Shown: positions 1 through 64,000 of the stretch, one piece after another
Layout: each line of letters starts with the position of its first letter
Position numbering within the stretch: the first letter of the stretch is position 1
The notes under the pieces: generated by a model
The model's input: the letters and a program-made list of their open reading frames with translations, nothing else
Databases searched by the model: none
What the model was told of the DNA's origin: nothing
Made by a program: the position numbers and the translations under genes
NCBI RefSeq assembly: GCF_022448905.1
Contig: NZ_JAKVCW010000002.1
Location: 186,001-250,000 of the forward strand
Source of the DNA: Shimia sp.
Lineage (GTDB): Bacteria; Pseudomonadota; Alphaproteobacteria; Rhodobacterales; Rhodobacteraceae
Reading direction: 5' to 3'
Length of the DNA stretch: 64,000 nt

Positions 1-695
1 CCGGTTTTGATATGACCATCCTGCGGGCCTACTATGATCCCACGCTGCGCAACGGCATGACCCGTGGCGAAGTGGCTACCCGTCTGCCCGCAATCCTGTC
101 GCGCATCAATCCGCGCGGCGATCAGCTCTCCAGCAACCCGCTGCCGGAAACCCCACGCGCCTGGATCAACGCGGTGCAAACCGCCCTCGGCCCGGGCACA
201 TCGCCTGGCAACCGCCGCGCCGCCGCCCGCCAAGCCCTTGTCATTGCACAGAACAATGGCTGGCAGGATCATCGCCTCGGCTTTTCCCACTACGCGCTTG
301 GTCGCCTGCTACAGTCGCAAGATATCGCCGCCGCGTTCACCCATTTTCAGGCCGCCGATCGCGCCTATCGGTCCGCCGAACGCTTTGGCCCGCATCGCGC
401 CTTTGTCGCCACCCAACTCTCTGCCTACGCCATCAGCGCCGGCCAAAGCCGCGAAGCGCTCAACATACTGAACCCGCAAATCGGCCCCGCAGGCCGCTTT
501 GAAAACGCCGCGCTCCTGTCCACCCTTATGCTCCTGCAAGCCGAAGCACTGGAGATGGAAGGCAAGTTCGAAGACGCCGGCGCCCTGCGTCTGGACAGTC
601 TCGGCTGGGCACGATACGGCTTTGGCCCGGACTGGGCCGTCCGCGCCAAACTGCGCGAGATCACGGCACTCAGCCCGATCAAAGGGAGATCTTAA
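1..695 (+). CDS. DUF2927-type protein, C-terminal part (5' partial)
   Basis: The frame is open from the first base, so the start lies outside the window; the ATG at 12 is internal. The visible 230 residues begin GFDMTILRAYYDP and continue LRNGMTRGEVATRLP, which I recognise from the end of the DUF2927 domain of Rhodobacteraceae secreted proteins (a putative zinc-protease-like domain of unknown function). The remainder is helical and Ala-rich (about residues 70-220), with spacing reminiscent of TPR-like helices. A 55-aa membrane protein begins 6 bases after the stop, so the genes probably share a transcript. The family assignment comes from memory of the motif; any enzymatic role is unproven because the part that would hold the metal site is missing here. 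Confidence 0.7.
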   Translation, partial: GFDMTILRAYYDPTLRNGMTRGEVATRLPAILSRINPRGDQLSSNPLPETPRAWINAVQTALGPGTSPGNRRAAARQALVIAQNNGWQDHRLGFSHYALGRLLQSQDIAAAFTHFQAADRAYRSAERFGPHRAFVATQLSAYAISAGQSREALNILNPQIGPAGRFENAALLSTLMLLQAEALEMEGKFEDAGALRLDSLGWARYGFGPDWAVRAKLREITALSPIKGRS

Positions 696-701
696 GACAC
701 C

Positions 702-869
702 ATGTTTGTACTTATTGGCGCCCTCATCGGCGCACTCACTGGTGGCACATTGGCCAAACGCCGCGGCGGCAAAGGCGCAGACATCCTGCAATACGGCTTT
801 GTCTACGCCATGATCTTTGCGATCATCGGCCTGTTTATAACGCTCTTCATCCACCGTATGGCGCTCTGA
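702..869 (+). CDS. small two-TM membrane protein (55 aa)
   Basis: Reads MFVLIGALIGALTGGTLAKR, then a basic Gly-rich turn (KRRGGKGAD) and a second hydrophobic segment (about residues 33-50, YAMIFAIIGLFITLFI). Two short membrane helices joined by a positively charged loop suggest an integral inner-membrane protein. It starts 6 bases after the DUF2927 gene, with AAAGGGAGAT (681-690) lying 11 bases before the ATG, and ends 3 bases before the VWA gene. Tight spacing on both sides supports a real translated gene in an operon. Function unknown. Confidence 0.6.
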   Translation: MFVLIGALIGALTGGTLAKRRGGKGADILQYGFVYAMIFAIIGLFITLFIHRMAL

Positions 870-872
870 TCC

Positions 873-2057
873 ATGTTCCTGCCCTTCTTTGAAAACCTGC
901 GCGAGGCCCGTGTGCCGGTGTCCCTGCGTGAGTTTCTTGGCTTTCTGGAAGGGCTGAAGGCCGGGCTGGCCACCTACGATGTGGAGAGCTTCTACTACCT
1001 CGCCCGCACCATCATGGTGAAAGACGAGCGCAACATCGACAAATTTGACCGCGCCTTTGCGGCCACGTTTGACGGATTGGGTGAAATCTCCGCCCAGGAC
1101 GTGCTTGAAGCCGTCGACATTCCCGAAGAGTGGCTGCGCAAGATGGCCGAAAAGCACCTCTCGGCCGAAGAAATGGCCGAGATCGAAGCCCTTGGTGGCT
1201 TTGACAAGCTGATGGAGACGCTGCAGGAGCGCCTGAAGGAACAGGAAGGCCGCCATCAGGGCGGTAACAAATGGATCGGCACCGCCGGCACCTCACCGTT
1301 TGGGGCTTATGGCTACAACCCCGAAGGCGTGCGCATCGGCCAGAAAGAAAGCCGCCATCGCAAGGCGGTCAAAGTCTGGGACAAACGCGAGTTCAAAAAC
1401 TTCGACGGCTCTGTGGAACTGGGCACCCGCAACATCAAAGTTGCCCTCAAACGTCTGCGCCGCTGGGCCCGTGAAGGCGCCGCCGAAGAGCTGGATCTCA
1501 ATGGCACCATCAAGGCCACCGCCGAGCACGGCTACCTCGATGTGAAAACCCGCCCTGAGCGCCACAACGCCGTAAAAGTCCTGCTGTTTCTGGATGTTGG
1601 CGGCTCGATGGACCCGCACATCAAGGTGGTCGAAGAGCTGTTCTCCGCTGCCCGGGCCGAGTTCAAACACCTCGAATACTACTACTTTCACAACTGCCTT
1701 TACGAAGGCGTGTGGCGCGACAACAAACGCCGTTGGAACGACCAGACCCCCACCCACGAAGTGCTGCGCACCTATGGGCCGGACTACAAATGCATCTTTG
1801 TCGGCGACGCCTCCATGTCGCCTTACGAAATTGCCTATGCCGGTGGCGCCAATGAGCATTGGAACCAAGAGGCGGGTCAAGTCTGGCTGGAACGTGCCCG
1901 TGACCAATGGACATCAAATCTCTGGATCAACCCTTTGCCGGAACAGCATTGGCAATACACCCACTCCATCGGCATGATCCGCGACATCTTTGAAAACCGG
2001 ATGGTGCCAATGACCCTAGAAGGTCTTGAACGCGGCATGCGGGAATTGACACGCTGA
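873..2057 (+). CDS. VWA domain protein (CoxE-like / COG3825 type)
   Basis: A 394-aa protein without signal peptide. The N-terminal third is helical (MFLPFFENLREARVP start, typical of the family). The region around residues 130-225 precedes a von Willebrand A fold beginning VLLFLDVGGSMDPH (residues 237-249). Members of this family normally sit beside a MoxR-type AAA ATPase and act as chaperone-like partners in protein or cofactor maturation; no ATPase gene is visible here, but the upstream end is cut by the window. The MIDAS motif is DVGGS (241-245) rather than the classical DxSxS, with Gly in place of the first Ser. It starts 3 bases after the small membrane protein. Family call is secure; role is inferred. 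Confidence 0.85.
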   Translation: MFLPFFENLREARVPVSLREFLGFLEGLKAGLATYDVESFYYLARTIMVKDERNIDKFDRAFAATFDGLGEISAQDVLEAVDIPEEWLRKMAEKHLSAEEMAEIEALGGFDKLMETLQERLKEQEGRHQGGNKWIGTAGTSPFGAYGYNPEGVRIGQKESRHRKAVKVWDKREFKNFDGSVELGTRNIKVALKRLRRWAREGAAEELDLNGTIKATAEHGYLDVKTRPERHNAVKVLLFLDVGGSMDPHIKVVEELFSAARAEFKHLEYYYFHNCLYEGVWRDNKRRWNDQTPTHEVLRTYGPDYKCIFVGDASMSPYEIAYAGGANEHWNQEAGQVWLERARDQWTSNLWINPLPEQHWQYTHSIGMIRDIFENRMVPMTLEGLERGMRELTR

Positions 2058-2104
2058 CGTGAGCGCGGGTTGAAGCCGCCCACGGCTTGCCTCATATCTC
2101 TACC

Positions 2105-2797
2105 ATGATCAAACTGATGCCGATCCTCATCGCCGTGGTCTACGGCCTGCTGATGATGCGTTTTTCCGCGTGGCGCACCGCGCGGGAGCTGGACGCCAAA
2201 TCGACGGAACTGGCCGATCCGCGCCTCAATCCCCTGATCAAAGACATGGCCAAAGCCCTCGATTTGCCGCGCATCCGCGTGCACATCTATGAGATTGAGC
2301 CCGTGAACGGCCTGGCCGCCCCGGATGGCCGCATCTTCCTAACTCGAGGTTTTTACAACCGCTACCGCGCCGGAGACGTGACCGCCGAGGAACTCGCCTC
2401 TGTGGTGGCGCATGAGTTGGGCCACGTCGCGTTGGGCCACTCCCGCCGCCGCATGATCGACTTCTCCGGCCAAAACGCCCTGCGCACAGCGCTCGCAATG
2501 GTGCTCAATCGCTTTTTGCCCGGCATCGGCCCTTTGGTGGCCAACACCGCCACCAGCCTGCTTTCCGCACGGCTGTCACGCGGCGACGAGTACGAAGCCG
2601 ATGAATACGCCGCCGCATTATTGGTGAAATCCGGAATCGGCACCGCACCGCAAAAGGCGCTGTTTGAGAAACTCACACATCTGACTGGCGCCCATGGCGC
2701 CAGCACCCCCGCTTGGCTGCTCAGCCACCCCAAAACCGAAGAGCGCATTCAGGCCATCGAAAAGCTCGAACGCAAATGGGGCATCGCCAAAGCCTAG
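2105..2797 (+). CDS. M48-family metalloprotease (membrane-anchored)
   Basis: I choose the ATG at 2105 (230 aa) over a TTG 18 bases earlier because it gives a clean N-terminal membrane anchor (MIKLMPILIAVVYGLLMM). The zinc site is HELGH at residues 103-107, with the downstream Glu ligand in EYEADEYAA near residue 164. The C-terminus carries the M48-typical SHPKTEERI motif. Such proteases degrade or process membrane and envelope proteins. It is the last gene of the + strand run and converges on the PIN gene: the stop codons of both genes overlap in the shared CTAG at 2794-2797. Confidence 0.88.
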   Translation: MIKLMPILIAVVYGLLMMRFSAWRTARELDAKSTELADPRLNPLIKDMAKALDLPRIRVHIYEIEPVNGLAAPDGRIFLTRGFYNRYRAGDVTAEELASVVAHELGHVALGHSRRRMIDFSGQNALRTALAMVLNRFLPGIGPLVANTATSLLSARLSRGDEYEADEYAAALLVKSGIGTAPQKALFEKLTHLTGAHGASTPAWLLSHPKTEERIQAIEKLERKWGIAKA

Positions 2798-3339
2798 CCG
2801 CTCACGGCCTTCGCCAGCTTGGGAAGTCGCGCCTTTTTCAGCAGCCTCCGCATCTCCCACGCCTCACCGCTCAAGCGCTCCGCCTCTTGACGCACCGCTT
2901 CACACACCGCCGCAACACCGTCGGGATCCTCCTCCCAACATCCCCGCAGCAGTTCATCCGGCGCGATCCGCTCCAGCCCTTCTTCCGCCAGAATGTGCTT
3001 TGGGAAATCCTTGGCATTCACTGTGACAATCGCATCCGCCGATCCTGCAATCGCCGCCGCCAGCACATGAACGTCGTGCTCATCCGGCAAATAGAGCCGG
3101 TCTTCCAACGAAGGCTTCCACGTCACTGATGCCTTGGGCCAGCTCGCTTGCACCAACGCAATTTCACCCCGCGCCTGCGGCTCTCCTGTAGGGCCCAGCT
3201 TGCGTGCCGCCCGCGCCCATTCTTCCAAGATACGCGCCGACCACTGGGGCTCAAACGCGCCGGTCTTGGCCACACCCAGCAGCACCTCCCGCATCACGGT
3301 GGGATACAGAACGCAGGTATCCAGCAGTAGGCGCCTCAC
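2794..3339 (-). CDS. PIN domain protein (RSP_2614 family)
   Basis: A 181-aa protein beginning MRRLLLDTCVLYP, where the Asp is the first acidic residue of a PIN nuclease site. Further acidic residues are in DEHDVHVLAAAI (about residues 90-101) and VTVNAKDFPK, the usual end of the PIN core. The C-terminal 50 residues form a charged helical extension. PIN domains are Mg-dependent RNases; many are toxins, but I see no antitoxin gene beside this one, and the family (as I know it from Rhodobacter) is a stand-alone type. It lies 10 bases downstream of the rRNA methyltransferase gene on the same strand, so the two are probably co-transcribed. Confidence 0.82.
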   Translation of the reverse strand: MRRLLLDTCVLYPTVMREVLLGVAKTGAFEPQWSARILEEWARAARKLGPTGEPQARGEIALVQASWPKASVTWKPSLEDRLYLPDEHDVHVLAAAIAGSADAIVTVNAKDFPKHILAEEGLERIAPDELLRGCWEEDPDGVAAVCEAVRQEAERLSGEAWEMRRLLKKARLPKLAKAVSG

Positions 3340-3349
3340 AGGTTAGGTC

Positions 3350-4561
3350 TCACAGCCGGAAAAACAAAGACTTGAGGTATCCGCTCTCCGCCAGCTGCGG
3401 CATCAAAGGATGGTCCGGTCCGGCAAACCCGGTGTGAATAAGCTGCGCATGCCGCCCCGCCCGGCCAATGCCCCGCACCGAGGCACCACGGAACCGCGCC
3501 AGGTCTGCCGCATGTGAACAGGAGCACAGCCCCAGATAGCCACCTTCTGCCACCAAAGGCGCGGCCAGCCGTGCCACACGTTCATAGGCCCGCAGACCTT
3601 TCTCCAGCGCCGGTTTGGATGGCGCAAACGCCGGGGGATCACAGATCACCACATCAAACTTGGCGCCCTCTTCGCCCAGCGCGCTCAACACCTCAAACGC
3701 ATCGCCCTTGCGCGTGGCAAAACGGTCTGCCACATCCGCCGCCGCAGCCCCGGCCTGCGCCAGTTCCAACGCTGCCGCAGAGCCGTCCACCGCCGTCGCT
3801 TGGCTGGCACCGCCCGCCAGAGCGGCGAGAGAAAACCCGCCAACATGGGAAAACACATCCAAAACCTTTGCATCTTTGCAAAGCCCGGCGGCAAATCCGT
3901 GGTTGGGACGCTGATCATAGAAAAGCCCGGTTTTCTGCCCACCGGTCAAATCCGCCATATAGGTCGCGCCATTCATCACCACGGGCACCGGTGCCTCTGG
4001 CGCCGCGCCCACCATGACGGCACTATCGTCTTCCAGCCCTTCCAGCCCCCGCGCCCGGCCAGAACCGTTTTTCAGCACATTGGACACGCCAGTCACCGCC
4101 ACCAGTGCCGCCACCAACGGCTCAAGCAGCGCTTCGGCCCAAGCGGCGTTGGGCTGCACCACAGTGGTGTCGCCAAAGCGATCCACCACCACGCCGGGCA
4201 GCCCGTCGGCTTCCGCATGGATCAGCCGGTAAAATGGCGCATCAAACAGACGCTCCCGCATCGCCAAAGCACGGGCAAATTTGCCCTCAAACCACGCCTG
4301 ATCCACCTGCGCTTCAGGGTCACGATCCAACATGCGGCAAAAAATCTTGCTCTGGCTGTTGGTCGCGACAAGCCCAAGGGGCTGCCGCTTGTCATCCTCC
4401 AGCACCGCAAGCGTGCCGGGCACAAGCCCTTTGGTGCGCCGGTCGGTGACCAGCTCATTGTCATAGGCCCAGGGAAATCCATGACGGATCGCGCGGGCAT
4501 TGGCTTTGGGCTTCAACCGCACAACAGGGCGGCTGGACGAAGAAGAGGACGGCATAGACAT
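3350..4561 (-). CDS. class I SAM-dependent rRNA methyltransferase (RlmI-like)
   Basis: A 403-aa protein of the RlmI/YccW type, which makes 5-methylcytosine in 23S rRNA. The N-terminal 85 residues form a PUA-like RNA-binding domain (RLKPKANARAIRHGFPW). A central segment follows, then the Rossmann methyltransferase domain with motif I VLDVFSHVGGFSLAAL (around 235-250), motif IV CDPPAFAPSK and the catalytic Cys in GLCSCSH. Length matches the family. A run of serines follows the start, so the exact ATG (first or second Met) is uncertain. It is followed at 10 bases by the PIN protein gene. Confidence 0.85.
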   Translation of the reverse strand: MSMPSSSSSSRPVVRLKPKANARAIRHGFPWAYDNELVTDRRTKGLVPGTLAVLEDDKRQPLGLVATNSQSKIFCRMLDRDPEAQVDQAWFEGKFARALAMRERLFDAPFYRLIHAEADGLPGVVVDRFGDTTVVQPNAAWAEALLEPLVAALVAVTGVSNVLKNGSGRARGLEGLEDDSAVMVGAAPEAPVPVVMNGATYMADLTGGQKTGLFYDQRPNHGFAAGLCKDAKVLDVFSHVGGFSLAALAGGASQATAVDGSAAALELAQAGAAAADVADRFATRKGDAFEVLSALGEEGAKFDVVICDPPAFAPSKPALEKGLRAYERVARLAAPLVAEGGYLGLCSCSHAADLARFRGASVRGIGRAGRHAQLIHTGFAGPDHPLMPQLAESGYLKSLFFRL

Positions 4562-4616
4562 GCCGCCCTCCTACTTGTTTCTCTCGGGTGTGAAAACCCT
4601 TGTCTGCCTGCTTGGC

Positions 4617-5288
4617 TTATTCTGCCGCGGCCAGTTGCTTGCCAATCGGCTCCAACGGCTGAATACGCTTGGTGGCGCCACGGTCTGGAGCACCAAAGCC
4701 TTCCGCTTTGGTCAGCTCATCGCGGACCACACGTGCCAGGTGCTGCGTGATGCGGTATTTCTGGGTCAGACCGCGGGATTCCGCTTGAATGGCCATCTGC
4801 CCACCATAAGCCACAAGGCTCGCCTTGATCGGCTTTGGACCACGCAACACGGTGCCAGTTTCTGGCTCGATGATGGTCATTATAAACTCAATCGAGTGCA
4901 CCCCACCCACGGTGTAGCGGGTCTTCTCTGTCAGCGCGTGAAAGCGGGTCACTTCGATCTCCACCCGCACCGGCATCGCACCGTCCAGCGGATAGGCGCC
5001 CAAACGCACACTCTCATCAAAAATCGCCTTCACTTGCTGATAGCGATCACCCGGTGCATCGCCACGCCACACGATGTCACCAGGAGGGTAGTAGAGGTTC
5101 GCCTCGGACACCTTCAGCGTGGTTGGCACCAGAACGTCAAAGCTCTCAAGCGCATAGGATGGCGCAGGCGCGGCCATCTCGGTGGATGGCACATCGTATG
5201 GCGCGTTCCGGCTTGCGGTGTCTACCGACGCACATGCGCTTGCACCCAATGCCAAGACCAGTGCTGCAAAGATTTTTCCCATCGCCAT
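4617..5288 (-). CDS. putative lipoprotein (DUF6778-like)
   Basis: The frame is open further upstream, but the ATG at 5288 has a GAGGAG Shine-Dalgarno 6 bases before it and opens a signal peptide with a lipobox (MAMGKIFAALVLALGASAC, Cys at residue 19), giving 223 aa. The mature part is a mixed alpha/beta domain with several beta-rich stretches (VEIEVTRFHALTEKTRY, VHSIEFIMTIIEPETG). I believe this is the uncharacterised lipoprotein family annotated DUF6778 in Rhodobacteraceae, with moderate confidence. It should sit at the inner leaflet of the outer membrane. It stands alone, 55 bases from the methyltransferase start on the same strand. Confidence 0.7.
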   Translation of the reverse strand: MAMGKIFAALVLALGASACASVDTASRNAPYDVPSTEMAAPAPSYALESFDVLVPTTLKVSEANLYYPPGDIVWRGDAPGDRYQQVKAIFDESVRLGAYPLDGAMPVRVEIEVTRFHALTEKTRYTVGGVHSIEFIMTIIEPETGTVLRGPKPIKASLVAYGGQMAIQAESRGLTQKYRITQHLARVVRDELTKAEGFGAPDRGATKRIQPLEPIGKQLAAAE

Positions 5289-5437
5289 GTCCAACTCCTC
5301 GGGCGGTTCTCGCCTCTGCTGTGTCCCTGCAAATTTGCGCGCCAATTGGGGCACGATTGCGACCCGCGCTGGACGTTTCAAAGGAATTAACTAAAAGTTG
5401 AGACACCCAGTATCACCCGCCTGAGGCACTTGTTTTT

Positions 5438-5872
5438 ATGACACAAACCGTCGCCACCGCATTGATCCTCAATCCTGAAGGAAAGATTTTTGCACATCGG
5501 CGCAGCCCAACACGGCGCCTGTTTCCCGGCTGTTGGGATCTGGCGGGTGGGCATGTGGACCCCGGTGAAACTGTCGAAGACGCTTTGTCCCGCGAGGTCT
5601 TTGAAGAAACCGGTTGGGCAGTGGATCAGATCCGCGCGGAACTGTCGCCAAAGACCTGGCAAGCCGAGGACGGCCCTCGGCATGAGTGGCAGTTCGTCGT
5701 GACTGTTTCAGGCGATCTGACAGCACCGGTACTCGAAAACGGCAAAGTCGACGCATGGTGTTGGATTGACCGCGAGAACCTAAAAACGCTCAAGCAAAAC
5801 CGCCCCGCCGGTGACAGTTTTATACACGACAGTGTTTTGGAAGCGCTCGATTGGCTCGACGCAAACGCCTAA
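5438..5872 (+). CDS. NUDIX hydrolase
   Basis: A 144-aa single-domain NUDIX protein. The NUDIX box is complete: GHVDPGETVEDALSREVFEE followed by TGW, giving G-x5-E-x7-REVxEExGW, with the two catalytic Glu residues in REVFEE. Such enzymes hydrolyse a nucleoside diphosphate linked to another moiety; an Arg-Arg-Ser loop after strand 2 (FAHRRSPTRR) is common in MutT- and IDI-like members. The substrate cannot be read from the sequence. It converges on a small - strand gene 7 bases away. Confidence 0.85.
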   Translation: MTQTVATALILNPEGKIFAHRRSPTRRLFPGCWDLAGGHVDPGETVEDALSREVFEETGWAVDQIRAELSPKTWQAEDGPRHEWQFVVTVSGDLTAPVLENGKVDAWCWIDRENLKTLKQNRPAGDSFIHDSVLEALDWLDANA

Positions 5873-5879
5873 CGCTCTA

Positions 5880-6149
5880 TCAGTTACGAGGCCTTGAACG
5901 CCACCCACCACGGCGTTTGGGCGTGCGCATCTCCACGCTGCCCTCTTCCAGAACTTGTGTCATCGGATGGCCCGGATGCTTGCTGCCCAGATGTACAATC
6001 AACATCTCAATCGCATCGCGGGTGTCCACACCGTCCAGAAGCGACAGAGCCCAATCCAAAAAGATCGTCCGGCACTCCGAGGGCTCAATACCCTCCATCC
6101 GGTAACTCTCGTGGATCAGCCCCTTGGGGTCGCAATGCGAAATGTCCAT
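5880..6149 (-). CDS. conserved small protein of unknown function (89 aa), coupled to glnE
   Basis: Start at 6149 (MDISHCDPKGLIHESYRMEG) is chosen because GGGGAGG lies 6 bases before it; the frame is also open into glnE but without a reason to start there. It begins one base after the glnE stop, so translation is almost certainly coupled. The middle is helical and acidic (CRTIFLDWALSLLDG, DAIEMLIVHLGSKHP); the tail is basic (RTPKRRGGWRSRPRN), which could bind nucleic acid. No domain is recognised. Position right behind GlnE may hint at a link to nitrogen control, but this is inference only. Confidence 0.7.
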   Translation of the reverse strand: MDISHCDPKGLIHESYRMEGIEPSECRTIFLDWALSLLDGVDTRDAIEMLIVHLGSKHPGHPMTQVLEEGSVEMRTPKRRGGWRSRPRN

Positions 6150-6150
6150 G

Positions 6151-8937
6151 TCATGCCTCCCCTGTGGCCGCCAAGGCCGCTGTGACTGTCGTCGCCGCCG
6201 TCTCAGTCGCATCCGTCAACTTGCGCAACACAGCCTCGATATCGTCCGCACCGGTTTCACGCAACAAAAACGCCCGACCACCAGCGCCAATTGTATTGGG
6301 TGCAATGGTGCTGCCCGAAAGTAACTTCGACGCCAACTGCACCTGCCAGCAAAGCCGATAGGTGCTGGCAAGGTCTGACGCGTCTGAGGCAGAAAGCCAG
6401 CCAATTGCGACACCCGCTTGCAAGCCCTGCGTCACCGCCCGTCGAGACGATCCGGCCAAAAGCGCCCCGGTCTGGCTCAACAACTCGATATCCTGCAACC
6501 GACCTGCGCCAATCTTGGCATCCCATGGCCCGTCCGGCGCTTTGGCCGCCGCAATCCGCGCCCGCATTTCTTGCACGTCTTTGCCAATCGCTGCCTTGTC
6601 TTTTTCGGGTGCCAAAACCTCCTGCCGGAAGCCTTCGACTTCCGCCATCAACTCCGGCGCGCCGGTCACAGGCCGCGCCCGCGTCAGCGCCAGATGCTCC
6701 CAGGTCCAGGCTTCATTCATCTGGTAGTTCTTGAACGATGCCAAAGACGTCGCCACCGGCCCCTGCGTGCCAGACGGACGCAAGCGCATGTCGACCTCGT
6801 AGAGCCGCCCTTGCGACATGGGCGCGCTCAGCGCCGTCACCAAGGCCTGTGTGAACCGCGCATAATAGGGCCGCGCCGCCAAAGGCCGCCGTCCGTCAGA
6901 GGCTTCCACGCCATCCGCGTCATAAATCACGATCAGATCCAGGTCAGACGTTGCATTAAGCCGCTGCGCCCCCAAAGACCCCATGCCAAGCACAATCGCG
7001 CCCCGCCCCGGCATAGGCCCGTGTTTGGAGGCAAAATGATCCGCCACAGGCTGCCAGAGCCCTGCCAAAACCGCCTCGGCCAAATCCGCATACTGTCGCC
7101 CAGCCTCCTCCGCGCCGATCAAGCCGCGCAGATGATGTACCCCAATGCGGAACTGCCATTCCTTGGCCCACCGCCGCGAGCCATCCAGCTGCGCCTCATA
7201 GTCCTCATCCCGCGCCAGCCGCTCCTGCAGCTCTTCGGTCAACTCGCGCACGCCTGGCCACTCGGTAAAGAAGCTGCCGCCAATCACCGCGTCAAACACA
7301 CCGGAGTTGCGCGACAAATGCTGTGCCAGCGCGGGCGCAGTGCCCACAATATCCACCAAAAGATCAATCAACTGCGGATTGGCCTCAAACAGCGAGAACA
7401 GCTGCACGCCAGCGGGCAGTCCACGCAAAAAGCCGTCCAACGCCAAAAGCGCCTCATCCGGCTTTGGCGCCTGCGCCAGACGCCGCAAAATCTCTGGCCG
7501 CACGCGGTTGAATATCTCCACCGCACGCACGCTGCGCATGGCCGGATAGCTCTCCCAACGTGCAATGACGTCCTCATCAAACGCGTGGGTCACATCTTCG
7601 CCACCCTCCGGCGCGGCATCCGGCGCAAAGAACCCCTCGGTCATCTCATGCACTTCGGTCAGCCGCTCCTGCAACTCTTTGCGAATGTCCGCCTCGTCGC
7701 GCCCCATCAGGCCCGCAATCCGGCCCCAGCCCTCTTCGCTTTTGGGCAACAGATGCGTCTGCGCGTCCGCCACCATCTGCACGCGGTGCTCCACCTCGCG
7801 ATGAAAGCGGTAGTGATCGGACAGCGCTTCGGCCACATCCTCCGGCACCCAGCCCTTGGAGGCCAGCTTGCGCAACCCCGGAACCGTATGGCGGTCTCGC
7901 AGATACGGATCGCGCCCACCTGCGATCAGCTGCCGTGTCTGGGTAAAAAACTCGATCTCCCGAATGCCACCGCGCCCCAGCTTCATATTGTGACCGTCCA
8001 GCGTGATCTCACCGCCCAGCCCTTTGTGCTCACGAATGCGCAGTCGCATGTCATGCGCGTCCTGAATGGCGGCAAAATCCAGATGCTTGCGCCAAACAAA
8101 AGGCGTCAGCGTATCAAGAAACTTCTGCCCCGCTGCCAGATCGCCTGCCGAAGGCCGCGCCTTGATATAGGCCGCCCGCTCCCAAGTCCGCCCCAGGCTC
8201 TCATAATAGCGCTCCGCCGCCTCCATCGCGAGGCACACCGGTGTCACCGCCGGATCAGGTCGCAGACGCAGATCGGTGCGGAACACATAGCCATCGCCGG
8301 TGATGTCATTGAGCATTGCCGCCATCTTGCGCGTTGCCCGAATGAAACTCGCCCGCGCGTCATGATAATCCTCCGGATCAAACCGGCTTTCATCAAACAG
8401 ACAGATCAGATCAATGTCAGAACTGTAATTCAGCTCATGCGCACCCATCTTGCCCATGGCAATCGACACCATGCCGCCCGCTGTCGGAATGTCATCCTCG
8501 GTAGCGCCGGGCAGTTTCTTGCGCCGAATTTCCGCACCAATCGTGGCCTCGAGCGCCAACTGGCTCGCCAGATCGGCAAAATCCGTTAACGTGCCCGTCA
8601 CCTTTTCCAGCGACCACGCCCCAGCCAAATCGGCCAATGCCGTCAGCAAAGCCACCTTGCGTTTCGCAGCCCTTAAAGCGGTTGGCCGCTGATCCGGTGC
8701 ACCGGCCTGCAACCCCGCAAACACCGCCGCCAAAGCCACATCCGCATCCTGCAACGCCTCCGGCAACCAGGCCGCTTCCTTGTGGATCAGGCTTTTCAGG
8801 TAGGGACTTGATCCCGCCGTGCCTTCAATCAACTTGGCCAGATCGCCAGACAACGCCGGCACCGCCGCCCGCGCCTCCGCACCAAGATCAGTGTCAAACG
8901 GGCGTGGCAGGCGGGTGATTTGTGATTCAAACAACAT
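6151..8937 (-). CDS. glnE: glutamine synthetase adenylyltransferase/deadenylylase
   Basis: A 928-aa bifunctional enzyme that adds AMP to glutamine synthetase when nitrogen is plentiful and removes it when scarce, responding to PII proteins. Two nucleotidyltransferase domains are visible: an N-terminal one with AMGKMGAHELNYSSDIDLIC (around 145-170), and a C-terminal one with GMGSLGAQRLNATSDLDLIV (around 645-665); both carry the paired Asp residues of the active site. Length is normal for Rhodobacteraceae. The start ATG is followed by MLFESQITRLPRPFD. A 60-base gap separates it from an NTF2-like gene upstream on the same strand, and its TGA is one base before the next ATG. Confidence 0.95.
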   Translation of the reverse strand: MLFESQITRLPRPFDTDLGAEARAAVPALSGDLAKLIEGTAGSSPYLKSLIHKEAAWLPEALQDADVALAAVFAGLQAGAPDQRPTALRAAKRKVALLTALADLAGAWSLEKVTGTLTDFADLASQLALEATIGAEIRRKKLPGATEDDIPTAGGMVSIAMGKMGAHELNYSSDIDLICLFDESRFDPEDYHDARASFIRATRKMAAMLNDITGDGYVFRTDLRLRPDPAVTPVCLAMEAAERYYESLGRTWERAAYIKARPSAGDLAAGQKFLDTLTPFVWRKHLDFAAIQDAHDMRLRIREHKGLGGEITLDGHNMKLGRGGIREIEFFTQTRQLIAGGRDPYLRDRHTVPGLRKLASKGWVPEDVAEALSDHYRFHREVEHRVQMVADAQTHLLPKSEEGWGRIAGLMGRDEADIRKELQERLTEVHEMTEGFFAPDAAPEGGEDVTHAFDEDVIARWESYPAMRSVRAVEIFNRVRPEILRRLAQAPKPDEALLALDGFLRGLPAGVQLFSLFEANPQLIDLLVDIVGTAPALAQHLSRNSGVFDAVIGGSFFTEWPGVRELTEELQERLARDEDYEAQLDGSRRWAKEWQFRIGVHHLRGLIGAEEAGRQYADLAEAVLAGLWQPVADHFASKHGPMPGRGAIVLGMGSLGAQRLNATSDLDLIVIYDADGVEASDGRRPLAARPYYARFTQALVTALSAPMSQGRLYEVDMRLRPSGTQGPVATSLASFKNYQMNEAWTWEHLALTRARPVTGAPELMAEVEGFRQEVLAPEKDKAAIGKDVQEMRARIAAAKAPDGPWDAKIGAGRLQDIELLSQTGALLAGSSRRAVTQGLQAGVAIGWLSASDASDLASTYRLCWQVQLASKLLSGSTIAPNTIGAGGRAFLLRETGADDIEAVLRKLTDATETAATTVTAALAATGEA

Positions 8938-8997
8938 GGCGCGACTTTGAAACCGCCATGCGCGAAGGTCAATTGGCGGTGCTGCCGCAGGGGCGGC

Positions 8998-9384
8998 TTA
9001 AGGCACCCCGTCCCCGGTCAACGGCGTGTCCTGACTGAAGCTGTTGACCCAGTTCCCAATGCGCCTCTCCCACAGGGAGCTCACCAACATGACCTCCCAG
9101 TCAGACTTGCCAACCCGCAGATAATCTGCGCGATAGATCAGCAACCCGCTGTCCGCCTCCGTGGCCCGAACCTGCACCTCGCTCAGCCGGTATTTCGCCA
9201 CCGTTGCGCCGCCGTCCAACTGCCCTGTGTGGGCGTCCTTTCCGGCAAAGCCATCGGGATACACCCCGATAAAATCTTCACTCAGCAACGCCCCATCCGC
9301 GTCCCCATCGCCTGTCACCAGCGCATCCCACACTTGGGTTTCCAGCGCCAACAAGGTCTCTTTCAAATCAGTCTGTTTTTCCAT
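8998..9384 (-). CDS. NTF2-like protein (DUF4440 type)
   Basis: A 128-aa protein with the alpha+beta layout of the NTF2/SnoaL fold: helix 1 (LKETLLALETQVWDALVTGD), then LLSEDFIGVYPDGFAGKDA, then beta strands VQVRATEADSGLLIYRADYL and WEVMLVSSLWERR. The conserved ligand residues that would tell an enzyme from a ligand-binding protein are not clear, so substrate and role are unknown. It lies upstream of glnE on the same strand, 60 bases away, and is divergent from the ybaK-like gene. Confidence 0.75.
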   Translation of the reverse strand: MEKQTDLKETLLALETQVWDALVTGDGDADGALLSEDFIGVYPDGFAGKDAHTGQLDGGATVAKYRLSEVQVRATEADSGLLIYRADYLRVGKSDWEVMLVSSLWERRIGNWVNSFSQDTPLTGDGVP

Positions 9385-9441
9385 GCTGGCACCCTGCGGC
9401 GCGCCATGGCAGAAATCAACCCGAGGACGAGGAGACCAACT

Positions 9442-9909
9442 ATGAGCAAAAGCCTGAAACGCGTGCGCGCCGCCTTAGAAGCCGCAGGCAAAGAGATCGA
9501 CATCCGCGAAACCGACGGCGCCCGCACCGCGCAAATGGCAGCCGACGCCGTGGGCTGCGACGTCGATCAAATCGCAAAGTCCATTGTGTTTCAAAACGCC
9601 GACACCGGAGAGGTCGTCCTGTTCCTGACCGCCGGCGGCCGCCAAGTTGACCCTCACGCCGCCGAAGCGCTCCTTGGCGCACCTTTGACCCGCGCAGATG
9701 CCACCGTGGTGCGCACACAAACCGGCTTTGCCATTGGCGGGGTCAGCCCGGTGGGCCACCTCTCCCCAATTCAAGCCTTTATGGACACGCGCCTGACTGA
9801 GTTTGCACAAATCTGGGCCGCGGCTGGCACGCCAAACCACGTATTTTGCCTCTCTCCAGAGGATTTAGAGCAGATTTCCGGGGCCAAGACCTGCACTTTT
9901 AGCACCTAA
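9442..9909 (+). CDS. YbaK/EbsC-family aminoacyl-tRNA deacylase
   Basis: A 155-aa stand-alone editing domain of the YbaK/ProX superfamily, which removes wrongly attached amino acids from tRNA (often Cys- or Ala-tRNA-Pro). The start at 9442 is supported by ACGAGGAG 7 bases upstream; the frame is open well before it, but that part is not protein-like. Family features: TAQMAADAVGCDVDQIAKSI with the conserved Lys, LFLTAGGRQVDPHA, and GGVSPVGHLSPIQ (the GxxxPxG signature). The substrate tRNA cannot be decided from sequence alone. Confidence 0.85.
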   Translation: MSKSLKRVRAALEAAGKEIDIRETDGARTAQMAADAVGCDVDQIAKSIVFQNADTGEVVLFLTAGGRQVDPHAAEALLGAPLTRADATVVRTQTGFAIGGVSPVGHLSPIQAFMDTRLTEFAQIWAAAGTPNHVFCLSPEDLEQISGAKTCTFST

Positions 9910-9963
9910 AGCAAAATTTTTCTCGACCAATTTATTCAACCAATACAGACACATAACCATCAA

Positions 9964-10040
9964 ATGTAAAAACCTTTCACATTTTCCCTTGCAATGCGCA
10001 GCCACACTCCCAATCTAGGTAATGTGAAAGCGATTTACAT
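9964..10040. promoter_or_regulatory. pair of 19-bp near-palindromic operators before the DUF2852 gene
   Basis: Two sites read atgtaaaaacctttcacat (9964-9982) and atgtgaaagcgatttacat (10022-10040). The second is nearly the reverse complement of the first (16 of 19 positions agree), and each has the half-site layout ATGT(A/G)AA-N5-TT(T/C)ACAT. Centres are 58 bp apart. They lie in the 173-bp gap before the DUF2852 gene, the second one 42 bases from its start. The arrangement looks like operators for one dimeric regulator, perhaps with looping. I do not recognise the factor. Confidence 0.6.
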
Positions 10041-10082
10041 ACCGCCTCACAGAGACACAACAGACACAACTCGGAGACAGTT

Positions 10083-10508
10083 ATGACCCCTGCCGCAACC
10101 GCCCATACCGCCGACACCCAGCACCTCAGCTGGTTTGGCAAGAGCGAGGCCTGGCTGGACAGCAAAGGCAAAGGTGCCTGGATTGCCGCCATGGTTCTTG
10201 GCTTCGTGTTCTTCTGGCCTGTTGGCCTGGCCCTTCTGTTCTACATGATCTGGAGCAAAGATATGTTCAAGAAATCCTCCCGCAACCGCAGCTGTTCTCG
10301 CCGCATGCATGTGATGGCCTCCTCCGGCAACAGCGCCTTTGACAGCTACCGCGACGAGACCCTGCGCCGTCTGGAAGACGAGCAGAAGAGCTTTGAGGAC
10401 TTCCTGGAGCGTCTGCGCGCCGCCAAAGACAAGGCAGAGTTTGACCAGTTCATGGACGAACGCGCCACCAAAGCGGCCGACGAGCGCCGTGAAACCGAAG
10501 ACGCCTAA
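10083..10508 (+). CDS. DUF2852 domain membrane protein
   Basis: A 141-aa protein. The N-terminus (residues 1-35) is polar; one clear transmembrane segment follows (AAMVLGFVFFWPVGLALLFYMI, in part); then a basic stretch (KKSSRNRSCSRRM) and a long charged coiled-coil-like helix (about 80-138: ETLRRLEDEQKSFEDFLERL). This is the layout of the DUF2852 family, widespread in Rhodobacterales and of unknown function. The positive-inside rule puts the helical tail in the cytoplasm. Start at 10083 is preceded by CGGAGACAG. The paired operator upstream suggests it is a regulated, perhaps stress-induced, gene. Confidence 0.8.
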   Translation: MTPAATAHTADTQHLSWFGKSEAWLDSKGKGAWIAAMVLGFVFFWPVGLALLFYMIWSKDMFKKSSRNRSCSRRMHVMASSGNSAFDSYRDETLRRLEDEQKSFEDFLERLRAAKDKAEFDQFMDERATKAADERRETEDA

Positions 10509-10530
10509 GCGCGCGCCTTTATGAGCAGTC

Positions 10531-10562
10531 ACGGCGCGGGAGACATCTTCCGCGCCGTTTTC
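10531..10562 (+). terminator. rho-independent terminator after the DUF2852 gene
   Basis: Perfect 9-bp stem ACGGCGCGG (10531-10539) with CCGCGCCGT (10550-10558), a 10-nt loop, followed by TTTTCT. It ends the DUF2852 transcript 22 bases after the stop, so the RDD gene probably has its own promoter. Confidence 0.75.
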
Positions 10563-10597
10563 TATACAATACCGGCCCCCACCAAAACGAGAGAGAC

Positions 10598-11047
10598 ATG
10601 AGCCACCGCAGCTTTGCCCTACCCGATCCGGACACCCAGACCGAGTTTTACGAAGACGTGACTTTCAAGCGCCTGCTGGCGTGGCTGATCGACACCGGCC
10701 TGATCTTTGTGCTCTGTGTGCTGGTGCTGCCGTTCACCGCCTTCACCGGCCTCTTCTTCTTTGGTGCGCTGTTGTTTGTGTTTGGCTTTGCCTACCGCGT
10801 GGTCACCATAGCCACCGGCTCCGCCACCTGGGGCATGCGCCTGATGTCCATCGAACTGCGTCAATCCGACGGCAGCCGTTTTGATCTCGGGTCCGCCTTC
10901 CTGCACACCTTGGGCTTCACGGTGTCCGTAATGTTCCCAATTCTGCAAATCATCTCGATTGTGCTGATGATCACCACGGACCGCAAACAAGGCCTCACCG
11001 ACCACGTCATGGGCTCCGTCGCCATCAACCGCGCCGCGCGGTACTAG
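10598..11047 (+). CDS. RDD family membrane protein
   Basis: A 149-aa integral membrane protein. The RDD signature is present as FKRLLAWLIDTGLIF (Arg then Asp in the first membrane helix, residues 23-37). Further helices are at about 38-70 and 105-125, with the family motif GSATWGMRLMSIELR between them. RDD proteins are small membrane proteins, some of them Na+/H+ exchangers or transport accessories; the role here is unknown. A GAGAGAGAC purine stretch precedes the ATG. Confidence 0.85.
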   Translation: MSHRSFALPDPDTQTEFYEDVTFKRLLAWLIDTGLIFVLCVLVLPFTAFTGLFFFGALLFVFGFAYRVVTIATGSATWGMRLMSIELRQSDGSRFDLGSAFLHTLGFTVSVMFPILQIISIVLMITTDRKQGLTDHVMGSVAINRAARY

Positions 11048-11080
11048 AACGGCTAAAACCCAAATAGTGATTACCCTGGA

Positions 11081-11101
11081 GCGGGCGCACCGGACGCCCG
11101 C
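11081..11101 (+). terminator. GC-rich hairpin after the RDD gene
   Basis: Perfect 7-bp stem GCGGGCG / CGCCCGC with a CACCGGA loop, 34 bases after the RDD stop. No T-run follows, so it may be a transcript-end stabiliser or weak terminator rather than a canonical intrinsic terminator. Confidence 0.4.
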
Positions 11102-11176
11102 TATCTACATCACGCCCGAGCCCCCGAAGCGACGTTAAACAGTCCCTCACTGGAATGGATCTCTTGAGACAAGCGA

Positions 11177-12043
11177 TCAACGGTACGGAATGCTAAACCC
11201 AAGATCTGCAAAGACCTGCGAAATCGAGATCGCATTGGACCACTGACTTTCGACGCGAAACATCCGATACCCCGCGCTTGGAACCGTACTGCCGAGCCCC
11301 CGGATATCAGGAAGCAAAACGGTAATTGGAAAAAAGCCGCGATAATTGACAGCTGTGTGCAAGTACAGCGCTTGCGCCTCATCTCGTTCATAGGCAGGTG
11401 CTGCAACAGCCCACGTCTTCTCCAAGTCATATTTGATCGACCAACTACGATCCCGGTTGCTTTCGTAAAAAGACCGCGACGCCCAATCCGACAAGTCCAA
11501 AGTCACGTCACCCGCCTTAGCTTGTCCGACGATGACCGCATTCTCTTCATGGGACCACAAATGCACCTTGGCAATGTCGTAGTCACTGCCGGCCCAAATC
11601 ACGCGGACGGCGGCAACCTGCCCGGTTTCCAGAACATGCACACACAACTGGCCACAAGAGTTGCCAATGTAGCCAAACGTGCCCAACCTATCGACTTTCT
11701 TTTGGGGCAAAACGACATCGAGCACCTTGACCTGTTCAGCAAGTGGCATGTCGGGTGCAACGTCTGCTGGCTGTAAGCCACTGACCCAGATCTTTGAAAC
11801 TGCAAATGGCCCCATCGCAAACACAACCGCCAACGTGGCCGAAATCAGCCATGCACTACGAGTTTCTCGCAAAATACCGGGCGCGAAAAAGAGCCCGTAG
11901 AAGAATCCGTTGATGCACACAATCATAACTGGGTAACCGATGAACAACGTATACAAGGCAATCATCAACGGCATCCCGGGGATGGCCGCTGCAACAGCCA
12001 CAATTCCCAACAAAAACATCAGAACAAAATATGTCTTACGCAA
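11177..12043 (-). CDS. unknown membrane protein with a C-terminal soluble domain, TTG start
   Basis: I place the start at a TTG (12043) because AGAAGGAGA lies 6 bases before it and the product then opens with a membrane segment (LRKTYFVLMFLLGIVAVAAA); no ATG in the open frame upstream has a comparable site. The 288-aa protein has two or three N-terminal helices (about 5-25, 30-62, 72-92) and then a 190-aa soluble part with two Cys close together (SCGQLCVHV) and beta-rich stretches. No family is recognised. GC content and codon choice look lower than in the neighbouring genes, which could mean recent acquisition. It is separated from dctM by a strong terminator and appears monocistronic. Confidence 0.65.
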   Translation of the reverse strand: MRKTYFVLMFLLGIVAVAAAIPGMPLMIALYTLFIGYPVMIVCINGFFYGLFFAPGILRETRSAWLISATLAVVFAMGPFAVSKIWVSGLQPADVAPDMPLAEQVKVLDVVLPQKKVDRLGTFGYIGNSCGQLCVHVLETGQVAAVRVIWAGSDYDIAKVHLWSHEENAVIVGQAKAGDVTLDLSDWASRSFYESNRDRSWSIKYDLEKTWAVAAPAYERDEAQALYLHTAVNYRGFFPITVLLPDIRGLGSTVPSAGYRMFRVESQWSNAISISQVFADLGFSIPYR

Positions 12044-12202
12044 ACCAACTCTCCTTCTGGAAAGTCCTGTTTGCACGCAGATTAAGACAATTTTAAGGAG
12101 AGCCCTGACCGCAATCAGATACCTTAAGGCGCGCAGCTTTGTCTGCTGAACAAACCATAAACGCCACGCCGCAACCGAATTCGACATACATCCCAAAACG
12201 CA

Positions 12203-12228
12203 AAACGGGGGCCAAATGGCCCCCGTTT
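12203..12228 (-). terminator. terminator of the TRAP operon
   Basis: 11-bp perfect stem AAACGGGGGCC / GGCCCCCGTTT with an AAAT loop, 25 bases past the dctM stop. On the - strand it is followed by TGCGTTTTGGG and on the + strand by CTTTTTGG, so it could work in both directions. Confidence 0.85.
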
Positions 12229-12252
12229 CTTTTTGGTCTTTTACGTCTCAGA

Positions 12253-14607
12253 TCAGTTCCCGATCAGATCCGGCAGGATCGTCACGATCGATGGCACGTA
12301 CCATAGGATCGCAAGCCCCACGACCTGGATGAGCACAAAAGGAATGATGCCCTTATAAATATGCCCGGTCGTGACCTCTCTTGGCGCCACCCCTCGCAAG
12401 TAGAAAAGCGCAAAACCAAAGGGAGGTGTCAGGAACGAGGTCTGCAGGTTCACCGCGATCATGATGGTGACCCATTTTGGATCAAAGGTACCGCCGTAGA
12501 TGACCGGGCCGACAATCGGGATCACGATGTAAATGATCTCGAGGAAGTCGAGCACAAAGCCCATCACAAACAGCACCAGCATCACGATCAGGAAAACCTT
12601 GAACTCGTTGTCAAACGACTTCAGGAATTGCTGAATGTAATGCTCGCCACCAAAGCTGATCACCACCAGGTTCAGGAGCTGCGAACCGATCAGGATGGTG
12701 AAGACCATCGAGGTCACCTTCGCGGTTTCCCGCACGATCGGCGAGAGCACCTTGCCACGGAACAGCACGAAGCAGCCGTAAAGCAGACCAAACATCGCAA
12801 ACAGATAGGTGCCTTTGGCCACGAAGAACGCAATCACGTTCTCAGTGGAGACAACTTCCTGGTTGATACGCAGGTCAAAGTTCACGCCTACAAGGATCAT
12901 GATGATCACCGCAAAGGTCGACCAGATGATGATCCCGCCGGAACGGCCCTCATCGTGCAGACGCCGGTAAGCCGCCAGCATGATCGCCCCACCGGCACCC
13001 AGCGCAGCCGCCGGTGTCGGGTTGGTGATACCACCGAGGATCGAACCCAGCACAGCAATGATCAGAACCAGCGGTGGGAAGACCACACGCAGCAGTTCGT
13101 TTTTGCCCAGCAGACCCGCGCCATAGCGCACACCGTAGAGCGTCATTGCCAGAGGGATAGCCATGTAGATCAGCGTCCAACCCGGCGTTGTCACCGGCGA
13201 GATCACCAGTGCATCCACGGCCAGAGCCAGAACAATACCAGCACCACCAATCAGCAGCGGACGGGTGTCCGCGCTTGGTGCCACACCACGTGCCGTGGTC
13301 AGGATCAGAGCCAGCAACAGGTAGCCGATGGCCAGGCCAGAACCGATTGGCGCCGCAGCCGCAATCTTCTCAACACGCAGAGCAGAGCGCTCTTCGTCAG
13401 TCAAAGCCCGCGCTTCGGCCACCCCGCCCGCTTCGTCAATCGCTGTCTGTTCAGCCACAGCCTGATCCCAGGCCAACTGACCATGCAGCTCAATCATCGA
13501 CGCTTTACACTCTTCGCCAACGTTGGTGCGCAGGCTGGCGGTTTGACCCGCATCCGAGAAGCTGTCCACGGTCACGTCCTGAGAGCCAATCACATTGACC
13601 TGTCCCAAAAGGATAACACCAGCAATCAGACCCGCAGGAACCGCGAGGAACCAAGTCAGACTCTCACCACGGGTGATGGCTTCACCGCCGCTGTCTCCCA
13701 TTTCCACCGCTGGGGCTTCTTTGGGGTTAAACAGCGCGTAGCCAAAGGCATAGAGACCATAGAGCACCGCCAGCATGATGCCGGGGATCAGCGCCGCCTG
13801 GAACAATGTCCCAACAGACACAACTGCTGGCTCACCCAAGAAGGTCAGCGCATCAGAACAGCCTGCCACCTGCGCACGGTTTTCTTGTGCAGCAGAGTAA
13901 AGGTCGCCCGCCAGCGTGCCGAGAAGAACGATCACGATAGATGGCGGAATAATCTGGCCCAGCGTACCAGACGCCGCAATCACACCGGTTGCCAGCTTCG
14001 GGTTGTACCCGTGCTTCAGCATAGTTGGCAGCGACAGCAAGCCCATGGTCACAACCGTTGCGCCCACGATACCGGTGGAGGCCGCGAGGAAAGCACCCAC
14101 AACCACAACCGACACCGCCAGACCGCCTGGCAGCGGGCCAAAGACGCGCGCCATGGTGGTCAGAAGGTCGTTTGCGATCTTGGAGCGTTCCAGCGTGATT
14201 CCCATCAAAACAAACATCACAACCGCCAACAGCGTTTCGATGGACTGACCGGCAAGCACACGCTCGTTCATCCGGTTGACCACAAAGCTGATGTTGCGGT
14301 TCATCGCCTGTTCCCAGCCGCCCGGGAACACGGATTCTGCCACACGCGGCAAATCCGGGTATCGGAAGATCGAGATTGCGTCCGCCTTCACCCCTTGCGC
14401 GATCAAGTCGGCGTACATGGTTGAGCTGGTGTCAATCGCTTGGTGAATCAGGATCCCGGCACTGTCCAGCGCCGCAATGATCCCGAAGGAGATAACCCCT
14501 GCGCCACCGATGGCAAACGCCACAGGGAAGCCGGAGAGAATGCCCCCAAAGAGGCAGAGGAAGACGATAATCAGGCCGATCTCGACCCCATCAAGTCCAA
14601 ATAGCAT
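12253..14607 (-). CDS. dctM: TRAP transporter large permease (DctM type, extended)
   Basis: A 784-aa membrane protein forming the transport channel of a tripartite ATP-independent periplasmic (TRAP) importer driven by an ion gradient. The DctM core is visible in GIVGATVVTMGLLSLPTML, QIIPPSIVIVLLGTLAGDLY, and near the end NLQTSFLTPPFGFALFYL. The usual DctM is about 430 aa; this one has an insertion between roughly residues 300 and 470, made of extra membrane helices plus a polar acidic segment with one Cys (around residue 370), as in TakM-like large subunits. It follows dctQ by 17 bases in an operon dctP-dctQ-dctM. Confidence 0.93.
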   Translation of the reverse strand: MLFGLDGVEIGLIIVFLCLFGGILSGFPVAFAIGGAGVISFGIIAALDSAGILIHQAIDTSSTMYADLIAQGVKADAISIFRYPDLPRVAESVFPGGWEQAMNRNISFVVNRMNERVLAGQSIETLLAVVMFVLMGITLERSKIANDLLTTMARVFGPLPGGLAVSVVVVGAFLAASTGIVGATVVTMGLLSLPTMLKHGYNPKLATGVIAASGTLGQIIPPSIVIVLLGTLAGDLYSAAQENRAQVAGCSDALTFLGEPAVVSVGTLFQAALIPGIMLAVLYGLYAFGYALFNPKEAPAVEMGDSGGEAITRGESLTWFLAVPAGLIAGVILLGQVNVIGSQDVTVDSFSDAGQTASLRTNVGEECKASMIELHGQLAWDQAVAEQTAIDEAGGVAEARALTDEERSALRVEKIAAAAPIGSGLAIGYLLLALILTTARGVAPSADTRPLLIGGAGIVLALAVDALVISPVTTPGWTLIYMAIPLAMTLYGVRYGAGLLGKNELLRVVFPPLVLIIAVLGSILGGITNPTPAAALGAGGAIMLAAYRRLHDEGRSGGIIIWSTFAVIIMILVGVNFDLRINQEVVSTENVIAFFVAKGTYLFAMFGLLYGCFVLFRGKVLSPIVRETAKVTSMVFTILIGSQLLNLVVISFGGEHYIQQFLKSFDNEFKVFLIVMLVLFVMGFVLDFLEIIYIVIPIVGPVIYGGTFDPKWVTIMIAVNLQTSFLTPPFGFALFYLRGVAPREVTTGHIYKGIIPFVLIQVVGLAILWYVPSIVTILPDLIGN

Positions 14608-14624
14608 TAGTTCTGCCCCTTAGA

Positions 14625-15539
14625 TCAGTGTGTGCCTTCATAGGCTTCTTCACCCTCGCCCAGCGTATCGCGGTCGAGGTATTTGCCAGCGCTGCCGGCG
14701 CCTTCTTTGAACTCGAGATACGAGCGATAGAAGAACGCAATGGACTGCAAGAAGACCATGCCGGCAAAGCAAATAAGAAGCACTTTGAAGAGGAAGTAAG
14801 CGTTGAAGCCGTTTGGAGAGAAACCGATGGTTTCCACGTTCCATTTCAGGATACGGGCCTTTTTCATCAGGATCTCAACCTTGTCGGACGCCGATACCTT
14901 CGGGGTCACAAGGTGACGCCACATGAAGAACCAGCCGTACATCCAGGTCAGAACCGCAACCGGCATCATAAACAGCAGCGAACCGAGCATATCGATCACA
15001 CGCTTTGCACGGTGGCTGATCGCGGAGTAGACAAGGTCCACGCGGACGTGGCCGCCCTGCACAAAGGTGTAGGTCGCACACATACAGACGATCATGGCGT
15101 TATACAGCTTCAGCTCTTCCGCCCACCAGCTCACGTCAAACGTCAGCCAGCTCACGCCGTAAATCAGGCTGATCTCTGGCACCGTGAAGATCCGCTGCAT
15201 AAAGACGATCACGATCTGCTGAAGAACCATCAACAGACCCGCCCACGCAAAGAAACGGCCCACCGAGTTGGCAAGACCTTCCAGAACGCGCACGCATCCC
15301 CACATGAAATTGGGTCGCGCAATACCAACCGCCGTAACGATCAGGAAAAGCGTGAACACCACAAAGAAAAACTCAACCGAGCCACCGTAGTAAACAAACC
15401 GCATCAGCGCTTGTTTGTCCTCGGTGGTCTCAAGGCCGCCAATCCAGCTCAGCCACATGCCCGGATGTGTGATCGCGTATCCCGCGTTCACAAAGGCTTG
15501 GCCAATGTTGGAAAAGAACCAGACCAGACCGTCCAGCAT
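14625..15539 (-). CDS. dctQ: TRAP transporter small permease (DctQ type)
   Basis: A 304-aa membrane protein, longer than the usual 170-200 aa DctQ, with at least four hydrophobic helices (about 42-70, 85-115, 165-185, 235-260). Family features include the WLTFDVSWWAEELKLYNAMI and FVQGGHVRVDLVYS segments, the latter being the typical DctQ GxHxRVD region. It docks the substrate-binding protein to the large permease. It is preceded by a strong hairpin in the dctP-dctQ gap and followed closely by dctM. Confidence 0.9.
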   Translation of the reverse strand: MLDGLVWFFSNIGQAFVNAGYAITHPGMWLSWIGGLETTEDKQALMRFVYYGGSVEFFFVVFTLFLIVTAVGIARPNFMWGCVRVLEGLANSVGRFFAWAGLLMVLQQIVIVFMQRIFTVPEISLIYGVSWLTFDVSWWAEELKLYNAMIVCMCATYTFVQGGHVRVDLVYSAISHRAKRVIDMLGSLLFMMPVAVLTWMYGWFFMWRHLVTPKVSASDKVEILMKKARILKWNVETIGFSPNGFNAYFLFKVLLICFAGMVFLQSIAFFYRSYLEFKEGAGSAGKYLDRDTLGEGEEAYEGTH

Positions 15540-15612
15540 TGTCCCCTCATCCCCTTATTGTTTTTGGATTTTTGACAGTGCTGCGATCCGCGCCCTGTCT
15601 GTTTTTGCAAAA

Positions 15613-15638
15613 GGCCCCCCGGAAATCACCGGGGGGCC
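15613..15638 (-). terminator. intercistronic hairpin between dctP and dctQ
   Basis: 10-bp perfect stem GGCCCCCCGG / CCGGGGGGCC with a 6-nt loop, 24 bases after the dctP stop and followed on the - strand by TTTTGCAAAAAC. Such a hairpin between a binding-protein gene and its permease genes commonly causes partial termination or protects the upstream RNA, so that more DctP than permease is made. Whether it is read through is inference. Confidence 0.75.
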
Positions 15639-15661
15639 AATTTGCTTAGCGTCTCAAGGGC

Positions 15662-16744
15662 TTAGCCCATCACGCGGTCACGCTGTGCACGGTATGTCCC
15701 TTCGGACTTAACCAGCCAGTTGGAAGACGCAGCCATGCTGGTCTCCACAGACGCGCGAATTTTTGCGAACAGTTCGTCGTCCATGTACTCGTCCATGGTC
15801 TCTTTCGCGGCTGCGCCCATTGCGTCCCATACGGAATCTGGGAATTCCAGAACCTTCACACCACCGGCTTGCAGACGCTGCAGCGCCGCACCGTTGTTGT
15901 TCAGGAACTGCGCCAGGTTCCACTGGTGGGTGGCTGCGGCGGCAGTTTCGATGATTTTCTGGTTTGCAGGGGTCAGACCTTCGAACACTTCGCGGTTGGT
16001 CGCCAGCGTCAGAGCTGCACCTGGCTCGTGGAAGCCCGCGGTGTAGTAGAACTTGGTGATTTCCTGGAAACCGGCTTTCTCGTCGGCCCACGGACCGATC
16101 CACTCGGTGCCGTCGATCGCGCCAGACGCCAGCGCCTGATACACTTCGGAACCTGGCAGGTTCTGTACGGAAGCACCCATCTTGCCGAGCGCCTGACCAC
16201 CCAGACCTGGCATACGGAACTTCAGACCTTGGAAGTCCTCTGGACCAGCAATCTCTTTGGAATACCAGCCACCAGCCTGTGCACCGGTGTTACCTGCGAT
16301 GAAGGACTTCAGGCCGAAGATTTCGCCCAGTTCGTCATGCAGTGCGTGGCCTTCGCCGTGGTAGTACCAGTTCACCAGTTCCTGTGCGGTCATGCCGAAC
16401 GGAACCGCGGTGAAGTACGCGTAACCTGGGTGCTGGCTTACGAAGTAGTAGTCAGCGGCGTGGTACATGTCAGCCTGACCAGCGGTCACAGCGTCAAATA
16501 CTTCAAACGCGCCAACCAGTTCGCCTGCGGCTTTGATGTCAACGGTCAGGTTGCCATCGGACATCGCGTTGATGGTGTCTGCTGCGTGCTGAGCCGCGTC
16601 AAACACACCCGCGAGGCCACGGCCCCAGGATGTTACCATGGTCAGAGTCTGCTTGCCGGTCGCATAAGCAGGCGCCGCCAGAGTGCTGGCCGCTGCTGCG
16701 GTACCGCCAAGTGCAGATGTTTTCAGAAAAGAACGACGATCCAT
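15662..16744 (-). CDS. dctP: TRAP transporter substrate-binding protein, TakP-like, Tat-exported
   Basis: Start at 16744 is supported by GGGAGGAAAA 7 bases upstream and by a twin-arginine signal immediately after it (MDRRSFLKTSALGGTAAAAS), giving 360 aa. The mature protein has the DctP fold with LTMVTSWGRGLAG, FEVFDAVTAGQADMYHAADY, the conserved Arg in GLKFRMPGLGGQALG, and GTEWIGPWADEKAGF. These segments resemble TakP, the 2-oxoacid binder of Rhodobacter sphaeroides, so an organic or keto acid is a reasonable guess, not a proof. It is the first gene of the importer operon and divergent from the sensor kinase at 16995. Confidence 0.92.
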   Translation of the reverse strand: MDRRSFLKTSALGGTAAAASTLAAPAYATGKQTLTMVTSWGRGLAGVFDAAQHAADTINAMSDGNLTVDIKAAGELVGAFEVFDAVTAGQADMYHAADYYFVSQHPGYAYFTAVPFGMTAQELVNWYYHGEGHALHDELGEIFGLKSFIAGNTGAQAGGWYSKEIAGPEDFQGLKFRMPGLGGQALGKMGASVQNLPGSEVYQALASGAIDGTEWIGPWADEKAGFQEITKFYYTAGFHEPGAALTLATNREVFEGLTPANQKIIETAAAATHQWNLAQFLNNNGAALQRLQAGGVKVLEFPDSVWDAMGAAAKETMDEYMDDELFAKIRASVETSMAASSNWLVKSEGTYRAQRDRVMG

Positions 16745-16994
16745 TAAGGTTTTCCTCCCAGAAATTATGTTCAGCCCGGTTCTCGCTCCAGAGAGTCCGA
16801 GCGGATCGTTGAAGTGTGGCGAGCCTAGCGGTGACCCTACGTAGAGGAAATACCCACTACCGCGTAGAAACCGACCAAATGGCAAAAAATGCTGACCAAT
16901 TCCGGCAAAAAAATTGTAAATCACGGCAACGTTAGCGCCACCGTTTTTGATTCTCTTCTATGATTCGCCCCCGATCTCTCGTAACGAATCGAAC

Positions 16995-18422
16995 ATGCGA
17001 CCTTTCTTACCCTACTTGCGCCTGTCTTATGGTCAGAAGCTCTTCTTGCTGGCCACTGTACCGCTGCTTTTGGCTGTGGCGGCCATCTCCGTGCTGGTGG
17101 CCAACCAATCGCGCCAATTGGCCGACCGCGAGATCCGTGCGCTGGAAACCCAGCTGATCGAAGCCAAGAAAGCCGAGCTTAAAAACTATATTTCCATCGC
17201 CCGAACAGCCTTTGTGAACATCTATGGCCGCGCCGCTCCAGATGACGACGAAGCCAAGCTTGCTGTCACGCAAATCCTGTCGTCCATGCTCTATGGCCAA
17301 GACGGCTATTTCTTTGTGTTTGACTACGACGGCAACAATTTGGTCAGCCCGAGACAAACGTATCTGATTGGCAAAAACTGGCGTGGATTGACCGACTTGA
17401 ACGGTACCGAAGTCACTGATCCGATGATCGACATCGCCCGCACCGGCGGCGGCTATCACAGTTTTGACTGGGCTAAGCCCTCATCCTTAGAAACTGCCCG
17501 AATGGTCACCTATGTGGTCGGCTTGCAAGATTGGCAGTGGGTGGTTGGCACCGGCATATTTATCGACGACGTACTTGAAAGCGTCGCCGCTGCGCGCGCC
17601 GATGTAGAGGAACGCGTGCAACGCACTTCTTTCTACATCCTGGTGATCACCGTCGCCTGCCTCACCCTTGTTTTCCTCTCCGGCTTCTTCATCACTGTGC
17701 GCGAACGCCGTCTTGCTGACGCCAAACTCAAAGCCCTGACCCAGCGGGTGTTTGACGCGCAAGAAGAAGAGCGTGGCCGCGTGGCTCGCGAATTGCATGA
17801 CGGCATCTCGCAACTGCTTGTTGGCGTACGTTATGCCCTCGATAGCGCGACCCGCCGCCTCAAGAACGGCGACGAACGCGGATTAGAGTCTCTGGAAAAG
17901 GGCGTTGATCACCTCTCTGGCGCTATCCAGGAGGTCCGCCGTATCTCCCGCGACCTGCGCCCCGGCGTGCTTGACGACCTCGGCCTCGGCCCCGCCCTGA
18001 AAGCCCTGACAGACGACTTTTCCACCCGCACAGGAATTGAGACCCACTTCAACACCGTGGTTTTCCGCAACCGCCTCGATCAAGACGCCAAAATCGCGCT
18101 ATACCGGATTGCTCAGGAAGCCCTAACCAACATCGAACGCCACTCCGGAGCCACCACCGTCTCCATCGACGTGCGCGGCCACAAGAAAGGCGCCACCCTG
18201 CGGATCGCTGACAACGGCAAGGGCCTGCCGCAGGAACGCGATCCCTCCGCGCGCGGCGGCCTCGGTCTGCGCAACATGCAGGAACGCGTTGAGCAACTCG
18301 ACGGCACCCTCCGCATATTCTCCTCTCGCTCCGGCACGGTGATTGTGGCAGAAGTCCCGCTAAGCCACATCCTGACGCCCGAAACCGAGGGCAACGACAA
18401 GACCCGAAAGGCCAGCGCATGA
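16995..18422 (+). CDS. sensor histidine kinase with periplasmic Cache domain (NarL-type kinase core)
   Basis: The ATG at 16995 gives 475 aa starting MRPFLPYLRLSYGQKLFLLA; a TTG 48 bases upstream is in frame but has no ribosome site. A first membrane helix (about 14-36), a periplasmic single Cache domain (about 45-205, with YGQDGYFFVFDYDG and LQDWQWVVGTGIF), and a second helix (about 214-235) are followed by a HisKA_3 dimerisation helix (GRVARELHDGISQ, phospho-His) and an ATPase domain (LTNIERHSG, GLGLRNMQERV). It is divergent from dctP and its stop overlaps the regulator's ATG, so it likely senses the imported acid outside the cell and controls the TRAP operon. Confidence 0.92.
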   Translation: MRPFLPYLRLSYGQKLFLLATVPLLLAVAAISVLVANQSRQLADREIRALETQLIEAKKAELKNYISIARTAFVNIYGRAAPDDDEAKLAVTQILSSMLYGQDGYFFVFDYDGNNLVSPRQTYLIGKNWRGLTDLNGTEVTDPMIDIARTGGGYHSFDWAKPSSLETARMVTYVVGLQDWQWVVGTGIFIDDVLESVAAARADVEERVQRTSFYILVITVACLTLVFLSGFFITVRERRLADAKLKALTQRVFDAQEEERGRVARELHDGISQLLVGVRYALDSATRRLKNGDERGLESLEKGVDHLSGAIQEVRRISRDLRPGVLDDLGLGPALKALTDDFSTRTGIETHFNTVVFRNRLDQDAKIALYRIAQEALTNIERHSGATTVSIDVRGHKKGATLRIADNGKGLPQERDPSARGGLGLRNMQERVEQLDGTLRIFSSRSGTVIVAEVPLSHILTPETEGNDKTRKASA

Positions 18423-19069
18423 GTTCAGACACAACCATCAAAGTGATGATTGTCGACGATCACCCCATGGTGGCCGAAGGCATCGAGTCCATTCTGGAAA
18501 GCTATGACGACATCACCGTTGTCGGCACCCTCTCCAATGGCCGCGAGGCCGTGGACCAACTGCCCACGCTGAATCCCGACGTGGTGTTGATGGACCTCAA
18601 CATGCCAGAGATCGGCGGCCTCACCGCCACAGAAATGCTCCTGGAGATGGACCCTGACCTGCGCGTGTTGATCCTGTCGATGCACGACAGCCCGGAGTAC
18701 ATTTCCACCGCGCTCAGCCATGGGGCGATGGGCTATGTGCTCAAAGACGTGCCCACAGAGGAAATCAAAACCGCGATCGACGCTGTGATGAGCGGCAAGA
18801 AATACCTCTGCACCGGCGCCAAAGGCTCGCTGGAGCCATCCGAGGATGGCGCCCGCGAACCACTCACCAGCCGCGAACAAACTGTTTTGTTGCAACTGGC
18901 CCAGGGTAAATCCAACAAAGAAGTTGCCAATGAGCTCAACATCTCGGTGCGCACCGTGGAAACCCACCGCAAAAACATCAAACGCAAACTGGGCATCTCC
19001 TCCACCGCTGGCCTCACCCGCTACGCCATGGAACACGGCGTGCTGCAAGGCACCGGTGTTGGTCTATAG
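18419..19069 (+). CDS. NarL/LuxR-type response regulator
   Basis: A 216-aa regulator. The receiver domain (residues 5-125) has MIVDDHPMVAEG, the phospho-acceptor Asp in VVLMDLNMPEIGG, and the conserved Lys in YVLKDVP. The C-terminal LuxR helix-turn-helix spans about 145-205 (LTSREQTVLLQLAQGKSNKE, TVETHRKNIKRKL). Its ATG overlaps the kinase TGA (ATGA), so the two are translationally coupled. Cognate regulator of the upstream kinase; likely target is the divergent dctPQM promoter. Confidence 0.94.
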   Translation: MSSDTTIKVMIVDDHPMVAEGIESILESYDDITVVGTLSNGREAVDQLPTLNPDVVLMDLNMPEIGGLTATEMLLEMDPDLRVLILSMHDSPEYISTALSHGAMGYVLKDVPTEEIKTAIDAVMSGKKYLCTGAKGSLEPSEDGAREPLTSREQTVLLQLAQGKSNKEVANELNISVRTVETHRKNIKRKLGISSTAGLTRYAMEHGVLQGTGVGL

Positions 19070-19072
19070 GCG

Positions 19073-19669
19073 TTACCGCTTGCGGCTCTTTCCAAGATTC
19101 AACCGCGCCCAGGCGGTATAATCCGCATCATTGGCGTTACATGAAAAAGTGCGCCGGTATTCAAACAGTTGCGGAAGTTGGCTTAAGTCAAAGAACCGCT
19201 TGTGTGTGCCAAGCACATCATCGCCACTGATACTCGCCACAACTTTTGTAATCAGCGCATAGAGCCGTTTTGCGCGCGCGATCCCTGGAAGCTCTTCGAT
19301 TTCCTCGGTAATCCCTTTGACCAAGTCGCCAAGGGCTTCTTCCAAATCATCATCTAAAATGCTGTCCTCTTCCATGAGGTACCAGGTTACTTCGATTTGG
19401 CTGTCAGAGGGCACCCAAACGCCCATCCACTCCCCGGTATGCTGCAGTTCCTTCCATTTGCCGCGATCAGCTTGAGTAAAAGTCACGTAATTGTCCGACC
19501 CGCCCACATGGGTGTCCTCAAGCACGCCTCTATTGGACCGCTGAATCACTGTGACAATCCCGTAAATCTCATCATCGCCGGGATCATCGTCCTTATCATT
19601 GAGGTCTTCGTCCTGTAGGCGCTGCATCCGCGCCCACATGTTGGGAATAACCAATCGCCGGTAGGACAT
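19073..19669 (-). CDS. hypothetical acidic protein (198 aa)
   Basis: A soluble protein beginning MSYRRLVIPNMWARMQRLQD. An acidic stretch follows (LNDKDDDPGDDE), then a beta-rich section (YGIVTVIQRSNRG, IEVTWYLMEEDS) and a long helix pair (DDDLEEALGDLVKGITEEIE). No family is recognised and there is no signal peptide. AAAGGAGAGGGCT lies just before the ATG, which supports the start. It converges on the response regulator with 3 bases between the stops. The gene stands alone, with 172 non-coding bases before it. Confidence 0.7.
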   Translation of the reverse strand: MSYRRLVIPNMWARMQRLQDEDLNDKDDDPGDDEIYGIVTVIQRSNRGVLEDTHVGGSDNYVTFTQADRGKWKELQHTGEWMGVWVPSDSQIEVTWYLMEEDSILDDDLEEALGDLVKGITEEIEELPGIARAKRLYALITKVVASISGDDVLGTHKRFFDLSQLPQLFEYRRTFSCNANDADYTAWARLNLGKSRKR

Positions 19670-19841
19670 AGCCCTCTCCTTTCAAAATGCTGCTGTGAAA
19701 TGAATGCGCAAATAATAACATAAAACAGCGATTTTGCAGGGTGGCGCTCCAAAACGTGTCGACGTCCAAAGTTGGTTCCTCAACTTTATCGCGCCTAAAG
19801 GTCAAAACGGCATAGAGGCGAACACAGTAGCTCCCATACGG

Positions 19842-20216
19842 CTATGAAATCCCCTCACCGAAAAACACCAGGTTTCCATCTTCATCCAGTACGTGGAACT
19901 CGCGCTGCCCATAGTCCTGATCAAAGGGCGCCCGAACGCGACCCTGTGGCAATGCGTCTAACGCCTCCTGCATATCAGCAAACAACGCGTCTATTTGCTG
20001 GACGTCGATGTAGAATGACGTCTCCCGCCCCGTCAGGTCGTCACCCGGATCCACTTCGATCAAACGCACCGCCACGGCCTCGCGCCGTAAGAATGCGTAG
20101 TTATCGGCCGTAAATCCCACCTCAAAGCCCAACACATCCCGGTAAAACGCGATTTGCCGCGCCAAATTGCTGCAGGGAACAAACGGTGTGATCTGATTCA
20201 GACTGAATTTACCCAT
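19842..20216 (-). CDS. VOC-family (glyoxalase/bleomycin-resistance-like) protein
   Basis: A 124-aa protein with two beta-alpha-beta-beta-beta units typical of the vicinal oxygen chelate fold. Unit 1 is ITPFVPCSNLARQIAFYRDV plus GFEVGFTADNYAFLRREAV; unit 2 starts ETSFYIDVQQIDALFADMQ and ends REFHVLDEDGNLVFFGEGI. The last Glu-containing strand fits a metal ligand or binding residue. Length fits bleomycin-binding and similar small dimeric VOC proteins. Substrate unknown. Confidence 0.82.
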   Translation of the reverse strand: MGKFSLNQITPFVPCSNLARQIAFYRDVLGFEVGFTADNYAFLRREAVAVRLIEVDPGDDLTGRETSFYIDVQQIDALFADMQEALDALPQGRVRAPFDQDYGQREFHVLDEDGNLVFFGEGIS

Positions 20217-20380
20217 GATTTTTCCTCAAATTTCGCGAAAGCCGGTGGCTCACGCAACAAATGCAAAGATTTTACGCCCGAAACGGTGCTTTTCTGTAGA
20301 TTTCGCGGTTGACGCCGCGATGCAGCAGCCATAAGGTCCGATCCGAACACAATAAGTGACCCCACTTGAGGACAAATACG

Positions 20381-20428
20381 ATGCCAAGGCTAGTCGTCAT
20401 TGTCGGAATTAGGCGCATGGGCCGGTAA
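20381..20428 (+). CDS. ilv leader peptide (15 aa)
   Basis: Reads MPRLVVIVGIRRMGR then TAA. Six of the residues between positions 4 and 10 are branched-chain amino acids (Leu, Val, Val, Ile, Val, Ile), the expected control codons for an operon making Leu/Val/Ile precursors. TTGAGGA (20366-20372) lies 8 bases before the ATG as a ribosome site. It lies immediately before competing RNA hairpins and a terminator, and the next gene is acetolactate synthase. Ribosome stalling in this run when branched-chain aminoacyl-tRNA is scarce would favour the antiterminator. Confidence 0.85.
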   Translation: MPRLVVIVGIRRMGR

Positions 20429-20481
20429 CGGACACCATAACGGTACCCCATGCGCCCTCGCTGATAAGCGGGGGCTTTTTT
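20412..20481 (+). promoter_or_regulatory. transcription attenuator of the ilvIH operon
   Basis: Two mutually exclusive pairings are visible. The arm GGCGCATGGG (20412-20421), inside the leader peptide end, pairs perfectly with CCCATGCGCC (20447-20456). The second arm overlaps the 5' side of the terminator stem GCCCTCGCT (20454-20462) / AGCGGGGGC (20467-20475), which has a GATA loop and is followed by six T (20476-20481). In the classical model a ribosome stalled in the Leu/Val/Ile run alters folding of the segment 20412-20447 and decides whether the terminator forms. The central segment 20423-20447 can also form a short hairpin (GGTA...TACC). The exact antiterminator should be modelled. Confidence 0.85.
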
Positions 20482-20518
20482 GTGTGAGCTAGTAATGTCG
20501 TCGGTAACGGAGAGAATG

Positions 20519-22273
20519 ATGACACGTCAGATGACCGGAGCAAAAATGGTGGTTCAAGCCCTGAAGGATCAGGGTGTGGACACAGTCTTTGGCTATCCCG
20601 GAGGCGCGGTGCTACCGATTTACGACGAGATTTTTCAGCAAAATGACATCCGCCACATCCTGGTGCGGCACGAGCAAGGCGCGGTTCACGCCGCCGAAGG
20701 TTATGCTCGCTCAACCGGCAAGGTTGGCGTGGCGCTGGTAACCTCCGGCCCCGGCGCAACCAACGCAGTGACCGGCCTGACCGATGCCCTGCTGGACTCG
20801 ATCCCGATTGTGGTTCTGACCGGCCAGGTGCCAACCTTCATGATCGGCTCGGACGCCTTTCAAGAAGCCGACACCGTGGGTATCACCCGCCCCTGCACCA
20901 AACACAACTGGTTGGCCAAGGACACAGACACCCTGTCTGAAACCCTGCACCAGGCCTTCCACGTGGCGCGCTCCGGCCGCCCCGGCCCGGTGTTGGTCGA
21001 CATCCCGAAGGACGTGCAATTCGCCAACGGCAAATACACCGCGCCGGAGAAGTCGGACACCTCGATCTATGAGCCCGAAACCAAGGGCGACATCACCGCG
21101 ATCAACGAGTTGGTTGAAGCAATGGAGAAGGCTGAACGCCCTGTGTTTTACACCGGCGGCGGCGTGATCAACTCCGGCCCGAAAGCCTCCAAGCTGTTGC
21201 GTGAACTGGTGGATGCCACCGGCATTCCAATCACCTCCACCCTGATGGGCCTTGGCGCCTATCCGGCGTCTGGCGAAAACTGGTTGGGCATGCTCGGCAT
21301 GCACGGCCTGTACGAAGCCAATATGGCGATGCACGACTGCGACCTGATGATCAACATCGGCGCGCGCTTTGATGACCGTATCACCGGCCTGATCTCCGCC
21401 TTCTCGCCCGGCTCCAAGAAAGCCCACATCGACATCGATCCGTCTTCGATCAACAAGGTGATCCCGGCGGACATCCCGATTGTGGGTGACGTGGAAAGCG
21501 TGCTGACCGACATTCTGAAAGTCTGGAAGGCCCGTGGCCGCACCGTGAACCGCGAAGCGATCGCCAAATGGCAAAACCAGATCAGCGATTGGCGCAAGGT
21601 GGAATGCCTGAAATACGTTCAGGAAGGCAACGTCATCAAGCCACAGTACGCGCTGGAGCGTCTTGAAGCCCTGACCAAGGACCACGATCGCTACATCACC
21701 ACCGAAGTGGGCCAACACCAAATGTGGGCCGCGCAGTACCTCGGCTTTGAAGATCCCAACCGCTGGATGACCTCCGGCGGCCTCGGCACCATGGGCTACG
21801 GCGTACCAGCCTCCGTTGGCGTGCAAGTGGCCCATCCTGAGAGCCTCGTAATCAACGTGGCCGGTGAAGCGTCTTGGCTGATGAACATGCAGGAAATGGG
21901 CACCGCGGTACAATTCCGCCTGCCGGTGAAACAATTCATCCTCAACAACGAACGCCTCGGCATGGTGCGCCAGTGGCAGGAGTTGCTGCACGGCGAACGC
22001 TACAGCCACAGCTGGTCCGAGGCCCTGCCTGACTTTGTAAAACTCGCCGAAGCCTTTGGCGCCAAAGGCATCATCTGTTCCGATCCGGATGATCTGGACG
22101 AGGCGATCTTGGAAATGATCAACTACGACGGCCCGGTGATCTTTGACTGTCTGGTGGAGAAACACGAGAACTGCTTCCCGATGATCCCGTCGGGCAAACC
22201 GCACAACGAAATGCTTCTGGGCGAAGCCAGCACCCAAGGCGCCATCGAAGCCGGCGGCGCGGTTCTGGTGTAA
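20519..22273 (+). CDS. ilvI: acetolactate synthase large (catalytic) subunit
   Basis: A 584-aa ThDP-dependent enzyme that condenses pyruvate with pyruvate or 2-oxobutyrate, the first common step of Val/Leu/Ile synthesis. I start it at the ATG at 20519 (MTRQMTGAKMVVQAL), with GGAGAG 6 bases upstream. The N-terminal ThDP-binding part has FGYPGGAVLPIYDE and the catalytic Glu in LVRHEQGAVHAAEGYARS. The C-terminal half carries the ThDP/Mg motif starting at GEASWLMNMQEMGTA, ending in NNERLGMV. Regulation is by the leader-peptide attenuator just upstream. The regulatory subunit ilvH follows after an interposed small gene. Confidence 0.96.
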   Translation: MTRQMTGAKMVVQALKDQGVDTVFGYPGGAVLPIYDEIFQQNDIRHILVRHEQGAVHAAEGYARSTGKVGVALVTSGPGATNAVTGLTDALLDSIPIVVLTGQVPTFMIGSDAFQEADTVGITRPCTKHNWLAKDTDTLSETLHQAFHVARSGRPGPVLVDIPKDVQFANGKYTAPEKSDTSIYEPETKGDITAINELVEAMEKAERPVFYTGGGVINSGPKASKLLRELVDATGIPITSTLMGLGAYPASGENWLGMLGMHGLYEANMAMHDCDLMINIGARFDDRITGLISAFSPGSKKAHIDIDPSSINKVIPADIPIVGDVESVLTDILKVWKARGRTVNREAIAKWQNQISDWRKVECLKYVQEGNVIKPQYALERLEALTKDHDRYITTEVGQHQMWAAQYLGFEDPNRWMTSGGLGTMGYGVPASVGVQVAHPESLVINVAGEASWLMNMQEMGTAVQFRLPVKQFILNNERLGMVRQWQELLHGERYSHSWSEALPDFVKLAEAFGAKGIICSDPDDLDEAILEMINYDGPVIFDCLVEKHENCFPMIPSGKPHNEMLLGEASTQGAIEAGGAVLV

Positions 22274-22276
22274 CCA

Positions 22277-22678
22277 ATGCGATTGGTGTCGATAATAGCG
22301 ATTGCCATTGGCGTCGGTATTGTCGGCTACCAGTTGGCACCTAAGCGCCCGACGCTTTTGGAGGTTGAATGGATGCAAGACGCAGACCTATGGAGAGCAA
22401 GTGAAATTGCTACGACATCGGGTGAATACTGTATCTGCCCACCATATGAATGCGCTTCGATGTTTGAAACTACGTTGCTCGTCAACGACCGAAAATTTTT
22501 CGGTACAAATTCGAGGTATCTTCTGGCTTCACCGTCTGGACCAGTATCAACCAAAACCAAACCAATGCGCATTGCCAGCATATCGTCCAAGCAAAAATGC
22601 TTCGAAATGAACAAAGGCGATGAAGTCGCCTTCGAACTAAGAAAGGCTGGAGATAGCTTTTCTCTCAGCGTTTACTGA
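22277..22678 (+). CDS. small secreted or anchored protein of unknown function inside the ilv operon (133 aa)
   Basis: Starts 3 bases after the ilvI stop and ends 11 bases before ilvH. An N-terminal hydrophobic stretch (MRLVSIIAIAIGVGIVGYQL) makes a signal anchor or signal peptide; the rest is polar and has four Cys (CICPPYEC, KCF), suggesting disulfides outside the cytoplasm. GC content and codon use (AAA, GAA, TTT, ATA) are visibly lower than in ilvI and ilvH. No family recognised. It lacks a strong own ribosome site, so it may be translated by coupling. It looks like a foreign gene inserted into the ilvI-ilvH gap. Confidence 0.65.
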   Translation: MRLVSIIAIAIGVGIVGYQLAPKRPTLLEVEWMQDADLWRASEIATTSGEYCICPPYECASMFETTLLVNDRKFFGTNSRYLLASPSGPVSTKTKPMRIASISSKQKCFEMNKGDEVAFELRKAGDSFSLSVY

Positions 22679-22689
22679 AAGGCAAACCC

Positions 22690-23253
22690 ATGGCTGCTCT
22701 AAAAATCAAAAAAGGCTCCACGAGCCACTCCGCTTACAACCTACGTCCGAACTTCTCCGACGAGGTCGAGACCCACACGTTGGCTGTTCTGGTGGACAAC
22801 GAGCCGGGCGTTCTGGCCCGTGTGATTGGTCTTTTCTCCGGGCGAGGCTACAACATCGAAAGCCTAACCGTGGCCGAGGTCGACCACACCGGTCACCTGT
22901 CGCGCATCACCATCGTGACCACCGGAACACCGCAAGTCATTGAACAGATCAAGGCGCAGCTGGGCCGGATTGTACCAGTACACGACGTGCATGACCTGAC
23001 CGTCGAAGGCGCCTCCGTGGAGCGTGAACTGGCCCTGTTCAAAGTCGCGGGCTCTGGCGAAAAACGCGTCGAAGCCTTGCGCTTGGCCGACATCTTCCGC
23101 GCCAACGCAGTGGACAGCACGCTGGAGAGCTTTGTCTTTGAACTCACAGGCACGCCCAGCAAGATCGATGCCTTTGCCGACCTTATGCGCCCCTTGGGCC
23201 TGATCGAAGTGGCGCGTACCGGTGTGGCTGCCCTGTCGCGCGGCTCCGAATAA
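22690..23253 (+). CDS. ilvH: acetolactate synthase small (regulatory) subunit
   Basis: A 187-aa regulatory subunit that binds valine for feedback inhibition and raises activity of the large subunit. The ACT domain is at about residues 27-100 (HTLAVLVDNEPGVLARVIGL, SRGYNIESLTVAE-like segment), followed by the IlvN C-terminal domain (ELALFKVAGSGEKRVEALRL ... FVFELTGTPSKIDAF). An N-terminal extension of about 25 residues (MAALKIKKGSTSHSAYNLRP) is normal for this group. The ATG at 22690 is preceded by GAAAGGCAAACCC. A terminator follows 22 bases after the stop. Confidence 0.96.
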   Translation: MAALKIKKGSTSHSAYNLRPNFSDEVETHTLAVLVDNEPGVLARVIGLFSGRGYNIESLTVAEVDHTGHLSRITIVTTGTPQVIEQIKAQLGRIVPVHDVHDLTVEGASVERELALFKVAGSGEKRVEALRLADIFRANAVDSTLESFVFELTGTPSKIDAFADLMRPLGLIEVARTGVAALSRGSE

Positions 23254-23275
23254 GACCACCTGCTCAGCACAGTAA

Positions 23276-23299
23276 AAAAGGGGCCGCTTGGCCCCTTTT
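23276..23299 (+). terminator. bidirectional terminator between ilvH and the next - strand gene
   Basis: Stem AAAAGGGGCC / GGCCCCTTTT with a GCTT loop; T-run on the + strand and A-run on the 5' side, so it also serves the convergent gene at 23333. Confidence 0.9.
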
Positions 23300-23332
23300 A
23301 TTTTGATTGTTTGTCCGAATGCCCGGGTTCAG

Positions 23333-23716
23333 CTAACTGACCTTGCGCGACCGCGCCGCCGCCTCCAGATCAATCACCTTTGCCGAGGTCTTTTTGTCCT
23401 CCACCGCTTCCGGCAAGTGCAACGCCGCCCGCAGCGCGCGTCCAACCTCTCCGGTTTCCACCGCCATCGCCGCCTGCAACAGGTGCTCGGCCAAAGGCGT
23501 GCCCGGCGCCAGGCGACGCAGATTAAACGCCCGCCGCTGATGCCCAACCATCATTATGTCGAACATCACCAGATCACCAGCCGCCAAAGTGACCACGTCG
23601 CTCCCCAAAGCAGACGCGTCTTTCTCGGCATTGAAATAGGCCAGATTCGCGTGATCTTCACACCAAATAACCGCTGTACCACCTTTGCTGTCATGCCAAA
23701 GCACAACGCCATTCAT
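23333..23716 (-). CDS. conserved hypothetical protein (127 aa)
   Basis: Begins MNGVVLWHDSKGGTAVIWCE and continues with beta-type strands (HANLAYFNAEKDA, VTLAAGDLVMFDIMMVGHQR) reminiscent of a small beta-barrel such as a cold-shock-like or OB fold, then a helical C-terminal half ending in a basic tail (AAARSRKVS). The barrel comparison is only a visual impression. No signal peptide or membrane segment. AGGGAAGGGAAT precedes the ATG. Convergent with ilvH across a shared terminator. Confidence 0.65.
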   Translation of the reverse strand: MNGVVLWHDSKGGTAVIWCEDHANLAYFNAEKDASALGSDVVTLAAGDLVMFDIMMVGHQRRAFNLRRLAPGTPLAEHLLQAAMAVETGEVGRALRAALHLPEAVEDKKTSAKVIDLEAAARSRKVS

Positions 23717-23965
23717 TCCCTTCCCTCCCCTGAAACTCGTTATGTCCCGTGCACAAATGACCCTGCCAAAAACACAGCCGGATCATCTCCCTGCCCCAGC
23801 CTACAGCCAGTTTCCCATCAACCTATGGTCAATTTTGTGTCGACCCCATTGCAAGCTGGTGCCAATATGCGCCAAGATGACGCCATTAAGCATCGATTTT
23901 GACCATATGCGAATTTTGCACACGTTCTGCGGGTCTTTCAATGACAAACACAGCCGGAGAGCCAA

Positions 23966-24781
23966 TTGTCACAACCCGAGACTGTATCGCCAAGCGAAAC
24001 GCATCCAGCAGAACTGCGAAGGATGTTCGGGCGAAACCTCCGGCATCTTTGCGCGCCCTACCGCTCAGTTTCCGATTTGTGCAGGCAGTTGGGAATCAAC
24101 CGCACGCAATTCAACCGATACTTGTCAGGAGAAAGCTTTCCCCGCCCTGATGTGCTGCACCTGATCTGCCAGTTCTTTGACGTCGACGCTCGCATTCTGC
24201 TTGAGCCTTTGGACAAGCTGGACACCCGTCCGGGCGTGCTTAACCATCCCTTCCTGGCGGCCAATGTTGGAAGTGGCATGCTCCCACTATCTGAAGAGGC
24301 CTTGCCATCCGGGTTTTATCGTTTCTCCCGCAAAAGCTTTGTGGAAGACGACCTCGTGATTGTTGGATTGGTCTATATTTTCCGGGATGGGGAGTACACG
24401 TTTCTGCGCGGATATGAACCCCGCCAAGCCATGAGCACCCATGGACTGCCCACCAACAGCCCTCTGCGGGAGTTCCGAGGATACGTGTCCGCGCAGGAAG
24501 ATGGCATCTCCATCAATGTTGCCCACCGCCACAACATGGCGGCAACATTCAACTACCTGGGGCGTGTCGCCGCTTTCAACAACACATTTTGGGTTGGCTA
24601 TGCAGCCCGCCCCACCCGCGAAACCCTACGCGGCCGCCGCGTGGCGCGCATGGTCTATGAACATGTCGACGCCCCGCTGCGCGACATCGTCGCCTTGGCC
24701 CGTCAAACTGGATACGTCAGCCCGGATGACTTGCCCGAGTTCCACCTGCACCACCTGATGCTGGACACCCCGTTTACCTGA
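23966..24781 (+). CDS. helix-turn-helix (XRE-like) transcriptional regulator
   Basis: A 271-aa protein; the start is a TTG at 23966 with GGAGAG 4 bases before it (an in-frame ATG at 24023 is the alternative). The N-terminal HTH covers about residues 17-70 (FGRNLRHLCAPYRSVSDLCR, GINRTQFNRYLSGESFPRPD). The 200-aa C-terminal region is a putative effector-binding domain with strands such as FVEDDLVIVGLVYIFRDGEY and a conserved-looking RHNMAATFNYLGR. It precedes the Rieske oxygenase gene by 92 bases on the same strand and may control it; this is inference from position. Confidence 0.78.
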   Translation: MSQPETVSPSETHPAELRRMFGRNLRHLCAPYRSVSDLCRQLGINRTQFNRYLSGESFPRPDVLHLICQFFDVDARILLEPLDKLDTRPGVLNHPFLAANVGSGMLPLSEEALPSGFYRFSRKSFVEDDLVIVGLVYIFRDGEYTFLRGYEPRQAMSTHGLPTNSPLREFRGYVSAQEDGISINVAHRHNMAATFNYLGRVAAFNNTFWVGYAARPTRETLRGRRVARMVYEHVDAPLRDIVALARQTGYVSPDDLPEFHLHHLMLDTPFT

Positions 24782-24873
24782 CTGGCGCATCTGCGGCATC
24801 TGCTGTCGCAGACAGGCCGGACCACGCTTAACTATGCCGCCTAGGCTACCAGTGCCAGCCTCTGGAGCCCGCC

Positions 24874-26028
24874 ATGTCCAACCAAAAACCTCTCGCCGAT
24901 CCCCTCGCCGCCGTGCGCCAGCCCGTGGCCACCGCCAACGGATTGCCAAATGCGCATTATACCGATCCGGGGGTGTTTACCGAAGAAGCCGACGCCCTGC
25001 TGAAGTCCACATGGGCGGGGCTCGCCGTCGCTTCCGATGTGCCCGAGCCCGGCGATGCCGTGCCACTGACCTTCCTTGGCATGCCGCTCCTGCTTCTGCG
25101 CGACAAAACGGGTACTGTGCGCGTGTTTAACAACGTCTGTCGCCACCGCGGCATGATCCTCGTAGAGGAACCGCGCAAAATCGAAGGCGCCATCCGCTGC
25201 CCCTACCATTCCTGGTGCTATGCCACCGATGGCCGCTTGGTCACCACACCCCACGTCGGCGGTCCCGGCCAAAACACCGATCCAGATATCGACCGTGCCA
25301 CACTTGGCCTGATCGAAGTCCGCTCCCACATCTGGCACGACATTGTCTTCGTCAACATCTCCGGCGATGCCCCCGCCTTTGAAGACCAACACGCCGCCCT
25401 GCTTTCGCGCTGGCACGCCTTTGACCAACCCCACATCCACGGCGGCGCAGACAGCCGCTTCACGCTGGATGTCGCCACCAATTGGAAGCTTGCGGTGGAA
25501 AACTACTGCGAAAGCTACCACCTGCCCTGGGTTCACCCCGGCCTCAACAGCTACTCCCGCCTGGAAGATCACTACAACATCGTCGAACCGGAGCACTTCT
25601 CCGGCCAGGGCACCCACGTCTACCGCCAACTCACCGCTGAGGATGGCACCACCTTCCCCGACTTCGCCAACCTGCCCGCCTTCTGGGATCAGGGCGCCGA
25701 ATACGTCGCGCTCTACCCCAACGTGCTCCTCGGGGCCCAGCGCGACCACGCCTTTGCCATCATCCTTGAACCACTAGCCCACAATCATACCCGCGAACAC
25801 GTGCATCTCTACTACGCCCACCAAGACACTGACGACTCCCTACGCTCTCAAAATGCCGCCCAATGGCAACAGGTGTTTGAAGAAGACATTTTTGTGGTCG
25901 AAGGCATGCAACGTGGTCGCTCTGCGCCCCACTTTGACGGCGGCCGCTTCTCCCCTGCCATGGACGCGCCCACCCATTGTTTTCACGACTGGGTCGCCGC
26001 GCGTCTGCAAGCGCACCGCGACCAATGA
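24874..26028 (+). CDS. Rieske non-heme iron oxygenase, alpha subunit
   Basis: A 384-aa aromatic-ring-hydroxylating-type or quaternary-amine-type oxygenase. Rieske cluster ligands are C89-x-H91 (VCRHRG) and C109-x2-H112 (CPYHSW). The mononuclear iron site is in NYCESYHLPWVHP (H216, H221), with the bridging acidic residue in the usual position before it; the third ligand would be a late Asp. The overall layout resembles choline, betaine or carnitine monooxygenases more than ring dioxygenases with a small beta subunit, and no beta subunit or reductase gene is nearby. Substrate is not determined. It overlaps the next small gene by 4 bases. Confidence 0.88.
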   Translation: MSNQKPLADPLAAVRQPVATANGLPNAHYTDPGVFTEEADALLKSTWAGLAVASDVPEPGDAVPLTFLGMPLLLLRDKTGTVRVFNNVCRHRGMILVEEPRKIEGAIRCPYHSWCYATDGRLVTTPHVGGPGQNTDPDIDRATLGLIEVRSHIWHDIVFVNISGDAPAFEDQHAALLSRWHAFDQPHIHGGADSRFTLDVATNWKLAVENYCESYHLPWVHPGLNSYSRLEDHYNIVEPEHFSGQGTHVYRQLTAEDGTTFPDFANLPAFWDQGAEYVALYPNVLLGAQRDHAFAIILEPLAHNHTREHVHLYYAHQDTDDSLRSQNAAQWQQVFEEDIFVVEGMQRGRSAPHFDGGRFSPAMDAPTHCFHDWVAARLQAHRDQ

Positions 26029-26237
26029 ACGACTTGGAAGCCCACCTGCTCGCCGCCCATTCCGAGGGCGAAAAACATGCGCTGATCACCCTCTACGAAG
26101 AGGCCGCCACAGCGGCCAAAACCCCCGAGGCCGAGGGCTTTTTCCTCACCCAGGCCTATGTCTACGCGCTTGAGACAGGCCACCCCAAGTCAGCCGACCT
26201 GCACCGGCGACTTAAAACCACGGGGCGAGAGGCCTGA
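26025..26237 (+). CDS. small helical protein coupled to the Rieske oxygenase (70 aa)
   Basis: The ATG at 26025 overlaps the oxygenase stop (ATGA), indicating translational coupling. The product is all-helical and charged (MNDLEAHLLAAHSEGEKHAL, ITLYEEAATAAKTPEAEG, FFLTQAYVYALETGHPKSAD), with spacing like one and a half TPR units. No metal or cofactor motif. It may be an assembly or stability partner of the oxygenase; that is inferred from coupling only. Confidence 0.72.
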   Translation: MNDLEAHLLAAHSEGEKHALITLYEEAATAAKTPEAEGFFLTQAYVYALETGHPKSADLHRRLKTTGREA

Positions 26238-26246
26238 CGCACCTTG

Positions 26247-26897
26247 TCAGTACATTGTCTCCCGATACCGCGCTTCCAGCTGCGCATCGAGTTCGGCCAT
26301 CTCCTCAGGATCTTCAGGTGCACCCGTACTCTGATCCAGCACAATTTTGCTCAGTGAAGGCATCTCGCTGCGGTCCTGCAGCGACGCCGGATCCCACAAT
26401 TTGGAGCGCCGAAACGCTTTGGCACAGTGCAGAAACACCTCTTTCACCGACACCACAATCGCCGCGCGCGGCAACCGCTCTTGCACCTCCATCAGAGCTA
26501 GCAGCTCCGGGTCCGTGGTCACCTGAGCCGTGCCATTTACGCGCAACGTCTCGTCAAACCCCGGCACCAGGAAGATCAGCCCGACATTGGGGTTCGCCAC
26601 AATATTGGTCAGACTATCAATCCGGTTGTTTCCCGGCCGCTCCGGGATCACCAATGTGCGCGCATCGAGCACCTTCACAAAGCCCTCGGGATCGCCACGC
26701 GGTGTAACGTCTGCCAGCCCATCCGGCGCTTGCGTGCCCAGACACAAGAACGGCGAACGCTCGATAAAGCTGCGCGCATGTTTGTCCAAATAGTCGATGC
26801 ATTTCTTCTGCGACAACGACTCCGGGTTTGGCGTTTTGAACACCTCCCGCAACCCCGCCTCGTCCGAAATCACAAACTCCGACTTTATCTCGACCAT
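26247..26897 (-). CDS. pyridoxamine 5'-phosphate oxidase-like FMN-binding protein
   Basis: A 216-aa split-barrel flavin protein. Landmarks are ARSFIERSPFLCLGTQAPDG, VTPRGDPEGFVKVLDARTL, the phosphate-binding RPGNNRIDSLTNIVANP, and VGLIFLVPGFDETLRVNG. This matches the DR2398/MSMEG_1061 branch of the PPOX superfamily as I remember it. Members bind FMN, F420 or heme; the exact reaction is unknown. It converges on the 70-aa gene with 9 bases between stops, and lies downstream of the DUF2189 gene on the same strand. Confidence 0.83.
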   Translation of the reverse strand: MVEIKSEFVISDEAGLREVFKTPNPESLSQKKCIDYLDKHARSFIERSPFLCLGTQAPDGLADVTPRGDPEGFVKVLDARTLVIPERPGNNRIDSLTNIVANPNVGLIFLVPGFDETLRVNGTAQVTTDPELLALMEVQERLPRAAIVVSVKEVFLHCAKAFRRSKLWDPASLQDRSEMPSLSKIVLDQSTGAPEDPEEMAELDAQLEARYRETMY

Positions 26898-26912
26898 CTC
26901 GCCTGCCCCTGC

Positions 26913-27785
26913 TTAGCTGTCCTGCGCACCCGCCGCTTTGATCTGCGCGTACAGATGCCAACTGCCATGGCCCAGGACGGGAAGGCAAATCAACAAACCG
27001 AGAAACCCGGGGATCAGCGCGGCAAAGGTCAAGCCCGCGACCATCGCCGCCCAGACGAGCATCACAACAAAATGGTTCTGCACATAGGCAAAGCTGGTGA
27101 TCATTGCGGTCACAAAATCAATCTCCCGATCCAGCAACAGCGGCAACGACAACACCGTGATCATGTACAGCAGCAGCGCAAACAGAAACCCGACGATCGA
27201 GCCCACCAGCAGCATCGTGATGCCGTTTGTGGTGGTGTAGATCTCAAAGGAACTCGACACATTGGTCATCGGTGCCAGCCCCAGAAACAGCGCAAAAATC
27301 ATATGCGCCAGAAAGAACCAGAACAGGAACACAATGATGATGATGGCGCATATCGACGGCAGCTGCCTTTTGCTCTGGCGCCAGACCACACCGGCAATCA
27401 ACGGCCAATTGATCTCCCAGCCGCGCTCCAACCTCAGCGACACTTCGTACAGTCCCACTGCAGCAAACGGCCCCAACAGCGGAAAGCCAATCGCCGCAAA
27501 CGTCAGCCAATAACTCTGCCCGCTCGCCACCGTCAGCCAGGTCATCAGCCAGCCGCCAATCACGTAAAACAGGCCAAAGCCAATGCCATACATCGGCTTG
27601 CGGAGAAAATCGCGCAGCCCCAACCGCAGCGACTGTCCCAACATGCCCACCGAAACATCGCCCAACGCGGGCGCCCCGTGGTCGCGCTCGCCATTGGCGG
27701 TGCGCGCAGCAGACAGTTGCGTTTCTTTCATGGGTTTACTCGTGGTGCGTTGGTCCTCCGCACCCACATTGGTCTCCTCAGACAT
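26913..27785 (-). CDS. DUF2189 membrane protein
   Basis: Up to 290 aa; a later Met at codon 19 is an alternative start. After a polar N-terminus of about 60 residues come six hydrophobic helices (starting near residue 70 with YGIGFGLFYVIGGWLMTW, then LTFAAIGFPLLGPFAAVGLY, IIIIVFLFWFFLAHMIFALF, and others). The SLRLERGWEINWPLIAGVVW loop is typical of DUF2189 (a family of six-helix membrane proteins of unknown function). It lies 15 bases upstream of the FMN-binding protein gene, so the two probably form an operon. Confidence 0.82.
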   Translation of the reverse strand: MSEETNVGAEDQRTTSKPMKETQLSAARTANGERDHGAPALGDVSVGMLGQSLRLGLRDFLRKPMYGIGFGLFYVIGGWLMTWLTVASGQSYWLTFAAIGFPLLGPFAAVGLYEVSLRLERGWEINWPLIAGVVWRQSKRQLPSICAIIIIVFLFWFFLAHMIFALFLGLAPMTNVSSSFEIYTTTNGITMLLVGSIVGFLFALLLYMITVLSLPLLLDREIDFVTAMITSFAYVQNHFVVMLVWAAMVAGLTFAALIPGFLGLLICLPVLGHGSWHLYAQIKAAGAQDS

Positions 27786-27842
27786 GCGCCCTCCCCGCGC
27801 CTGCTCGCTCCCCCGCGATCAAAGCTGGTTTGCTATCTTAAA

Positions 27843-29270
27843 TCAACCGTTTGCGCTGTACGGCGGGCGTTTATTGGGCCAGTTGGTCGCCGCGTGGTAG
27901 GCCTGCGCAATCTCCAGCACCCGCACATCCGTGCCTTTGGCGCCAATGATCTGCATGCCCATCGGCAGGCCTTCATCGCTAAACCCCACCGGCACGCTGA
28001 TCGCAGGCAACCCAAGCAAGCTCGCAGGCACCATCACCTGCATCCAGCGGTGGTAGGTGTCCATGGTCACACCAGCAATCTCCTTGGGCCAATCCCACTC
28101 TGCCGGGAAAGGGAACACCTGCGCCACGGGCAACACCAAAACCTCATAAGTTTCAAACAGCTTGGCCGCCGCGGCAAACCATTCCGACCGCACCTTGGTG
28201 GCACAATGCAACGCCATCGCCCCCATCTCCATACCGCGCTTGATTTCCCACTGCGCCGCAGGCTTGAGCCGCCCTCGCGTGGCCTCATCCTCATAAAGCG
28301 CGGCCAACTCCCCGGCCAAGGCAAAGGCCCGCAAGTCGCTCCAGCTCTGGAACATCGCTTCCGCATCAAAAGGCGGCGCCACATCTTCCACCTCCGCGCC
28401 CAACTCCCGAAGTACGCCAAGCCCTGTCTCACAAAGCGGCAAAATCCCCGCTTCCATCGGCATCACCCCGCCCCAGTCGCCCAACCAGCCAACCTTCGCG
28501 CCAGCGACATCACAGGCCTCCGGCAAGTCCCAGTCCCGCTCTGGCATATTAAACGGCACCCCCGGCTCGGCTTCGGCCATCACCGACAGCAACAGCGCAC
28601 AATCGCGCGGACTGCGCCCCATCGGACCAATGGTGGACAACTGCTGCCAGAAGCTCTCCGCCCCAACCTCTTTGGGCACGGTCCCCCAGCTTGGCCGGAA
28701 GCCATAAACGTTGTTCCACCCGGCTGGATTGCGCAGGCTGCCCATCATGTCACTACCGTCTGCCAGCGCCACCATGTTCATCGCCAAAGCCGCGCCAGCC
28801 CCGCCGGAACTGCCCCCTGCCGTCCGACTGGCATCAAAGGGGTTCAACGTCACCCCATGCACCGGATTGTAACTGTGGGAGCCCAACCCAAATTCCGGGA
28901 CATTGGTCTTACCAATGAAAATCGCCCCTGCCGCCCGCATCCGCGCCACAAAGGCACTGTCGCTGTCCGCCACCCGATCGGCAAACAACGGGCTGCCTTC
29001 AGTGGTCCGCATGCCTTTGACATCTGAAAGCGCTTTCACCGCAATGGGCATGCCATGCAACGCGCCGCGCTCGGCAACCGGCACCGCATCCGCGTACCGC
29101 CCCTCCGCCAACAACACCTCAGAGTCCCGTAAGTCCACAATAGCGTTCACCGCAGGATTGCGCGCTTCAATCCGCGCCAAAGTCGCCGCCATCACGGCCT
29201 CCGCGCTCAGATCCCCGCCACGCATCGCCGCTGCCAACTGGCCCGCATCCCAATCCAGAAACTCTGCCAT
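27843..29270 (-). CDS. amidase (amidase-signature family)
   Basis: A 475-aa GatA-type amidase. The Ser-cisSer-Lys triad is visible: Lys79 in GMPIAVKALSD, the cis-Ser in AGGSSGGAGAALA (about 154-155) and the nucleophile Ser178 in ADGSDMMGSLRNPAG. Not GatA itself: no gatB or gatC gene is near and the C-terminal region is of the stand-alone amidase type (ETYEVLVLPVAQVFPFPAE). Substrate unknown. The start at 29270 is preceded by GAGGAGCAGGGT. It is followed after 57 bases by the divergent-facing end of the DUF2189 unit. Confidence 0.88.
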   Translation of the reverse strand: MAEFLDWDAGQLAAAMRGGDLSAEAVMAATLARIEARNPAVNAIVDLRDSEVLLAEGRYADAVPVAERGALHGMPIAVKALSDVKGMRTTEGSPLFADRVADSDSAFVARMRAAGAIFIGKTNVPEFGLGSHSYNPVHGVTLNPFDASRTAGGSSGGAGAALAMNMVALADGSDMMGSLRNPAGWNNVYGFRPSWGTVPKEVGAESFWQQLSTIGPMGRSPRDCALLLSVMAEAEPGVPFNMPERDWDLPEACDVAGAKVGWLGDWGGVMPMEAGILPLCETGLGVLRELGAEVEDVAPPFDAEAMFQSWSDLRAFALAGELAALYEDEATRGRLKPAAQWEIKRGMEMGAMALHCATKVRSEWFAAAAKLFETYEVLVLPVAQVFPFPAEWDWPKEIAGVTMDTYHRWMQVMVPASLLGLPAISVPVGFSDEGLPMGMQIIGAKGTDVRVLEIAQAYHAATNWPNKRPPYSANG

Positions 29271-29370
29271 ACCCTGCTCCTCTTCCCGTTCAGAGGATCA
29301 TGAACAGGTTAAACACACAAGCGCACGCACAAACAAAAAGCGCCCCATCTCCCGATGAAGCGCCTGCACA

Positions 29371-29430
29371 TTCTCATTCCACAAATATCCTGGGGGAGTC
29401 ACCGCGCGCGGTGACGGGGGCAAAGCCCCC
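29371..29430 (-). repeat. dispersed double-hairpin repeat, copy 1
   Basis: On the - strand it reads, in order, hairpin GGGGGC-ttt-GCCCCC, hairpin GTCACC-gcgcgc-GGTGAC, then the conserved tail TCCCCCAGGATATTTGTGG. It sits 17 bases after the prfB stop and probably acts as its 3' end. A second copy with the same order and tail lies 3' of the aminotransferase gene at 39205-39262. Confidence 0.8.
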
Positions 29431-29447
29431 ACAAACCGGCTATTAAG

Positions 29448-30575
29448 TTAGTCCTCAGACTGCGCATCCGCGCGGCTCATGCCGGACACGTCCATCGCCA
29501 ATGTCGCCGCCATCAACCCATCCAGATCGCCATCCAGCACGCCTTTGGTGTCGCTGGTCTCATAGCTGGTGCGCAGGTCTTTCACCATCTGATAGGGCTG
29601 CAACACGTAAGAGCGGATCTGGTTGCCCCAGCCAGCGTCACCGGCGTTTTCATGCACCTCGTTCACCAGCGCAGAGCGCTTGTCGAGCTCGATCTGATAC
29701 AGCCGCGACTTCAGCGCTTTCATGGCAATGTCACGGTTCTGGTGCTGCGACTTCTCAGAGCTTGTCACCACAATCCCGGTGGGGTGGTGGGTAATCCGCA
29801 CCGCCGAGTCGGTGGTGTTCACGTGCTGACCACCGGCGCCCGAGGAGCGATACGTATCGATCCGAATGTCTGCCGGGTTCACCTCAATCTCGATGTTGTC
29901 ATCCACCACCGGATAGACCTTCACCGACGTAAACGACGTGTGGCGTTTGGCGGCGCTATCAAACGGCGAAATCCGCACCAAGCGGTGCACGCCGCTTTCG
30001 GACTTCAGCCAGCCATAGGCGTTGTGCCCGGAAATCTTATAGGCCGCCGATTTGATGCCCGCTTCTTCGCCCGCGCTCTCGGCCTGCAGCTCAACCTTGT
30101 AGCCTTTCTTCTCAGCCCAGCGCACATACATCCGCGCCAGCATGCTGGCCCAGTCACAGCTCTCCGTGCCGCCCGCACCAGAGTTGATCTCCAGGAAGGT
30201 GTCATTGCCATCGGCCTCACCATCCAGCAGCGCTTCCAGCTCTTTCTCCGCCGCCTTGACCGCCAGCGCCTTCAGCGCTTCTTCGGCCTCGGCCACAACC
30301 TCCTCATCCTCTTCCATCTCGCCCAATTCAATCAGCTCGATGTTGTCAGACAGCTCGGTCTCAATCGCGGTCACATTGTCCATCGCGTCCACCAAAGTCT
30401 GACGCTCCCGCATCAGCTTCTGCGCCGCTGCGGCGTCATCCCACAGGTTCGGATCTTCCACCCGCGCGTTGAACTCTTCCAGCCGATAGGCCGCAGTTTC
30501 CCAATCCATGCGCTGGCGCAACAGGGTCAGGGATTTTTCGATCTCTGTAACGGTGTTCTGAGCTTCAGCGCGCAT
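29448..30575 (-). CDS. prfB: peptide chain release factor 2
   Basis: A 375-aa class I release factor that ends translation at UGA and UAA. The UGA-recognition tripeptide SPF is at 203-205 and the peptidyl-tRNA hydrolysis motif GGQ at 248-250 ([17 protein letters not shown]). The frame is uninterrupted from the ATG, so this copy does not use the programmed +1 frameshift known from enteric bacteria. AGAAGG lies 9 bases before the start. The dispersed double-hairpin repeat follows it. It is separated from the chemoreceptor gene upstream by 136 bases. Confidence 0.95.
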
Positions 30576-30641
30576 GGGAAAAGACCTTCTTATGGGTTCA
30601 GATCAGCGTGATAGCGCAGCCCCGCCTGCCCCGCAAGTGAC

Positions 30642-30676
30642 GACGCACGGCCAAGCGCTTCGCCCAGCCGTGCGTC
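30642..30676 (-). other. 10-bp inverted repeat (and 26-codon ORF) between the chemoreceptor and prfB
   Basis: GACGCACGGC (30642-30651) and GCCGTGCGTC (30667-30676) form a perfect stem with a 15-nt loop. On the - strand this lies downstream of the chemoreceptor stop and upstream of prfB. The same segment can be read from an ATG at 30678 as a 26-codon basic ORF (MTHGWAKRLAVRRHLRGRR at the start). No T-run follows, so it may be a factor-dependent end, a stabilising hairpin, or a coincidence of a small ORF. Confidence 0.4.
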
Positions 30677-30712
30677 ATAGAGTTTTTCAGTGTGATCAGC
30701 TGGCTGCAGTGC

Positions 30713-32437
30713 TCACGCTGCCCGGCGCGCCGTGCCTTCCGGTGTCACCTTGAACACCGACACCTGCCCGGCCAGCTCACTGGCGTCGCTGTGCAGCACG
30801 GTGCTGGCGGCGGCGGTCTCTTCCACCATGGCGGCGTTTTGCTGGGTCACACGATCCAGCTCCGCCACACCACGGTTGATCCCGCTCAGGGTGTCCGCCT
30901 GACGCGCTGCGCCGTCGGCAATGCCGCTGATGTGCTCGGACACGGTGGCCACGCCACTGATGATCTTGGTCAACTCGTCGCCAGTGCAGCCCACCAATCG
31001 GACGCCCTCGTCCACGTGAGTCGCACTTTCGTTGATCAACTCTTTGATCTCCGCTGCAGACTCAGACGACCGCTGCGCCAGAGCGCGCACTTCGGAAGCC
31101 ACAACCGCAAAGCCGCGCCCCGCGTCCCCGGCCCGCGCCGCTTCCACACCCGCGTTCAGCGCCAGCAGGTTGGTCTGGAACGAGATGTCGTCAATCACCG
31201 AGATGATCTGCGAAATTTTATCTGAAGACGCCTGAATCAACGACATCGCATCGACCGCTTGTTGCACCACATTGCCGCTGGATTGCACCGTCCGTTTTGT
31301 CCCCGCAACGATGGTTTCCACATTCCGGGCGCCTTCGGCAGCCGCGCTCACGCTGGCGGTCAACTCTTCCATCGCATGGGCGGTTTGCTCCAGCGTGGAG
31401 GCCTGGCTTTCGGTGCGGGTCGCCAGCGAGGTCGAAGACTCGCCAATCTCCTTGGAGCTTGCGCGAATGCGGTGGGAGTTCTCCACCACGGTTTCCATAA
31501 TCGACACCAGCGTGACCAACGTGTTGTTGTAGTTCTCCCGCAGCGGCTCATAGCCTGCCGAGAAACGTTGCGCGATTGGATGGGTCAGATCGCCCTCGGC
31601 CAACCGCTGCAGCGCCGCTGTCAGCGCCTCAACCACACGGTCCTGCTCCTGCTGAGCCAGCTTCTGCTCCTGTTCCACTTCATGGGCTTCGGCCAGCTGC
31701 ACTTTCAGGCCTTCAACCGTGCGGGAAATCCCGCCAATCTCGTCCCCGCGCTCTACGTGTTTTGCAGGCGTGTCATAGCGCCCCTCGGCAATGTCACGCA
31801 CCACTTCGCGCACATCCTGCAGCGGATGGGATACCACGGTGCGGATCACCCAAGCGCACAGCGTACACATCACCAGAAAAACCACACCGGCGGTGGCAAT
31901 TGACAGCATATTCGCCGCTTGGGCCTGCGCCAGTGCCTGATCCGGAGACCAAATGATCGCCACAGAGCCGGCAATCTTGCTGCCGTCTTTGCCGCTGCGC
32001 GCCGGCTCTGCCATTACATAGCCGCTTTCAGACCGCGCCGCTTTCCCGCTTTGCAGTGTTTTCTTAGCCAGCGCCGCAACGTCTGAGCCCGCGCCGCTTG
32101 GCTTGACACCGGAAGACCCAATGGCTTCGCCCGCTTTGTTGAAAGCCACCGCATACAACGCCTGCCCGTCTGCCCGCGCCAAAGTGGTGTCCAGAATGGT
32201 CTGCAGGGACTCGGTGTCGCCAAAGCGGATGGCACCGCTGGCGTTGGCTGCCGTGGAACTGGTCATCTCGGTGGCCAGTTGCAACAGACCGTTTTTGATC
32301 GACTTGGTCACCTGACGCTGGGAATCCACGGTCAGCATCGTGGCCACGATCAACGTGGTGCCCACAATCAACAGCGTGGCTTTTAAAAACACAGACAGCT
32401 TATCAAACAACGCCAGAACCGACGAAAACAACTTCAT
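30713..32437 (-). CDS. methyl-accepting chemotaxis protein
   Basis: A 574-aa chemoreceptor. First membrane helix about 19-38, a periplasmic region of about 140 aa, second helix about 186-208 ([19 protein letters not shown]), HAMP domain (about 210-265, [17 protein letters not shown]), and a second HAMP-like segment ([14 protein letters not shown]). The signalling hairpin tip is [26 protein letters not shown] type (split here), with [15 protein letters not shown]. The C-terminus lacks a CheR-binding pentapeptide. Its neighbour at 32486 is a separate periplasmic Cache-like protein, so ligand sensing may be shared between the two proteins. Confidence 0.93.
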
Positions 32438-32485
32438 ATTCTACTCCTGAAGAGACTGCGATCCCTGGAGGGGATCGCACAGCAA

Positions 32486-33054
32486 TTATTCGAGGGTTTC
32501 TGCGTCCACACCAACGGTGATCGCGCCAATGCCGGTTCCGGTGTCCGGGTCCACAATGGTCATCGAAATCTGCACCTGATAGGTGCGGGTGGAGTCGTCC
32601 AGTTCCACTTCGCTGAAGTGATAGGCCTCCGGTCCCACGCTGTAAGTCTGCTGGTATTTGGCTTCGTCACCCTGCCACATGTCGGAGTTCACACCCGATA
32701 GCGCCACGTTCAGACCAACCGAATCCATCAGGGCAATCTCGGTGATCTGACCGGCGGAGGCTTCAACCTGCGTCCGCAGGAAATCGGCCGCCGGGTTTTC
32801 GATCACAGGTGTGATGGTCGGGGTCGCCGCTGCGCCCACTTCGGCACGCCAGGTGGTGTCCATCTGGTCGATGGTCGCCTGATCGTACCCCGCGGTCACG
32901 TCGTTCTGCGCCTTGATCGCAGACACCAAGATCGGATCCTGTGCCCAGGTGCGGATGTTGTCGTTCAGGAATGCTGCCATGGCAGGTTCATACTCGTTGG
33001 CCACAACAGGTGTCGCGGCCAGCATGGCCACAACGGCAAAAGCGTTTTTTTCAT
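32486..33054 (-). CDS. periplasmic Cache-like sensor protein, signal peptide out of frame by one base
   Basis: The mature reading frame (about 180 aa) starts NEYEPAMAAFLNDNIRTWAQ and ends in a PDC/Cache-like strand pair (YQVQISMTIVDPDTGTGIGA, ITVGVDAETLE). The natural ATG at 33054, with AAGGA 8 bases before it, is followed by seven A and is in another frame; one extra A would give MKKNAFAVVAMLAATPVVAN, a normal signal peptide joined to the mature frame. An in-frame TTG at 33079 exists but has no ribosome site. So this is either a sequence error in the A7 run, a phase-variable or slippage-dependent gene, or a fresh pseudogene. It lies 49 bases upstream of the chemoreceptor gene. Confidence 0.65.
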
Positions 33055-33160
33055 TGGAGGAGTCCTTGTTAGGCTGCAATTTGCTGCGCCTGCATAGGAG
33101 CCAAGTGTTGCCGCCTCGTTAACTGGACTGAGCGTTTGCGCGACCTGCGACATTCTGCAC

Positions 33161-33180
33161 AAAAAAGCGGAAACCGCTTC
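33161..33180 (-). terminator. terminator after the PBP1A gene
   Basis: On the - strand AAGCGG-TTT-CCGCTT followed by TTTT and TGTGC, 47 bases after the PBP1A stop and upstream of the Cache-like gene. Confidence 0.75.
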
Positions 33181-33225
33181 CGGCTCCCGCTCATATTTCA
33201 CTTTCCGGAGAGTAACTTACAGCGC

Positions 33226-35781
33226 TTAGTACAACCCGCCAGAGCTGACCGTGCCAAAGTCCGCCTTTGGCCCCACAACCCCGGTGCCGCCGGACGAGGT
33301 GGTCACCTGACGGCCACGCGACGAGGCCACTTCTTCCACCAGCGGCAAGTTGCTGCCCATGGCAAAGCCACCGTCATAGGCGATACCAAAGATTGGCTCC
33401 TCACCGTCTCGGAAGTACTCCGCCACCACACTGGCGCCGCTGGCATCATTGTCCAAACGTGCACCGGTATAACGGTCGATCTTGATAAAGTGGCCACCCG
33501 GCGGTACGCGGAATTTCCCGCCACCGTATTTCTTGATCGCCTCTTTCATGAACTCCTGGAACACCGGTCCGCATGTCGTACCACCATAGGTGCCCGCCCC
33601 CAATGGGCGCGGCCGGTCGTGACCAATGTAGCACCCCGCCACAATGTTGCTGGTGAAACCCACAAACCACACGTCTTTGGCTTCGTTGGTGGTCCCGGTC
33701 TTGCCTGCGACAGGCACCGGCAGGTTGATCTGGCTCGACGCGGTCCCCCGGCTCACAACCCCTTCCATCATCGAAGTCAGCTGATAGGCGGTGATCGCAT
33801 CCATCACCCGCTCACGGTTGGTCACAATACGTGGCCCCCGGCTCTCTGGCACACTTGGGTCCAGACAATCAGTACATTCTCGCTGATCGTGGCGGTAAAT
33901 CGTCTTACCATAACGGTCCTGCACGCGGTCGACCAAGGTCGGCTCCACACGCTCACCACCGTTGGCGAACATCGCATAGGCCGCGACCATCTGATAGAGC
34001 GTGGTCTCATCCGCACCCAGAGAGTTGGCCAAAAACGCGCCCATGTTGTCATAGACGCCAAAACGCTCTGCATAGCGCGCCACGGTCTCCATCCCAACTT
34101 CCTGCGCCAGACGAATGGTCATCAGGTTCCGGCTCATCTCAATACCGGTCCTGAGCGGCGTTGGGCCGTAAAATTTGTTGGTCGAGTTCTTAGGACGCCA
34201 CACACCTTGGGGCGTGTTGATTTCAATTGGCGCGTCAATCACGATCGTCGCCGGGGAATAGCCACTGTCCAGCGCCGAAGCATAGACAAACGGCTTAAAG
34301 CTGGAACCCGGCTGACGCTTCGCCTGTGTCGCCCGGTTGAACACCGTGTCTTGATAGCTGAAGCCCCCCTGCATGGCGATCACACGGCCGTTGTTGACGT
34401 CCATGGCCATAAAGCCGCCCTGCACCTCCGGCACCTGCCGCAGCGACCAGCGGATAAAGCTACCGTCTCTGTCCTTGGTCATCGCCCGCACCAGCACCAC
34501 GTCGCCTTTGGAGACTAGATCGCCCGCCACCTTGGCCTTGCGCGCCAAAGTGCCGTCTTCCAACCGCTTACGCGCCCACTGCGCGTCCTTGGCTGGAATC
34601 CAATGGCCGTCATCGTCCTCATCGACACCTTCAATGCCAACGCGCGCATCGTTGCTGCCCACTTCCAGCACCACCGCCGGATGCCACTGGCCTTCCAGAT
34701 CCACATCGCGCGGGATTTCAACCGCACTCAGCGCCTCACGCCAGGCCGCCTCGTCGCCAAGCACCTCGTCTGGCAACACCTCACCCGTGCCACGCCACAC
34801 ACCGCGCGAACGGTCATATTTCTCAAGTGCCCGACGCAACGCCTTTGCCGCCACATCCTGCATTTCCGGATCTTCTGTGGACCGCACCGCCATGCCGCCG
34901 GAGAAGAACTCGTCTTCGCCAAAATCACGGCTCAGCTGGCGCCGAATTTCATCGGTGAAGTAATCCCGCGGCGGACGCTCGGTCTTGTAGCTCTCATAAT
35001 CGCCGTTCTGCACCGACTTCAGCGGCAGCTCACGCTCGCTCTCATAAACCGCCTGCGTAATCACGCCATTCTCGGCCATTTCCTTGAGCACAAAGTTCCG
35101 CCGTGCCAGAACCCGATCCATGTTACGCACCGGGTGGAACTTGCCCGGCGCTTTTGGCATCGACGCCAGCGTCGCCGCCTCATGCGGTGCCAGCTCTTCC
35201 AAAGTCTTGTTGAAATAGGTCTGCGCCGCCGCCGCGACCCCATAGGAGTTTTGACCGAGGAAAATCTCGTTCATGTACAGCTCAAGGATCTGATCCTTGG
35301 ACAGCGTATCCTCCACCCGTGTCGCCAGGATGATCTCTTTGATTTTACGTTCAATTTTCCGGTCACCGGAGAGCAGGAAGTTTTTCATCACCTGCTGCGT
35401 GATCGTCGACGCCCCGCGCACGTTGGAGCCCCGCGACTGCACCGCCTCCACAGCTGCCGCCGCGATACCACGTGCGTCATAACCGGAGTGCGTATAGAAG
35501 TTTTTGTCTTCCGCCGAGATAAACGCCTCTTTCACCAGCTCCGGAATCTCATCGGCTGGCACAAACAGACGGCGCTCTTTGGCAAATTCATCAATAATAT
35601 GCCCCTCACCGGAATAAATCCGGCTGATCGTCGGCGGCTTATACTGCGCCAAGCTCTCATGGCTGGGCAGCTCCTGCCCATAAATCCAGAACACCGCCCC
35701 AATAGAGAGCGCCACCACGGCAATCCCCATGGTCACAAACGTAAAAATGGTCCCGAAGAACGAGAGGATGAATCGTATCAC
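33226..35781 (-). CDS. mrcA: penicillin-binding protein 1A (class A, bifunctional)
   Basis: An 851-aa peptidoglycan synthase with GTG start. An N-terminal membrane anchor (residues 8-30) is followed by the GT51 glycosyltransferase domain (catalytic Glu in SAEDKNFYTHSGYDARG; STITQQVMKNFLLS), an OB-like insert (about 300-430), and the transpeptidase domain with SxxK in RQPGSSFKPFVYA and KTG in VAGKTGTTNEAKDVWF. It polymerises and cross-links cell wall. The C-terminal tail is Gly/Ser-rich. It is monocistronic, with its own terminator at 33161-33180. Confidence 0.95.
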   Translation of the reverse strand: MIRFILSFFGTIFTFVTMGIAVVALSIGAVFWIYGQELPSHESLAQYKPPTISRIYSGEGHIIDEFAKERRLFVPADEIPELVKEAFISAEDKNFYTHSGYDARGIAAAAVEAVQSRGSNVRGASTITQQVMKNFLLSGDRKIERKIKEIILATRVEDTLSKDQILELYMNEIFLGQNSYGVAAAAQTYFNKTLEELAPHEAATLASMPKAPGKFHPVRNMDRVLARRNFVLKEMAENGVITQAVYESERELPLKSVQNGDYESYKTERPPRDYFTDEIRRQLSRDFGEDEFFSGGMAVRSTEDPEMQDVAAKALRRALEKYDRSRGVWRGTGEVLPDEVLGDEAAWREALSAVEIPRDVDLEGQWHPAVVLEVGSNDARVGIEGVDEDDDGHWIPAKDAQWARKRLEDGTLARKAKVAGDLVSKGDVVLVRAMTKDRDGSFIRWSLRQVPEVQGGFMAMDVNNGRVIAMQGGFSYQDTVFNRATQAKRQPGSSFKPFVYASALDSGYSPATIVIDAPIEINTPQGVWRPKNSTNKFYGPTPLRTGIEMSRNLMTIRLAQEVGMETVARYAERFGVYDNMGAFLANSLGADETTLYQMVAAYAMFANGGERVEPTLVDRVQDRYGKTIYRHDQRECTDCLDPSVPESRGPRIVTNRERVMDAITAYQLTSMMEGVVSRGTASSQINLPVPVAGKTGTTNEAKDVWFVGFTSNIVAGCYIGHDRPRPLGAGTYGGTTCGPVFQEFMKEAIKKYGGGKFRVPPGGHFIKIDRYTGARLDNDASGASVVAEYFRDGEEPIFGIAYDGGFAMGSNLPLVEEVASSRGRQVTTSSGGTGVVGPKADFGTVSSGGLY

Positions 35782-35904
35782 GCTGGAGGCCTTCTGAAGT
35801 CGCGTCTCAAGGCCCCTCTATATAGGGGGGCGATAGCGGGGTCAAAACACCTTGCTGCGATTGTTATGGGTGGGCGTGGTTTTGCCGGACCCACCCCACA
35901 AGAG

Positions 35905-36426
35905 TTACTTCACGTTCAGGTCACCGGAATGCTCCAGCGCCGCCTTGGCACATAGGATTAGCGCATCAAACCGGCTCTCTTGCAGGTTCAAAAAATAGCT
36001 CGGCAATTTGTCTCCGGCCCAGAAAACGACCTCCTCCCCGTCCGACATCTTTCCTTTGCCGCGCCCGGTCCCAGTGTGTTTGTGGTAATAGGCAAAGCGG
36101 GCACGTCCCGTGCGCCCGTCATCGCAGCTCACATTGGCCTTCGCCGCCCCAAACACCGTCCGCTTAAACGTCCCGCGGCAGGTGACTCCTAGATTGGTCT
36201 GCGCCGCGATCCGACCATTTTCAATGCCATGCACTTCGCCGAAAAACAGCTCATTTGGCGCCCCCAGAATGCACCCGATGACCCGGGTGCATTGGTTGCC
36301 GCGATCGGTGCATTTTGAGCCGGCATGCCCGGCCCCTGCCCCCACTGTCAGCGTTGCTACGCAAAACGTGAGAATTGACGTCGTTCTGGAAAATAGGGTC
36401 ACAGGGAGCGCCTCGTGAATTGCCAT
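35905..36426 (-). CDS. secreted protein of unknown function (173 aa)
   Basis: I use the ATG at 36426 because it opens a signal peptide (MAIHEALPVTLFSRTTSILT, FCVATLTVGAGAGHA, cleavage near residue 35); the frame is open 81 bases further up without a better start. The mature part has five Cys (SKCTDRGNQCTRVIGCILGA; VTCRG; VSCDDG), which probably form disulfides, and several Gly/Lys-rich turns. No known domain. Expected location is the periplasm or outside the cell. No clear ribosome site precedes the ATG, so the start is uncertain. Confidence 0.6.
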   Translation of the reverse strand: MAIHEALPVTLFSRTTSILTFCVATLTVGAGAGHAGSKCTDRGNQCTRVIGCILGAPNELFFGEVHGIENGRIAAQTNLGVTCRGTFKRTVFGAAKANVSCDDGRTGRARFAYYHKHTGTGRGKGKMSDGEEVVFWAGDKLPSYFLNLQESRFDALILCAKAALEHSGDLNVK

Positions 36427-36615
36427 TTGGTGACGGCCAGCCGTGGCTTCACCAGTCAAACCGATGTTTAGCGCCTCCTTTTGGCAAACGGCAACTTCAA
36501 TATGCACAGGGCGAAGAAACGATCACCTAAAAGGCGAGCCGGTCCCCAGTTCCCTAACAAAGTAAGGGCGACACACACGGTGCCGCCCAACCTTCAAACT
36601 GTTTGGTCGTTTGAT

Positions 36616-37260
36616 CTACTCCGCAGCCACCGGGAATCGCTCCCCCTCCCGCAGCTCAATCGCCTCAGCCCTTTGAAAGGCCGCGCGCGTTTTCAGGCGA
36701 GCCAGATACTCGCCAATGGGCCCGTCTTGTGGGATCAAGCCAATCATCTGCCCAAAGACAAGGTTGTTTCCAAGAGCCACATCCGCTGCAGTGAACGTCT
36801 CGCCCAACAGCCAAGGCCCCTCAGCCAATCCATCCGCCAGTACCTCCATCATCTGCTCAAACGAGCCCCAGGCCACAGTCGACGGCGACACTTCCCACTC
36901 AAACAGCTTCTGAGCATAGGCCGGCTCCATAATCGCACTGGCAAAGAACATCCAGCGGAGGTACTCGGCCCGCTTAGCGTCCGTCACCGCAGGCGCCAAA
37001 CCCGCCGCCGCATAGAGATCCGCCAGATAAATCGCCATCGCGCCGATCTCTGGCACAGGCGTTTCCCCATCCACCACCAACGGCACTTTCCCCATCGGGT
37101 GCATCGCCAAATAATCCGCCTGTTTGTGACGGCCAGTGGCAAAATCAAAGCTTTCCAACTGGTACGGTTCGCCCAATTCCTCCAACAGCCAAAGCGCCGC
37201 AAAAGAGCGGGTGCGCGGGGCGAAATACAGGGTCAGGTTTGCAGGGGTGGTCTCAGACAT
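36616..37260 (-). CDS. glutathione S-transferase family protein
   Basis: A 214-aa GST with an N-terminal thioredoxin-like domain (TLYFAPRTRSFAALWLLEEL; the cis-Pro in MGKVPLVVDGETPVPE) and an all-helical C-terminal domain (about 90-205, with FTAADVALGNNLVFGQMIGL). The catalytic residue of this group would be the Ser/Thr or Tyr near the N-terminus, probably in the RTRS segment. Conjugates glutathione to electrophiles or acts as a reductase; the substrate is unknown. AAAGACA precedes the ATG. Confidence 0.88.
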   Translation of the reverse strand: MSETTPANLTLYFAPRTRSFAALWLLEELGEPYQLESFDFATGRHKQADYLAMHPMGKVPLVVDGETPVPEIGAMAIYLADLYAAAGLAPAVTDAKRAEYLRWMFFASAIMEPAYAQKLFEWEVSPSTVAWGSFEQMMEVLADGLAEGPWLLGETFTAADVALGNNLVFGQMIGLIPQDGPIGEYLARLKTRAAFQRAEAIELREGERFPVAAE

Positions 37261-37353
37261 TGTCTTTCCTCATGATTTGTCTCCATGAGGGGATAGGCAC
37301 TAAGGTGACAGTTTATGTCCTATATGTGCCACCACGATCCGACGAATATTGAC

Positions 37354-37785
37354 TTAGGCCACCTCCCGCTCCGCGAGATAGTCCGACAGCCGCGCCCGCA
37401 TCATGGGCACCACATTGCTCATCCGCAAAAACCGCGCCACGTCCCACATCCGCCAGGCCTGCCCTTCCGCACCCAGCCGGATACGGTTGATGTCCAGCTC
37501 CGGCACCTCGGCAACGAAGAACCAGGTTGTACTCTTTCCATCCAAATCGGAGACATACTGACGTTTCCAGCGCAGGTCTGCTTCCCTCAACGTAAGTGAC
37601 AACTCTTCCTTGAGTTCGCGCAACACACAGGCTTCCGGGCTTTCATCCGCGTCCCGCCCACCACCGGGCAAATCCCACATATCCGGATAGGGAATCTCAG
37701 GATCCTTGTCGCGCAGGATCGACACCAAGCGATCCCCTCTCAAAAGCGCCAGCTTGGCCCCGTGAAACCCGTCTGTCTCCTGCAT
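37354..37785 (-). CDS. NUDIX hydrolase
   Basis: A 143-aa NUDIX protein. The box is GGGRDADESPEACVLRELKE with ELS (G-x5-E-x7-REL-x2-EL): the second catalytic Glu pair is RELKEEL, complete. Preceded by RDKDPEIPYPDMWDLPGGG, typical of ADP-sugar- or nucleotide-type NUDIX enzymes. Substrate not readable. It is close to the cell-wall amidase gene (111 bases upstream on the same strand) but there is no evidence of a shared role. Confidence 0.85.
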   Translation of the reverse strand: MQETDGFHGAKLALLRGDRLVSILRDKDPEIPYPDMWDLPGGGRDADESPEACVLRELKEELSLTLREADLRWKRQYVSDLDGKSTTWFFVAEVPELDINRIRLGAEGQAWRMWDVARFLRMSNVVPMMRARLSDYLAEREVA

Positions 37786-37896
37786 TGCTGTCCGCCCTCT
37801 GTGCCTGCCAATTGCGGCCCACTCGACAAACTTCGCCGCTCAAAGGAAAGCGGTTTCCCGCCACCAAGACAAAACCAGCAACGCTCCGCCGACGCT

Positions 37897-39126
37897 CTAC
37901 TGACGCACCAGAGCCCGTGCCGCCTTGTCTTCGACCACCCAGGCCAGCAACCCGTCGCGCAGCCCCGCCGCCATCGCTGCCCGCCAACCCGCGTCCTGCA
38001 AATTGGCCAGATCTTGCTGGCTCGACATAAAGCCCAGCTCCACCAGAACCGATGGCACATCCGCCGCCTTCAAAACCGAAAACCCACCGGTTCTCAGTGG
38101 TTTGCGATTCAACCTTACGGTGGTTTTCTTGAGTTCCCCCACCAGCGTCTCCGCCAACATCATCGTACGCGGCTGGGTCTCCAGACGCGCCAAATCGAGC
38201 AACACATCGGTCACCTCGTCATCTGCGCCGGACAGGTCCACGCCAGACAGAATATCCGCCCGATCATGACGCTCCGCCAACAAGGCAGAGGCCGCATCGC
38301 TGGCCTCTTCAGACAGCGTGTAAATCGTCGCGCCCTTGGCATTGCCCTGGCTTAAACTGTCCGCGTGCAACGACAAAAACACATCCGCCTGCGCCTGATG
38401 GGCAATCGCCACCCGCCCTTCCAGTGACACAAAGGCATCCTCATCACGGGTCAACACCACCTCAAACCCGCCAGCCCGGCGCAGTACATCCCGCAGTTCC
38501 CGCGCAAATAACAGCATCAGGTCTTTCTCCTGCGCCCCGTCCCGCTCGGCCCCCGGATCAATGCCGCCATGGCCTGGGTCAATTACTACCACCGTCGGCG
38601 CCCAATCCGGCTTGGCTTCCCGCGCAATCGCCGCGGTGTCCGCTGGCACCGGCAAATCCCAACGCGGATCATGTGGCGCGCCCGCCGTTTTGGCAAAGGC
38701 CAACGTATCACTTGGGGCCAACACCAGCTCCAGCCGCGCCCGTCCAGTGGCCTCTTCCACCACCATGCCCGCGCTTTCCACCGCAAAGGGACGCGCCAGA
38801 TCAAGCACCATCCGGCTCCATCCAGGCCGATAGGCGCCAAACCGCACCGCCTCCACGCCGTCCACCGCGCCAAGTTCGTCGGCCGTCAGGTCTTCCCAAT
38901 CAATCTCTTTGAAATCCAGCACCACCCGGCGCGGCTCATCCAGCGTGAACACCCGCCAGGGCACGCCTTGGCTCAAGCTCAACTTCAGCTCCGCCGCTCC
39001 GCGCCAGCCCTCTGACAGCCCGCTTTCTGCACGATCCAACCGTGCCAGCGCCGAAAACTCTTGTTCTTGCGCGCAGACCACACCGGCCCAAACCATCACA
39101 ATAAAAGCCCAAAACACTCTGCTCAT
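37897..39126 (-). CDS. amiC: N-acetylmuramoyl-L-alanine amidase (AmiC type)
   Basis: Start at 39126 (MSRVFWAFIVMVWAGVVCAQ) gives a signal peptide and 409 aa. An N-terminal AMIN domain (about 25-135, LSLSQGVPWRVFTLDEPRRV) targets the septal cell wall; the amidase_3 catalytic domain (about 170-395) has the zinc ligands in VVIDPGHGGIDPGAE, VFLSLHADS and the catalytic Glu in VLVELGFMSS. It splits the glycan-peptide bond during daughter-cell separation. An upstream in-frame ATG at 39168 is less likely. It is preceded by copy 2 of the dispersed double-hairpin repeat. Confidence 0.9.
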   Translation of the reverse strand: MSRVFWAFIVMVWAGVVCAQEQEFSALARLDRAESGLSEGWRGAAELKLSLSQGVPWRVFTLDEPRRVVLDFKEIDWEDLTADELGAVDGVEAVRFGAYRPGWSRMVLDLARPFAVESAGMVVEEATGRARLELVLAPSDTLAFAKTAGAPHDPRWDLPVPADTAAIAREAKPDWAPTVVVIDPGHGGIDPGAERDGAQEKDLMLLFARELRDVLRRAGGFEVVLTRDEDAFVSLEGRVAIAHQAQADVFLSLHADSLSQGNAKGATIYTLSEEASDAASALLAERHDRADILSGVDLSGADDEVTDVLLDLARLETQPRTMMLAETLVGELKKTTVRLNRKPLRTGGFSVLKAADVPSVLVELGFMSSQQDLANLQDAGWRAAMAAGLRDGLLAWVVEDKAARALVRQ

Positions 39127-39204
39127 GCTGCCGCCTTGCCCGCTGTTGCGCGTCTTCTTTGGCGACACAGTACAACAGCGTGCCGCCCATCGCCACGCCG
39201 TGTG

Positions 39205-39262
39205 TTCTCATTCCGCAAATATCCTGGGGGAGTCGCCAAATGGCGACGGGGGCAACGCCCCC
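39205..39262 (-). repeat. dispersed double-hairpin repeat, copy 2
   Basis: On the - strand it has hairpin GGGGGC-gtt-GCCCCC, hairpin GTCGCC-attt-GGCGAC, then TCCCCCAGGATATTTGCGG, matching copy 1 at 29371-29430 in order and in the tail. It starts 14 bases after the aminotransferase stop. The second hairpin has changed on both arms compared with copy 1 (GTCACC/GGTGAC to GTCGCC/GGCGAC), i.e. compensatory change keeping the stem. Confidence 0.82.
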
Positions 39263-39276
39263 GATACTCTTACGCC

Positions 39277-40431
39277 TTAGACAAATCCACGCGCGGCCAT
39301 GAACATCTTCAGCCGCGCCAGACCTTCTTCGATGTCCGCTGTACTGCGCGCATAGGAGAACCGCAGAGTCTGATGGCCGCGCACCGGATCAAAATCCAAC
39401 CCCGGCGTTGCGGCCACCCCCGCTTCCTCCAACAACTCCCGTGCAAAGACTCGGCTATCTTGGGTAAAGCCGCTCACATCCACGTAGAAGTAAAACGCCC
39501 CATCCGGTGGTGCAAACTGCGTGAACCCCGCTTTTGGCAAGCCCTCCGCCATCAAGGCCCGATTGGCGCGATACACCGCCATATTGGCTTCCAGTTCCTC
39601 ATGGCAATCCATCGCCGCCAAAGCTGCCACCTGGCTGGCATGGCTCGCGCAAATGAACATGTTCTGCGCCAGTCGCTCGATCTTGCGCACGTGATCGTCG
39701 GGCACAACCATCCAGCCAACACGCCAACCGGTCATGCTGAAATACTTGGAGAAACTGTTGATCACATAACACTCATCGGTGAGTTCCAGCGCCGTGACCG
39801 CCTTCGCCTCATATTCAATGCCATGGTAAATCTCGTCGCTGATGAAGGCCGCGTCTTTCTCACGACACAGATCAATCAACGCCCCCATCGCCGCATTATC
39901 GAGCATCGTCCCCGTTGGGTTTGCAGGCGAGGCCACCATCAGCCCTTCAAAATCCAACGCGCCCAAATCATCCGGCACCGGCTGCAACCGGTTTTCCGGC
40001 GCGGTCTGCACGTCCAGCGGCTGCAGGCTCAGCGCCTTCAGAATCTGGCGATAGCTGGGATAACCCGGTGCGCCAATCGCCACCCGTTCACCGGCATCAA
40101 ACAACGCGGAAAACGCCAGCAAAAATGCCCCCGAGGAGCCCGGCGTGACAATCACCCGGCTCGGATCAAGGTCCACATTGTACCATTCGCCATACAGCTG
40201 CGCGATCCGTGCGCGCAGCGCTGGCAAGCCCAAAGCCACCGTGTAGCCCATCGCGTCTTCCGCCATCGCCTCGGTCAGCGCCTTGCGCGCGCCTTCCGGC
40301 GCCGCCGTGCCCGGCTGACCCACTTCCATATGGATGATGTGGCGCCCATCCGCCTCAGCCTGGCGCGCCGCTTCCATCACATCCATCACAATAAAGGGAT
40401 CAACCGCCCCACGCCTTGAAGTCCGCATCAA
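39277..40431 (-). CDS. class I/II aminotransferase (PLP-dependent)
   Basis: A 384-aa fold-type I aminotransferase. Landmarks are IHMEVGQPGTAAPEGARKAL, the cofactor contact in NPTGTMLDN, the Asp/Tyr in FISDEIYHGIEYE, and the PLP-lysine in VINSFSKYFSMTGWRVGWM. It transfers amino groups between an amino acid and a 2-oxo acid; specificity (aspartate-like or aromatic) cannot be told. It is divergent from the M48-TPR gene with only 20 bases between starts, so their promoters must overlap neighbouring coding sequence. Confidence 0.9.
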   Translation of the reverse strand: MMRTSRRGAVDPFIVMDVMEAARQAEADGRHIIHMEVGQPGTAAPEGARKALTEAMAEDAMGYTVALGLPALRARIAQLYGEWYNVDLDPSRVIVTPGSSGAFLLAFSALFDAGERVAIGAPGYPSYRQILKALSLQPLDVQTAPENRLQPVPDDLGALDFEGLMVASPANPTGTMLDNAAMGALIDLCREKDAAFISDEIYHGIEYEAKAVTALELTDECYVINSFSKYFSMTGWRVGWMVVPDDHVRKIERLAQNMFICASHASQVAALAAMDCHEELEANMAVYRANRALMAEGLPKAGFTQFAPPDGAFYFYVDVSGFTQDSRVFARELLEEAGVAATPGLDFDPVRGHQTLRFSYARSTADIEEGLARLKMFMAARGFV

Positions 40432-40451
40432 ATTCGTTCCTATTGTCGCTC

Positions 40452-41816
40452 ATGAGGTTTCACCGCGAAATGACGGCGCCGTCAATCACCGCTTTGCGCG
40501 CCCGCGTCGTCACGCTGTTGACGGCGCTTGCGCTTGTGATCTCCTCAACCGCCGCCAACGCCGTGTCTTTGCTGCGTGACCCTGACATCGAACATGCCCT
40601 CCAACGCATGGCCGCCCCGGTGCTTTATGCCGCAGGGCTGGGCGGCAATATCAAAATCCTGATGGTCGACGACCAGCGCTTAAACGCCTTTGTCATCGAC
40701 CACGGCCACATCTTCATCAACTCCGGCATGATCATGCGCATGAACACGCCGGAAATGCTGCAATCGGTGATCGCCCACGAAGCCGCCCATATCGCCAACG
40801 GACATATCGCGCGGCGTATGGCCAACCTCGATTCGGCCCGCACCACCGCCGGCCTTGGCCTCGCGCTAGGACTGGCCGCCGCCGCGGTCTCTGGACGCGG
40901 CGACGTCGGCGCAGCCCTGGCCTTTGGCACACAAAGCTCTGCCCTGCGACAGTTCCTTGCCCACACCCGTGCGGAAGAATCCTCCGCCGACCAATCCGGC
41001 ATCCGCTACCTCGCCCGCGCCGGCATCGACCCGTCCGGCACGCTGGACGTGCACCGCCTGTTTGAAGGCCAGGAGCTCCTCGCTGCGTCCCGCCAAGACC
41101 CCTACATGCGTACCCACCCGCTGACTCGCGATCGCCTGCGCGCGGCCGAAGGCTTTGTGGCGGCCTATGCGGGCAATGCCAAACCCAACCCGGAACTCGA
41201 CTACTGGTACGACCGCGCGCGCGGCAAAACCACCGCCTTCATCCGCCCCACCAAATGGACCCTGTCGCGCTATCAGGAAAGCAAAGCCGAAGACGTGCGC
41301 CACATGCGCCTCGCCGTGGCTTACCACCGGCAACAGAATACCGCCAAGGCGCTCTCCCACATCGACCAGGCCCTCGCCGCCCGCCCTGACGACGCCTATT
41401 ACTACGAACTTAAGGCGCAAATCCTCCTGGAAAGCCGCCAGTTCCAAAACGCCGTCACAGCCTATAAAAGGGCTGATGCGCTTGCCCCCGGCAATGCCTT
41501 AATCCTCGGCGGACTTGGCCGCGCGCTTCTGACCGTGAACCGCCCCAAAGAAGCTCTGCAATATCTCGAAGCCGCCCGCGCCCGAGACTTCCGCGATGCA
41601 CGGGTCCTGCGCGACCTCGGTTCCGCCTACGCGCAAACCAACCAGCACGGCATGGCCTCGCTTCTGGCCGCCGAACGCTACGCGCTCGCCAACCGACTGG
41701 ACGACGCAGAAATCCACGCCCGCCGCGCCATGGCCCGCCTTCCCCAAGGCTCCAGCGCATTTAACCGGGCCGACGACATCGCCCGCGCTGCCAAGCGCCG
41801 CAAAGACAAGAAATGA
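40452..41816 (+). CDS. M48 metalloprotease with TPR repeats (BepA-like, periplasmic)
   Basis: About 454 aa from the ATG at 40452 (the ATG at 40470 is an alternative). A signal peptide (residues 13-38) is followed by the M48 domain: zinc motif HEAAH in VIAHEAAHIANGHIARRM, downstream Glu in RAEESSADQSG, and HPLTRDRL. The C-terminal 170 residues contain TPR-like helices (YHRQQNTAKALSHIDQALAA, ILLESRQFQNAVTAYKRADA). This is the architecture of BepA/YfgC, which assists or degrades outer-membrane proteins such as LptD. A DsbA-like gene follows by 10 bases, fitting a role in envelope protein folding. Confidence 0.9.
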   Translation: MRFHREMTAPSITALRARVVTLLTALALVISSTAANAVSLLRDPDIEHALQRMAAPVLYAAGLGGNIKILMVDDQRLNAFVIDHGHIFINSGMIMRMNTPEMLQSVIAHEAAHIANGHIARRMANLDSARTTAGLGLALGLAAAAVSGRGDVGAALAFGTQSSALRQFLAHTRAEESSADQSGIRYLARAGIDPSGTLDVHRLFEGQELLAASRQDPYMRTHPLTRDRLRAAEGFVAAYAGNAKPNPELDYWYDRARGKTTAFIRPTKWTLSRYQESKAEDVRHMRLAVAYHRQQNTAKALSHIDQALAARPDDAYYYELKAQILLESRQFQNAVTAYKRADALAPGNALILGGLGRALLTVNRPKEALQYLEAARARDFRDARVLRDLGSAYAQTNQHGMASLLAAERYALANRLDDAEIHARRAMARLPQGSSAFNRADDIARAAKRRKDKK

Positions 41817-41826
41817 GGAAAATCCC

Positions 41827-42582
41827 ATGAGCACTTTGAAAACCAAACTGGCCAGTTCCGCCCTGGCACTCGCCTTGGCCGCCGCCCCTGCGCTGGCCTT
41901 TGACATCGACAAGCTGTCGGATGCCGAACGCGAAGCCTTCCGCGCCGAAGTCCGCGCCTACCTGCTGGAAAACCCGGAAGTCATCATGGAAGCCGTCGCT
42001 GTACTGGAAGAGCGCAGCGCCGCCGCCCAAGCCACCGCCGACTTTGATCTGGTGACCGCCAACGCCGACCGCCTGTTTGACGACGGCTACAGCTATGTCG
42101 GCGGCAATCTCGAAGGCGACATCACCATCGTGGAGTTTGTCGACTACCGCTGCGGCTACTGCCGCAAAGCCCATGACGAAGTGGCCGAGCTGATCAAATC
42201 AGACGGCAACATCCGTTTCATCGTAAAAGAATACCCGATCCTCGGCGAAGCCAGCGACCTCAGCTCCCGCTTTGCCATCGCGGTGAAGCAAAAGGTGGGT
42301 GATGAAGCTTACAAGCTAACCGCCGACACGCTGATCAAAATGCGCGGCGACGTAAACGAGAAATCCCTGCGCAAACTGGCCAAGGGTCTCGGCTTTGACG
42401 CGGACATGATCCTGGATCACATGGACGCGCCGGACGTGGAAAAAGAAATCGCCACCACCCGCGCCCTCGCCCGTGACCTGAACATCACCGGCACGCCAAG
42501 CTTTGTCTTCCACGACGAAATGGTGCGCGGCTACGTGCCGCTCAAAGGCATGCAGGCGATTGTAAAAGACAAACGCAGCTAA
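41827..42582 (+). CDS. DsbA-family thiol:disulfide protein
   Basis: A 251-aa periplasmic protein with a signal peptide (MSTLKTKLASSALALALAAA, cleavage after ALA). A short helical N-terminal region (LLENPEVIMEAVAVLEERSA), as in Com1/ScsC-type proteins, may mediate oligomer formation. The thioredoxin fold has the active site CGYC in EFVDYRCGYCRKAHDEV and the cis-Pro loop in ITGTPSFVFHDE. It sits 10 bases after the BepA-like gene with TGAGGAAAATCCC as ribosome site, and a terminator follows. The pair probably handles disulfide-containing envelope proteins. Confidence 0.92.
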   Translation: MSTLKTKLASSALALALAAAPALAFDIDKLSDAEREAFRAEVRAYLLENPEVIMEAVAVLEERSAAAQATADFDLVTANADRLFDDGYSYVGGNLEGDITIVEFVDYRCGYCRKAHDEVAELIKSDGNIRFIVKEYPILGEASDLSSRFAIAVKQKVGDEAYKLTADTLIKMRGDVNEKSLRKLAKGLGFDADMILDHMDAPDVEKEIATTRALARDLNITGTPSFVFHDEMVRGYVPLKGMQAIVKDKRS

Positions 42583-42605
42583 GTCTTCCGCCAACCAAAC
42601 AGCTT

Positions 42606-42637
42606 AACACCGCAGCGCCCCCGTTGCGGTGTTTTGC
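42606..42637 (+). terminator. terminator after the dsbA-like gene
   Basis: Perfect 9-bp stem AACACCGCA / TGCGGTGTT with a 10-nt loop, followed by TTTGCG; 23 bases after the stop. Confidence 0.8.
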
Positions 42638-42734
42638 GTCCCGCGCCCGTTGCGCAGCGCACGCTGGCTTCATCAGGCCGTTTCGAAAATTGGCACCTCC
42701 GCAATACAGCCGCGATACCGACAGAATACCGACG

Positions 42735-42760
42735 TAAAAAAACGGCCCCTGAGGGCCGTT
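42735..42760 (-). terminator. terminator of the rodZ-like gene
   Basis: Stem AACGGCCC / GGGCCGTT with a 4-nt loop; on the - strand a T7 run follows, 27 bases after the rodZ-like stop. The + side also has AATTTTTT, so it may act in both directions. Confidence 0.85.
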
Positions 42761-42787
42761 AATTTTTTAGTCGTGAGCGAAATTGGA

Positions 42788-44005
42788 TCACTCGTCTGCG
42801 ACAACCACATTTTGCGCCGCCGCCAAAGCCACGATCTTTGCCAGTTCCGGATCACCGTTCAAATCCGCCACCGCAAAGCTCTCCTTGACCGAATCCGTTG
42901 CCAGCGCGAGGTTGCGCACCGTGCCGGTGCCTTCGCCTGCCGGACCGTAAAGCTCACCATTCACCTTGAAGTACACCGAACCGGACATACCGGCGCGCAG
43001 TGTGGGTGGCTCCTCCGTCGCAGGCAGGACATATTCCTCACCTGCGTCGAGAATTTTCTCAAACAAAACAGAGCCATCCGCTGCACGCACCCGCACCCAC
43101 GCAGGCCGCACCGCCATCAGCACTAACTCTGGCGCGTCGTCCTCAACCACCTTTGGCACAGGCAGTTTGTCCTCAACCGGCGTAGCCATCGCCACAGCCG
43201 CAGGGATCTCCGGTGTAAACACACCGATGTTGTTGGGGTTCAGTTGCGAAATCGGCGCATCCCGCGCCACCAACACCGGCACATCCAGCGCCTGTGGGCG
43301 ATACAAACGATCCAACGCCTCAGATGGCGCAAACACGCCTGCCCCGGCCGTCGCCACCTCTGTGCTCGCCCCGTCCGCATCTGTGGCCACAGGCGCACGC
43401 CCGGCCCCATCCAGCGGATCCAAGTCGCTCAGAACCACTGGAGATTGCTCCACCGGTGCCAGAGTAACCCGTTGAATTTCATTGAGAACCGACCAGCCGC
43501 CATAGCCAATCCCGGCGATCAGCGCGACCAGCACCAACGAGGAGCCAACCGCCCGCATCTCTACCCGCGACAGCAGCGATTCCTGCACCGGTGTGAACGG
43601 CGTGTTGGACGAGGAGAACGGATCATTGCCCGTCATCGCCGGCGCAATGGTCTCTGTCTTACGGGTGCCAGAGGCCTCCGCAGACATCCCATGTGCTGTG
43701 GAAAACCCACTTTCGGCGCAGAAAAACTCAAACGCCACTTCCGGATCCATATTCAGGTATCGTGCATAAGAGCGCACATACCCGGCAATAAATCCTGGCG
43801 TTTCAAAAGCAGAGGGATCGCAGTTTTCGATGGCTGCAATGTAGCTCGCTCGGATTCGCAGCTCCCGTTGCACATCCAGCAGCGACTTCCCCATAGTCGC
43901 TCGTTCGCCGCGCATCATGTCGCCAAGTTGCACGTCAAAATCGTCATACCCTTTCGGGCCTTCGTCTACCGTTTCGGTATCGCGCTTGAATCTGCGCCCG
44001 ATCAT
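42788..44005 (-). CDS. RodZ-like helix-turn-helix membrane protein
   Basis: A 405-aa protein with the RodZ layout: N-terminal HTH (about 26-95, LGDMMRGERATMGKSLLDVQ, RASYIAAIENCDPSAFE, FIAGYVRSYARYLNMDPE), a linker, a single membrane helix (about 150-172, SSLVLVALIAGIGYGGW), a 120-aa Pro/Ala/Val-rich periplasmic linker and a C-terminal beta domain of the DUF4115 type (LMAVRPAWVRVRAADGSVLF). RodZ links the MreB cytoskeleton to the cell-wall machinery and sets cell shape. It lies 110 bases downstream of hemA on the same strand but probably has its own promoter. Confidence 0.87.
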   Translation of the reverse strand: MIGRRFKRDTETVDEGPKGYDDFDVQLGDMMRGERATMGKSLLDVQRELRIRASYIAAIENCDPSAFETPGFIAGYVRSYARYLNMDPEVAFEFFCAESGFSTAHGMSAEASGTRKTETIAPAMTGNDPFSSSNTPFTPVQESLLSRVEMRAVGSSLVLVALIAGIGYGGWSVLNEIQRVTLAPVEQSPVVLSDLDPLDGAGRAPVATDADGASTEVATAGAGVFAPSEALDRLYRPQALDVPVLVARDAPISQLNPNNIGVFTPEIPAAVAMATPVEDKLPVPKVVEDDAPELVLMAVRPAWVRVRAADGSVLFEKILDAGEEYVLPATEEPPTLRAGMSGSVYFKVNGELYGPAGEGTGTVRNLALATDSVKESFAVADLNGDPELAKIVALAAAQNVVVADE

Positions 44006-44115
44006 CCCACTGGCCTCTTATTGCACTGCCGGTTCTGAAAGTCCCCGATTCGAACCGATCCCCTTGTTAGGTATGAATATAACACAAACAAGGGGTACTA
44101 CACTAAGAGTTCATT

Positions 44116-45339
44116 TTACCCCGCCATATCGGCACGATTCAGCGCACAGTGGCTCCAGAGGGCGTCCATTGCACCTACAAGAGCATCAATTTCCTTCGGC
44201 CCATGCACCGGCGACGGCGTGAACCGGAGGCGCTCTGTGCCGCGTGGCACAGTCGGGAAATTGATCGGCTGCACATAGATGCCGTAGTCTTCCAACAGGT
44301 GATCAGACAGCACTTTGGTATGCACAGGATTTCCGACAATCACAGGCACGATATGGCTGCCGTGATCGATGATGGGCAGACCTAGACCTTTCAGACGCAG
44401 CTTCAGAATTTGCGCCTGAGTCTGGTGTTTTTCACGCAGCGCCTGGTCGGTTTTCAAGTGCGCGACAGAGGCCGCGGCACCGGCTGCAACAGCGGGTGGC
44501 AAAGACGTCGTGAAAATGAAGCCCGGCGCGTAAGACCTTACGGCGTCACACATTTTTTCAGAGGCCGCGATGTACCCCCCCATCACGCCATAGGCTTTGG
44601 CGAGGGTACCGTTGATGATGTCGATACGATGCGCAAGGGTGTCGCGCTCAGTCACACCGCCACCACGCGGGCCATACATGCCAACCGCGTGCACCTCATC
44701 GATATAGGTCAAGGCACCAAACTCATCGGCCAGATCACAAATGGCTTCGATGGGGCCAAAATCGCCGTCCATCGAGTAGACCGATTCAAAGGCAATCAGC
44801 TTTGGCGCAGCTGGATCATCCGCCTCTAAAAGCTCGCGCAGATGCGCCACATCATTGTGTTTGAAAATGCGTTTTGCGCCCCCATTGCGGCGCACGCCTT
44901 CAATCATCGAAGCGTGGTTCAACTCGTCCGAATAGATGATCAATCCAGGGAAGAGTTTTGGCAAAGTACTTAAAGTTGCATCATTTGCGATGTAGGCGCT
45001 GGTAAAAAGCAGGGCTGATTCTTTGCCGTGCAGGTCGGCAATCTCGGCTTCCAGGCGCTTGTGATAGACGGTTGTGCCAGAGATATTGCGCGTCCCACCA
45101 GAGCCTGCGCCGGTCGCATCCACAGCTTCATGCATCGCGTCCAGCACAACAGGGTGCTGGCCCATGCCGAGGTAGTCGTTGCCGCACCACACTGTTATGG
45201 GCTGTTCTTCGCCATCCGGGCGTGTCCATGTGGCATGTGGGAAATGGCCCTGCTTCCGTTCAATATCGATGAACGTGCGATAGCGTCCCTCTTCGTGCAA
45301 ACGATTGAGTGCGTTATCTAGCTTTGCAGTGTAATCCAC
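44116..45339 (-). CDS. hemA: 5-aminolevulinate synthase
   Basis: A 407-aa PLP enzyme joining glycine and succinyl-CoA to 5-aminolevulinate, the first step of heme, B12 and bacteriochlorophyll synthesis in alphaproteobacteria. The start is a GTG at 45339 with AAGAAGGAAA 6 bases before it; the much longer open frame upstream is antisense to the M20 gene. Sequence is close to Rhodobacter Hem[50 protein letters not shown]-Lys248 in [16 protein letters not shown] perfect FNR-type box lies 124 bases upstream, fitting oxygen control. Confidence 0.97.
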
Positions 45340-45462
45340 AGTGGCTTTCCTTCTTACCGGTCTGGGCGACCTGGCGTCGCAACACCCATCAGGGCATTGG
45401 CGCTCTTGTAGTCTTCTGTCGCGCTTTCCGCAATTGCTACCAAATGATACATCTTTCGCACA

Positions 45463-45476
45463 TTGATATCGATCAA
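45463..45476. promoter_or_regulatory. FNR/FnrL box upstream of hemA
   Basis: TTGATATCGATCAA matches the FNR consensus TTGAT-N4-ATCAA at all ten positions and is a perfect 14-bp palindrome. Its centre is about 130 bases before the hemA start and 86 bases before the divergent M20 gene. FnrL control of hemA is known from Rhodobacter sphaeroides, so activation of hemA at low oxygen is a strong inference. Confidence 0.88.
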
Positions 45477-45555
45477 AGAGTGAAAGCGCGAGTCTGGACA
45501 GTCGGATTTGGGGTGATACGGTCCCCGCAAATCGTCGCACCTGAAGGAGGCTTCC

Positions 45556-46929
45556 ATGACGCTTGACCCCGTTCTCGCCCGCATCGATCAGAATATGCCG
45601 GAGGCGATTGACCGCCTGTTTGATCTGCTCCGCATCAAGTCCATCTCCACCGACCCAGCGTTTGACGCAGATGTCGATGCCGCTGCCGATTGGTTGGTCA
45701 AAGACCTGCAAAGCCTTGGTGTGGATGCACAAAAACGCCCCACCACCGGCCACCCGATGGTCGTAGGTCACATTGACGGCCCCGGCCCACATGTGCTGTT
45801 TTACGGCCACTATGATGTGCAACCGGTCGACCCGCTTGAGCTTTGGGACCGTGATCCGTTTGATCCTGCGCTGGAAGACACCGACGCCGGCCAGGTGATC
45901 CGCGCCCGCGGCGCCTCTGATGACAAAGGCCAGTTGATGACCTTTGTCGAAGCTTGCCGCGCCTGGAAGGCCGAACACGGCGCCCTGCCCTGCAAAATCA
46001 CCTTCTTGTTTGAAGGCGAGGAAGAATCCGGCTCCCCAAGCCTTGTGCCGTTCCTGAAAGAGAACGCCGAGGAGCTGAGCTGCGACATCGCCCTGATCTG
46101 CGATACCGGCCTGTTTGAAAGCGCCGTGCCCGCGATCACCACCATGCTGCGCGGCCTGCTGGCCGAAGATTTCACAATCACCGGCCCCAGCCGCGACCTG
46201 CATTCCGGCATGTATGGCGGCATCGCCATGAACCCAATCCGCGTGCTGAGCGGCATCCTCGCTGACCTTCACGACGACACCGGTGCGGTGACGCTGGACG
46301 GCTTCTATGATGACGTCCCGGAACTGCCCGATGACATCCGCGCCCAATGGCAAGGCCTGAACTTCGACCATGCCACTTACCTGGGCGACGTGGGCCTGAA
46401 ATCCCCGGCCGGCGAGCAAGACCGCACCCCGCTGGAACAAATCTGGTCCCGCCCAACTTGCGATGTGAACGGCATTTGGGGCGGCTACACCGGCGACGGT
46501 TTCAAAACCGTGCTGCCCTCTCAAGCCTCTGCCAAACTGTCCTTCCGCCTCGTTGGACAGCAAGACCCGGACAAAATCCGCGACAGCTTCCGCGCCCATC
46601 TGGAAAGCCGCCTGCCGGAAGGCTTCACGGTTGAATACCGCTCCGAAAAAGGCTCCACCGCCTCGCAAATGTCCATCGAGGACCCGGCCTTTGAAAAGGC
46701 CCGCGTCGCGCTCAGCGATGAGTGGCCCCGTCCAGCGGCCTATGTTGGCTGCGGCGGTTCCATCCCAATCGCAGGCTTCTTCAAAGAGATGCTGAACATG
46801 GATTCGATGCTGATCGGCTTTGGCCGTGACGACGATCAGATCCACTCTCCAAACGAGAAATACAATGTGGAGAGTTTCCACAAAGGCACCCGCTCCTGGG
46901 CACGGATCCTGGCCGCGCTTTCCGCCTAA
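45556..46929 (+). CDS. M20-family metallopeptidase (dipeptidase type)
   Basis: A 457-aa zinc peptidase. Metal ligands are visible in [14 protein letters not shown] (His, Asp), [11 protein letters not shown] (bridging Asp), [13 protein letters not shown] (catalytic Glu and ligand Glu), and ALICDTG (ligand Asp). A dimerisation insert (about 190-330) and the C-terminal His ligand in the [15 protein letters not shown] segment complete the M20 pattern. Members cleave dipeptides or amide bonds. GAAGGAGG is 8 bases before the ATG. It is divergent from hemA; a strong terminator follows. Confidence 0.93.
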
Positions 46930-46953
46930 CTATTTGAGAACAATCGGACTCAC

Positions 46954-46980
46954 AAAACGCGCCTCCCGGGGCGCGTTTTT
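46954..46980 (+). terminator. terminator after the M20 peptidase gene
   Basis: Stem AACGCGCC / GGCGCGTT with a 6-nt loop and T5, 25 bases after the stop. Confidence 0.88.
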
Positions 46981-47056
46981 CGTTGGGGCCAACAAAAGGC
47001 GCAAAGATATACTGCGCAGCAACCAATTCATCGTCTCTGTTTAGGGGAGGAAGAAG

Positions 47057-47133
47057 TGGCGCGGTTGACGGGGCTCGAACCCGCGACCCCCGGCGTGACA
47101 GGCCGGTACTCTAACCAACTGAGCTACAACCGC
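47057..47133 (-). tRNA. tRNA-Asp (GTC)
   Basis: 77-nt cloverleaf on the - strand. Acceptor GCGGTTG pairs with CAACCGC, discriminator G and encoded CCA; D arm TAGCTCAGTTGGTTAGAG; anticodon stem CCGGCCTGTCACGCCGG with GTC; T arm GCGGGTTCGAGCCCCG-type. All canonical positions fit. A 5'-truncated second copy lies 63 bases upstream in the direction of transcription. Confidence 0.97.
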
Positions 47134-47196
47134 GCATATATCTTCGCCTTTCGGCATGTCCATTCCCGAAGGGCCCAGGACCTGGGTTGGTAGTGG

Positions 47197-47250
47197 TGGC
47201 GCGGTTGACGGGGCTCGAACCCGCGACCCCCGGCGTGACAGGCCGGTACT
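47197..47250 (-). pseudogene. 5'-truncated tRNA-Asp copy
   Basis: 54 bases identical to the 3' part of the intact tRNA-Asp (3' CCA through the T arm, variable loop, anticodon arm and the start of the D stem), after which the sequence changes abruptly at 47251. The identity extends one base beyond CCA. The D arm and 5' acceptor strand are missing, so it cannot be a working tRNA. It is either the remains of a tandem tRNA-Asp pair after a deletion or an attachment-site scar. Confidence 0.9.
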
Positions 47251-47340
47251 GGCAGACTCCCGCGTAGAGTGCTTTGCGCGCTGAATTTTTTGTGATTAGA
47301 TGCGCTTACTCGATTCAATTGCTTTTGAAGGAATAACCCG

Positions 47341-47532
47341 ATGAAACCACTTTATGCTGCCCTGTGTGTTGCCGGTATCACCCTTGCTGCGTGTTCTCAG
47401 CAAGAAGAGCCAACTCCGGTTTACGCTCAGCCAGATTTTGACAAGCGCGGCAACGCAAGCTGCATGGCCGGCTACGACCTGCTGACCACAGACACCGGCG
47501 CTCTGGTTTGCGCACCGGCAACTGCTGGCTAA
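47341..47532 (+). CDS. small lipoprotein (63 aa)
   Basis: Begins MKPLYAALCVAGITLAACSQ: a lipoprotein signal with lipobox LAAC (Cys 18). The 45-aa mature part is polar with a pair of Cys (SCMAGYDLL ... LVCAPATAG) that could form a disulfide. GAAGGAATAA is a good ribosome site 4 bases upstream. A strong terminator follows, so this is a free-standing small gene with real expression signals. Function unknown. Confidence 0.8.
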   Translation: MKPLYAALCVAGITLAACSQQEEPTPVYAQPDFDKRGNASCMAGYDLLTTDTGALVCAPATAG

Positions 47533-47557
47533 ACTTCAGCCACAGACTGGAATTTCG

Positions 47558-47584
47558 GGCGGTCCCTTCGGGGATCGCCTTTTT
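47558..47584 (+). terminator. terminator after the small lipoprotein gene
   Basis: 9-bp stem GGCGGTCCC / GGGATCGCC (one G-T pair) with a TTCG tetraloop and T5, 25 bases after the stop. Confidence 0.92.
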
Positions 47585-47706
47585 GATTCTGCCAAGCGCC
47601 TCAGCAGTCACAAACGCAGACACATTGCACGAAAGAAATTTGAAAGCGAAAACGCACTGAACACCCTTAAGGCAGGCGGATATTCAACGCTGGTAGAGGA
47701 GGTAGA

Positions 47707-47782
<76 letters not shown>

Positions 47783-47899
47783 GGTAGGCGGGGATTTAGA
47801 CCTTGGCGCAGGGACATGCAAGCCCCCTTTTTGAACTTTCTTTGCGTCTCGTCCAACTTCCTCATAGGGTGGCCGCAAAAAAAGGGAAACGAACACCCC

Positions 47900-48901
47900 A
47901 TGCCCGATCCAATTGTGCCAAAAGGCGTTGCCCACGTCGCTGTTGATGTGGTCGAGACCCCTGATCCCATTGTCTTTGCGCTGCAACCGAACCTGTCGAT
48001 GCTGGCCTTCACCTCCGCGGTGGAAACCCTGCGCATCGCCAATCAGCTCACAGGACAGATTCTCTATACTTGGACCACCATGTCAGAGACCGGCGAAAAC
48101 GTGCGCTGCTCCAACGGCATCGAGATCGGTATCGACGCCCCATTGGGGGACACCCCGGCCAGCGCCTGTGTCTTTGTCTGCTCTGGCGTAGAACCTGAGC
48201 GCGCCGCCACTCCCAAAGTCGCCGATTGGATTCGCCACCAATGGCGCATGGGCCGCCGGGTCGGCGGGCTTTGTACCGGCGCGTTTACCTTGGCCAAGGC
48301 GGGCATTCTGGAAGGCAAGGACTTCACTCTGCATTGGGAAAACATCACGCCTTTCCGTGAGCAATATCCAACGCTGGATCCCCTCGAGCAGCTCTACGCC
48401 ATCGATGACCGCATCATGACCTGCGGTGGTGGCGTCGCGGCGATGGATCTGTTCCTGAAGCTAATCTACGACCGCCACGGTGCCCCCCTCGCCCGCGCAG
48501 TGCTCAATATGTGCCTGCACACGGTCCAACGCTCAGAAACTGACCGCCAGCAAAGTTCAACCGCTGCTGTGATCGGCAACCGTAACGACAAGCTAGTGAA
48601 GATCATCGCCCACTTTGAGGAAAACCTCGAAGAGTCCATCGACCTCGATCAAGTCGCCCGCAGCCTCGGCGTGTCCCGCCGCCAGATGGAGCGCCTGTTC
48701 AAAACCCACCTGAACACGACCCCGAAACGCTTCTTGCAAGACCTGCGCCTGCAACGCGCGCGCATACTGCTGGCCGAGACCGATATGCCTGTTGTCGATG
48801 TGGCCATCGCATGCGGCTATGAATCCGCTGGAAACTTCTCCAAACGCTTCCGCGAGGCCTATGGCATCTCGCCTCACCGGTTCTCCGCAGGGCACGGATA
48901 G
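47900..48901 (+). CDS. GlxA-family (DJ-1/PfpI plus AraC) transcriptional regulator
   Basis: A 333-aa regulator from the ATG at 47900. The N-terminal DJ-1/PfpI-like domain (about 20-190) has LQPNLSMLAFTSAVETLRIA and GGLCTGAFTLAKAGIL, where the Cys is at the usual nucleophile-elbow position. The C-terminal AraC domain (about 225-330) has two HTH units: DLDQVARSLGVSRRQMERLF and PVVDVAIACGYESAGNFSKR FREAYG type (split here). Relatives such as GbdR and ArgR-type regulators control catabolism of betaine, carnitine or arginine; the inducer here is unknown. It follows tRNA-Val copy 1, which is on the other strand. Confidence 0.9.
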   Translation: MPDPIVPKGVAHVAVDVVETPDPIVFALQPNLSMLAFTSAVETLRIANQLTGQILYTWTTMSETGENVRCSNGIEIGIDAPLGDTPASACVFVCSGVEPERAATPKVADWIRHQWRMGRRVGGLCTGAFTLAKAGILEGKDFTLHWENITPFREQYPTLDPLEQLYAIDDRIMTCGGGVAAMDLFLKLIYDRHGAPLARAVLNMCLHTVQRSETDRQQSSTAAVIGNRNDKLVKIIAHFEENLEESIDLDQVARSLGVSRRQMERLFKTHLNTTPKRFLQDLRLQRARILLAETDMPVVDVAIACGYESAGNFSKRFREAYGISPHRFSAGHG

Positions 48902-49234
48902 CTGGCGCGCGGGGCGATCATCGGCAACCTGTTGCCCAATGAACAGCCCCCTACACCTTTGATTGATTTCAAGTACTTTTTAGTTCACCTTTAACGGCAC
49001 CAAAGTCATTCAGATCCTTATTTCAAAACCACCGAGAACACTTCAAAAGCGGCAAAAGGCCAGCATCGTTGGCAAATAAACTTAAAGCCTGCCACCGGGC
49101 TAACGAACGGCGAGTTTAGAATACTCAAAGCGGGCCGCGAACCAACAGCCGCCCGGCCTCTTTTTTAACGCCGTGGATCAAAGCCAATTTGATTTCCAAC
49201 GTTTTGCCGGCGCAACTAAACTAGAGTTTTGACC
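48902..49234. other. 333-bp non-coding region before the RTX gene
   Basis: AT-richer than the surroundings. It holds a near-match to an FNR box (TTGAT-TGAT-TTCAA, 48959-48972, 9 of 10), a possible weak terminator for the GlxA gene (CGGGC 49131-49135 with GCCCG 49151-49155, then T6 at 49161-49166), and presumably the RTX promoter, which I cannot pinpoint. Confidence 0.4.
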
Positions 49235-52200
49235 ATGCCAGATGATCATTCAAACACGACTACCGGCGCAACCGAACTGACTCTGGGCACCGATTTTTTC
49301 GGCACTCTGGACTATTACTTAGACGTTGATTTCTTTTCCATTCATCTTCTCGCGGGGCAGACCTACCGATTTGATTTTGAACTGGAAGAAGCCCCCTTCC
49401 CCGCCCTGAGGCTCGGAATTCTGGACAGCAACGGGAACTACCTTAACTGGATATCCGATGTCACCTTCACCGCCTTAACCTTCCGTCCAACGGTCTCGGG
49501 GCAATACTTCCTCGAAGTTTCCAACCACTATATCGAAAGCGAAGGTGACGAAACTTATGAAGGCGACTACACAGGAAGTGTTCAGGTCATCGCCGACGAC
49601 TTCCCCAAGAAGCCTATCCCATCGGATGGAGCCATTGGTCCAGGCGACACGGTCGCTGGAACAGTTGACTACAAAAACGACACAGACGCGGTACGCATCA
49701 ACGTTGAAGAGGCGGGCATTTACAGAGTCACCCTAAACGACGCGTCATCCGACTTGTGGGCTAACCTCAATCAACCCTACAGCTCCGAAACTTGGCGATC
49801 AGATTCAGAAGGAAATCGCGAGCTGCTTTTTGTTGCCGGCTCCGAGACACCTGTTGAGTTTTCCGTGAGGGGGGCAACGGCCGGCGCCACATATTCTTAC
49901 ACAGTAGAGCGCATCGGCACCGACGATCACAGCGACGAGCATGCAAAAGCAACACAACTGCAAGACGGGGACGCGCTCGACAGCAATATCGCCTTTGTTG
50001 ATGAGGTTGATGCCTTCGAAATCGCAGGAGTCGCCGGCTCAACATACACTGTCACCATCGACCTTACCGAACCATCCTCTCAAGAGGGTCTCTATACGTC
50101 ACTAAGAGATATTTACGATGAAAAGGCGTCAGCCACAAAAACCACTACGGCCACACAGATAACCTATGAGTGGACGCTCCGAACGGACACGTCTTATTTT
50201 TTGGAAGTAGGATCCGGCAACTACTTCACCCGCGGTCCTGACTACACCGCGTTTGGCGACTACACCGTGTCGCTCGCTGTGGTCAAAGGACAAAAACCTG
50301 TCTGGGGAAACCACACCGATGAGCTGTTTTTAGGAACCGACGAGGCCGAATTGTTTCGCACCCAAGAGGGCAACGACACGGTCCATTCTGGAAAAGGCGA
50401 CGACAGCGTGTACCTCATGGAGGGCGACGACTACGTGATTGCTGGCGGTGGCCGCGAACTCTTCCATGGCGGCGGGGGCCATGATCGCATCAGCTATTAC
50501 TACAGCCCGACTGGCGTGAAAATTAACCTCGAGACCAACGAGGTCTCGGGATCACGGGCTGCGAACGACGAGATTTTTACATTCGAGAGCGCAGACGGCT
50601 CCAACACCGGCAATGACATCATCTGGGGCACCAGCTCCGACAACACAATCCGCACCCATGGCGGCGATGACCGAGCCTACGCGGGAAAAGGCAATGATCG
50701 GGTATTTCTAGGAGCTGGCGATGACTATGTGCTTGTCGGCGGTGGCGCCGAAGAATTCCACGGCGGTGAAGGCAGCGACCACATCAGCTATTACAAAAGT
50801 AGGCGCGGCGTGACCGTCAACTTGGAAACCAATGACGTGTCAGGCAGCTGGGCAGAAAACGACAAAATTAGCGGCTTTGAAAACGTTTCCGGCTCCAAAA
50901 CTGGCCACGACCGAATCTACGGCACGGCAGGCGCCAACACCATCAAGACCTACAGCGGCAACGACAAGGTTTATGCCCGCGGCGGGGATGATCGAGTCTT
51001 ACTCGGCGACGGCAACGACTATGTTCTGGTCGGGGATGGCGCAGGCACATACCGCGGCGGAGACGGCAACGACTACATCAGCTATTACCACAGCACCGGT
51101 GGCGTGGAGTTAGACTTGGACAGCAGTCGAGAGTCCGGTGGCTGGGCGGAGAATGATAGCATCCATGGCTTTGAAAGCGCCTCCGGCTCAAAAACCGGCA
51201 ATGACGTGATCTACGGCACGGCAGGAGCCAACACCATCAAGACCTACAGCGGCAACGACAAGGTTTATGCCCGCGGCGGGGATGATCGAGTCTTACTCGG
51301 CGACGGCAACGACTATGTTCTGGTCGGGGATGGCGCAGGCACATACCGCGGCGGAGACGGCAACGATTACATCAGCTATTACAATCATGCCAATGGTGTG
51401 TCTCTCAACCTGGAAACCAATAGCGTAATGGGCGCCGGAGTGGATGGCCATATCATCAGTGGCTTTGAAAACGCCTCTGGCTCGGAGACGGGCAGCGACA
51501 CGATTTACGGAAGTGCGACACACAATAGACTCAAGACCTACGGCGGAGATGACCTTGTCCATGCCGGACGCGGTCGGGACACCGTCTATTCCGGCACCGG
51601 CAACGACCAGGTGTTCCTGGGCGATGGCGACGATTTTGCCGTCTCAGGTGGCGGCACCGACCACTATGATGGCGGGAGCGGCTTTGACATGGTCAACTAC
51701 ACTAACAGCGCGTCCGGCGTGGTCATCGACCTTGCTGCCAACACGGCCTCCGGCGGTTGGGCAGAAGGTGACACATTGGTCAGCATCGAGGGTATCTCCG
51801 GCTCAGACGGCGGCCACGACCAACTCGCCGGGAACGCCGAGAGAAACTACCTTGATGGATTTGCGGGCAACGACACCCTGTACGGCCGGGACGGAGATGA
51901 CTTGCTGGCCGGCAGAGCTGGCGACGATGTGTTGTTTGGCGGCAATGGCGACGACCGCTTGTCCGTTGGTGCTGGCACCAACGCAATGACCGGCGGCTCC
52001 GGCTACGATACTTTCGATTTCAAAATGGAAGACTTCGAAGGAGGCGCCGCAAGCCACACGGTCATTGAAGACTTCGAAGATGACGTGGACACGCTTGAAA
52101 TCAACAGCAGCGGTCAGGTGGATGAAGACATCATTTCCTATGCCACACAGCAAGGCAACGATGTCGTGTTCTCGAACTTTGGCAATACGACCCTGATCAT

Positions 52201-52255
52201 CAGAGATATGACAATCGCCGACCTGCAGGACGACGTGGACTTCAACTGGATCTAA
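49235..52255 (+). CDS. large RTX (hemolysin-type Ca-binding repeat) secreted protein
   Basis: 1006 aa from the ATG at 49235. No N-terminal signal peptide. The first 345 residues contain three beta domains that resemble PPC modules (TLDYYLDVDFFSIHLLAGQT, AGTVDYKNDTDAVRINVEEA, SNIAFVDEVDAFEIAGVAGS). From about residue 355 onward come RTX nonapeptides (GNDTVHSGKGDDSVYLMEGD, GGDDRVLLGDGNDYVLVGD) in blocks of about 98 residues, the central two being nearly identical. The end (DFNWI after an aspartate-rich segment) fits a C-terminal type I secretion signal. Calcium binding after secretion would fold the repeats. No type I exporter genes are nearby. Enzyme activity is not evident; it could be a surface or adhesive protein. 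Confidence 0.9.
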   Translation: MPDDHSNTTTGATELTLGTDFFGTLDYYLDVDFFSIHLLAGQTYRFDFELEEAPFPALRLGILDSNGNYLNWISDVTFTALTFRPTVSGQYFLEVSNHYIESEGDETYEGDYTGSVQVIADDFPKKPIPSDGAIGPGDTVAGTVDYKNDTDAVRINVEEAGIYRVTLNDASSDLWANLNQPYSSETWRSDSEGNRELLFVAGSETPVEFSVRGATAGATYSYTVERIGTDDHSDEHAKATQLQDGDALDSNIAFVDEVDAFEIAGVAGSTYTVTIDLTEPSSQEGLYTSLRDIYDEKASATKTTTATQITYEWTLRTDTSYFLEVGSGNYFTRGPDYTAFGDYTVSLAVVKGQKPVWGNHTDELFLGTDEAELFRTQEGNDTVHSGKGDDSVYLMEGDDYVIAGGGRELFHGGGGHDRISYYYSPTGVKINLETNEVSGSRAANDEIFTFESADGSNTGNDIIWGTSSDNTIRTHGGDDRAYAGKGNDRVFLGAGDDYVLVGGGAEEFHGGEGSDHISYYKSRRGVTVNLETNDVSGSWAENDKISGFENVSGSKTGHDRIYGTAGANTIKTYSGNDKVYARGGDDRVLLGDGNDYVLVGDGAGTYRGGDGNDYISYYHSTGGVELDLDSSRESGGWAENDSIHGFESASGSKTGNDVIYGTAGANTIKTYSGNDKVYARGGDDRVLLGDGNDYVLVGDGAGTYRGGDGNDYISYYNHANGVSLNLETNSVMGAGVDGHIISGFENASGSETGSDTIYGSATHNRLKTYGGDDLVHAGRGRDTVYSGTGNDQVFLGDGDDFAVSGGGTDHYDGGSGFDMVNYTNSASGVVIDLAANTASGGWAEGDTLVSIEGISGSDGGHDQLAGNAERNYLDGFAGNDTLYGRDGDDLLAGRAGDDVLFGGNGDDRLSVGAGTNAMTGGSGYDTFDFKMEDFEGGAASHTVIEDFEDDVDTLEINSSGQVDEDIISYATQQGNDVVFSNFGNTTLIIRDMTIADLQDDVDFNWI
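50921..51382 (+). repeat. near-identical 168-bp direct repeat inside the RTX gene
   Basis: Copies at 50921-51088 and 51215-51382 differ at only two bases that I can find and encode the same 56 residues (GTAGANTIKTYSGNDKVYAR at the start, GGDGNDYISYY at the end). The offset is 294 bases, i.e. 98 codons, equal to the repeat unit of the protein. The flanking parts of the units are clearly diverged. Confidence 0.92.
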
Positions 52256-52269
52256 CTCTAACGAGAGAA

Positions 52270-52296
52270 GGCACTGCAGCCGCGCGGTGCCCTTTT
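52270..52296 (+). terminator. terminator after the RTX gene
   Basis: GGCAC (52270-52274) pairs with GTGCC (52287-52291), inner bases partly pair, followed by CTTTTCTTTT, 15 bases after the stop. Confidence 0.7.
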
Positions 52297-52344
52297 CTTT
52301 TGGCGGCCAACCAGTGCCAACCGTCCTCCAAAATGACAAAAAGA

Positions 52345-52378
52345 AACGGGCGCTCAACCACTTAAGGGAGCGCCCGTT
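52345..52378 (-). terminator. terminator of tRNA-Val copy 2
   Basis: 11-bp perfect stem AACGGGCGCTC / GAGCGCCCGTT; on the - strand it is followed by TCTTTTTGTCATTTT. It starts 8 bases after the CCA end of the tRNA. Confidence 0.88.
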
Positions 52379-52385
52379 GAAATAA

Positions 52386-52461
<76 letters not shown>

Positions 52462-52480
52462 GATGACGCGGCTTCTAACC

Positions 52481-52927
52481 TCACTCCGCGGGCTCCGCAA
52501 GCCCCTCGTCGTCACTTTCTGCAACTTCTGTCATTTTCCGGCGCAAACGCAGGTTCACCACCTGCACCTCTTCCAAATCCTTGCTGTTTTGCACCTTCAC
52601 CTTGCCCAATCCCGGCATGTTCAAGCCACGCCCGGCCACCAGGGTTTCGCCCAGAATCGCCAGCGCCGCCTCGATCGCAGGCTTGGCATCGCGCTTTTTC
52701 ACCCCAGCGCGGGCCACGGCTGCCTCGATCAGCTCTTTCTTGCGCATCACATCCACACCGGCTTCCTCCTCCCCCTCGGCATTCACCTCAGGCGCTTCCA
52801 ACGGAGACGGTTCCGCCGCTTCGGCAATCTCTTTCAAGCTGGCGCTGGTTTTGCGGGATGTGGTCGCACGTGTACGCGACTTGCTCGTGGACGCACGTTT
52901 GCGCGTCGATGCGGGAGCCTTAGCCAT
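52481..52927 (-). CDS. HU-like DNA-binding protein with long basic and acidic N-terminal tail
   Basis: 148 aa. The C-terminal 90 residues are an HU/IHF-type fold (MRKKELIEAAVARAGVKKRD, KPAIEAALAILGETLVAGRG, LGKVKVQNSKD), although the usual beta-arm RxNPxTG is replaced by a shorter NLRLRRK segment. The N-terminal 30 residues are Ser/Thr/Arg/Lys-rich (STRKRASTSKSRTRATTSRK), like a histone H1-type tail, followed by an acidic Pro/Glu stretch (about 36-58). It should bind and compact DNA. It lies downstream of phaR, beyond phaR's terminator, and immediately upstream of tRNA-Val. Confidence 0.82.
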   Translation of the reverse strand: MAKAPASTRKRASTSKSRTRATTSRKTSASLKEIAEAAEPSPLEAPEVNAEGEEEAGVDVMRKKELIEAAVARAGVKKRDAKPAIEAALAILGETLVAGRGLNMPGLGKVKVQNSKDLEEVQVVNLRLRRKMTEVAESDDEGLAEPAE

Positions 52928-53030
52928 GGCTTTCTACCTCACTGGTCTGCTCAACAAGGCAAGCATAGCACGAAAGCACTCAAAAGACAGGGAATTCGGG
53001 CATATGACACAATATCTACGCCCTAAACAA

Positions 53031-53055
53031 AAGTGGCGCACCAAATGCGCCACTT
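53031..53055 (-). terminator. terminator after phaR
   Basis: 10-bp perfect stem AAGTGGCGCA / TGCGCCACTT with a 5-nt loop, followed on the - strand by TTGTTTAGGG; 27 bases after the phaR stop. Confidence 0.8.
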
Positions 53056-53082
53056 CAATTCTATCACATCCGCTGCGTGAAC

Positions 53083-53634
53083 TTACTTCAGCTTGGACAG
53101 TTTGTCCTGCAACTCCGCCAGCTGTTTCTTGATGTCATCGAGGTCTTCGCCCTCCCCGGACGCTGCCTCAGCCTTCTCCGGCGCAGGGGCCGAGCTGCCC
53201 GGCCAGGCCATGCCGCCAGTCATCGCTTTCATGAAGGCTTCTTGCTGCGCTTGCATTGCTTCCAGGCCCGGCATCGACATGCCCGTTCCCATGCTCTCCA
53301 TCACCTTCTCCTGGCTTTCGCGCAGCATATCAAAGGAGGTCTGCAAGAACTGCGGCACCATCGATGTCGCCTGCGTGGTATAGGCCCGCACAAGATCGTT
53401 GAGCACATTCACCGGCAGAACGTTTTCGCCCCGGCTTTCATGTTCGGCAATGATTTGAAGCAGATACTGGCGGGTCAGATCATCCCCGCTTTTCAAATCG
53501 ACAATCTGGACTTCCCGACCGGACCGAATAAATCCGGCAATATCGTCCAACGTGACATAGTCACTGGTCTCTGTGTTGTAGAGCCGCCGGCTGGCGTATC
53601 GTTTGATCAGCAGTGGTTTATTGTCTTCGCCCAC
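53083..53634 (-). CDS. phaR: polyhydroxyalkanoate synthesis repressor PhaR
   Basis: A 183-aa regulator. The N-terminal PHB/PHA accumulation regulator DNA-binding domain is at residues 8-70 (IKRYASRRLYNTETSDYVTL, DIAGFIRSGREVQIVDLKSG), followed by the PHB_acc region (TRQYLLQIIAEHESRGENVL) and a helical tail with acidic coiled-coil end. PhaR binds DNA at phaP and phaC promoters and leaves it when it binds PHA granules. The gene follows phaP's terminator; two CTGCAG palindromes 20 bp apart (53662-53667, 53682-53687) in its own upstream region may be autoregulatory sites. Confidence 0.95.
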   Translation of the reverse strand: MGEDNKPLLIKRYASRRLYNTETSDYVTLDDIAGFIRSGREVQIVDLKSGDDLTRQYLLQIIAEHESRGENVLPVNVLNDLVRAYTTQATSMVPQFLQTSFDMLRESQEKVMESMGTGMSMPGLEAMQAQQEAFMKAMTGGMAWPGSSAPAPEKAEAASGEGEDLDDIKKQLAELQDKLSKLK

Positions 53635-53699
53635 GTCATTCTCCCCAAAAACTTTAGCGCGCTGCAGAAAAGCCTATGCGACTGCAGCACAAAAAGAAA

Positions 53700-53720
53700 G
53701 AGCGGGCAATATGCCCGCTC
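53700..53720 (-). terminator. terminator after phaP
   Basis: 8-bp perfect stem GAGCGGGC / GCCCGCTC with a 5-nt loop, followed on the - strand by TTTCTTTTTG, between phaP and phaR. Confidence 0.9.
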
Positions 53721-53772
53721 ACGCAATCTGCACCCCAAGGGAGGAAGCTGGGTGCCGATTTGCGACGTTTCT

Positions 53773-54219
53773 TTATTTGGAGGTCGCTTTTTTCGCGGCC
53801 GCGGTCACGTCGTTGGTGGCCTTTTTCACAGCAGCGGTTGCCTCTTCAGTGGCTTCTTTGCCCGCAGACATCAGCAGCTCAACAGTTTCCATCTGAACTT
53901 TTTTCGCAACTTCAGCGAACGCCGCCATGTTTTCCGCAGCAACTTCAGCCTGAGCAGACGCGAAGTCGGTCATCGCTTTGGCGTAGTCGGCTGGCTCTTC
54001 TTTCGCTTTGGACATGTCGCCCAGCTTGGACAGAGTGTCTTTGGTCCACTTGGTGGAGATCTCGGAGGATTTTTCAGCTGCACCCAGTGCAACGGCGGTC
54101 AGCTTCTCGTTCAGAGCTGCGGAGTTTTTGAACGCGTCTTCAAATGCAGTGGTGTCCACCGGGAAGGCGCCCAGTACGTCTTTAAACATCGCTGTCATGT
54201 CCTGTGCTGCTTTAGCCAT
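53773..54219 (-). CDS. phaP: phasin (PHA granule surface protein)
   Basis: A 148-aa helical, Ala/Lys/Glu-rich protein of the phasin_2 type (MAKAAQDMTAMFKDVLGAFP; AAEKSSEISTKWTKDTLSKL; ADYAKAMTDFASAQAEVAAE). The C-terminus is an Ala/Lys tail (AAVKKATNDVTAAAKKATSK). Phasins coat polyhydroxyalkanoate granules and set their number and size. AAGGAACTGG precedes the ATG. Two perfect PhaR operators stand just upstream (54305-54350), so this gene should be strongly induced when granules form. Confidence 0.93.
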   Translation of the reverse strand: MAKAAQDMTAMFKDVLGAFPVDTTAFEDAFKNSAALNEKLTAVALGAAEKSSEISTKWTKDTLSKLGDMSKAKEEPADYAKAMTDFASAQAEVAAENMAAFAEVAKKVQMETVELLMSAGKEATEEATAAVKKATNDVTAAAKKATSK

Positions 54220-54304
54220 TGGTCCAGTTCCTTAATAAATAACAGCCCGTGATAATTGAGGAGGGTTTGGGCTGTGCTTCTAGTCTCTGGCAACAATATG
54301 CTTT

Positions 54305-54350
54305 CTGCGACGCAGCATTTCAAGAGATTTTTGCTGCACTGCAGCAAAAA
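54305..54350. promoter_or_regulatory. two PhaR operators upstream of phaP
   Basis: CTGC-GAC-GCAG (54305-54315) and CTGC-ACT-GCAG (54334-54344) match the CTGC-N3-GCAG motif described for PhaR of Paracoccus denitrificans. The second is the core of a 23-bp perfect palindrome (54328-54350: five T, GCTGC, ACT, GCAGC, five A). The centres are 29 bp apart and 89-121 bases before the phaP start. Confidence 0.9.
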
Positions 54351-54365
54351 CCTTTCATCGCCTTG

Positions 54366-56159
54366 TTATTTATATGCTTTTTTCAGCACGTAACTGCCAG
54401 GCGCATCGCCCAGCGTCGGATGATTCTCATCGCCATGCTGCCGTGCTGCGATCTTTTTACCTGACTTTTTTGACAACCATGTGTCCCACCGCGGCCACCA
54501 GGAGCCCTCATGGAAGGCCGCGCCATTCATCCACTCATCCGCTGAACCTTTGACATCGGTGTTGGTGTAATGGCCATACTTCTTCTTGCTCGGCGGGTTC
54601 ACAATCCCGGCGATGTGCCCAGACTGGGAGACAATAAAGGTCTTGGAGCGGCTCTTGGTTTGCTGGAACCCGTGATAACAATCCTTCCAGCGCGCGATGT
54701 GATCTGTTTCGCAGGTCACCGCGCAAACCGGCACATCCACGTCAGCAATCTTCAGAGTCGTGCCACACAGCTCGACCCCCTCACCCACAAACTTGTTCGC
54801 CTGACACAGCTCGCGCAAATACTGATGCGCCATCTTGCCCGGCAGGCCAGAGCCATCGCCATTCCAATAGAGCAGATCAAACGCTGGCGGCGCCTCGCCC
54901 ATAAAGTAGCTTTTGATCGCCGGTCCATAGATCAGGTCATTGGAACGCAGGAAACTGAACGTGCGCTGCATGATAAATGAGCGCAGCACGCCAAACTCGT
55001 TCACCTCATCATCGATGCCGTCGATGAAGTCATCCTGCAAGAACGGCGTAAACTCACCCTGATCCGAGAAATCGGTCAGCGTTGTGAAGAATGTCGCCGA
55101 CTTCACCGATGTGTCGCCACGCTGTTTCATCAAGGACAACGTCAAATGCAGCGTGGTTCCGGCAATACAATAGCCCACCGCATTCACTTGCTTCTGCTTG
55201 GTGATGTCTTTGACCTGAGCAATAGCCTCAAGGAACCCTTCCTCGATATAGTCATCCAATCCCACATCCGCATAAGTCGGATCAGGGTTCACCCAGCTGA
55301 CCACAAAAACCGTATAGCCCTGATCGACGCACCAGCGGATCAGGCTGTTCTGCTCTTTCAGGTCCAGAATGTAGTATTTGTTGATCCACGGTGGAAAGAT
55401 AATCAGCGGGATCTCATGCACAGTCTCGGTGGTCGGCGTGAACTGCAACAGCTCAAACATCCGGTTGCGACAGACCACCTTGCCCGGCGCGGTTGCGATG
55501 TTGCGGCCAATCTCAAACGCATCCTCATCCGCCAGCTTGACCAGCATCTCGCCATTGTTCGCTTCCAGATCCGAGATCAGGTTCTGCAACCCGTCAATCA
55601 GCGACTGCCCTTCGGTCTCCACCGCCTTCTCCAAAGCTTCCGGATTGGTGCCCAGAAAATTGGTTGGCGACATCATATCAACAATCTGGCTCGAGAAATA
55701 CTCGATGCGTTGTTTGTCTTTCGACGAGAGCCCCTCAAGTTCGCCAACGGCGGTCTTAATCGCCTCCGCATTGCGCATGTACTGTTGTTTCAGGAGATTG
55801 AAATAGGGGTGCGACTTCCACATGGGATGAGAGAATCGCCGGTCTGTCGGTGTGTCATCCTGCGGTGCAGAAAACTGTCCCTTTAACATCAAATTTTGTG
55901 CGTCCACGAAAGATTTAACCGACTTACTCCACAGATCGAGCTGGTTTTCGATCACCTTTCCGGGGTTGTCGACCATCGCCTGCCAATAGGCATTGGCAGC
56001 ATTCATAAAAACTTCAGGCTCCGGAGAATTTAGTTCATCTCTCAAGGGCTTATGGCGTCCCAAAACTTCTGTCAATCGCAGCGACAGAGCTTCAACTTTT
56101 GCCAAATTGGCGTTCAGGCGTTCCATTTTTTCGCCCGTATCAGTCTCATTTGTTGTCAT
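54366..56159 (-). CDS. phaC: class I polyhydroxyalkanoate synthase
   Basis: A 597-aa granule-bound enzyme polymerising 3-hydroxyacyl-CoA. The N-terminal part (1-200) is the PhaC_N region (FSHPMWKSHPYFNLLKQQYM). The alpha/beta hydrolase core follows (IPLIIFPPWINKYYILDLKE), with the catalytic Cys331 in the lipase-like box VGYCIAGTT, the Asp in the VCAVTCETDHIARWKDCYHG region, and the His in the QSGHIAGIVNPP region. Length fits class I. Upstream it is divergent from the depolymerase phaZ, with a PhaR operator between them. Confidence 0.96.
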   Translation of the reverse strand: MTTNETDTGEKMERLNANLAKVEALSLRLTEVLGRHKPLRDELNSPEPEVFMNAANAYWQAMVDNPGKVIENQLDLWSKSVKSFVDAQNLMLKGQFSAPQDDTPTDRRFSHPMWKSHPYFNLLKQQYMRNAEAIKTAVGELEGLSSKDKQRIEYFSSQIVDMMSPTNFLGTNPEALEKAVETEGQSLIDGLQNLISDLEANNGEMLVKLADEDAFEIGRNIATAPGKVVCRNRMFELLQFTPTTETVHEIPLIIFPPWINKYYILDLKEQNSLIRWCVDQGYTVFVVSWVNPDPTYADVGLDDYIEEGFLEAIAQVKDITKQKQVNAVGYCIAGTTLHLTLSLMKQRGDTSVKSATFFTTLTDFSDQGEFTPFLQDDFIDGIDDEVNEFGVLRSFIMQRTFSFLRSNDLIYGPAIKSYFMGEAPPAFDLLYWNGDGSGLPGKMAHQYLRELCQANKFVGEGVELCGTTLKIADVDVPVCAVTCETDHIARWKDCYHGFQQTKSRSKTFIVSQSGHIAGIVNPPSKKKYGHYTNTDVKGSADEWMNGAAFHEGSWWPRWDTWLSKKSGKKIAARQHGDENHPTLGDAPGSYVLKKAYK

Positions 56160-56183
56160 ATTAACCTATTCGCCCTAATGTCG

Positions 56184-56194
56184 CTGCTGTGCAG
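56184..56194. promoter_or_regulatory. PhaR operator between phaC and phaZ
   Basis: CTGC-TGT-GCAG, a perfect match to the CTGC-N3-GCAG PhaR motif, 24 bases before the phaC start and 73 bases before the phaZ start. Its position would let one repressor control both divergent promoters. Confidence 0.87.
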
Positions 56195-56266
56195 CATTAA
56201 CCAAGCGCCCCCTCAATGTTACTGGGGAATTACTAGGGTGCATAGCCCAACGATAGGACGAAGCAC

Positions 56267-57553
56267 ATGCGATACATGGCCACGTATGACCTGATGGAAA
56301 CCATGCGCAACACCAACCAATGGTTGGGCGCAACAGCGAGCGCCATGGCGTCCTACCCCGCCTTTGCATTGGTCCCCAACCCGGGTTTGCAGTGGATGGC
56401 CGCCTGGGGCGAAGTCACCGAACGGGCTTTCCAGCGCATGATTGTGAAACCTGACTGGGGCATCGACAGCTTCACCTGCGAAGACGGCAAAGACCACATC
56501 GTCAACATCAACACCGTGATCGAACGCCCCTTTGGCGACCTGATCCATTTTGAGGTCTCCGGCCGAAAGCCGATGAGCCGCAAGGTTATGCTGGTGGCAC
56601 CGATGTCCGGCCACTACGCCACCCTCCTGCGCTCCACCGTGAAGAGCCTGATTGCCGATTGCGAAGTCTACATCACCGATTGGCATAACGCGCGTGATAT
56701 CCCTGTGTCCGAAGGCAAGTTCGATGTTGAGGATTACACCCTCTACCTTGTCGATTTTATGAAAGAGCTTGGCCCCGACACCCATGTGATCGCCGTGTGC
56801 CAGCCTGCCCCGCTCACTCTGGCGGCCACCGCCTATCTCGCCGAGGAAGATCCTTCGGCGCAGCCTCGCTCCCTGACCCTGATCGGCGGTCCAATCGATC
56901 CAAATGCTGCCGCCACCGAAGTCACCGACTTTGGCCACCGCGTGACCATGGGCCAGTTGGAAGAAACCATGATTCAGCGGGTTGGCTTTAAGTATCCCGG
57001 CGTCGGCCGCATGGTCTATCCCGGTCTGCTACAACTCTCCTCCTTCATGTCGATGAATGGCGAGCGTCACTCCAAAGCCTTCGCGGATCAGATCCTGCGC
57101 GTGACCCGTGGCGAAGCCTCCGACCACGACGCCCACAACCGATTCTATGACGAATACCTCGCTGTCATGGACATGACCGCCGAGTTCTACCTCTCCACAG
57201 TGGAACGAATCTTCAAAAACGGTGAAATCGCCAACAACGAGTTTGTTGTCGCGGGCCGCAAAGTCGACATCAGCAAGATCACCACTGTGGCCGTGAAAAC
57301 CGTGGAAGGCGCCAAAGACGACATCACCGCGCCAGGTCAGTGTATTGCCGCCCTGGACCTTTGCACAGGTCTGCCGGACAGCAAAAAGGCAAGCCACGTT
57401 GAGCCAGGCGCCGGTCACTACGGGATTTTTGCAGGCAAGAGCTGGCGCAACAAAATCCGCCCCCTCGTGCTCGAGTTCATCGATGCCAACGCGGACGCGC
57501 CCAAGAAAAAGTCGGCCACGCGCAAGCCCGCCAATAAGAACACTGCCGCCTAA
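56267..57553 (+). CDS. phaZ: intracellular polyhydroxyalkanoate depolymerase
   Basis: A 428-aa PHB_depo-type hydrolase. N-terminal region MRYMATYDLMETMRNTNQWL is typical. The core has VMLVAPMSGHYATLLRSTVK, the nucleophile Cys178 in THVIAVCQPAPLT, and late His in HVEPGAGHYGIFAGKSWR. The C-terminus is Lys-rich (KKKSATRKPANKN). It releases hydroxyacids from granules when carbon is short. Start at 56267 follows CGAAGCAC weakly; a terminator lies 28 bases after the stop. Divergent from phaC. Confidence 0.95.
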   Translation: MRYMATYDLMETMRNTNQWLGATASAMASYPAFALVPNPGLQWMAAWGEVTERAFQRMIVKPDWGIDSFTCEDGKDHIVNINTVIERPFGDLIHFEVSGRKPMSRKVMLVAPMSGHYATLLRSTVKSLIADCEVYITDWHNARDIPVSEGKFDVEDYTLYLVDFMKELGPDTHVIAVCQPAPLTLAATAYLAEEDPSAQPRSLTLIGGPIDPNAAATEVTDFGHRVTMGQLEETMIQRVGFKYPGVGRMVYPGLLQLSSFMSMNGERHSKAFADQILRVTRGEASDHDAHNRFYDEYLAVMDMTAEFYLSTVERIFKNGEIANNEFVVAGRKVDISKITTVAVKTVEGAKDDITAPGQCIAALDLCTGLPDSKKASHVEPGAGHYGIFAGKSWRNKIRPLVLEFIDANADAPKKKSATRKPANKNTAA

Positions 57554-57581
57554 ACAGGCGGTTCAAAAACCTCCGCACAGA

Positions 57582-57622
57582 AATGGGGCGATCGTTTGGC
57601 ACGATTCGCCCCATTGTTGTTT
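57582..57622 (+). terminator. terminator after phaZ
   Basis: AATGGGGCGATCGT (57582-57595) pairs with ACGAT and CGCCCCATT (57601-57615) with a single T bulge; then GTTGTTTTTG. Confidence 0.85.
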
Positions 57623-57662
57623 TTGCCCCGTGGCGTTGCAAAAGATGCACATCTGCGACCCG

Positions 57663-57710
57663 CAACATTTTCCACATAAATCGGACGTCCAACCTACATA
57701 TTGTGGATAA
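57663..57710. promoter_or_regulatory. tandem NrdR-like boxes overlapping two DnaA boxes, upstream of nrdJ
   Basis: NrdR-like cores CAACATTTTC (57663-57672, 7 of 10 to CwAtATaTwG) and CTACATATTG (57694-57703, 9 of 10) have centres exactly 31 bp apart, the usual three-turn spacing of NrdR box pairs. Overlapping them are TTTTCCACA (57668-57676) and, on the other strand, TTATCCACA (57702-57710), both full matches to the DnaA box TTWTNCACA. The site is 435 bases before the nrdJ start. Confidence 0.65.
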
Positions 57711-57846
57711 CTCTTCCCCCAGCACTCCCCCAAAGCAGAAACGCCTTTTTTCAAACGTTTAGCGGAATTAACCAATATTAACGGGATCTAAATGCCCCTG
57801 TGGAGGAATCGGAGGCCTTGCGCGAGTCGCCGCCGACCACTTTCCG

Positions 57847-58029
57847 TCAACAGGAAAAATCCTGATTTTTCGTAAATAAATTCGTTGACCCTTTAGGGGC
57901 CGATACGCCAGTTTGTGGCAGCAGCCAAGAAAGCCCACTAGATATAGTGGCGACCAAGGTAGCGGGGACAAACTCATACAAACGCCCATCCGGGTCTGTT
58001 GTATCGGCAATGCACACAGCTTTGCCCAC
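57847..58029 (-). CDS. possible small gene in the nrdJ leader (60 aa, antisense)
   Basis: The GTG at 58029 has AAAGGAGG 5 bases before it, the best ribosome site in this region. The product MGKAVCIADTTDPDGRLYEF continues through a hydrophobic middle (VPATLVATISSGLSWLLP) to TNLFTKNQDFSC. No family recognised and no clear promoter or terminator. It occupies much of the 434-bp stretch between the NrdR/DnaA site and nrdJ, on the opposite strand. The remainder of that stretch shows only a weak hairpin with T-run (CAGGA 57851-57855 / TCCTG 57860-57864). Confidence 0.35.
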   Translation of the reverse strand: MGKAVCIADTTDPDGRLYEFVPATLVATISSGLSWLLPQTGVSAPKGSTNLFTKNQDFSC

Positions 58030-58144
58030 CGATCCTCCTTTGCCTGTTGGTCCGCCCTAGCCTCCAAGGGCTCGCAAAGGCCGCGTCACTAAACGCACAG
58101 AACGTGCACCACGGGACACATTGGCACTGGGGACGAAGACAGGC

Positions 58145-61100
58145 ATGAAGATTCAACGACGTTTCACCAAGACCGGACAAGACGCTTACGCAGATCTGGA
58201 CTTCGTCACCACCGAATCTGAAATTCGCAACCCGGACGGCACCATCGTCTTCCACCTCGATGACATCGAAGTTCCGGCCAGTTGGTCGCAAGTGGCCTCC
58301 GATGTGATTGCCCAGAAATACTTCCGCAAAGCCGGGGTTCCCGCCAAACTGCGCAAGGTGCGCGAAAAAGGCGTGCCAGAATTCCTGTGGCGCTCCGTGC
58401 CTGCCAACGAAGACGTCACCATTGGCGGCGAAACCAGCGCCAAGCAGGTGTTTGATCGCCTCGCCGGGGCTTGGACCTATTGGGGCTGGAAAGGTGGCTA
58501 CTTCTCCACAGAAGACGACGCCCGCGCCTACTTTGACGAAATGCGCTACATGCTGGCGACCCAGCGCGCCGCGCCCAACTCGCCCCAGTGGTTCAACACC
58601 GGCCTGCACTGGGCCTACGGCATCGATGGCCCATCGCAGGGCCACTACTATGTCGACTACAAAACCGGCAAGCTGACCAAATCCAAGTCCGCCTACGAAC
58701 ACCCACAACCGCACGCCTGCTTCATTCAGTCCGTGGCGGATGATCTGGTGGGCGAAGGCGGCATCATGGACCTCTGGGTCCGCGAAGCCCGCCTGTTCAA
58801 ATACGGCTCCGGCACCGGCACCAACTTCTCATCCCTGCGCGCAGATGGCGAATCTCTCTCCGGCGGAGGCAAATCTTCCGGCCTTATGGGCTTCCTGAAA
58901 ATCGGCGACCGCGCTGCAGGTGCGATCAAATCCGGTGGCACCACCCGCCGCGCGGCCAAGATGGTCATTGTCGACGCCGATCACCCGGACATCGAAGAAT
59001 ACATCAACTGGAAGGTCAAAGAAGAGCAGAAGGTGGCCTCCATCGTGGCCGGCTCCAAAATGCACGAACAGAAGCTCAACGGCATCTTTGACGCGATCAA
59101 AGCTTGGGACGGTGCTGAGGCAGACGCCTATGACGCCAAGACCAACGACGGTCTGAAATCCGCGATCCGCGACGCCAAAAAGTCGATGATCCCGGAGACC
59201 TACATCAAGCGCGTGCTGGACTACGCCAAGCAGGGCTACGCCAGCATTGAGTTCCCGACCTACGACACCGACTGGGATTCTGAAGCCTACGCGTCTGTCT
59301 CCGGGCAGAACTCCAACAACTCCATCCGCGTCACCGACGCCTTCCTCAAGGCCGTGGAAAACGACGACGATTGGGAGCTGATCCGCCGCACCGACGGCGA
59401 GGTCGCCAAAACCATCAAAGCCCGCAAACTCTGGGAAGACGTCGGCCACGCCGCATGGGCCTGTGCCGATCCCGGCATCCAGTACCACGACACTGTGAAC
59501 GCGTGGCACACCTGCCCTGAGGATGGTGAAATCCGCGGCTCCAACCCGTGCTCCGAATACATGTTCCTGGACGACACGGCCTGTAACCTCGCCTCCATGA
59601 ACCTGCTGTCCTTTCTCAAGGACGGTGTGTTCCAGGCGGACGACTACATGCACGCCACCCGTCTCTGGACCGTGACACTGGAAATCTCCGTGACCATGGC
59701 GCAGTTCCCCTCCAAGGAAATTGCCCAACTGTCTTATGACTTCCGTACCCTTGGCCTGGGCTACGCCAACATCGGCGGCCTGCTGATGAACATGGGCTAC
59801 GGCTACGACAGCGACGAAGGCCGTGCCCTCGGCGGCGCTCTCACCGCGCTGATGACCGGTGTCGCCTATGCCACCTCTGCCGAAATGGCCGGCGAACTGG
59901 GCGCCTTTGACGGGTATGCGCGCAACAGCGAACACATGCTGCGGGTCATCCGCAACCACCGCCGCGCGGCCCAAGGCCTGACCTCCGGCTACGAAGGCCT
60001 CGCCGTGAAACCTGTGCCGTTAGACACCGAAAACTGCCCAGATCAGGTGCTGGTCGAACTGGCCAAATCCGCCTGGGATGAAGCCCTCGAGCTTGGTGAG
60101 AAAAACGGCTACCGCAACGCCCAAACCTCTGTGATCGCCCCCACCGGCACCATCGGCCTGGTGATGGACTGTGACACCACCGGCATCGAGCCTGACTTCG
60201 CACTGGTGAAGTTCAAGAAACTCGCCGGAGGCGGCTACTTCAAAATCATCAACCGCTCCGTGCCTGCAGCCTTGGAAGGCCTCGGCTATTCTTCTGCTCA
60301 GATCGAAGAAATCGTGTCCTACGCAGTGGGCCACGGCACCATCGGCAACGCGCCAGGCATCAACCACACGTCTTTGATCGGTCACGGTTTCACGACCAAC
60401 GAGATCGAAAAGATCGAAGCCGCGCTTGGCTCCGCCTTCGACATTCGCTTTGTGTTCAACCAGTGGACGTTGGGCGAAGAGTTCTGCACCAACGTCCTCG
60501 GTATCCCGGCAGACAAGCTGAACGATCCGTCCTTTGAACTGCTCGCACACCTTGGCTACACCAAAGCCGACATCGATCTGGCCAACGACCACGTCTGCGG
60601 CACCATGACCTTGGAAGGCGCCCCGCATCTCAAAGAAGAGCACTACGCGATCTTTGACTGTGCCAACCCATGCGGCAAAAAAGGCAAACGCTACCTCTCG
60701 GTGGACAGCCACATCACCATGATGGCCGCCGCGCAGTCCTTCATCTCCGGCGCGATCTCCAAGACGATCAACATGCCAAACGATGCCACCATCGAGGACT
60801 GCCAGAAGGCGTACGAGCTGTCCTGGTCCCTCGGCATCAAAGCCAACGCGCTCTATCGTGACGGCTCCAAACTGTCCCAACCTCTAGCCGCTGCACTGGT
60901 CGAGGACGATGACGAGGCCGCCGAAGTGCTCGAATCCGGCTCCATGCAGGAAAAAGCACAGGTTCTGGCCGAAAAGATCGTCGAGAAAATCGTCGTCAAA
61001 GAAGTGGCCCGTGGCCGCGAGAAAATGCCGGAACGCCGCAAAGGCTACACTCAGAAAGCTGTTGTGGGCGGCCACAAGGTATACCTGCGCACCGGCGAAT

Positions 61101-61810
61101 ACTCTGACGGCTCCTTGGGCGAAATCTTCATCGACATGCACAAGGAAGGCGCTGGCTTCCGCGCGATGATGAACAACTTCGCCATCGCCGTCTCGGTTGG
61201 CCTGCAATACGGCGTCCCGCTTGAAGAATTTGTCGATGCCTTTACCTTCACCAAATTTGAACCTGCCGGCATGGTGCAGGGCAACGACTCCATCAAAAAC
61301 GCCACCTCGATCCTCGATTACATCTTCCGCGAATTGGCCGTGTCTTACCTCGACCGCACCGATCTTGCGCACATCAAGCCAGAAGGCACCACGTTTGACG
61401 ATGTTGGACGTGGCGAGGAAGAAGGCGTTTCCAACGTGTCCGAACTGTCCGACACCGCCGCGACTCGCTCGCTTGAGGTCCTGAAACAGATCTCCTCCAC
61501 CGGCTATTTGCGCAAGCGCCTGCCCCAGGAACTGGTCGTTCTGAACGGCGGCGGCAACATTTCTGTGGATAACTCGGACGCTGTGAAAAATCTGGCCACT
61601 TTGGTGCCGGAAACCGCTGGCGCGACCGTATCAGACGTGGCAACAAGCGCCTCCGTCACGGCAGCTGTGGCCCCGATGGATGAACGGGCCAAGGCCAAGA
61701 TGCAGGGGTATGAGGGAGACCCCTGTGGCGATTGCGGCAACTACACGCTGGTGCGCAACGGCACCTGCATGAAATGCAACACCTGCGGCGCCACCTCGGG
61801 CTGCAGCTAA
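58145..61810 (+). CDS. nrdJ: vitamin B12-dependent (class II) ribonucleotide reductase
   Basis: 1221 aa from the ATG at 58145 ([20 protein letters not shown]). Reduces ribonucleotides to deoxyribonucleotides with adenosylcobalamin, with or without oxygen. Landmarks: substrate-side Cys in [31 protein letters not shown], the active-site loop [20 protein letters not shown] (Cys and Glu), [18 protein letters not shown], and the C-terminal redox tail with Cys pairs ([21 protein letters not shown]). Length is typical of the long alphaproteobacterial form. The long leader carries NrdR/DnaA-like sites. A 63-aa gene follows at 10 bases. Confidence 0.96.
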
Positions 61811-61820
61811 GGAGAAAACC

Positions 61821-62012
61821 GTGACGAAGCGCAGAAGCCTTCTGTCTGAAGAAGACCAAAGCCACGCAACCACCGACACATTGGTGGGCACCATCCGCAT
61901 CAGCGGCGACTGGGCCCGCAAAGTCCGTGGTGAAACCGATGCCCCTGCCCCGCAGGCGGCCAACGACGACTACGCCGAACATCAGCTCTTTGCCGCGCGC
62001 AAAAGCTCCTGA
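61821..62012 (+). CDS. small protein cotranscribed with nrdJ (63 aa)
   Basis: GTG start at 61821 with AAGGAGAAAACC directly before it, 10 bases after the nrdJ stop. Sequence MTKRRSLLSEEDQSHATTDT, then LVGTIRISGDWARKVRGE and an Ala/Asp-rich tail. Soluble, no Cys, no recognised domain. Co-transcription with nrdJ is very likely, so it may be a partner or simply a conserved passenger. Confidence 0.72.
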   Translation: MTKRRSLLSEEDQSHATTDTLVGTIRISGDWARKVRGETDAPAPQAANDDYAEHQLFAARKSS

Positions 62013-62045
62013 TCGGCGCCTCAAGATCCCGGGGGGACCTGGGTA

Positions 62046-62226
62046 GGGGGCCTCGGCCCCCGACGACATAACCCGCTGCCGTCCCTACTCACTGGCAGCG
62101 GCGTTCCACGGAGCGGGTGCGCTCGCTCCGACGACATTCAGGCCGCAGGCAAAAAACATCGAGCGGTAACATAGAGTGAGCCTGAATGGCGAAACTGGGG
62201 GGCCCCGACGGCCCCCCATTTTTTTT
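62046..62226 (+). ncRNA. structured five-hairpin RNA candidate ending in a strong terminator
   Basis: Five consecutive stems are visible: P1 GGGGGC/GCCCCC (62046-62061), P2 CCGCTGCC/GGCAGCGG (62073-62101), P3 CGGAGCG/CGCTCCG (62109-62130), P4 CATTCAGGC (62135-62143) with GCCTGAATG (62180-62188), and P5 TGGGGGGCC/GGCCCCCCA (62196-62218) followed by eight T. The motif GACGACAT directly follows P1 (62062-62069) and P3 (62130-62137). There is no convincing ORF inside. It could be a processed 3' UTR of nrdJ, a small RNA with its own promoter, or a leader element of the DUF3179 gene at 62352. P5 alone is a certain terminator. Confidence 0.55.
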
Positions 62227-62351
62227 GCGCTGGCGTCCAACCGGGCACAAATCTTTCAATCAACTCACTTTCTCCTGAACCAAGTTGATTGGCGCGCGCC
62301 TTCCGTCCTCGGCCACAAAGAAGCACCAGCCCTTTGAGCCAAGGACCGATC

Positions 62352-63713
62352 ATGCCCCTCCGCCTCTCTGCCCTGCTCTGCGCCTTTGCGCTGTCCACAG
62401 CCCTGCCCGCTCAAGCAGAGGAAACGCCGCCCCTGCCCGACTACGTGATCGCGCAATTTGGCACACCGCCCGCTGTGCCCTCCGGCCCCTTGTCCGATAC
62501 CCTCGAGACCGCCGCCGACATGGCCTTTGTCGAAAGCATGCAGCAAGGCACCTGGGGACGTGATCAATCGCTTGCGCTCGACGAGATCGCTGCGTCAGGC
62601 GACCCACGCCTTGCCTGGATCATCAGCGATCTGATGCGATTTGTGACCTCACCCCAATTAAACTTCGTCCTCTCCGAGGCCGCCGCCACTTTGCTGGAAA
62701 TCGACACACCAACCGAAAATACCTGGGGCATCGTCACCGACCACCTGATCGCCTGGGACATCCCCGAACCACCCGACTACCTGCGCTTCAAACGCGCGAT
62801 CTTCACCGCCATCGTGCCTGAATGGGACCCTCTGTTTGTGCCTGGCGACATCGATTGGCGATTGGTCTCCTGGGGCGGCGTGCTGATCGACGACCGCGCG
62901 TTTGACACCACGGATGATCCCTGCAACTGCATCCCCGCCGCCGACACCCCCGAGGTCACCGACGCCGCAAGCGCCACTTGGCTCAAGGATGACGACATTG
63001 TCTTTGGCGTTGAGGTCAATGGCGAATACCGCGCCTACCCGCGCCAGATCATGGAAGTCCGCGAGATGGTCAACGACACCCTTGGCGGGCGCGACCTCGG
63101 CATCCCCTACTGCACCCTCTGCGGCGCCGCGCAAGCCTATTTCACCGACCAAATGCCCGCTGGCGTAGACCGCCCTATCCTGCGCACTTCCGGCCTGCTT
63201 AGTCGCTCGAACAAAGTCATGTACGACCTGACCACCTACTCTGTGTTCGACACCTTCTTAGGCCACGCCGTCACCGGCCCCTTGGCCGACAAGGGCATCA
63301 AGCTTGAACAAGCCGCCGTGGTCACAACCGACTGGGGCACTTGGAAAACCGCCCACCCAGAAACCACAGTTCTCGCTGAATACCTTGCCCTTGGCCGCAA
63401 CCCTGATTTCCGCAATGGCCGCGACGCCAACGGGCCGATTTTCCCGGTGGGTGACGTCGACCCCCGCCTGCCCGTACACGAAGACATCATCGGTATCGTC
63501 ACCGCTTCCGGCCAACCCGTCGCTTTCCAACGCAGCAAAACCCTTGTGGCCCTGCGCAAAGGCGAAAACATCGCCTATGAAAACATCCGTCTCAAACTCG
63601 ACGCAGGTGGCATTCGCGCGGTCGACATAAACGGCGCCGACCTCGGCAGCCACCAAGCCTTCTGGTTCGCTTGGTCCCAGTTTCACCCAGACACCGCCCT
63701 CTGGCCCGGCTAA
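62352..63713 (+). CDS. DUF3179 domain secreted protein
   Basis: Start at 62352 gives a signal peptide (MPLRLSALLCAFALSTALPA, cleavage after AQA) and 453 aa. A helical repeat-like N-terminal part (about 45-190) precedes the DUF3179 domain: DDDIVFGVEVNGEYRAYPRQ, MVNDTLGGRDLGIPYCTLCG with a CxxC (YCTLCG), and later YENIRLKLDAGG. The CxxC and the conserved His/Arg hint at metal or redox chemistry, but the function is unknown. AAGGACCGATC precedes the ATG. Convergent with the LysR gene, stops overlapping by 4 bases. Confidence 0.85.
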   Translation: MPLRLSALLCAFALSTALPAQAEETPPLPDYVIAQFGTPPAVPSGPLSDTLETAADMAFVESMQQGTWGRDQSLALDEIAASGDPRLAWIISDLMRFVTSPQLNFVLSEAAATLLEIDTPTENTWGIVTDHLIAWDIPEPPDYLRFKRAIFTAIVPEWDPLFVPGDIDWRLVSWGGVLIDDRAFDTTDDPCNCIPAADTPEVTDAASATWLKDDDIVFGVEVNGEYRAYPRQIMEVREMVNDTLGGRDLGIPYCTLCGAAQAYFTDQMPAGVDRPILRTSGLLSRSNKVMYDLTTYSVFDTFLGHAVTGPLADKGIKLEQAAVVTTDWGTWKTAHPETTVLAEYLALGRNPDFRNGRDANGPIFPVGDVDPRLPVHEDIIGIVTASGQPVAFQRSKTLVALRKGENIAYENIRLKLDAGGIRAVDINGADLGSHQAFWFAWSQFHPDTALWPG

Positions 63714-64000
63714 CCCACTAGGCTCTCACGCAGAAAATCAATCATCACCCGCGTCTTGCGCGACAGATACCGGCGGTTTGGGTAAAGCACCCAGGCCGCC
63801 GTTTCAAAATCACTCACTGTGGCCTGAAACTTTGGGCACAGCTCCAGCAACCGCCCTTCGGCCAAGTCTTTCGCGACCAGCCAATCCGCCAATAGCGCCA
63901 CGCCGAGCCCTTCCCGCGCAGCCTCCAAAAGCGCCAGTGCATTGGAAAACTTGTACCGCCCTGCCGCGTTTATCTCAAACGCCTCCGAACCCGCACGAAA
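63710..64000 (-). CDS. LysR-family transcriptional regulator, C-terminal part (5' end outside window)
   Basis: The frame is open to the window end, so the N-terminal HTH lies beyond 64000. The visible 96 residues are the end of a LysR substrate-binding domain: SNALALLEAAREGLGVALLA, DWLVAKDLAEGRLLELCPKF, and the final YPNRRYLSRKTRVMIDFLRE. This ending is standard for LysR proteins of the CrgA/DsdC-like subgroup. Target genes are unknown; the convergent DUF3179 gene is not a likely target by orientation. Confidence 0.85.
   Translation of the reverse strand, partial: FRAGSEAFEINAAGRYKFSNALALLEAAREGLGVALLADWLVAKDLAEGRLLELCPKFQATVSDFETAAWVLYPNRRYLSRKTRVMIDFLRESLVG

Follow-up and report, generated by a model that had tools for sequence, protein, structure and literature searches.

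Among the closest described systems to the RNA element considered here are the small RNAs (sRNAs) of Rhodobacter sphaeroides that, like it, lie 3' of a coding gene, namely SorX, PcrX, CcsR1-4 and UdsB/C/D/H. The text parts of PMC8625941 covered here place 16 sRNAs of this species in 3' UTRs and predict RNase E for eleven of the 5' ends, and they describe UdsB and others as combining an RNase E 5' end with a terminator 3' end, both by prediction. The parents named in these parts are ompR1, the puf operon and ccaF1, the comparison with the present element being one of descriptions, and the terms 'nrd' and 'ribonucleotide' are absent from the main text of the paper. StsR (RSs0827), also from R. 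sphaeroides, is a small RNA of the same order as the element; in the covered parts of PMC8307010 and PMC8625941 it is a 72-nt orphan under RpoHI/RpoHII control that pairs with UpsM, and by this description it is set apart from the element, which has ~117 nt and lies behind nrdJ.

Structured RNAs that, like the element, are reported from Rhodobacterales only include HRC-8-4 and uORFC-8-2 (Brewer et al. 2021) and the SAM/SAH riboswitch (Weinberg et al. 2010), which according to the covered parts of PMC8632094 and PMC2864571 occur mainly in the ccoP-ccoG gap, upstream of cysS and upstream of metK. The L17 downstream element (Weinberg et al. 2010), in the covered parts of PMC2864571, has a conserved structure and lies in the potential 3' UTR of one gene, but by description that gene is other than nrdJ. 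PMC8632094 presents two genome-8 motifs in the text parts covered, and PMC4809877 reports 30 trans-sRNAs of R. pomeroyi, its covered text parts carrying no coordinates. An RNA behind nrdJ is not described in the covered text of PMC4809877, PMC8632094, PMC5107571, PMC8307010, PMC8625941 or PMC2864571, nor in the literature listings. We found no precedent for the sequence family, whose kind would be that of the 3'-UTR-derived small RNAs and which may have been detected earlier in supplements.

The element lies in the window, i.e. the whole 64,000-nt stretch of Shimia sp. DNA that was analysed. We propose, with moderate confidence, that it is a structured small RNA with which the nrdJ transcription unit of Rhodobacterales ends and which is released as a trans-acting, 3'-UTR-derived sRNA. 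It represents a well-supported RNA family, spread in abundant marine bacteria and tied to the gene of the B12-dependent ribonucleotide reductase; if the RNA is trans-acting, DNA precursor supply and vitamin B12 use would be linked to other roseobacter genes.

Architecture and conserved part of the element

The features of the locus are collected in Table 1. The product of nrdJ matches NCBIfam NF005736 with 2228 bits (cut-off 1737) and TIGR02504 (NrdJ_Z) with 563 (cut-off 400). The small ORF behind it has no Pfam match and gave a tblastn match in two of eight other genus loci. The next downstream gene in the window encodes a DUF3179 protein; among 106 loci it was found in own loci only and in none of the relatives', and in a separate set in one of eight genus loci.

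Table 1. Positions in the window of nrdJ, the small ORF behind it and the parts of the RNA element
Feature	Position	Strand	Basis or remark
nrdJ, vitamin-B12-dependent ribonucleotide reductase	58121..61810	+	ORF and NCBIfam; start codon TTG as listed, unrefined
63-aa ORF, between nrdJ and RNA	61821..62012	+	ORF list
Hairpin P1	62046..62061	+	MFE fold; GACGA next
Hairpin P2	62070..62105	+	MFE fold; variable
H1 (P3 of the original prediction), 8 bp, UGCG loop	62110..62129	+	covariation
Long stem (P4), 5' arm	62132..62143	+	covariation
Apical loop of long stem	62144..62179	+	near-invariant CGCAGGCA, G(A/G)GCGGU, GAG
Long stem (P4), 3' arm	62180..62191	+	covariation
Linker AAACT ahead of terminator	62192..62196	+	conserved in alignment
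Intrinsic terminator (P5), T8 tail	62196..62226	+	fold, terminator scan

The original prediction had described five consecutive hairpins, two of them followed by the same octamer, with a 9-bp pairing in P4 and a terminator as P5, and as a description of the window this is borne out by the sequence and its MFE fold. The octamer GACGACAT stands at 62062-62069 and again at 62130-62137; the core of P4 pairs 62135-62143 with 62180-62188, and the family alignment adds two pairs, 62132-62133 with 62190-62191, past an A.G mismatch. The last G of the loop's GAG is paired, and the stem of P5 covers 62196-62218, followed by T at 62219-62226. On the + strand the region 62030-62240 folds better than its shuffles (z -3.25, one of 200 as good), more so than on the - strand (z -1.54, 13 of 200 as good).

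As a single element, the five hairpins did not hold together, since P3-P5 alone are kept beyond the genus according to blastn and the genus alignment. When 61990-62240 was compared by blastn with 149 family genomes (its own included), 82 matched, once each, and the matches mostly start at query positions ~115-126 or 148-151 and end at 207-245, which lies within window positions 62104-62234; the single earlier start besides the genome's own is at query position 104. These extents indicate a conserved unit that begins at P3 and ends at the terminator. Judged from sequence, the conserved part is approximately 62108-62226 (~117 nt), with P3-P5 retained beyond the genus and P1/P2 at genus level at most. 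P1 with its trailing GACGA is kept in all nine aligned genus members, and by eye the alignment of the wider family does not show it in this form; P2 differs in sequence among genus members and is absent in two of the nine. Of the first octamer copy, GACGA alone is kept in the nine genus members, window included, the variants being GACGACAT in four, GACGAGAT and GACGAAAC in two each and GACGAATT in one; the CAT of the second copy is part of the P4 stem and is mostly CGT in the wider family. The octamer pair is thus weak evidence.

Compensatory changes in relatives, whose absence had been set beforehand as a refuting result, were found in two alignments. Thirty sequences aligned with MAFFT have 99.5% of cells paired under the structure derived from them by RNAalifold and by hand, against 32-47% in a slid-partner control, and seven of 22 pairs show double changes; when 75 loci, divergent ones among them, were aligned by the covariance model R1, 97.8% of cells are paired, 17 of 22 pairs have double changes and 108 double-change cells stand against a shuffled mean of 13.8, both controls leaning towards the structure because it was drawn from the same sequences or the alignment was fitted to it. 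Double changes occur in all eight pairs of H1 and nine of the 11 pairs of the long stem among the 75 sequences (three of eight and four of 11 in the MAFFT alignment). By this comparative evidence, both stems are kept by paired mutations and belong to a real structured RNA common to the family. At one position of H1, 63 of the 72 sequences that have letters there show a G-U pair; read from the opposite strand this would be A.C, a mismatch, so the transcribed strand is that of nrdJ.

The loop of the long stem holds near-invariant bases: in the 75 sequences, identity is 95% or more at the positions CGCAGGCA, CG.GC, GU and GAG, some of which are predicted as partly paired. Two candidate structures were considered here and rejected. 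A 3-bp CGC/GCG helix inside the loop has no double changes and is unpaired in eight of 216 cells with letters among the 75 sequences. The string GCC...GGCGAAAC is, by eye, suggestive of what we take to be a hammerhead-like core; the bases preceding it vary, and it is the long stem that covaries instead.

Rfam 15, at gathering thresholds over the whole window, returned tRNAs only and nothing at the element; at E up to 5, the region 62000-62300 gave five matches, all far below gathering, and 19 of the 29 relatives' loci gave none at the element. The expectation that the element is unlike SRP RNA, tmRNA, RNase P RNA and 6S RNA therefore stands, since no Rfam match was found at the site, and two of the identities originally offered, a new small RNA or a product of the nrdJ 3' UTR, fit the evidence.

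Distribution and position behind nrdJ

R1 matched 93 of the 149 family genomes sampled and 207 of 292 genomes of the order, once each in 206 of the 207 and twice in the remaining genome, G206; the order sample overlaps the family sample, and its 227 listed genomes are all of the window's own family, the other 65 being genomes without a match. A class-wide sample under stricter filters gave matches in five of 385 genomes, all five of the same family, and the 20 genomes listed among the 380 without a match are all of other families. An exact pattern scan of named genomes, which is no census, found at least 119 loci, of which 113 are from Rhodobacterales (NCBI's Roseobacteraceae and Paracoccaceae included), three from unclassified Alphaproteobacteria and three from others; 115 of them match the model R2 (77/80 and 38/39), and the four that do not are the three others and L273 (Sedimentitalea).

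Not every genome with nrdJ carries the element. R1 matched nothing in 48 genomes that have nrdJ. In their 3' flanks, a few of which are short or cut, R2 found eight more elements; the remaining flanks showed none, and in L151 the element is degenerate by eye. This leaves 40 of 140 nrdJ-bearing genomes without a model match (39 if L151 is counted), so the element is dispensable. Nine genomes lack an nrdJ match, and eight of them, several being incomplete, also lack the element. A tree of nrdJ C-termini has 85 rows, 54 with the element (one degenerate) and 31 without; the former comprise 45 carrier loci and nine later ones, and of the 48 genomes that R1 did not match, 40 are represented. The tree is poorly resolved, with seven starred inner branches among 82 and a bootstrap that did not settle, and takes 17 gain or loss changes by parsimony, at least three of them forced, with carriers on both sides of a well supported 100/99 deep branch. 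The tree suits, short of proof, an old element lost several times, whose gain is not datable.

Where the element occurs, its place is nearly fixed. Of the 93 family carriers 92 also show nrdJ, and in 91 of these the element lies 9-700 nt behind it on the same strand (median gap 109 nt over all 92); G078 ends at a contig edge. A terminator survey covered 162 elements in 160 loci, 14 being set aside for want of a same-strand nrdJ end in the stretch, and the other 148 include some repeats of one place. A strict scan found a terminator behind 135 of the 148 and ahead of the first element in L008 and L205 alone, apparently one genome, and since the elements' own terminators escaped it in 13 of 148 cases it may also miss terminators in between. 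As a terminator was almost never found between the two, the nrdJ transcript most likely ends with the element. For 24 of these 148 the element starts 6-25 nt behind the nrdJ stop codon, which leaves little room for a promoter outside nrdJ. Two marks of 3'-UTR sRNAs are present here, a same-strand position behind a coding gene and the use of the parent's terminator with none detected in between.

Copies away from the end of nrdJ occur in three cases. In G010 the element and nrdJ are 111,822 nt apart, and the genes upstream of the element (EamA) are on the opposite strand; by eye, nrdJ itself is trailed by a different terminator-like hairpin, and a sigma-70-type scan, other promoter types lying outside it, found no promoter; in its genus mate G237 the element is still behind nrdJ. 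In L220 (uncultured Sulfitobacter, 2117-2904) there are three tandem copies behind nrdJ, the third degenerate, and copies 2-3 stand behind the terminator of copy 1. G206 has two copies, ~37 kb apart if its contig is circular, and the second, diverged one (within L160 3154-6288) has genes with Pfam TniQ and TniB matches ahead of it and follows a terminator-like hairpin behind tniQ. These copies speak for a role outside the nrdJ message.

Copy 2 of L220 resembles, by eye, the second copy of G206. If the G206 contig is circular, tandem copies behind nrdJ may there have been split by the insertion of a Tn7/Tn5053-like element, the site being possibly an attachment site. Separately, G237 has a 313-aa ORF without a Pfam match directly behind nrdJ and ahead of the RNA (L288 2385-3326).

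Proposed function and competing readings

Conservation, stems, strand, position, terminator and occasional copies away from nrdJ are computed features of the element; its processing, its action in trans and its partner are what we infer from them. We read it as a 3'-UTR sRNA because of its position, strand, terminator and loop conservation. Transcription would continue past nrdJ, across any small gene that follows, and stop at the element's terminator, and an endonuclease, probably RNase E, would cut just upstream of H1. H1 would then cap the new 5' end and the terminator would shield the 3' end, so that the released RNA could display its near-invariant loop (CGCAGGCA ... GRGCGGU ... GAG) on the covarying stem. 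It may act in trans by pairing with mRNA or through a protein such as Hfq, and its dose would track nrdJ expression. In size the conserved loop exceeds a usual seed, and it would also suit the binding of a protein or ligand. This processing model does not account for the G010 copy or the later L220 copies, which need a promoter of their own or read-through.

A search for targets used two short patterns complementary to the loop in 13 genus genomes, with the pattern read backwards as control, and contexts read by eye gave no evident target. TTACCGCTCGA occurred 18 times against 26 for its control. TTTTGCCTGCGG occurred 58 times against seven, an excess that we take as a codon effect, as the control ignores codons; of the 29 contexts read, seven are the element itself and 22 lie elsewhere, by eye many of them coding-like and two (L352, L358) terminator-like.

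The first alternative to a released sRNA is an element that acts in cis, its hairpins and terminator ending or stabilising the nrdJ mRNA, or setting its decay, with no separate RNA ever made. The near-fixed place behind nrdJ and the apparent use as transcript terminator are as this reading expects, but near-invariant loop bases would be superfluous in a plain stabiliser, the relocated copy of G010 and the later copies of L220 by the simplest reading end no nrdJ message, and in G237 and the window nrdJ is separated from the element by another ORF. We consider it unlikely. The displaced copies (G010, copies 2-3 of L220, copy 2 of G206) would be natural for an orphan sRNA gene that lies inside the nrdJ 3' end or in the gap, has a promoter of its own, and has nrdJ as a mere neighbour. 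Against this, no promoter consensus was found in G010 within the sigma-70-type scan, other types being uncovered, no conserved block stands upstream of H1 in the alignment as judged by eye, and the element stays behind nrdJ in 91 of 92 genomes; such a gene is in our view doubtful, ranking after a cis-acting role.

A composite of sensing and regulation was also considered, in which the element is a 3'-UTR sensor-regulator of deoxynucleotide supply whose loop binds a ligand or protein reporting cobalamin or nucleotide status and so sets the release of the RNA or the lifetime of the nrdJ message. If true, this would tie the B12-dependent reductase into wider cell physiology; we regard it as improbable. 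Hardly better placed is an element that only senses, riboswitch-like or autoregulatory, with the loop as an aptamer for, e.g., a nucleotide, cobalamin or a protein. The many near-invariant loop bases on a stem that is free to change are suggestive of this and go no further, and the element lies behind nrdJ, not ahead of it as a riboswitch leader would; the one downstream gene surveyed, that of the DUF3179 protein, is not kept, so no fixed downstream gene was seen, and Rfam gave no match, the cobalamin riboswitch included, all of which makes pure sensing quite improbable. A mobile hairpin repeat, the third identity originally offered, has on its side two GC-rich stems that share a trailing octamer, but it is scarcely credible for an element with one match in its own genome and one in each of 206 of 207 positive genomes, at a fixed locus and with no match in plasmid or phage collections.

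The Rfam searches also gave two observations away from the element. PYLIS_3 (RF02510, the mttB pyrrolysine insertion sequence) matched above gathering in three loci and just below it in a fourth (L010 2828-2926, -; L013 2437-2535, -; L016 437-536, +; L009 2051-2147, -), which perhaps reflects coding similarity of mttB relatives. In the window, a fourth match to the tRNA model lies at 47200-47263 on the - strand, scoring 29.3 against a gathering threshold of 29, beside three strong ones.
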